Virus record (IMG/VR): IMGVR_UViG_3300025671_000538 | Location: 1-23,526 of that record | Origin: a virus | Strand: one strand, 5' to 3' | DNA: 23,526 bases | Shown: positions 1 to 23,526 of the stretch, piece after piece | How the letters are laid out: every line of letters starts with the position of its first letter | How positions within the stretch are numbered: the first letter of the stretch is position 1 | The notes under the pieces: generated by a model | What the model was told of the DNA's origin: nothing | Databases searched by the model: none | The model's input: only the letters and a program-made list of their open reading frames with translations | Made by a program: the position numbers and the translations under genes

Positions 1-2
1 CG

Positions 3-131
3 TTACGTAAACGGCTGTTCGAGCAAATTAAATCAGGTAGTCGAGGCGGTAACCCAGGTCAGTGGTCAGCAAGAAAGGCGCAGCTGTTGGCTAAAGAATA
101 CAAAGCTAAAGGTGGAGGATACAAAAGCTAA
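3..131 (+). CDS. C-terminal end of a small basic phage protein (5' end outside window)
   Basis: The frame starting at base 3 is open from the window edge to a TAA at 129-131 and gives 42 residues. The readable motifs are LRKRLFEQIKSGSRGG, PGQWSARKAQLLAKEYK and a final KGGGYKS. The start codon lies outside the window. The piece is Lys/Arg/Gly-rich. From memory, the WSARKAQLLAKEYK...GGGY block is a recurring element in small phage and giant-virus proteins, where it is sometimes fused to the kind of sequence encoded by the next gene; I think this is a DUF5872-like family but cannot confirm it. The stop overlaps the next start by one base (TAATG), so translation is probably coupled. The function is unknown; a nucleic-acid-binding or virion-packaged role would only be a guess from its charge. 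Confidence 0.6.
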   Translation, partial: LRKRLFEQIKSGSRGGNPGQWSARKAQLLAKEYKAKGGGYKS

Positions 132-376
132 TGGCACTGAAGAAATCACAGAAGTCTCTCAAGTCTTGGACAAAGCAGAAGTGGAGAACTAAGAGTGGGA
201 AGAAGTCTTCAGAGACAGGTGAACGCTACTTACCAGAAAAGGCTATTAAGGCACTCTCATCGTCAGAGTATGCGGCAACAACGGCAGCAAAAAGAAAAGG
301 AACTAAACAGGGAAAACAATTTGTTAAGCAGCCTAAAGCTGTAGCAAAGAAAACACGTAAGTATAGGAAGAAGTAA
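131..376 (+). CDS. Small, highly basic conserved phage protein (DUF5872-like)
   Basis: An 81-residue protein with very high Lys/Arg content. Its central part carries KSLKSWTKQKWRTKSGK, GERYLPEKAIKALSSSEYAAT and GKQFVKQPKAVAKKTRKYRK. This arrangement (W-x-KQ-x-WRT, then GERYLP, then a basic tail of the KQFxKQP type) is one I recall from a conserved family of phage and large-virus proteins, where it can follow the block encoded immediately upstream in the same polypeptide. Here the two blocks are separate genes in different frames joined by TAATG. No enzymatic motif is visible, and the charge fits binding to DNA or RNA. It overlaps the next gene by one base. The family assignment is from memory; that it is a real gene is likely because it is packed between coupled neighbours. 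Confidence 0.75.
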   Translation: MALKKSQKSLKSWTKQKWRTKSGKKSSETGERYLPEKAIKALSSSEYAATTAAKRKGTKQGKQFVKQPKAVAKKTRKYRKK

Positions 377-651
377 TGGCAATAGATTATAGAGGTGAAA
401 AGTTTGCTGGTTACAATAAACCTAAACGCACACCAGGACACAAAACTAAAAGCCATGCGGTACTAGCTAAAGAAGGAAATAAGGTAAAGCTGGTACGGTT
501 TGGGCAACAGGGTGTTAAAGGAGCAGGGAAGGCTCCTACAACAGCTAAAGATAAGGCACGTAAGAAGTCTTACTATGCTAGGCACAATGCGCAGGGTAAG
601 CCCACTACAAAACTAAGTGCAAAATATTGGAGTCATAAAGTTAAGTGGTAA
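376..651 (+). CDS. Conserved small basic phage protein (VRFGQQGVKG family)
   Basis: A 91-residue basic protein. It starts at the ATG that shares one base with the preceding stop. The visible conserved blocks are KLVRFGQQGVKG (about residues 38-49), KARKKSYYARHNAQGK (about 60-75) and a C-terminal KLSAKYWSHKVKW. From memory, this combination of RFGQQGVKG, RR-S-x-ARH and a closing YWxxKVKW recurs in many marine phage genomes near capsid and head-tail genes. I know of no established function, and there are no membrane segments or catalytic motifs. Its position just before the adaptor region suggests a virion or assembly role, which is inference. Confidence 0.75.
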   Translation: MAIDYRGEKFAGYNKPKRTPGHKTKSHAVLAKEGNKVKLVRFGQQGVKGAGKAPTTAKDKARKKSYYARHNAQGKPTTKLSAKYWSHKVKW

Positions 652-678
652 GTTTCTTTTTAGAGAGAGAGGAAAAGA

Positions 679-1146
679 ATGGAGCCTATAACTACGGTGC
701 TAACAGGTATAGCACTTGTTAAACAGTCTGTAGAATTTATCAAGTCTAATATAGAAACTGTTAGAGATATAGGCGAAATTGCAGGGGCGATTGATGGATT
801 GTTTGCAGGTGAGCAGCAAATTCAGAAAGAAAGATTCTCAAGTAAGGGAATTATTGCCTCGCATAAGTCAGTAGCATCTGATATAATAGATGCAAAGCTG
901 GCACAAGAACAGTTGTATGAAATGTCTATGTTAATAGATATGCGGTTTGGAAACGGTACTTGGCAACAGATTGTAAATGAAAGAGCCAAGAGAATACAGG
1001 AAGAAAAGGCAGCGATAGCTGAACAAAAACGACAAGCAAAGATAAAGGCACAACACATACAAGAGATTCTAATTAAAATAGGAATAGGGTTAGCATTAGG
1101 ATTGATTGGTGTATTAGGAGTATTTGGTTATATAGAGATAGCATAA
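679..1146 (+). CDS. Unknown protein with long helix and C-terminal membrane anchor
   Basis: A 155-residue protein preceded by a purine-rich ribosome binding site (AGAGGA about 5 bases before the ATG at 679). The N-terminal part is mixed. Residues of about 100-132 form a charged, probably coiled-coil helix (NERAKRIQEEKAAIAEQKRQ). Residues of about 134-152 (IGIGLALGLIGVLGVFG) form one clear hydrophobic segment close to the C terminus, so a C-tail-anchored membrane protein is likely. It may be a virion-associated, membrane-targeting or lysis accessory protein. It lacks the usual signal or lipobox of spanins. The stop overlaps the next ATG by one base. I do not recognise a named family. Confidence 0.7.
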   Translation: MEPITTVLTGIALVKQSVEFIKSNIETVRDIGEIAGAIDGLFAGEQQIQKERFSSKGIIASHKSVASDIIDAKLAQEQLYEMSMLIDMRFGNGTWQQIVNERAKRIQEEKAAIAEQKRQAKIKAQHIQEILIKIGIGLALGLIGVLGVFGYIEIA

Positions 1147-1307
1147 TGGCAATTAATAGAAGTATGACCAGCAAGCAAGTGAGCCGTCCCCCACAGAAAA
1201 GGAGGTGGTCCACAAAACGTAAAAAGTCTATTGACTGTACAAATCCAAGAGGTTTTAGTCAAAAGGCTCACTGCGCTGGTCGCAAGAAAAAAGCAAGGAG
1301 ACCGTAA
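1146..1307 (+). CDS. 53-aa basic Cys/His microprotein (CTNPRGFSQKAHCAGRKK)
   Basis: A short gene of 53 codons plus stop, joined by TAATG to both neighbours (previous stop 1144-1146, next start 1307). The protein begins MAINRSMTSKQVSRPPQKRR and ends in a run of basic residues. The key block is IDCTNPRGFSQKAHCAGRKKK, with two cysteines and a histidine. From memory, the pattern C-x-P-x-GFSQKAHCAG is a recognisable short element in many phage genomes, often as a stand-alone protein or at the end of a slightly longer one. The Cys/His spacing could bind a metal, but this is a guess. Two-sided coupling and the conserved motif are the reasons for calling it a gene despite its size. Confidence 0.7.
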   Translation: MAINRSMTSKQVSRPPQKRRWSTKRKKSIDCTNPRGFSQKAHCAGRKKKARRP

Positions 1308-1978
1308 TGGCAACATCAGGTACATATAGTTTCTCAATGGATATTGATGAAGTAATCCAAGAAGCTATGGAGATGATTGGCGGTGAAGCAACTCTAGGTG
1401 AAGAGCCTCGTTCTGCTAGACGTTCAATCAACCTACTACTACAGGACTGGCAGAACCGTGGTATTCAATTGTGGACTATTGGAACTACGGCAGTTACTGT
1501 CACTACCAGCGTTACATCTTATACGCTTGATGCAGAAAACATTGATGTACTTGAAGCAGTAGTTAATCGTAGTGGCACTGACATACAGCTTGAGCGTATC
1601 AGCATGGAAGAGTATATGAAAGTTCCACGCAAAGGACAGACTGGTAGACCTACACAGTTTGCTGTACGCCGTGGTAGAGATACTGCTACTGTGTATCTAT
1701 GGCCTATTCCAGAAAATAGTACAGACACAATAAAGTTTGAAGTAGTGCGTTACATTCAGGATGTGTCTCGCTCAAGCCAGACTGCTGATGTGTCACGTAG
1801 ATTCTTGCCTTGCCTAACTGCAGGGACTGCTTACTTCATGTCAATGAAAAGACCTGGTGTAGATGCAGGACGTATTCAAATGTTAAAGCAAGAGTATGAA
1901 GAGCGTCTGCTTCGTGCGCAAGAAGAAGATAAAGAACGTGCAAGTATTTATATGCGGCCTAGATTGAGGTACGTTTAA
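1307..1978 (+). CDS. Head-tail adaptor / tail accessory factor (P22 gp4-like)
   Basis: A 223-residue protein with the architecture I associate with P22 gp4-like tail accessory factors, which close the portal and connect it to the short tail. The N-terminal helical part has DIDEVIQEAMEMIGGE, then RSARRSINLLLQDWQNRGIQLWT, a strong family pattern of a helix ending in W-x-N-RG-x-x-LW. A beta-rich middle has VTSYTLDAENIDVLEAVV and RPTQFAVRRGRDTATVYLWPIP. The C-terminal helical part carries RRFLPCLTAGTAYFMSMKRPG and a basic, charged tail. The length is close to that of gp4-type proteins as I remember them. Its location before the fibres and about 7 kb from the gp10-like hub fits one late morphogenesis operon. 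Family membership is from pattern memory, not from a search. Confidence 0.75.
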   Translation: MATSGTYSFSMDIDEVIQEAMEMIGGEATLGEEPRSARRSINLLLQDWQNRGIQLWTIGTTAVTVTTSVTSYTLDAENIDVLEAVVNRSGTDIQLERISMEEYMKVPRKGQTGRPTQFAVRRGRDTATVYLWPIPENSTDTIKFEVVRYIQDVSRSSQTADVSRRFLPCLTAGTAYFMSMKRPGVDAGRIQMLKQEYEERLLRAQEEDKERASIYMRPRLRYV

Positions 1979-2250
1979 TGTCAACTAAAACTGCTTTAGC
2001 TATATGTGACGTTTGTGGATTTAGGTATCCAATGCGTCAAATGAAAAAAAATAGCTATAATCTTTTAGTTTGTCCAAACGATTTTGATGGTGGGTATGAT
2101 TTAAAGAACCATCCACAAAATAGAACACCTTATATTTATCAAGAAGAAATTGTAAGAAATGCCCGTCCTCCTAGCAATGCTGACAGAAATATTAATTGGG
2201 AAGATGGAGAAACTTGGGAAGAAACTAGCAAGAACTGGAACCAAATATAA
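1978..2250 (+). CDS. Small zinc-ribbon-like phage protein
   Basis: A 90-residue protein with TAATG overlaps at both ends. It opens with ALAICDVCGFRYPMRQMK (CxxC plus an aromatic-basic strand), followed by a second half LLVCPNDFDGGYDLKNHPQNR. From memory, this resembles a small family in marine phages with a CxxC...CxxC zinc ribbon followed by an HP motif. Here the second pair is C-P-N-D, so the last ligand would have to be Asp or a nearby His, which makes it a degenerate or altered site. The C terminus is acidic and Trp-rich (NWEDGETWEETSKNWN). It sits between adaptor and fibre genes; its function is unknown and possibly structural. Confidence 0.7.
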   Translation: MSTKTALAICDVCGFRYPMRQMKKNSYNLLVCPNDFDGGYDLKNHPQNRTPYIYQEEIVRNARPPSNADRNINWEDGETWEETSKNWNQI

Positions 2251-2909
2251 TGACAGACTTAACAGGTAAAAAAATATCAAATACTTATAAAGAGTTATTG
2301 AAAGTTAAGACAAGTGTTGATAACACTGGTATTGATAGCGTAGTAAGATTTATTGAAGATGGGGCTGGTAATAATACTGCTCTTAAACTTTCCAATAATA
2401 AAGTAGCTTCTAATGGTAATGTATCTGTAGGAGGCTCATTAAATGTTACTGGAGTTATAGCTGCTGGTGAACTTTCTGTAAGCAACCTTAATACAACTGG
2501 CACAATTGGTGCTACAAGAATTACTGTAGATTCTATAGAAGCTTCTGTTGTTTCTGCCACAACTTATTATGGTGATGGTTCAAATTTAACAGGTATTGTA
2601 GTAAGTGCCGCTGCTAGCGTAGGAACATCAGCAACACTTGAAACAAGAATTGCTGGGGTAAGCTCTTCTTTACAGTCTTCTATTGATGCTAATGCTTCTG
2701 CAATTGTAGTAGCCAATTCTTCTATTGCGGCAAATACAAGCTTAATTGCTGCATTATCTGCAACATTAGAAACAAGGATAGCAGAAGTTAGTGCTATTAT
2801 TCCAAGACAGCTAACATCTCTTACTAACGATTTATGGAAAGTAACCCTTACTGCACCAACTACAAGTGGAGGAAAACCTGAAGGATATATTTGGTACGTA
2901 GTATCTTAA
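2250..2909 (+). CDS. Shaft-type tail fibre protein
   Basis: A 219-residue protein. The N terminus reads KISNTYKELLKVKTSVDNTGIDSVVRFIEDGAGNNTALKLS, a leader I associate with fibre or structural proteins of marine phages. Then comes a series of short beta repeats (NGNVSVGGSLNVTGVIAAGELSVSNLN, TGTIGATRITVDSIEAS) and the motif TYYGDGSNLTGI (about residues 105-116), typical of fibre shafts. Residues of about 120-190 contain Ser/Ala-rich helical stretches with two copies of SATLETRIA (SATLETRIAGVSS and SATLETRIAEVSA), probably a trimeric coiled coil. It ends with KVTLTAPTTSGGKPEGYIWYVVS. It likely forms a homotrimer on the tail. It is followed after 12 bases by the Thr-rich fibre gene. Confidence 0.75.
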   Translation: MTDLTGKKISNTYKELLKVKTSVDNTGIDSVVRFIEDGAGNNTALKLSNNKVASNGNVSVGGSLNVTGVIAAGELSVSNLNTTGTIGATRITVDSIEASVVSATTYYGDGSNLTGIVVSAAASVGTSATLETRIAGVSSSLQSSIDANASAIVVANSSIAANTSLIAALSATLETRIAEVSAIIPRQLTSLTNDLWKVTLTAPTTSGGKPEGYIWYVVS

Positions 2910-2921
2910 AGGAGTCTAATA

Positions 2922-4592
2922 ATGGCAAAGAACATTAAGATTAGTGACGGCTCCACAGTTAAGGACGTTAGTCGGCTTTTTATTACAGAAAACCAAGGAA
3001 CTATATTTGAAGTAAACTATGCCTTTATAAATAATGGAGGCGTAGTTAGCACTGTTTTTGAAGCTAATTACGAAACATTTAGAGCAGCAGACACTAACCG
3101 CACTACTACATTTGAAACAACAGGTGTAACAGACAGAGTTACTGTATTTGAAACAAATACTATTTATGATACAGCACAGTCTACAAATAGAACAACTACT
3201 TTTGATACTACTACAACCTTTGACACTACATTTGAAACAACAGCTATAACAGACACATCAAGAACTACTGTGTTTGATACAACCACTGTATTTGATACTA
3301 CGTTTGAAACTTCTCCAACAACTACGTTTAGCACAACAACAGTATTTGACACAGTGTTTGATACTAGCCGCACAACTACATTTGACACGACTACTGTGTT
3401 TGATACAGTTATTCTTACATCAAGAACTACTGATACATCAATCATAGCCTCTACAAGTAGAGAAACTATTTTTGATACTGTTACACTTTTTGATACTACA
3501 TTTGATACAAACCAGTTAACCGAAACAAGTAATACTACAACATTTGCAACAGTATTAAGTACATCTAGGGCTACTTCTACAAGCCGTGCTACTTCTACAA
3601 GCCGTGCTACTACTACCTCTCGTTCTACAACAACTACATTTAATACTAGCCGAACAACTACTTATACTACTGCAGGTGGTTATAGTGCTTACTTTTTCTC
3701 AACAGCTTCGCCTGCGTACTATTGGAGTGGCGCTGGAACTATAATTTGGGCTGACGCAGTTATAACAAGCGGCGGTGCGGGTGCAGGAAGCCCTGGGTTA
3801 ACATATTATGCAAGTCCTTATAGATATTTGTGTGGTCAATTAAGACTTAATTTTAAAGGCGCACTTTTTTATGAAGTAGCTCGTAGGTACGAAGCAGCTA
3901 CGTCTAGAACTACTACATTTGCTACAAGTAGAGCTACTACTACTACATTTAGTACTACTACTATATTTAATACTACTACAACATTTGATACTACTACAAC
4001 ATTTGATACAGTATTTGATACTAGCCGTACAACTACATTTGACACGACTACTGTATTTGAAACTACAGCAGAAACTGACATAACTGTAGCTACAAGCAGG
4101 ACAACTGTATATGATACTATTACTGTTTTTGATACAGTTACAGCCTACGAAACAGCTTATGAAACTAACTTAATTACAGATACAAGCAGAACTACTACAT
4201 TTGAAACTGCTCTTTCTACATCAATAGATACAGAGACAAGCCGAACAACTATATATGAAACTACAGGCAGTACTTCTCTTGCAACCTCAACTAATAATGT
4301 AACTGTATTTGGAACTATTACAACTTTTGAAACCACAGGAGCAACATCACTTCAAACAGAAACCTCAAGGCTTACTGTATTTGATACTTTGTTTAATACT
4401 ACAAAAGTTACAAATACTTCCTTGACAACAGTATTTGATACAGTGTATAATACAGCTAGAGAAACAATTTTTGAAACTTCAAGTGTTATTGTTTACGAAC
4501 GATTGACAGCTACAAATCAAGAAACAGAAGTTGGTTCTATAAATGATACAACAGAAAGATACTGGGATGGTGAAAAATGGACGGAAGTTTAG
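2922..4592 (+). CDS. Threonine-repeat fibre-like protein with central non-repeat domain
   Basis: A 556-residue protein with a strong ribosome binding site (AAAGGAG, 7 bases before the ATG). Residues 1-57 are an ordinary mixed head. Residues of about 58-250 and 327-525 consist of short units such as TSRTTTFDT, TTVFDT and TTFET. By my count about 175 of 556 residues (roughly 32%) are Thr, with Phe/Tyr spaced by 4-6 residues. Between them lies a Thr-poor domain (about 251-326) rich in Gly, Tyr and Trp, containing FFSTASPAYYWSGAGTIIWAD and a single Cys. The tail end (527-556) closes in RYWDGEKWTEV. The regular spacing suggests a long beta fibre, with the central domain as a knob or ligand-binding part. 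No signal peptide or catalytic motif is visible. The position between two fibre genes supports a tail-fibre or virion surface role. The Thr content would suit O-glycosylation; that is inference. Confidence 0.75.
   Translation: MAKNIKISDGSTVKDVSRLFITENQGTIFEVNYAFINNGGVVSTVFEANYETFRAADTNRTTTFETTGVTDRVTVFETNTIYDTAQSTNRTTTFDTTTTFDTTFETTAITDTSRTTVFDTTTVFDTTFETSPTTTFSTTTVFDTVFDTSRTTTFDTTTVFDTVILTSRTTDTSIIASTSRETIFDTVTLFDTTFDTNQLTETSNTTTFATVLSTSRATSTSRATSTSRATTTSRSTTTTFNTSRTTTYTTAGGYSAYFFSTASPAYYWSGAGTIIWADAVITSGGAGAGSPGLTYYASPYRYLCGQLRLNFKGALFYEVARRYEAATSRTTTFATSRATTTTFSTTTIFNTTTTFDTTTTFDTVFDTSRTTTFDTTTVFETTAETDITVATSRTTVYDTITVFDTVTAYETAYETNLITDTSRTTTFETALSTSIDTETSRTTIYETTGSTSLATSTNNVTVFGTITTFETTGATSLQTETSRLTVFDTLFNTTKVTNTSLTTVFDTVYNTARETIFETSSVIVYERLTATNQETEVGSINDTTERYWDGEKWTEV
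3344..3403 (+). repeat. 60-base direct repeat, copy A (partner 4001-4060)
   Basis: Aligned base by base with 4001-4060, 56 of 60 positions are identical. All four differences are transitions in third codon positions (GAC/GAT, GTG/GTA, CGC/CGT, GTG/GTA), so both copies encode the same peptide running from FDTVFDTSR to TTTVF. The copies lie 657 bases (219 codons) apart, one on each side of the central domain. Confidence 0.85.
3570..3623 (+). repeat. Tandem 18-base repeat (SRATST units)
   Basis: The 18-mer GCTACTTCTACAAGCCGT occurs at 3570-3587 and identically at 3588-3605. It is followed by a diverged third unit at 3606-3623. The array encodes three successive six-residue units (ATSTSR, ATSTSR, ATTTSR), directly before the non-repeat central domain. 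Confidence 0.9.
3900..4496 (+). repeat. Second Thr-rich coding repeat block
   Basis: This stretch codes for residues 327-525 of the Thr-rich fibre, downstream of the central domain. The units are of the same TSRTTTFDT / TTVFDT type as in the first block, including the closely matching 60-base copy at 4001-4060. Toward the C terminus the units drift to ETSRTT, ETTGSTS and VYNTARETIFET and become less regular. Confidence 0.8.
4001..4060 (+). repeat. 60-base direct repeat, copy B (partner 3344-3403)
   Basis: Second copy of the 60-base unit described at 3344-3403, differing only by four synonymous transitions. Confidence 0.85.
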
Positions 4593-4735
4593 AAGACGAA
4601 ATTAAAAGATTAAATAAAAAACTTGAAATAACTTTAGAAATTGTATTAGATTATTTTAGAGACACAGAGGAAAAGATTGAGGAGCTAGAGGAAAAAATAG
4701 AGGACTTAAAAAATGCCCTTAATGAAAATGGCTGA
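4577..4735 (+). CDS. 52-aa coiled-coil microprotein
   Basis: An ATG at 4577 opens a 52-codon frame ending in TGA at 4733-4735. The protein is almost entirely a heptad-like helix: LEDEIKRLNKKLEITLEIVL, then EEKIEELEEKIEDLKNAL. Leu/Ile occupy a/d-type positions and Glu/Lys fill the rest, so a parallel coiled coil (dimer or trimer) is likely. The gene overlaps the end of the Thr-rich fibre gene by 16 bases and the next gene by 23 bases. The ribosome binding site is weak (GGTGA 3 bases before the ATG), so it probably depends on translational coupling to the fibre gene. It could be a fibre trimerisation aid or chaperone; that is inference from position. Confidence 0.6.
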   Translation: MDGSLEDEIKRLNKKLEITLEIVLDYFRDTEEKIEELEEKIEDLKNALNENG

Positions 4736-5573
4736 TAATGAAGTACTAGGTGATGCTGCTGCTCACTTCTTTAAATCAGGAAATGTTTTACGTTCTAGAA
4801 AAAATAAAGAAGTAGAAAATTTACTTAATCTTTTACCAGAACGAGGACCAGGAAATACTAATATTGAGTATGACTTATGGTATGATGTAGGCGGCAAGAC
4901 TATTAAAGGATTTGTATATACAGATAGTATGGCTAACTTTATGTATATACGCCCTGCTAATAAATACCATAATTTTAATATTATGGAAAAAGCTGCAAGT
5001 AGTCCTATTACAACAGAGGGGCTTTGGCTGTTTGAAAAGATAAAAGAAAATGCTACAGATAAATATAGTTTAAAGAAAAAAACTATACCTGATAATAAAT
5101 TTGTTATATTCCTTCCAGGAACTAATATATTTAATAAGGCTGTAGATATAGACAAAGTACATAGAGCAGTTAAACAAGGGGCTAAATTAAAGATGCACCC
5201 TATATCTGCATCAGGGCTTGAGTCTTATCTTCGTAGAGAGTTTGGTAGCGATGTTATTATTGATAAAAAAATTTCTGGACACGAAGTTCTAGATAAGGCT
5301 AAGATTGTAGGCTGTTGTACTAATTCTGAAATGGGTATAGCCGCTTTAGCAAAAGATAAGATATTGCATATCTTCGATAAAGATGATACAATAAGGACAT
5401 ATTCGTCTATATATAGTGCTATTAAAACAGACAAAGGATATAGTCAAGATAAACTTAAATCTATTCTATCATGTGAGTATTCTGGATTAGTTCCATATTA
5501 CAGTAGTAACCCACAGAAAAGAATAGATAATTTTTTTAATTATTGTAGTGAGTTTGTAAATGCAAATAAATAA
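4713..5573 (+). CDS. Possible GT-B / capsule-type glycosyltransferase-like protein
   Basis: A 286-residue protein. The start at 4713 is favoured by GAGGA at 4700-4704 with 8 bases of spacing. Visible features in the second half resemble the C-terminal Rossmann half of capsule, KDO or TagF-like transferases: a strand KFVIFLPGTNIF (about 129-140), KLKMHPIS (about 158-165, with an H-P pair), SDVIID, then KIVGCCTNSEMGIAALAKDK (about 197-216), which looks like the 'signal: S/T-N-S near a helix, then a strand' element that binds nucleotide-sugar in that superfamily. The N-terminal half does not show a clear donor or acceptor fold to my eye. The gene is strongly AT-rich and lies in a cassette between two fibre genes. 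A glycosyltransferase acting on a fibre or surface sugar is possible. The call is weak, and the protein may be an unrelated Rossmann-like protein. Confidence 0.45.
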   Translation: MPLMKMADNEVLGDAAAHFFKSGNVLRSRKNKEVENLLNLLPERGPGNTNIEYDLWYDVGGKTIKGFVYTDSMANFMYIRPANKYHNFNIMEKAASSPITTEGLWLFEKIKENATDKYSLKKKTIPDNKFVIFLPGTNIFNKAVDIDKVHRAVKQGAKLKMHPISASGLESYLRREFGSDVIIDKKISGHEVLDKAKIVGCCTNSEMGIAALAKDKILHIFDKDDTIRTYSSIYSAIKTDKGYSQDKLKSILSCEYSGLVPYYSSNPQKRIDNFFNYCSEFVNANK

Positions 5574-6276
5574 TGTGGTTATTTATGAAGAGAATGACCT
5601 TACACCACTCACAGTAAATTCTATTAAGGCTAATATGCCAGACTGGACATACAAAGTAGTTCCAGTAGAAGATAGTAAAATAGGCCTAGCTTTAAAAAAT
5701 ATTAATGATACTTCTCTTGTAGTAAAGAGTGGTGTTGTATTAAAAGTAAAAGAAGGAGATTTACCGTCAAAAGAAAGATTAAACAATTATCATATGGCTC
5801 TTAGTAGGTTTTATGTTTTTTATGACCATCTTAGATTACATGCGTCATATGAAACTAAATTAGGAAAACCTATAAACCCAAATATAGTAGATATGTCTGT
5901 ATTTATAATTAATCCAAATATGTGGAGTGATGTTCCTAAAACAGATGTTGGGATATTTGCAGATAAGAAAAAACTATATATGCCTAGGTATATGAATCAT
6001 AGAAATGATATGCTTATGGAAGAATGTTTAAGTGCTAGAGACTGTAATACCTATGGTATATTGGCTGAAGATGCTTGTGCATTAAATTATGTAGGCATTA
6101 TATTAAAAGGTTATATAAATATGTCAGAAAGATTTTCGTATCCTTTTGATGAAATTAATAAGTATACAGAAGGTTTAAATGAAAAGTATAAACAAACTAT
6201 TAATAAATTTGCTACAATGACTCAAGGTCGTTATGATAAATTTAGAAAAGCATTACACAAGATAAAGAAAGATTAA
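5560..6276 (+). CDS. Unknown protein, possibly GT-A-like
   Basis: A 238-residue protein whose start overlaps the preceding gene by 14 bases. The first 60 residues (NNVVIYEENDLTPLTVNSIK, then PDWTYKVVPVED, then DTSLVVKSGVVLKV) have the alternation of strand, helix and strand seen at the start of GT-A sugar transferases (first Rossmann half followed by a short conserved strand). However, no clear DxD metal site follows. The middle has VDMSVFIINPNMW and ILAEDACALNYVGIILKGY, with an E-D pair typical of late GT-A segments but not diagnostic. The C-terminal 50 residues are helical and Lys-rich. It is very AT-rich, like its neighbours. I do not recognise a named family; a glycosyltransferase-like role is a hint from fold pattern and neighbours only. 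Confidence 0.5.
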   Translation: MQINNVVIYEENDLTPLTVNSIKANMPDWTYKVVPVEDSKIGLALKNINDTSLVVKSGVVLKVKEGDLPSKERLNNYHMALSRFYVFYDHLRLHASYETKLGKPINPNIVDMSVFIINPNMWSDVPKTDVGIFADKKKLYMPRYMNHRNDMLMEECLSARDCNTYGILAEDACALNYVGIILKGYINMSERFSYPFDEINKYTEGLNEKYKQTINKFATMTQGRYDKFRKALHKIKKD

Positions 6277-6277
6277 T

Positions 6278-6769
6278 ATGACTTATCAAATTATAAAACA
6301 AGATATAATAGATAATAATGTTTTTTTGGATATGTATAACCAAAGCGAAGAGTTTTTATATCAAGTTTTAAATAACTCTACTCCATATAATAGAGAAAAT
6401 TTAATTGGTTTATTTAATAATATTTTAGAAAATTCTGAACATAAATATTTAGGTAAATATAATGATAACAACATTGCTTTATTAATTGGAGAGAATGACA
6501 AAAGAGATAGTAACTACTATTATATTCCTATTGTTTTATATGGAAGGTTAAATAATAGTAGAAGCTGGTTATATGAACCAAATGGATATTGGAATGCCTT
6601 TACATCTAGAATACAACAAGATGGTTTTTTAGGTTGGTCGGGTGAGATTATTACTTCTGGTTTTATAGATAACATGTTAGATAGAGCTATTGAATCTGGA
6701 GCGTTGCTTCAACAAGTAGAAAGACAAGTATTAAACGACACAATGACATATATTAAAATAACTTTTTAA
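6278..6769 (+). CDS. Hypothetical protein, AT-rich cassette
   Basis: A 163-residue protein starting two bases after the previous stop, without a strong ribosome binding site. It is rich in Asn, Ile and Tyr, as expected from its extreme AT content (a 60-base line at 6421-6480 has 11 G/C). Visible elements are KYNDNNIALLIGENDKR, YYYIPIVLYGRLNNSRSW and GYWNAFTSRIQQDGFLGW. A helix-strand-strand pattern with a central YIPIVLYGRL strand could suit a small acyltransferase-like (GNAT) fold, but the acetyl-CoA loop (R/Q-x-x-G-x-A/G) is not present. I assign no function. Confidence 0.6.
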   Translation: MTYQIIKQDIIDNNVFLDMYNQSEEFLYQVLNNSTPYNRENLIGLFNNILENSEHKYLGKYNDNNIALLIGENDKRDSNYYYIPIVLYGRLNNSRSWLYEPNGYWNAFTSRIQQDGFLGWSGEIITSGFIDNMLDRAIESGALLQQVERQVLNDTMTYIKITF

Positions 6770-6783
6770 ATAAGGATAAAATA

Positions 6784-6954
6784 ATGACTGAAGACACAAA
6801 ACAAATACTTGATATTACTGCTGGTGGTGTAACACTAGGCGCATATTTTTCTTGGCTGCCAGAAGCTACGGCTCTTGCTTCTTTAGTCTGGGTACTACTA
6901 CGAATCTATGAAACTAGCACTGTTCAAAAACTATTGGGTAAATCAGGGGAATAG
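6784..6954 (+). CDS. Small holin-like membrane protein
   Basis: A 56-residue protein preceded by AAGGA about 6 bases before the ATG. Residues of about 8-24 (ILDITAGGVTLGAYFSW) form a first hydrophobic segment, and residues of about 28-41 (EATALASLVWVLLRIY) form a second, followed by a short polar tail ETSTVQKLLGKSGE. Two membrane segments linked by a Trp-Leu-Pro turn, with the motif VWVLLRIYETxTVQKL at the end, is a pattern I know from small putative holins or lysis proteins of marine phages. It would form the pore that releases the endolysin. The lysozyme and a second, three-TM holin are about 10 kb downstream, so this copy could be a holin, antiholin or an unrelated membrane protein. Confidence 0.6.
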   Translation: MTEDTKQILDITAGGVTLGAYFSWLPEATALASLVWVLLRIYETSTVQKLLGKSGE

Positions 6955-6962
6955 TGTATAAT
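6934..6962 (+). promoter_or_regulatory. Probable sigma70-type promoter before the collar fibre gene
   Basis: A perfect TATAAT box at 6957-6962 has TTGGGT at 6934-6939 exactly 17 bases upstream (TTG of the -35 box matches; the other three bases do not). The downstream sequence includes two AGGGAT blocks, the second of which serves as the ribosome binding site for the ATG at 6994. The box lies at one of the few real gaps (6955-6993), at the border between the AT-rich cassette and the next fibre gene. The TATAGGGAT that follows also faintly resembles a T7-type initiation site. Confidence 0.4.
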
Positions 6963-6993
6963 ATAGGGATATTAATTTAATAGGGATAAAAAC

Positions 6994-7917
6994 ATGGCAA
7001 GCACATATACTTCAAGAATTAGGCTGGAACAACAAGGAGATGGCGAGAATGCTAACACTTGGGGGCAGAGGCTTAACCAAAACGTAATTGACCTTGTAGA
7101 TGAAGCAGTTGCAGGGTATGAGTCAATTGACGTATCTGCTGCTTCCTCTGTAACTCTTACGGCTAATAATGGAACAACTGACCAGTCTCGTAACTTTGGT
7201 CTTAAATTTACTGGTGCATTAAATGCAGATACTACTGTAACTGTTCCTGCCCAAGAAAAAATTTATTTTATACACAATGATACTAGCGGCGACTTTAACC
7301 TTTTGATTAAACCAGCTGGCGGCACTTTAGTTACTGCACCTGGTTCTGGAAAGTCAATGATTATTGCTGGTGATGGTGTTTCATTTGATAAGTTTACTGA
7401 TGGCAGTTTTGATTCTGGTACTCGTATGTTATTCCAACAAGCCACTGCTCCTGTAGGCTGGACTGCTGTATCTGCTTCTGATTATAATGATGTAGGTCTT
7501 CGCATTGTATCTCCAGATACTTATACTACTGCAGTAGGTGGCTCTACAGCTTTTTCTACTGTATTTGCATCACGAACAGTTTCTGTTGTAGGTAATACAG
7601 CTAATGCTACTCTTACTGGTAGTACTGGGTCAACTGCAATAACGGTTGACCAAATGCCTGCTCACAGTCACACTATTTCAACTAACTTTGTATTAGGTCT
7701 TACAGATACTAGCAGGACAACTAGCCCTCCTACAGCAGATGGAGGCGCTTTGAGTTTATCACCACAACCTACATGGACAGCCTCTAATACGGGCGGTGGC
7801 CTAGGACACACCCATAGTTTATCTGGCATAGGTTCTCATAACCATGTTGTTAGTGCCGCTGGTACACTTAATTTAGATGTTAAATATGTAAACTTTATTA
7901 TTGCACAAAAGGATTAA
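6994..7917 (+). CDS. Tail fibre with C-terminal collar domain
   Basis: A 307-residue protein with a ribosome binding site AGGGAT about 7 bases before the ATG. The N terminus (TYTSRIRLEQQGDGENANTW, then GQRLNQNVIDLVDEAVAGYE) is the leader I know from many marine phage fibre proteins. The next 90 residues form a beta domain with DTTVTVPAQEKIYFIHNDTSGDFNLLIKPAGG. From about residue 145 (MLFQQATAPVGWT) a tail-collar-type module follows, with LRIVSPDTY, QMPAHSHTI, GLGHTHSL and GSHNHVVSAAG. GSHNH fits the GxHxH pattern that in the T4 gp37 tip coordinates iron; the other His pairs are of similar type. The protein closes in LDVKYVNFIIAQKD, as collar-domain fibres do. It likely mediates host surface recognition or fibre attachment. 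Confidence 0.8.
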   Translation: MASTYTSRIRLEQQGDGENANTWGQRLNQNVIDLVDEAVAGYESIDVSAASSVTLTANNGTTDQSRNFGLKFTGALNADTTVTVPAQEKIYFIHNDTSGDFNLLIKPAGGTLVTAPGSGKSMIIAGDGVSFDKFTDGSFDSGTRMLFQQATAPVGWTAVSASDYNDVGLRIVSPDTYTTAVGGSTAFSTVFASRTVSVVGNTANATLTGSTGSTAITVDQMPAHSHTISTNFVLGLTDTSRTTSPPTADGGALSLSPQPTWTASNTGGGLGHTHSLSGIGSHNHVVSAAGTLNLDVKYVNFIIAQKD

Positions 7918-7918
7918 A

Positions 7919-8209
7919 ATGGAATTAAAAAGAAAACATGGTTGCCCTATTAGCAACTTTGAAGAATGTAAACAATTAGACTGTGCGTGGTTTACAAAGT
8001 TAGCAGGTAAAAATCCACAGGGAGGAAAAGATATAGAAGAGTGGGGATGTGCTGTAACTTTTATTCCATTGCTAATGGTTGCTAATACAAATGCAAATAG
8101 AGGCACAGCTGCTGCTGTTGAAAGCTTTAGAAATGTTATGGTTAAACAACACCAAGAGGTTTATGAAATAGCTGCACAAAATAACAATCTTTTAATTGAT
8201 GAGAAGTAA
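7919..8209 (+). CDS. Conserved 96-aa phage protein (CPISNFEECKQLDCAWF)
   Basis: The start at 7919 is preferred over an in-frame upstream codon at 7901 because AAGGA lies about 5 bases before it and because the sequence then begins at the conserved part. The 96-residue protein has four Cys in KHGCPISNFEECKQLDCAWF and EEWGCAVTF. These suggest a possible metal-binding or disulfide-bonded core. It continues with IPLLMVANTNANRGTAAAVESFRNVMVKQHQ. I remember this as a widely spread small protein beside fibre and hub genes in marine podoviruses (GKNPQGGKDIEEWGCA..., PLL, AAVESFRN). Its function is not known to me. Confidence 0.75.
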   Translation: MELKRKHGCPISNFEECKQLDCAWFTKLAGKNPQGGKDIEEWGCAVTFIPLLMVANTNANRGTAAAVESFRNVMVKQHQEVYEIAAQNNNLLIDEK

Positions 8210-8213
8210 ATAA

Positions 8214-10082
8214 ATGTCTTCAACTGATACACAATTTTTTGACTTGGACTTTCAGCCAGGGTTTAGTAGAGAGTCTACTAAATACTCTGAAGAAGGTAAA
8301 TGGTATGATGGTAATCGTGTACGGTTTAGAGAAGGCAAGCCAGAAAATATTCGTGGATATGAAAAGTTTTCTACTGATATTGTTGGTGGAACAGCAAGAG
8401 ATTTAATATCTTGGACTGACAATAATACTAGACCATATCAAGCAATTGGTACTAACTCACATTTATATGTTATTCAAAACGAAACACAATATGATGTATC
8501 GCCTATTACTACAGCTGTAAGTGTATCTGGTAATTTTGAAACATTTACTGATTCAACGCTTGTTAAAGTAAGCGTGACTAACCACAATACAAGCGCAACA
8601 GATAGAGTGCAGTTTACAGGGGTGGACACACTTGGTGGTAGCTTAGATATTAATGGTGTAACCACTATTGTATCTGTTAGCGGTGTTAATCATTTTTATA
8701 TTGATGCAGGAACAACAGCAAGCAGTGCTTCAGCAGACCAAGGCACAACGGGTCTTATTAGTTTTCTTATGAATACAGAAGAAACTAATGCTATTCAAGG
8801 ACTTGGTTATGGTGCTGGTGTGTATAATGCTGGTGTATCTGTGTCTGGAGCAAGAGGATGGAATGATGCTGCTGAATCTTCTAATATTATTTTCTTGCCT
8901 AACCAGTGGACACTTGATATTTATGGCGAAGATTTATTAGCATTGCGTAGATTTGATAGATTATATTATCTTGAAACACAAGCATCTACAACACCGCAAC
9001 GTGCTGTAGTTGTAACTGCTGCTCCTACTGCTACTACATTTGTTGTGTCTCCAAATGATAGACATGTTATTTGTTATGGGGCTAGGCCATATGGTGAAGC
9101 AGAAGGTAGTGGAGTTAATCCAATGCTTGTGCGTTGGTCTGACCAAGAAAACTTTGGTATAGCTGATGTATCTGCATGGGCACCAAGTGATTTAAATACT
9201 GCAGGTGATACGTTGCTTACAGAAGGTTCTCGTATTATTGGAGTACAACGCTCAAGAAACTCAATTAATATTTGGACGGATAAAGCAATGTACACCCAAA
9301 CATTTGTTGGCCCTCCTTTTATTTTTGCTTTTAATATGGCTGGTACTAATTGTGGTTTGATTGGTCCTCATGCAGCCATAGACTATGATGGCATTTCTTA
9401 TTGGATGGGCGAAAGTAATTTTTATATGTATGACGGGCGTGTACGTACAATGCCGTGTACAATTAGAAGATATGTTTTTGATAACTTTAATCATACCCAG
9501 CAAGAAAAAGTTTATGCTGGTATTAATTCAGAGTTTAAAGAAATTATATGGTTATATCCAATGAATGATTCTAACGAACCTAATGGATATGTTATATATA
9601 ATATTGAAGAAAATACTTGGGTATACGGTAAATTATTTGCTGATGGTATTGTTACAGTATTTGAAGATAAAACTGTATATACAAATACTTTGATGGTAGG
9701 CAAAACTTCTGCAACAGCTAATAGTTATGTGTGGGACAATGAACCATCTGATGTATATACGGGAGATAGTAAGCCGTTATCTTCTTATTTAGAATCAGGT
9801 GCTTTTGACCTAGATAAAGGTAAGCAGTTAATGTTTGCAGATAAGATTATTCCTGATTATGAATTTGACCCTGGTGAGAATATTGAGTTTTACGTAAATG
9901 TTAGAAACTATCCTAATGGTACACTGACACAAAAAGGACCATTTACTATTACTGCTAATACAAATAAAGTAAATTTTAGAGCTAGAGGTAGACAAGCTAC
10001 AGTTAAAGTATCAGGAACTAATTCTGGTATGTGGCGTTGGGGTAAAGTAAGATTTGCTTTGCAACCTGATGGAGAAAGATAA
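8214..10082 (+). CDS. Tail hub / packaged-DNA stabilisation protein (P22 gp10-like)
   Basis: A 622-residue protein. The N terminus (DLDFQPGFSRESTKYSEEGKWYDGNRVRFREGKPENIRGY) and blocks such as VRWSDQENFGIADVSAWAPS, NSINIWTDKAMYTQTFVGPP, TNCGLIGPHAAIDYDG and WMGESNFYMYDGRV are the pattern I associate with the gp10-type family. This family stabilises packaged DNA by sitting below the gp4 adaptor in short-tailed phages. Repeated WxD / Y-DG strands suggest a beta-propeller. It is longer than P22 gp10 (about 470 residues). The extra length is partly a Ser/Thr/Val-rich insert at about residues 100-180 (VSVSGNFETFTDSTLVKVSV...). The C-terminal WGKVRFALQPDGER closes a beta sandwich. It overlaps the next start by one base. 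Confidence 0.75.
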   Translation: MSSTDTQFFDLDFQPGFSRESTKYSEEGKWYDGNRVRFREGKPENIRGYEKFSTDIVGGTARDLISWTDNNTRPYQAIGTNSHLYVIQNETQYDVSPITTAVSVSGNFETFTDSTLVKVSVTNHNTSATDRVQFTGVDTLGGSLDINGVTTIVSVSGVNHFYIDAGTTASSASADQGTTGLISFLMNTEETNAIQGLGYGAGVYNAGVSVSGARGWNDAAESSNIIFLPNQWTLDIYGEDLLALRRFDRLYYLETQASTTPQRAVVVTAAPTATTFVVSPNDRHVICYGARPYGEAEGSGVNPMLVRWSDQENFGIADVSAWAPSDLNTAGDTLLTEGSRIIGVQRSRNSINIWTDKAMYTQTFVGPPFIFAFNMAGTNCGLIGPHAAIDYDGISYWMGESNFYMYDGRVRTMPCTIRRYVFDNFNHTQQEKVYAGINSEFKEIIWLYPMNDSNEPNGYVIYNIEENTWVYGKLFADGIVTVFEDKTVYTNTLMVGKTSATANSYVWDNEPSDVYTGDSKPLSSYLESGAFDLDKGKQLMFADKIIPDYEFDPGENIEFYVNVRNYPNGTLTQKGPFTITANTNKVNFRARGRQATVKVSGTNSGMWRWGKVRFALQPDGER

Positions 10083-10345
10083 TGGCTAATTATCCTAGTT
10101 TTCCTAGATATGAAGTATCTACAGTATCCCAATTACAGAACACAATTACTAGCTGGGCCAATGAATTAATAAAAGAAATAGAGGGTGAGGACACGCAAAC
10201 AAGAACTTCTCCTTCTACAAATATATATGCTGTTACTACAGTAAGTACAATAGGTAGACCTAGAAATGGTGATGTGGCTTTTTCTGTTAGTTCTTCTAAG
10301 TTTAGGGGATATATTACAGGCACAGGCTGGGTAGATTTTAATTAA
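10082..10345 (+). CDS. Small virion-associated protein after the hub gene
   Basis: An 87-residue protein joined by TAATG to the hub gene. It has an N-terminal helix (VSQLQNTITSWANELIKEIEGED) and a C-terminal beta part (GRPRNGDVAFSVSSSKFRGYITGTGWVDFN), the latter resembling the short G-x-W-x-x-F/L end seen in fibre or decoration proteins. It may attach to the hub or fibre. I do not recognise a named family. Confidence 0.65.
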   Translation: MANYPSFPRYEVSTVSQLQNTITSWANELIKEIEGEDTQTRTSPSTNIYAVTTVSTIGRPRNGDVAFSVSSSKFRGYITGTGWVDFN

Positions 10346-10385
10346 TACACTGGTATATTTTAACATTTTGGAGTATAATATATAA

Positions 10386-11042
10386 ATGTATGAAGGGCTA
10401 AACAAATTACTAGAATTAAAAGGCATGGGACTTGCTGAAGATTCTTCTGGTATGAAGAAAGCCTTTCGTTTACAAGACTTAATACCGCTTATGGCTGCCC
10501 AAAGATTAGACAAAATGTCTATGCAAGCTGTACCACCAGTTCCACAGCTTATGCTTGGCATGTCTGCTAAAGAAGGCAATCAAGTTAAGGGTGAAAAAGA
10601 AGAGGTTCCTACACCAAAGAACATTCAAGATAAACCAGTAGAGGCTGGCTCTTATGTGTTCTCTGCCCACGATGTAGCTAACTTTGGTAATGGTAATACT
10701 ATTGCTGGTGCTAAAATATTATATGATATTTTTTCTAACTCAAGTAATAATAATGGTACATTTTCTGGGTTGGTTAATGTAAGTGATACAGATGGCATGG
10801 AAGACGATATAACATTTGAAGTTGTAGGTGACCCAGACTTAGACTATGCAAATCTTAGTAATGGTGAGTTTGTTGTAGACAAACAAGATGTAGCTAAGTA
10901 TGGAGATGGAGATACAAATAAAGGTTCTGAATTTTTAACACAGGTCAGAAAAGATATTAGAAAACTTAAAACTGGTAAAACAAGTCTACCAACTGAAATT
11001 GATGGGAAGGCTGAAGCAAACAAAAGATTGAGAGAAGTATAA
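10386..11042 (+). CDS. Virion-associated protein with duplicated GNGNTxAGAK motif
   Basis: A 218-residue protein. The start at 10386 is preceded by GGAG 12 bases upstream, a long spacing, and by a TATAAT at 10374-10379 that would give an almost leaderless transcript. Residues of about 87-110 read GSYVFSAHDVANFGNGNTIAGAK. Residues of about 160-186 read GEFVVDKQDVAKYGDGDTNKGSEFL, so the same motif occurs twice. I recall this motif (GE-x-V-I/L-x-x-x-V-x-x-LGDGNTxAGAxxL) in many podovirus structural proteins, usually once. The rest is helical and Lys-rich. TAATG couples it to the 707-aa gene. Likely an internal or tail-associated structural protein; the role is unproven. Confidence 0.65.
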   Translation: MYEGLNKLLELKGMGLAEDSSGMKKAFRLQDLIPLMAAQRLDKMSMQAVPPVPQLMLGMSAKEGNQVKGEKEEVPTPKNIQDKPVEAGSYVFSAHDVANFGNGNTIAGAKILYDIFSNSSNNNGTFSGLVNVSDTDGMEDDITFEVVGDPDLDYANLSNGEFVVDKQDVAKYGDGDTNKGSEFLTQVRKDIRKLKTGKTSLPTEIDGKAEANKRLREV

Positions 11043-13165
11043 TGACAACTGAAAATTTTTTCTTAGGTGGACTATTTAAGAGTAAAACTAAAGAAGTAGG
11101 TGGCGGTATTGACCCTGCCATTAAAGCTGCTGTTACAGATATTCATAAGCAGGGCAAGGAGCTTTCTCTTAAAGACTTTGAGGCTTATACTGGCAAACGT
11201 ATAGAAGACTTTACTCCAGAAGAGACAGAAGCCTTTGAAAGATTAATGTCTATGTCCCGTGAGGACGTAAGCGAAATATATAATACAGCTATTGTTGGAA
11301 CAGAAGAAGCTGCTGATTATACTCGCGCAGGTGCTGAAGCAATAAGTGGTGAAGAAATTACTGGGGCTATGGACCCATACCTAGAACAGGTTCTTGCACC
11401 ACAACTAAGAGAAATTGAAAGACAACAACAAGAACAACTTATGAAGACAAGAGGTACGGCTGCTGCTGGTGGTGCTGGTTTTGGTTCTCGCCTTGGTCTT
11501 CTTGAAGGTGACATTTATGAAACTGGTAGACAGGGTGCTGCCGATGTAACTGGTCGTACTTATTCAGCAGCTTTTCAAGATGCTTATAATAGACTTGCAT
11601 CAGAAAGAGGAAGACAGTTTCAAGCTGCAGAAGGTCTATCGGGTTTAGCGGCACAAAGACTTGGGTTTGGTCAACAAGAATATCAACAAAGATTAGACCA
11701 AGCAAGACTAGCTGGTCAGGTTGGTCAAACACAGCGCGGTCTTGAACAAGCTAAAAGAGATTTTGAATACGAAGAGTTTATGCGTAGAATTGAAGACCCA
11801 TATAAAAAGCTTGGTTTCTATAGTAATCTTATTTATCAAACACCACTTAGACAAACACAATATATTCAAAAGCAAAGCCCATTTCAACAATTAGCTAGTG
11901 CTGCTGCAACAGGCGCTTCTATTTATATGGGTGGTTCAGCAATGGGAGCATTTGAAGAAGGCGGTGAAATTAAAAAATATCCCAATAAAGGACTTGCAGC
12001 TTTAGCTAAAGAAAAGCCAGAAGTTGTAAAACAAATGGGTTATGCTCCTGGCGGTAGTGTGTTTGGTCCTCCCACAAGAAGAATGTATCAAGATGAGAGG
12101 CGGCGTATTCAAGCAGGTGGAAGTGAGTATGGTCCTCGTGCTAAGTTTGATGTTCCTACAAAACCAGAAATGGAAACACAACTGGAAGCACAAGCTAATG
12201 CTAAAGATGCAATGATGGGTAAAGTAAAAGGACTAGCTATGGTTCTTAATGCTTTAAATTCAGCACAAAGCGCAGGTCAGGATTCTCGTCCAATTACTGT
12301 TGAGACAGAACGTAAGAGATTAAATGAAGGCTTGTCAAGGTATGCAGACTATAGCTATCTTAATCAAGGTGGTCAGGTTAAAAACTATGCGGATGATATG
12401 AATGCTGTAGGCTCTGATAATAATAACGTAGACTACTCTGGTATTGTAGAAGCACTTGGTTTAAATCTTGAAGGACAAGACCTTACAACAAGAAAAGGAC
12501 TTCAATCTGCTTTAGCTAATATTATTACCAGTAGGTATTCACCAGAAGAAGTAGCAAAACAAAGAGAAAAAGAAGAAAGAAATAGAAAGCTACAATATGC
12601 TGGTGTGTTAGCACAACTAGGTGCTGCTTTAGGTAGACAGCCACAGGTGGGTGAAAGCACCTTGTCTGTTGTTAGTGGAGCGTTAGGAGAAACAATACCT
12701 ACGGCTCTTGGTGTTGCTGCTCAAGATACGCCAGAAGAAAAAATGCGTGATAGAGCAACACAAGACTTAATGGCATTGCTTGGTCTTGAAGCTAAGTTTG
12801 CTAAAGACTATACAGGATTTTCTGCTCCAAGCTATACTAATATTATGAAAAGATATGCTGACCAATTAGGATATATAGATTATACTAATATGGGTCCTGA
12901 TGCAGCTACTTTAAGTAACGCATATAGTGAAGCATACAGAAGAGTAGGCGATATGGCAAGAAGAGGAGAAATTGCAACAGGAAGTGGTGATATAGAACAA
13001 GCACTACTTAATGAAATACAAACTGTATTAGATGAAAGAGGTATAGTTATTGAACAAGGACCTAGTATTGATGTAGATACTACAGGTACTCCAGCTGATA
13101 CAAATAAAAAACCGCTTGCTTCTGATGTAAATGTAACAACACAGGTTGGTAAGTTGCCTGAATAA
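11042..13165 (+). CDS. Large virion protein, probable internal/ejection protein
   Basis: A 707-residue protein. Its first third has PYLEQVLAPQLREIERQQQE, then RGTAAAGGAGFGSRLGLLEG and a Gln/Arg/Ala-rich coiled-coil helix down to about residue 250. This is a pattern I know from large virion proteins of podoviruses (long helical, Gly-rich hinge after the 'QLR-x-x-x-R' region). Residues of about 295-345 hold FEEGGEIKKYPNKGLAALAK and KQMGYAPGGSVFG, a Gly-rich linker of the sort found between domains of such proteins. The rest is mixed helical. No transglycosylase or protease active site is visible. It likely sits in the capsid core or is injected with DNA together with the next gene's product. 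Confidence 0.65.
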   Translation: MTTENFFLGGLFKSKTKEVGGGIDPAIKAAVTDIHKQGKELSLKDFEAYTGKRIEDFTPEETEAFERLMSMSREDVSEIYNTAIVGTEEAADYTRAGAEAISGEEITGAMDPYLEQVLAPQLREIERQQQEQLMKTRGTAAAGGAGFGSRLGLLEGDIYETGRQGAADVTGRTYSAAFQDAYNRLASERGRQFQAAEGLSGLAAQRLGFGQQEYQQRLDQARLAGQVGQTQRGLEQAKRDFEYEEFMRRIEDPYKKLGFYSNLIYQTPLRQTQYIQKQSPFQQLASAAATGASIYMGGSAMGAFEEGGEIKKYPNKGLAALAKEKPEVVKQMGYAPGGSVFGPPTRRMYQDERRRIQAGGSEYGPRAKFDVPTKPEMETQLEAQANAKDAMMGKVKGLAMVLNALNSAQSAGQDSRPITVETERKRLNEGLSRYADYSYLNQGGQVKNYADDMNAVGSDNNNVDYSGIVEALGLNLEGQDLTTRKGLQSALANIITSRYSPEEVAKQREKEERNRKLQYAGVLAQLGAALGRQPQVGESTLSVVSGALGETIPTALGVAAQDTPEEKMRDRATQDLMALLGLEAKFAKDYTGFSAPSYTNIMKRYADQLGYIDYTNMGPDAATLSNAYSEAYRRVGDMARRGEIATGSGDIEQALLNEIQTVLDERGIVIEQGPSIDVDTTGTPADTNKKPLASDVNVTTQVGKLPE

Positions 13166-13198
13166 AGTTAATCTTTTTTATTATTGTAAAGGATAATA

Positions 13199-16100
13199 AT
13201 GGTATTAAGTGTTCAAACAAAAACATTTCAAAATCTTTATAGAGATGTTTCAGAAAATATGCCTTCCTTTAAAACAAGGAAAGATGTTAATGCCTTTATA
13301 TCTGAAAGGGGTGTTGACCCAGAAGAGTTTCTAACAACTGCTAAAGAATACGAACAAAGAGTAGCAGAAGGTGAAACAGAATTTAGGGCAGGTGCTTTTG
13401 ATATTGGCGAAGGGGACATTGGTTATGTGCCTGATGAAACAATTGAAGGTACATTAGGTTCAGCATATCGTACTACTGGTAGAGCAGTAGGTGAAGTTTA
13501 TCGTGGTGCTAAAGAATTAGGCAAGGCTATTCTTCCAGAAGATGTTACTAATTATATTTCTAATCTAGCAGACGAAGTACAACAAGAATTACCTAAGTCA
13601 GTTGTTGATGGTTTAGCAGAGTTTCTTGACCCGTATCACGGGGAAACAATGCAAGGAACTGCAGAAGATTTAATAGGAACTATTGGTGCTTATATAGTTC
13701 CAGGAACTTTAGCAATGAAAGCTGGTCGTGGTGTATTAGCTACGTCTAAAGCTTTATCTCCTGGTGTTCGCTCTCTTACACGTAAGGCTGCTGTTAATTT
13801 AGGTAGAGCATCTAAATCAAATGCTTTAAACAAAGCACTATTAACAGGCACAAGCTTGGCAGGTAAAGGTGCAGTATACACAGTAGGGGCTACTATTGTA
13901 GAAAGACCTGAAGACAATATTGTTAATGCCATTATTTCTTTTTCACCAGAATCAGAAGATATTCTTAGTGCTTATGCAGTAAATCCTGACGATACTTACT
14001 TAGAACAAAAAGTTCAACAGCTTATTAATAACGTATCTGGTGGCGTTGCTACTGGTGCTTTAGCTGGAGCGGTACTTAAACCTGCTGTAATTGGTGCGGC
14101 ATATGCTACTAAGTATGGAGCTAAAGGAGCAGGGTCTGTTCTTAAAGGTGTATCTTCTATTACTGGGAAGGCTGTTGCTCCTGTAGCAGATTTTCTTCCA
14201 GAAAGAATTAGAAACATTCCAGCATCTTTTAAATTTAACATGACTGCAGACCGTGGCACTGATGCAACTATGCGCGAGCTAAGACTTATTAGAGATAAAA
14301 AAGTTGAAGCTGATGTAATTAGACATGAGGGATTAGCTAAAAATCTTATTGCCACAATTAATAAAGAATACTCTAATCCTGTTGAAGCCAGAGAACTTGC
14401 TAACTCTGTACTGCTTGGCGAAACTCCTATAACTTCGTTAAAAGGAGAAACAGCTAATATAGTAAAAGAAATGATTAGCAATAGAAAGGCTATGCAAAAA
14501 TCAATTACTTCTGGTGCAGAAGGAGAAGCAAGAGTAGCTGGAAAATTAGCAGACACAATCACAGAAAGCGGTGATGTATATTTAACACGTTCTTATAAAA
14601 CATATAACAGTCCTTTGTATAGAGCAAAAAGAAGAGCGCAGTTAAATAAATATATAAGAACTGGTAAAGATGAAGAAGGCACAATTACTGCTGCAATTGA
14701 TTCTCTACAAAAAACAATTAAAAATGCTGATGGTACATCTATTTCTAAAGATGAAGCCGTTGGTATAATTGATGACTTGTTTAATAAGACAAGTGAAGCT
14801 AAAGGATTTTTAAAAAATAAAGTAGACCCTCTTGATGGTTTGATTGTACAGTCTAATAAAATTAATGCTACGAAAGTAGGTAAAGAACGTAATCTAAAAC
14901 AAGAGGCATTAAGAACTTTATTGGGTGAAGAAAAAGACCCAGTATATAATTATCTCACTACTATTAGTAAGCTATCTGAAATACAGGCAGAAAAAGAATT
15001 TATTCAAGGCGTTGCTGACCATGTAATGTCTATTGGTGGTAAGCGTCTTAAAGGCAGAGAAGCAGGCATGGTTGAACTTGGAGAGGCTGCAAGAGACAGA
15101 GCCAAGTTAATCTTTGGTAAAGATGTTGTAGGCTCTAAAGAGTTTGTAAACCCACTTGATAAAGTTTATTTTAGTCCTGAATATAAAAAGTTTTTAGAAC
15201 AAGGCTTTGAACAAATGGACCCATCAAAAATAGATGGATTCTTTAAAGCTTTTCTTATGGTTAAAGGCGCTACGCAATTAACAAAGACTATTCTTAGTGT
15301 GCCTACCCACTTTGTTAATATGATGGGTAACCAAATTCTTATGGCTGCTAATGGTATGTTTGTTCCAGGTGCTAATATGGCAGGCGCTATTAAAACATCT
15401 GCTGGTAGATTAACTGGTTTATCTAATAAAGAACTTTCTAAAAGATATGGAAGACTTGTAGAGCTTAATGTAGCAAATAGCGGTGTTGGTGTTAACGTAT
15501 TACGTAATCGTCTTAACTTAATTGCTAATAATACAGACGACTTTCTTAAAACTAAAGGGCGTTTCTTTAATCCAAAGTATTATATAAGAAAAGCAGCTGA
15601 TGTGTACCAAGCAGAGGACGACATATTTAAAATTGCTCACTTTGAAAATACTATTGATTATTTAAAGAAAACATCTAAGTATAAAAATAAAAATTTAAAA
15701 GACCCTAAAGTTATTGATGAGCTTGAAAGAGAAGCAGCACAAAGAACACAGGACTTAATGCCTAACTATGGTCTTGTACCTAATGCTATTAAAAGTTTGC
15801 GTGGTGCAGCAGTTGGTGACTTTATGTCTTTTCCTGCAGAGATGACTCGTATTACTAAAAACTTAGTTAAGTACACACTAGATGATATTACTAGCGGTGA
15901 CGATGAGTTATTTAAACAGGGCGCAAAACGCCTAGCTGGTTTAACTATAGCTGGTACTGCTCCTACTATATTTGAAAAATATTCAATGCACGTTAATGGT
16001 ATTACAGAAGAACAAAATGAAAGATTAAATACTATTGTTGAGCCTTGGAATTATAGAGGAGATAAAATTTATTTAAGTCCTATTGCTAAAGATGAACGTG

Positions 16101-17068
16101 GCAGTAAAGGTACTGATGTATTCTGGATGGGTAGGATTGACCCATTTAACTTTGTTCGTCAGGGCGCAAAGCTTGCTCACGGCATGGTACTTAGTAACGA
16201 TACAGATGAAACAAAAATTGATAAAGGCGCAATCAATATGCTTGAGCAAGTTGCTGCACCTTTTTTAGGACCATCTATGATTACTGATGCGTTGCTTGAT
16301 ACATACTCACAAATAAAAGGTGTGTCGTACCAACCGCAAGAACCAGAAATTACTGCACAGCTTATGCAATACTTAACACCATTGGCACAAGTACTTAAAC
16401 CAGGAACTATGGACTTTTTACAAAAGCGAGCGCAGTATGAAAAGTCAAAATCTATGAGAGGGGAATATGATTTACCTCCAATTAAAAATGGTATTGTGTC
16501 TTTTAGTGAGGGCGAGGTAGATAACTTAGCATTGGCTGGTCTTAAACGTCAAAGAATTGACATTCAAGGAAGTATTCCATATGTTCTTAGAGATTCAATG
16601 AATAAGATTAATAACTCTGGTAAACTATTTGACAGGGCTATTAAAGATTTTGCTGTTGGTAAGCCAGGACTTACTGAAACTGGTCAGATATTATATGGTG
16701 ACGGTGTTAAATCAAGAGAACAATATTATTTAGATGACATTAGACCACGTTATATTGATTCTCAAAAGTCAAGAATAGAAGGCTTCCAAGAGCTTCGCTC
16801 TATTCTTGATGATTATAGAGTATTACTTGGTGATGACTATAGAAGAGAATTTTATAATGGACTATCACGTTACGGAAAATCTATGCCATCTAAGCAAGAC
16901 TCTCAAATTATCGAATCAGCTTTTAGGAATATATATGTTCCATACAATATGGATTTAAATGCAATAGAACGACTAGAGTACTTACCACCAATTGATTTTC
17001 AGGATATAAATAATATAAGAAATGCTTATTCAGGAACAAGGATAGATGACAATGATGACTTACGATAA
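13199..17068 (+). CDS. Very large internal virion (DNA-ejection) protein
   Basis: A 1289-residue protein, the largest in the window, starting after a 33-base gap with AAGG about 7 bases before the ATG. The N-terminal part is acidic and mixed. Residues of about 150-330 contain several hydrophobic glycine/alanine-rich helices (GTIGAYIVPGTLAMKAG, SGGVATGALAGAVLKPAVIGAA) that could insert in or cross a membrane. Further on are PTHFVNMMGNQILMAANGMF and AVGDFMSFPAEMTRITKNLV, sequences I associate with the large internal proteins of pelagiphage-like podoviruses that form the trans-envelope channel. No lysozyme or SLT-type motif could be seen. Its position between the other large virion gene and lysozyme fits this role. 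It overlaps the lysozyme gene by 17-23 bases. Confidence 0.65.
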   Translation: MVLSVQTKTFQNLYRDVSENMPSFKTRKDVNAFISERGVDPEEFLTTAKEYEQRVAEGETEFRAGAFDIGEGDIGYVPDETIEGTLGSAYRTTGRAVGEVYRGAKELGKAILPEDVTNYISNLADEVQQELPKSVVDGLAEFLDPYHGETMQGTAEDLIGTIGAYIVPGTLAMKAGRGVLATSKALSPGVRSLTRKAAVNLGRASKSNALNKALLTGTSLAGKGAVYTVGATIVERPEDNIVNAIISFSPESEDILSAYAVNPDDTYLEQKVQQLINNVSGGVATGALAGAVLKPAVIGAAYATKYGAKGAGSVLKGVSSITGKAVAPVADFLPERIRNIPASFKFNMTADRGTDATMRELRLIRDKKVEADVIRHEGLAKNLIATINKEYSNPVEARELANSVLLGETPITSLKGETANIVKEMISNRKAMQKSITSGAEGEARVAGKLADTITESGDVYLTRSYKTYNSPLYRAKRRAQLNKYIRTGKDEEGTITAAIDSLQKTIKNADGTSISKDEAVGIIDDLFNKTSEAKGFLKNKVDPLDGLIVQSNKINATKVGKERNLKQEALRTLLGEEKDPVYNYLTTISKLSEIQAEKEFIQGVADHVMSIGGKRLKGREAGMVELGEAARDRAKLIFGKDVVGSKEFVNPLDKVYFSPEYKKFLEQGFEQMDPSKIDGFFKAFLMVKGATQLTKTILSVPTHFVNMMGNQILMAANGMFVPGANMAGAIKTSAGRLTGLSNKELSKRYGRLVELNVANSGVGVNVLRNRLNLIANNTDDFLKTKGRFFNPKYYIRKAADVYQAEDDIFKIAHFENTIDYLKKTSKYKNKNLKDPKVIDELEREAAQRTQDLMPNYGLVPNAIKSLRGAAVGDFMSFPAEMTRITKNLVKYTLDDITSGDDELFKQGAKRLAGLTIAGTAPTIFEKYSMHVNGITEEQNERLNTIVEPWNYRGDKIYLSPIAKDERGSKGTDVFWMGRIDPFNFVRQGAKLAHGMVLSNDTDETKIDKGAINMLEQVAAPFLGPSMITDALLDTYSQIKGVSYQPQEPEITAQLMQYLTPLAQVLKPGTMDFLQKRAQYEKSKSMRGEYDLPPIKNGIVSFSEGEVDNLALAGLKRQRIDIQGSIPYVLRDSMNKINNSGKLFDRAIKDFAVGKPGLTETGQILYGDGVKSREQYYLDDIRPRYIDSQKSRIEGFQELRSILDDYRVLLGDDYRREFYNGLSRYGKSMPSKQDSQIIESAFRNIYVPYNMDLNAIERLEYLPPIDFQDINNIRNAYSGTRIDDNDDLR

Positions 17069-17486
17069 GGAAAAATTAGTTGACCAGCTTATTAGACATG
17101 AAGGAATGGAACTTAAAGTTTACAAGGATAGCCTTGGGATTGAAACGATTGGCATTGGGCGTAACCTCGTTGACCGTGGTGTTACCGAAGAAGAAGCACG
17201 TTACCTCTGCAATAATGACATTGCAATTGTTGAGTCTGAACTTGTTAGAAGTTTTCCTTTTGTTGTCGGGCTTGATGATTGCCGCCTTCGGGTACTTCTG
17301 GATATGGCTTTTAATATCGGCATACCTCGTCTTAGAGGCTTTGCAAAAATGTGGGCAGCTTTGGAAGAAGGAAACTACGAACAAGCAGCAATTGAAATGA
17401 TGGACAGCAAGTGGGCAACGCAGGTTAAAACCAGAGCATACACACTAGCAAGAATGATGGAAACAGGAGAAGATTATAATGGGTGA
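17052..17486 (+). CDS. Endolysin, T4-type lysozyme (GH24)
   Basis: The protein cleaves the glycan strand of peptidoglycan for release of progeny. The catalytic set is visible: E in RHEG, D in YKDS and T in IETIGIG, with spacings of 9 and 6 residues, the same as Glu11, Asp20 and Thr26 of T4 lysozyme. It continues with NLVDRGVTEEEARYL, the helix VLLDMAFNIGIPRLRGF and MMDSKWATQVKTRA, typical of the family. The product is 144 residues, close to the family's usual small size, and has no signal peptide, so release needs a holin. Three in-frame ATGs are possible (17046, 17052, 17055); AAGGA at 17038-17042 favours 17052 (9-base spacing) over 17046 (3 bases). The gene overlaps the end of the 1289-aa gene. 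Confidence 0.9.
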   Translation: MMTYDKEKLVDQLIRHEGMELKVYKDSLGIETIGIGRNLVDRGVTEEEARYLCNNDIAIVESELVRSFPFVVGLDDCRLRVLLDMAFNIGIPRLRGFAKMWAALEEGNYEQAAIEMMDSKWATQVKTRAYTLARMMETGEDYNG

Positions 17487-18213
17487 GTTTTCTAGTATTA
17501 CAAGGACGGGTAAGCACGAGCCGTTTAGCTTGCATGTAGCAAGAGGATATGTTCAAGGGCATGAAAATCTATTTAAGTATGGATTTAATGCTCTTGTAAC
17601 TTCTACCGAAGAAACAATCTGGGATGGTGGTGGTTTGTATTCTTATCCAACATCCGCTGCTCCTCTTGGTGTGGTAGGTACTTCGACTACGGACAACTCA
17701 CAAATTACTGTGATAGGTTTGGATGCAGACTACAACGAGGTATCAAACATTGTGACATTGAATGGTACAACAACAGTAACAACAAGCGCATCTTACATAC
17801 GTGCCTATCGTGCTTTTGTAAGTGATGATAACGAACCTGCTGGTAATGTAGCTATTCGTCACTCTGGTAACTTAGTAGCACAGATTAGTTCAGGGGAGAA
17901 CCAAACACTGATGGCTGTGTATACTGTACCTGCTGGATATACTTTGTTTCTAGCACGTGGTACAATTTCTACAGCTACAGAAGGCACTAACCAAATTGTT
18001 ACTGGACGTTTGAAGGTAAGAAACCCTGGTGGTGTAATGAGAACACAGGCTGTTGTTGTTTTAAATAACCAGTTTGTTGATTTTACATGGGAGACTCCCC
18101 TAGGTATTCCTGAAAAGAGTGATATTGAGGCTACTGCTGTTGTTAGTAAATCACAAGACAACGCTGTTGCCGCAACATTAGAAGGCTATTTAATTAAGAA
18201 TGTGAGTGCATAA
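17479..18213 (+). CDS. Beta-rich virion structural protein
   Basis: A 244-residue protein overlapping the lysozyme gene by 8 bases. It reads FSLHVARGYVQGHENLFKYGFN, then ETIWDGGGLYSYPTSAAPLGVV, then QITVIGLDADYNEVSNIVTLNGTTTV, then QTLMAVYTVPAGYTLFLARGTIS and a final NQFVDFTWETPLGIPEKSDI. I recall this set of motifs (HVARG-x-V-x-GH, GLDADYNE, VTLNG, YTVPAG) from structural proteins of many marine phages. It is probably a beta-sandwich protein on the head or tail surface. It has no enzymatic motif. It is coupled by TAATG to the holin gene. Confidence 0.7.
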   Translation: MGEFSSITRTGKHEPFSLHVARGYVQGHENLFKYGFNALVTSTEETIWDGGGLYSYPTSAAPLGVVGTSTTDNSQITVIGLDADYNEVSNIVTLNGTTTVTTSASYIRAYRAFVSDDNEPAGNVAIRHSGNLVAQISSGENQTLMAVYTVPAGYTLFLARGTISTATEGTNQIVTGRLKVRNPGGVMRTQAVVVLNNQFVDFTWETPLGIPEKSDIEATAVVSKSQDNAVAATLEGYLIKNVSA

Positions 18214-18578
18214 TGTTACAAGGATTAATTGGACCAATTGCTAGTATTGCTGGCACGTGGCTGGAAGGCAAGCAAAAGAAAGCTGAAGCTAAAGCCAAGC
18301 TAGAAGTAGCAAAGGTAGAAGCAACAGTAAAGAAAGTTGAGCAAGATGGTGATTGGGAAAGCCAAGCTATGTCTGCATCTGACAATAGCTGGAAAGACGA
18401 AGCATGGACGCTGTGCTTTATTGCCCTTATCCTAGCATCATTCATCCCACCGCTGCAGCCATACATGCAAGCAGGGTTTGACTTTCTACGTACTGCACCT
18501 GAATGGCTACAGTGGGGTATTCTAGCAAGTATAGCTGCAAGCTTTGGTATTAAATCAATCAGTCAGTTTAAGAAGTAA
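18213..18578 (+). CDS. Holin-type membrane protein (3-TM / GTA holin-like)
   Basis: A 121-residue protein. The N terminus (LQGLIGPIASIAGTWLEGKQ) has one amphipathic or hydrophobic segment, followed by a charged helix (KKAEAKAKLEVAKVEATVKKVEQ), then SASDNSWKDEAWTLCFIALILASFIPPLQPYM and WLQWGILASIAASFGIKSI. The block 'SWKDE - hydrophobic helix - PP - hydrophobic helix - SFGIKS' is the one I know from the 3-TM holin family first described in gene transfer agents. It would permeabilise the inner membrane so that the GH24 lysozyme one gene upstream can act. Its end overlaps the oppositely oriented gmd gene by 11 bases. Confidence 0.75.
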   Translation: MLQGLIGPIASIAGTWLEGKQKKAEAKAKLEVAKVEATVKKVEQDGDWESQAMSASDNSWKDEAWTLCFIALILASFIPPLQPYMQAGFDFLRTAPEWLQWGILASIAASFGIKSISQFKK

Positions 18579-19581
18579 GAGCAGCATCCATCATCTCTTC
18601 GATAAGAGATTGGAATGTGTATTGTGGTTGCCAGCCTAATACTTCTTTAGCTTTGCTTGGGTCACCAAGTAGTAAGTCTACTTCAGCAGGGCGGTAAAAC
18701 TCTGGGTTAATAGACACAACAGTATTACCATTCTCATCTATACCTTTTTCATCTACACCTTTGCCTTCCCAGTGGATACGTATGTCCACTTTGTTGAAGC
18801 ATATCTCTACCAATTCACGCACTGAATTTAATTCGCCAGTAGCTAACACATAGTCATCACCATGCGTGTGCTGTACCATACGATACATCCCGTCTACATA
18901 ATCCTTGGCGTGTCCCCAATCACGCTTTGCATCGAGGTTGCCAAGTTCTAATTGCTCCATAGTACCTCTGGCAATCTCGACTACCCCTTTAACAATCTTC
19001 TGGGTAACAAACTCTCTGCCTCTCCAAGGAGACTCGTGGTTAAAAAGAATACCATTAGAACCATGCAGTCCATAACTTTCCCGATAGTTCTTAACTGACC
19101 AGTATGCAAACTGTTTTGCTACACCATAAGGTGAACGAGGATAGAATGGCGTGTCTTCTGTCTGTGGTATTTCAACTACTTTACCATACAGTTCTGATGT
19201 TGATGCTTGGTAGAAACGAGTACGCTCCATTAGTCCTAGCACACGGATACACTCAAGCAGTCGCAGTGTGCCTAGTGCATCTACATCTGCTGTGTATTCT
19301 GGTACGTCAAAAGACACACGTACATGTGACTGTGCTGCTAGGTTGTACACCTCATTGAATAAATGTGTATCAAATAGTTTAATAAGACTGCCTGTGTCTG
19401 TCAGGTCGCCATAGTGTAGGTGGAATTTATTGTAGTCCTGTAGATGTTGTATACGTTTAATCTCATCTGATGATGTACGTCTGCGTAGGCCATGTACTTC
19501 ATAGCCTTTATCTAATAATAGTTCTGCTAGGTAACCACCATCTTGTCCTGTAATGCCTGTAATAAAAGCTGTCTTAGTCAT
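18568..19581 (-). CDS. gmd: GDP-mannose 4,6-dehydratase
   Basis: The enzyme converts GDP-D-mannose to GDP-4-keto-6-deoxy-D-mannose, precursor of GDP-fucose, GDP-rhamnose and GDP-perosamine. Visible are the NADP-binding G9-x-x-G12-x-x-G15 (GITGQDG), RRTSS after strand 2, the catalytic STSELYGKV (Thr128, Glu130), SPYGVAK (Tyr152, Lys156) and the ending FYRPAEVDLLLGDPSKAKEVLGW, all as in the Gmd family. It is 337 residues against about 373 in E. coli, being shorter in the variable region before FYRPAE and at the C terminus. The conserved 'NHESPRRG' is NHESPWRG here. The ATG at 19581 follows TTG and has GGAG 7 bases upstream. The gene shares 8 bases with terS and converges with the holin gene. 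No GDP-fucose synthase or other reductase is in the window. Confidence 0.9.
   Translation of the reverse strand: MTKTAFITGITGQDGGYLAELLLDKGYEVHGLRRRTSSDEIKRIQHLQDYNKFHLHYGDLTDTGSLIKLFDTHLFNEVYNLAAQSHVRVSFDVPEYTADVDALGTLRLLECIRVLGLMERTRFYQASTSELYGKVVEIPQTEDTPFYPRSPYGVAKQFAYWSVKNYRESYGLHGSNGILFNHESPWRGREFVTQKIVKGVVEIARGTMEQLELGNLDAKRDWGHAKDYVDGMYRMVQHTHGDDYVLATGELNSVRELVEICFNKVDIRIHWEGKGVDEKGIDENGNTVVSINPEFYRPAEVDLLLGDPSKAKEVLGWQPQYTFQSLIEEMMDAALTS
18593..18610. terminator. Short inverted repeat at the convergent gene junction
   Basis: ATCTCTT-CGAT-AAGAGAT is a perfect 7-bp stem with a 4-base loop, 14 bases after the last plus-strand stop and inside the 3' end of gmd on the opposite strand. 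There is no T-run after the stem on either side, so a classical intrinsic terminator is not shown. It could be a weak bidirectional signal or chance. Confidence 0.25.
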
Positions 19582-20071
19582 CAAGCTGCTCCAGTATTGC
19601 TCTGTCTTCTTCCATAACCTGTTCCACCACTTCTAGTTGTTCATCTTCCTCAACTATTTCTGGGAATGTTTCTAAAAATAATTCAAACATTTTCTCTTTA
19701 CCTATAATATACATAGCGTTTTTAACTCTGTCCTCTAATGCTTCCATATCAACAGGACCAGCGTCTTCTTGGTTGTTGCCACGAACACGAGACAGAAGTT
19801 CTAATGCCTTCAATGCAGTCTGTCCATGCCCATTAATCTTAGCATGTTCGTATTGCTTCTCTAATTCAGATATAACATCAACATCAGTAGTTACTTCATT
19901 GCTTAGTTCTTCAATACGTTCTTGTATCTCTGGACGTTTAAGAAGAACATAACCTTGGTTATAAGCTGAAGCTTCTGAATAACCAGCAGCTTGTGCCGAC
20001 TTAGTAGCATTCCTGCTTATAAAGTAATGCTGACAAAACTGCTCATGTTTATCTTTATCTAGTTTAGGCAT
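19574..20071 (-). CDS. terS: Terminase small subunit (HTH, Terminase_2-like)
   Basis: The protein recognises the packaging start on the phage DNA and hands it to the large terminase. It is 165 residues. The N-terminal helix-turn-helix block reads KHEQFCQHYFISRNATKSAQAAGYSEASAYNQGYVLLKRPEIQ; the elements 'QFC-x-x-Y', 'NAT-x-A-x-x-AGYS' and 'G-x-x-LLKRPEIQ' are the classic signature of this family. A helical middle (ELEKQYEHAKINGHGQTALKALELLSRVRGN) and a very acidic C terminus (about residues 140-165) follow, the latter perhaps contacting the large subunit. Unusually, it is placed between sugar-modification genes and on the strand opposite to the structural genes. Overlaps of 8 bases on both sides suggest a single transcript. 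The large terminase is not in the window. Confidence 0.8.
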   Translation of the reverse strand: MPKLDKDKHEQFCQHYFISRNATKSAQAAGYSEASAYNQGYVLLKRPEIQERIEELSNEVTTDVDVISELEKQYEHAKINGHGQTALKALELLSRVRGNNQEDAGPVDMEALEDRVKNAMYIIGKEKMFELFLETFPEIVEEDEQLEVVEQVMEEDRAILEQLDD

Positions 20072-22349
20072 TCATTACCTCGTTAAATGTTCTGTATTGC
20101 TGGTTGTAAAATGACTGTTCAAATACCTGTGCTGCCAATGTGTCTTCACCATAGAATTTAATATTCAAACCAATGTCTTTACGCTCAAACATTTTCTCTA
20201 AGTCCTGTGCCAGTGCAAGCAGTTCACCTGTTGTATAGAATTGTTTGCCGCCTGTCTCTACGTGTAGATACTTAGGATTACCCATACCATCCTTTTCATT
20301 CTTACCCTTCTCTGCAATCTTAGGGTCAATGCTGCAGTCAAATCCAAACATGTGGATGTTATTATAGCCTAGTGTATCAAGTAGTCCAATGGTTCGTGTT
20401 GCTGCGCATGTGCCTCCAGAAATAAGCAAAGAACCTTTAGCAATAGGAAGGCTAGGGTCAACAGCAACTTTGTCTGTTACATTCTTATCACGAATAGCAT
20501 CGGTAAATGCGTGAAAGCCTAGAACATTATCTGTCTTAGACATAATGTATTCAGTTACAGACTTGTCAGTCATTGATGCAATAAAGAATTTAGTAGTAGG
20601 GTCAATCTTCTTAAACAAGTTTTTACGTACTACGCCGTGTGTACTCTCACCTTCTAGTGGGCGAGGGTCAAGGATTACACAGCCATAAGGTTTAATGTCG
20701 TTGGCTAGAAGCTTGGGATAGCTGTGCTTAACACAGAACACCTTGCCACCAGTTTCTTTAATTACCTTTTTAACTTGGTTAAAGTCTACTTTACCACCAG
20801 ACACTACGATGACATGTTCATCAACTGGCTTGTAGTGCGCAACCCAATTAAAGTTGTTAATCTTCTCTACGTTATACTCAATATTAGATTTAATATCGTC
20901 ATCAGGCATACAGTCTTTAGGCTTAACAAGGATAGGTACACGAGTCAGTTCGTCTGGCAGGTTACTTATATGGTTATAATCCTGAAGAATAACAGCCAAG
21001 TGTACTCTACCGCCAAAGGCAGTTCTATCATCCGAAGGTAATACACGTTTACGTTTTGGTGTTGCATCATTAAATACCTTTATAGTTCCTTGATGCTCGT
21101 CTGGAATACCAGCTGCATCGTCTGTTGTATAGTAGTCATCAAACACAACAACAGGTACATTAGTCAGAAAGCTGTAATCACTCTTTACTGTTTCGTAAGA
21201 ATGTCCACCATCAATGTAAGCAAAGTCTACATCGTCAAAGCGTACACCTTTCATTGAGTCACGTGTGTTGCCTGCGATTAATCGGAAGGTAAACTCTTTA
21301 CCATTCTCTTTCATCTTGGCAGCAAACTGTGCCAGCCTTTCTTCAACAGCCGCTAATGCGTTGTGTTCTTTTACATTAAGTTCTTCCTTGTCTGTCTCGT
21401 CAGTGGCTTGCTCAAATAAATCAAAGCCACGGTAATGGAACTTATCTACATTTTCAAATGCAGCCAGCGCCATCTCAATTGCTCTGCCACCATTCCAAGT
21501 GCCAATCTCTACTAGGCTGTAGCTACTTAAGTCTTTACTGTAGTGGCGAATAAGTGTAGCCAGTTTGCGGTAACGCTGTGGACCAGTCACATCTTTAGAT
21601 ACGTGTACTACTTTATCTTCAAACTTACGATTGCCTTTGTTGTGTACGAAGTAGTCTTTAAGAACAGAGTTAGCAAATACTTCCAAGCCACGCACACCTT
21701 CAGACAGGTTAAGTACATTAGCCCCATGTGCTTCGTAGATTTTAAGTAGCCGTGTGAACACAAACGAATCAGTCCACTCACGATAGGCAAACACTTCGTT
21801 AGTATCATACGCACCACGAATATCTACAATCTGTGAGCAAGCATTGTGCATAGCCAAGTTCCAACCAACAAAGCCTGTCTCGCTATAGTCAATGTCGATG
21901 CGACCAAGGTGTACAATGTCATAGTCGGCTGGCATAATCTTTGCTGCATCTTTTAATGTAAATTTTTTTGTTGTTATTGTGTCAGCGTCTAACCATACCA
22001 GCCAACCTTTATAGTCATCCTCGATTAACTCGTAGGCTAAATCAGAGTAGGCATATACTTTATTGCAGAAGCGTACAGCATCCCAACGATAATCATAAGT
22101 ACCATTAAGGTTGCCAGTCTTGTCTGCATTTCTATCAATGAAGTTGTTTCTAGCTTCAATGTGTTCTATGTGCCGATACTCGATGTTGCTAGAAAAGTTA
22201 GAAAGAGGTAGTTCTTCTACATCGTCATACCCTTCTACATACACAACGAGGCGCAGACTGCTAGACCAGTTGTTAGCTACTGACTCTAGAAACTTCTCGC
22301 CATAAATGTCGTAGTGTTTTTTAGTAAAGGATGTGACAAAAGTATACAT
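20064..22349 (-). CDS. Three-domain glycan enzyme: GT-A + SAM methyltransferase + DUF115-like
   Basis: A 761-residue protein. Residues of about 1-255 look like a GT-A glycosyltransferase: opening FVTSFTKKHYDIYGEKFLES, metal-binding D-x-D in WLDADT (about 119-124), then EWTDSFVFTRLL. Residues of about 258-460 form a class I SAM-dependent methyltransferase of the Methyltransf_24 type: SLVEIGTWNGGRAIEMAL (about 278-295), FAYIDGGHSYE (about 376-386) and PVVVFDDYYT (about 399-408). Residues of about 510-675 resemble the DUF115 / MptE-like fold: HVIVVSGGK, KVFCVKHSYPKLL, LLISGGTCAATRTIGLLDTLG and IHMFGFDCS. The start has GGAG 8 bases upstream; its first base is shared with the stop of the GT8-like gene. 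It probably transfers and methylates a sugar on a surface glycan or phage protein. The domain calls are pattern-based; substrate and order of reactions are unknown. Confidence 0.75.
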   Translation of the reverse strand: MYTFVTSFTKKHYDIYGEKFLESVANNWSSSLRLVVYVEGYDDVEELPLSNFSSNIEYRHIEHIEARNNFIDRNADKTGNLNGTYDYRWDAVRFCNKVYAYSDLAYELIEDDYKGWLVWLDADTITTKKFTLKDAAKIMPADYDIVHLGRIDIDYSETGFVGWNLAMHNACSQIVDIRGAYDTNEVFAYREWTDSFVFTRLLKIYEAHGANVLNLSEGVRGLEVFANSVLKDYFVHNKGNRKFEDKVVHVSKDVTGPQRYRKLATLIRHYSKDLSSYSLVEIGTWNGGRAIEMALAAFENVDKFHYRGFDLFEQATDETDKEELNVKEHNALAAVEERLAQFAAKMKENGKEFTFRLIAGNTRDSMKGVRFDDVDFAYIDGGHSYETVKSDYSFLTNVPVVVFDDYYTTDDAAGIPDEHQGTIKVFNDATPKRKRVLPSDDRTAFGGRVHLAVILQDYNHISNLPDELTRVPILVKPKDCMPDDDIKSNIEYNVEKINNFNWVAHYKPVDEHVIVVSGGKVDFNQVKKVIKETGGKVFCVKHSYPKLLANDIKPYGCVILDPRPLEGESTHGVVRKNLFKKIDPTTKFFIASMTDKSVTEYIMSKTDNVLGFHAFTDAIRDKNVTDKVAVDPSLPIAKGSLLISGGTCAATRTIGLLDTLGYNNIHMFGFDCSIDPKIAEKGKNEKDGMGNPKYLHVETGGKQFYTTGELLALAQDLEKMFERKDIGLNIKFYGEDTLAAQVFEQSFYNQQYRTFNEVMNA

Positions 22350-23125
22350 TATAAATTCTCCATTAGTAAGTTTCTTGTTTGTTCTTCTTCAGCATCCAGC
22401 CACTCTGCCGCATATACTTCGTCAACCTTTCTCTTAGGTTGCCAGTCGTCACCAAACCAAGGACCACCAGTAGTAAAGTGTACATTCTTAGCTTCTGTTG
22501 TGGCAGGGGAATGACCATCAAGCCAGTTCCACTCCTCGTGTATACCACCAATCTCGTCATCATCTAGCCAGCCAAAGCTGTGTAGCCAAGAGCCAGAGCG
22601 TAGGTTAACATCATCTACTGTTAGCTGTCTGTTCTTCTCGTGGTCACAATTCCATAGCATAAAGCTAGACCAGTTCTTCCTGTTGTATCGTGTCTGTGCT
22701 ACGCCATCAAGCTTAGTCCCTGCCTCTGGATTGTAGTTGTGTTTAATTACTTGAACAGCGTACTCTTTATTGCGTCCATATACTTCAAAAATTTCTCGTA
22801 TATCGCTACGCACAAGCATATCAGCATCCATGAAAAGAGCAAGCCCACTATGAAGATTAAGAGTGGGGATAAGAAAGCGAGTGAAAGTAAAATCTGTGCT
22901 ATATGGTTTGTTATCGAAGTAATCATATTTCTGCCTTGGGTTATCTGCAAATGTCTTATGCGTCCTGCGAAACAAACCAATGCGTCTAAGCACTGGCTCA
23001 AGCAGAGGGACAATTGGGTATTCTTTTGTAGAGTGTTTACGAATAGAAGCGTGTAGCACATCGTATGCACGATGGTCACGCACATCATACCCTACATAAA
23101 TAACTGGCGTTCTATCTTGTAACAT
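22349..23125 (-). CDS. GT8-like glycosyltransferase
   Basis: A 258-residue protein from the ATG at 23125, chosen over an in-frame TTG at 23140 because GGGAGG lies about 7 bases before the ATG. The sequence opens VIYVGYDVRDHRAYDVLHASI, a typical GT8-like beginning, and has the metal-binding FMDADMLVRSDIREIF (D-A-D at about 100-102). Later blocks are NRKNWSSFMLWNC, SWLHSFGWLDDDEIGGIHEEWNWLDG and NVHFTTGGPWF (H and GG of the GT8 donor site). The family transfers hexoses from nucleotide sugars with retention of configuration; substrate and acceptor are unknown. It shares one base with each neighbour (TAATG at both junctions), consistent with one operon for glycan modification. Confidence 0.8.
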   Translation of the reverse strand: MLQDRTPVIYVGYDVRDHRAYDVLHASIRKHSTKEYPIVPLLEPVLRRIGLFRRTHKTFADNPRQKYDYFDNKPYSTDFTFTRFLIPTLNLHSGLALFMDADMLVRSDIREIFEVYGRNKEYAVQVIKHNYNPEAGTKLDGVAQTRYNRKNWSSFMLWNCDHEKNRQLTVDDVNLRSGSWLHSFGWLDDDEIGGIHEEWNWLDGHSPATTEAKNVHFTTGGPWFGDDWQPKRKVDEVYAAEWLDAEEEQTRNLLMENL

Positions 23126-23526
23126 TATTTTTCCTCCCAAAAGTATTCATCAGTATTACCAAGGCGGTAGGTATAACCGTTCTCAACTTGATAAAATTCT
23201 GTAGAAACTTTAAAGTCAGGTTGCTTTGGTTCTTTAGGTGTTAAAGAATTATCGTATACACGCATACGATTGTTAGGATATAAACAATATTGTCCATTGT
23301 TTAATTCAATAAGGTTAAAAGACTTGTGTTCTTCTGGAACTTCGGAAGTACTATAGTCTACCTCATCAGAAGACACGTGGTAGTTGTCCAGCGTACACAC
23401 ATAACTACCATTTAATTTTTTATGGCTACGTGTAAATACTTCAAAGTCCATACTACCTATAAATTGTTTGTAAATAGCAGTAACACCATAGTCCATACAG
23501 TTCCAAAACTGTAAGTCATTAAGTGG
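23125..23526 (-). CDS. Conserved phage protein, 5' end outside window
   Basis: The minus-strand frame is open from the window edge to the stop at 23125-23127. A Met at 23494-23496 could start it, but the reading frame upstream continues as PLNDLQFWNCMDYGVTAIYKQF with no stop, and the part before the Met looks like protein (aromatic-rich, in keeping with what follows), so the gene probably begins beyond the edge. The rest has a Ser/Asp/Glu-rich middle (CTLDNYHVSSDEVDYSTSEVPEEHKSF) and a closing YQVENGYTYRLGNTDEYFWEEK, which could be beta-rich. I do not recognise a named family, though the DYGVTAIYKQF start seems familiar from other phages. Its stop overlaps the GT8-like start by one base. Confidence 0.6.
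   Translation of the reverse strand, partial: PLNDLQFWNCMDYGVTAIYKQFIGSMDFEVFTRSHKKLNGSYVCTLDNYHVSSDEVDYSTSEVPEEHKSFNLIELNNGQYCLYPNNRMRVYDNSLTPKEPKQPDFKVSTEFYQVENGYTYRLGNTDEYFWEEK

Follow-up and report, generated by a model that had tools for sequence, protein, structure and literature searches.

How a phage protein consisting of almost one third threonine is folded, and which function it might have, is the question raised by an ORF at 2922..4592 on the plus strand (556 aa, ATG start) of an IMG/VR virus record. The window, i.e., the whole stretch of DNA analysed, is a 23.5-kb fragment of 23,526 nucleotides with podovirus-like gene content (SU10-type adaptor, virion structural proteins, lysozyme and terminase small subunit), and its phage is known from metagenomes alone. 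Based on the ORF, its composition, residue parity and relatives, the protein is proposed to be a Thr-rich out-and-back fibre. As an explanation of the data as a whole, a virion fibre with a recognition tip is given a probability of about 0.78, judged from sequence.

The Thr-rich gene and its genomic setting

Threonine was counted 176 times among the 556 residues (31.7%), in agreement with the share of about one third given in the first-pass annotation. Gene copies with ~100% identity are present on two other metagenome contigs (L001 and L002), hence, the gene is not an assembly artefact. The TSRTTTFDT and TTVFDT units described before were found as well, with Thr autocorrelation at lags of 4, 14, 18 and 36 residues, and so was the single Thr-poor stretch at residues 251-326; residues ~255-324 contain less than 20% Thr, which makes these limits right within a few residues. 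The protein opens with an N-terminal base domain (residues 1-48; 2922..3065, plus strand as for all parts of the gene), followed by the proposed outgoing arm (about residues 58-250; 3093..3671), the Thr-poor, G/Y/W-rich tip domain (about residues 251-326; 3672..3899), the proposed returning arm (about residues 327-524; 3900..4493) and a C-terminal base motif, '(V/I)(F/Y)ERxTA ... YWDGxxW' (4494..4589), which is conserved in relatives. Pfam DUF2510 gave a weak, sub-threshold match to residues 542-555.

The gene had been placed between two fibre genes. Upstream this is correct, as a fibre-like ORF of 219 aa (2250..2909, plus strand) adjoins it, which is a neighbour of the gene in L003 as well; downstream, however, three to four genes precede the next fibre gene (6994-7917), and these separating genes belong to the fibre story. 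This next fibre protein has 307 aa and ends in PAHSHTI ... GHTHSLSGIGSHNH ... YVNFIIAQKD. By eye, its end resembles a collar of the gp12/gp37 type bearing a short stem with His-x-His, thus, the phage may have a classical fibre in addition to a Thr-rich fold-back fibre. The minus strand, at 18568-19584 and 20064-23140, encodes a GDP-mannose 4,6-dehydratase, a GT8-like glycosyltransferase, whose gene has homologues close to some of the cassettes described below, and a 761-aa ORF product with methyltransferase- and MptE-like hits.

Alternation of residues in the repeat

All 20 F/Y/W residues between residues 58 and 250 are at even positions (20/20, p = 1e-6), and all 22 between residues 328 and 526 are at odd positions (22/22, p = 2e-7). 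Due to this strict parity in both arms, the repeat is more than a mere compositional bias. It is a two-residue alternation and has no fixed-length motif; units of four and six residues, all of even length, are mixed (FDTV, FDTS, RTTT, FDTTTV). Among 55 non-redundant relatives, 2687 of 2804 aromatics (95.8%) share the parity of their own arm, 69 of 100 arms are without any exception, and the mean per-arm parity is 0.949 compared to 0.591 in shuffled arms. In some relatives (L051, L004) a single phase is held for more than 1200 residues. Parity breaks or non-central inserts were found in L007, L032, L113 and in fusions to a baseplate wedge. Arg is located on the same face as the aromatics, opposite to Asp, Ser, Val and Glu. 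An alternation in which residue classes are split in this way indicates one continuous, extended strand whose two faces differ in chemistry. The very long relatives L007, L008, L032, L033 and L029 (1700-2260 aa) have several parity breaks, and either their Gly_rich_2 domain is off-centre or their N-terminus is that of a baseplate wedge; such chains possibly make several out-and-back excursions each.

A beta-solenoid, in which the chain would run one way in 18-residue coils of the ice-binding-protein or hexapeptide type and the knob would sit half way along a rod, could explain why Thr in the window protein is autocorrelated at lags of 18 and 36, and known solenoids include Thr-rich faces. However, the repeat period varies among relatives (6, 10, 16, 18 and 20 residues), only evenness is conserved and this over more than 1200 residues in one phase, no hexapeptide match was obtained in Pfam, and the equal arms reported in the next section are left unexplained. 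Since the period varies and evenness is constant, a solenoid with a fixed 18-residue coil was ruled out, and solenoids of this type in general are considered improbable. The strict alternation, the genomic position and the base domains, which are common to other phage tail and fibre proteins, give good support to the first-pass reading of an unusual beta-repeat fibre.

Equal length of the two arms

The longest non-repeat stretch of each protein was located using a composition score which is blind to the position of the centre. Relatives span 168 to 1781 aa and have this stretch at the middle of the repeat. In a first set of 25 non-redundant proteins with the C-terminal F/YERxTA motif, arm lengths were, for example, 436/434, 363/364, 633/628, 117/117 and 118/116 residues. 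In a larger set of 55 non-redundant proteins, extended via finds made with the partner gene (see below), the stretch is within 2% of the middle in 32 proteins (2.2 expected by chance) and within 5% in 41 (5.5 expected). Proteins were counted as separate only if they shared less than 35% of their 8-mers, thus, independence is overstated by the binomial p-value of 1e-29. Inspection by eye gave seven families, differing in base or tip sequence, which obey the rule. It also holds for cultured phages (KVP40 57/55, VS2 53/51, F86 60/59, D479 51/51), and the length difference between KVP40 and VS2 is paired, with four residues per arm on both sides. In compact relatives, the arms range from 75/73 to 118/116.

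A few proteins with a low score (≤ 7), among them L037, L043, L045, L049, L054, L114 and L119, had an off-centre stretch and were scored as misses. They are read as detection failures and not as exceptions, because a looser scan revealed a central T-poor turn in several of them (L037, L043, L045 and L049). The clearest exception to the rule is the fibre of L113 (991 aa), which has a genuine, well-scored insert at 0.19 of the repeat region; a related insert is central in L115.

Repetitive DNA readily expands and contracts and tandem repeats are present here, so that equal arms might be a side effect of repeats being duplicated in tandem or recombining, without any fold-back of the chain. Recombination would alter the arms singly, whereas the arms observed change together over a range from 51 to 863 residues, and there is no direct (parallel) correspondence between them. 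This origin is therefore very improbable. When proteins were pooled, the aromatics of the two arms coincided in an antiparallel register near that set by the base anchors (z 9.2, 95% of the null at 3.3); the parallel register gave no aromatic correspondence. With the seven families weighted equally, a common cross-strand register was borderline (p = 0.06), and for this reason only the topology is claimed and no universal register.

Variable tip and conserved base

The N-terminal base domain is related to the 'NDNGTLRxV' repeats which open the relatives, and is conserved while arms and tip diverge. In relatives whose first 45 residues are 91% and whose last 35 residues are 93% identical, identity is 42-47% in the arms and 22% (median) in the tip; the latter value is approximate, as tip limits were set automatically and differ between proteins. 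The window tip is homologous to the tips of relatives (20-38% identity), and tips from 13 relatives can be aligned as a single divergent family, in which three residues are invariant (W32, Y58 and R77, numbering of the first row). Other relatives have a bare turn as tip (LPGKGGGSQ, TKGS), and that of L007 is a Gly_rich_2 domain. No match was obtained for the window tip in Pfam or by a profile search of the tip, and a PDB search of the whole protein was blank as well. A conserved base combined with a hypervariable apex is the signature of a recognition protein; due to its hypervariability and distal position, the tip is a putative adhesin, which may bind the host.

In the Vibrio phages F86 (L094, 2020-2628) and D479 (L096, 2468-3013), two cysteines flank the tip turn (CSKGGC and CWSSGKSGSC, respectively), which suggests a disulphide or metal-locked tip. 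The Thr-rich ORF is missing from the public annotation of both phages.

Proposed fold

Equal arms, a variable domain between them and an unbroken strand parity point to an out-and-back topology of the chain, which is considered very likely on these sequence features. The chain would start at the base domain and run outward as one alternating beta strand of about 190 residues; the variable, adhesin-like domain would form at the far end, from which an equally long antiparallel strand would lead back to the C-terminal base motif. Most likely, three chains intertwine to a six-stranded needle, the trimer being adopted from the precedent of T4 gp37. The tip would contact the host surface, as its position and hypervariability suggest. 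Assuming about 3 Å per residue, the rise derived from the T4 stem, a length of about 55-60 nm is predicted for the window fibre and one of about 250 nm for its largest relatives. The domain noticed before as a central knob is indeed central in the sequence, but equal arms across all sizes place it at the distal tip of a folded-back chain.

AlphaFold2 monomers, computed with 4-10 aligned sequences, had a pLDDT of 27 for the window protein and of 31 for a 270-aa relative, and no arm strands were predicted. Consistently disordered repeats in structure prediction had been named in the first-pass annotation as speaking against a fibre; formally, disorder was obtained, but with monomers and so few aligned sequences this outcome is uninformative.

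A cassette of fibre, coiled-coil ORF and 286-aa partner

The fibre gene is part of a recurrent three-gene cassette, in which it is followed by a coiled-coil ORF of ~50 aa and a protein of ~290 aa. The first-pass annotation had missed both companions, the small ORF next to the fibre gene and the obligate partner further downstream. In the window, the small ORF (52 aa, 4577..4735, plus strand) was previously unlisted and overlaps the fibre stop codon and the start of the next gene. The latter encodes the partner (286 aa, 4713..5573, plus strand; phrog_26179), which contains the motifs HFxKSG, PGTNLL, GxxxKPHP and NSEMG and is a candidate fibre assembly or modification factor. Its gene is overlapped by a 238-aa ORF (5560..6276, plus strand), which is found in a subset of cassettes.

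In every family with an NDNGTLR-type or YYRGG-type base, a partner homologue is located directly behind the Thr-rich gene. For the reverse test, 80 loci were gathered by alignment of the 286-aa partner alone; at 70 of them a Thr-rich ORF ends ≤ 2.5 kb upstream of the partner, in most cases at no more than 170 bases. The constant gap is filled by the small ORF (46-60 aa), which is coiled-coil-like (L..TLEII.EHF.E.E.RIE.LE) and hidden by standard length cut-offs. A counterpart is present in all 67 loci with the close arrangement (67/67) and, in divergent form, also in KVP40, F86, D479, DLP6, L004, L009, L040 and L078. Compared to the copy of L003, differences by codon position number 8, 9 and 17, thus, the third position is favoured. 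Where Thr-rich arms are fused to a baseplate wedge protein, as in large myovirus-like records, the partner is located elsewhere; it is present in 6 of 10 such records tested. A cultured example is Stenotrophomonas phage DLP_6 (KU682439.2, 151407-155273), which encodes a baseplate wedge protein with a long Thr-rich tail; its small coiled coil (AAY80_001) and partner (AAY80_002) are ~13-15 kb off, across the record ends. Two Thr-rich paralogues of different size flank the partner genes in L043 (3286-4206 and 6001-6810), L045 (2342-3031 and 6001-6963) and L054.

T4 fibres depend on two helpers which are not part of the virion, the small gp57A (79 aa) and the specific gp38 (PMC3004832). By analogy to this need, the small ORF is a candidate fibre chaperone, a role considered somewhat more probable than not. 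From the linkage observed, we infer that the 52-aa and the 286-aa protein may be dedicated factors for folding or modification of the fibre.

The KPHP and NSEMG motifs of the partner recall GT-B glycosyltransferases by motif resemblance. No significant match of the partner was found in Pfam, NCBIfam or PDB; one of 17 family members touches Capsule_synth with an E-value of 0.13. Profile tests for a GT-B identity were negative or insignificant, and a glycosyltransferase activity of the partner is a rather tentative lead. Such an enzyme might decorate Thr/Ser of disordered, densely O-glycosylated, mucin-like arms. The Thr/Ser richness, the GT-B-like motifs and the single Capsule_synth contact, the sugar enzymes encoded elsewhere in the window (GDP-mannose dehydratase, GT8-like) and the lack of order in the AlphaFold2 models are in line with mucin-like arms, but disorder explains neither the strict even/odd aromatics nor the equal arms, and the partner has no significant profile match. 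A disordered arm pair is therefore unlikely; a fibre which is glycosylated yet ordered is possible.

Relatives in marine and cultured phages

Dozens of marine contigs carry similar repeats, in agreement with the first-pass annotation, which had tentatively placed such repeats in other marine phages. A direct tblastn search of the fibre against cultured phages gave no match, probably because low-complexity filtering hides the repeats. Cultured phages were reached by searching isolates with the partner gene instead. A Thr-rich gene is located beside the partner in the Vibrio phages KVP40, PVA8, VS2, F86 and D479, and in the Caulobacter phages Lullwater, DCM, BL199, Quill_5.2 and Cr30; in the Caulobacter proteins the alternation is weaker. 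Bacterial genomes were searched for the fibre and for the partner, and neither was found. In the literature, no description of these fibres was found.

KVP40.0254 and its Schizotequatrovirus relatives (phrog_30374) resemble the window gene in that a TKGS turn is flanked by Thr-rich arms (57/55 residues) and that a small coiled-coil gene and a partner homologue follow. In KVP40.0254 itself, a near-schematic case of the proposed layout, the aromatics split 6/0 and 0/7 by parity. KVP40.0254 and its relatives differ by a base of their own type (YYRGG...VPTSG) and by the mere four-residue turn as tip. Such genes carry a hypothetical label or, in error, that of a yeast-like 'cell wall mannoprotein' (PMC3468402). 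In Stenotrophomonas and Xanthomonas phages, the base domain of KVP40.0254 is found downstream of tail fibre genes with no Thr-rich arms attached, which supports a role in a virion appendage. In the short-fibre pair of Lullwater and DCM, a Thr-rich gene is likewise flanked by a T7-like tail fibre gene on one side and a partner homologue on the other, but the aromatic alternation is weaker and the gene is unannotated.

Comparison with T4 gp37

In T4 gp37, which forms the distal needle of the long tail fibre, the stem arms comprise residues 882-931 and 960-1009 (50 each) and the tip residues 932-959 (PMC6957217). The chain leaves the knob, twists round its neighbour at the tip and turns back, so that both termini are at the knob (PMC9603124). 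The window protein shares with this needle (D10-D11) equally long arms, which would likewise be antiparallel, around a small tip, Ser/Thr-rich alternating strands and a parity switch between the arms; in the T4 record, His of the stem is on odd positions in one arm and mostly on even positions in the other. N- and C-terminus would both be at the base, and the helper chaperones of T4 may have a parallel in the two linked downstream genes. In contrast to gp37, the window protein has no His and consequently no His-x-His iron motifs, showing a Phe/Tyr/Arg/Thr alternation instead. It also has no D10 (gp12-like) collar, with no Pfam or PHROG collar or fibre matches at its ends, its base domains are unrelated, and no homology of the helper genes to gp57A or gp38 was established. 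Arms in the fibre family have 51 to 863 residues compared to 50, and are thus up to about 17 times longer. By none of the tests made is the window protein a homologue of gp37, although it would work like one. A further likeness exists to Gly_rich_2 (PF21722) and S16 gp38-type polyglycine adhesins, which have a variable recognition domain on a beta fibre; this domain sits between the Thr-rich arms of L007, but the window tip has no PF21722 match.

Implications

A far-reaching interpretation would be an undescribed, widespread class of phage adhesins. These would be intertwined out-and-back beta needles with arms of ~50 to more than 800 residues arising by balanced gain and loss of repeats; tips and bases would be exchangeable, and a coiled-coil chaperone as well as a glycosyltransferase decorating the Thr/Ser arms would be dedicated to them. 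Taken with all these parts, this interpretation is doubtful. The fibres raise the physical question of how one out-and-back needle with several times the length of any solved example is folded, and what the partners contribute. In uncultured marine phages, most receptor-binding proteins go unrecognised, as homology searches fail on repeats. With the equal-arm rule and the two linked genes, such adhesins can be found in a simple manner and their recognition tip can be located; this applies also to the cultured phages KVP40 and Lullwater, whose gene is labelled as hypothetical or as a yeast cell-wall protein.
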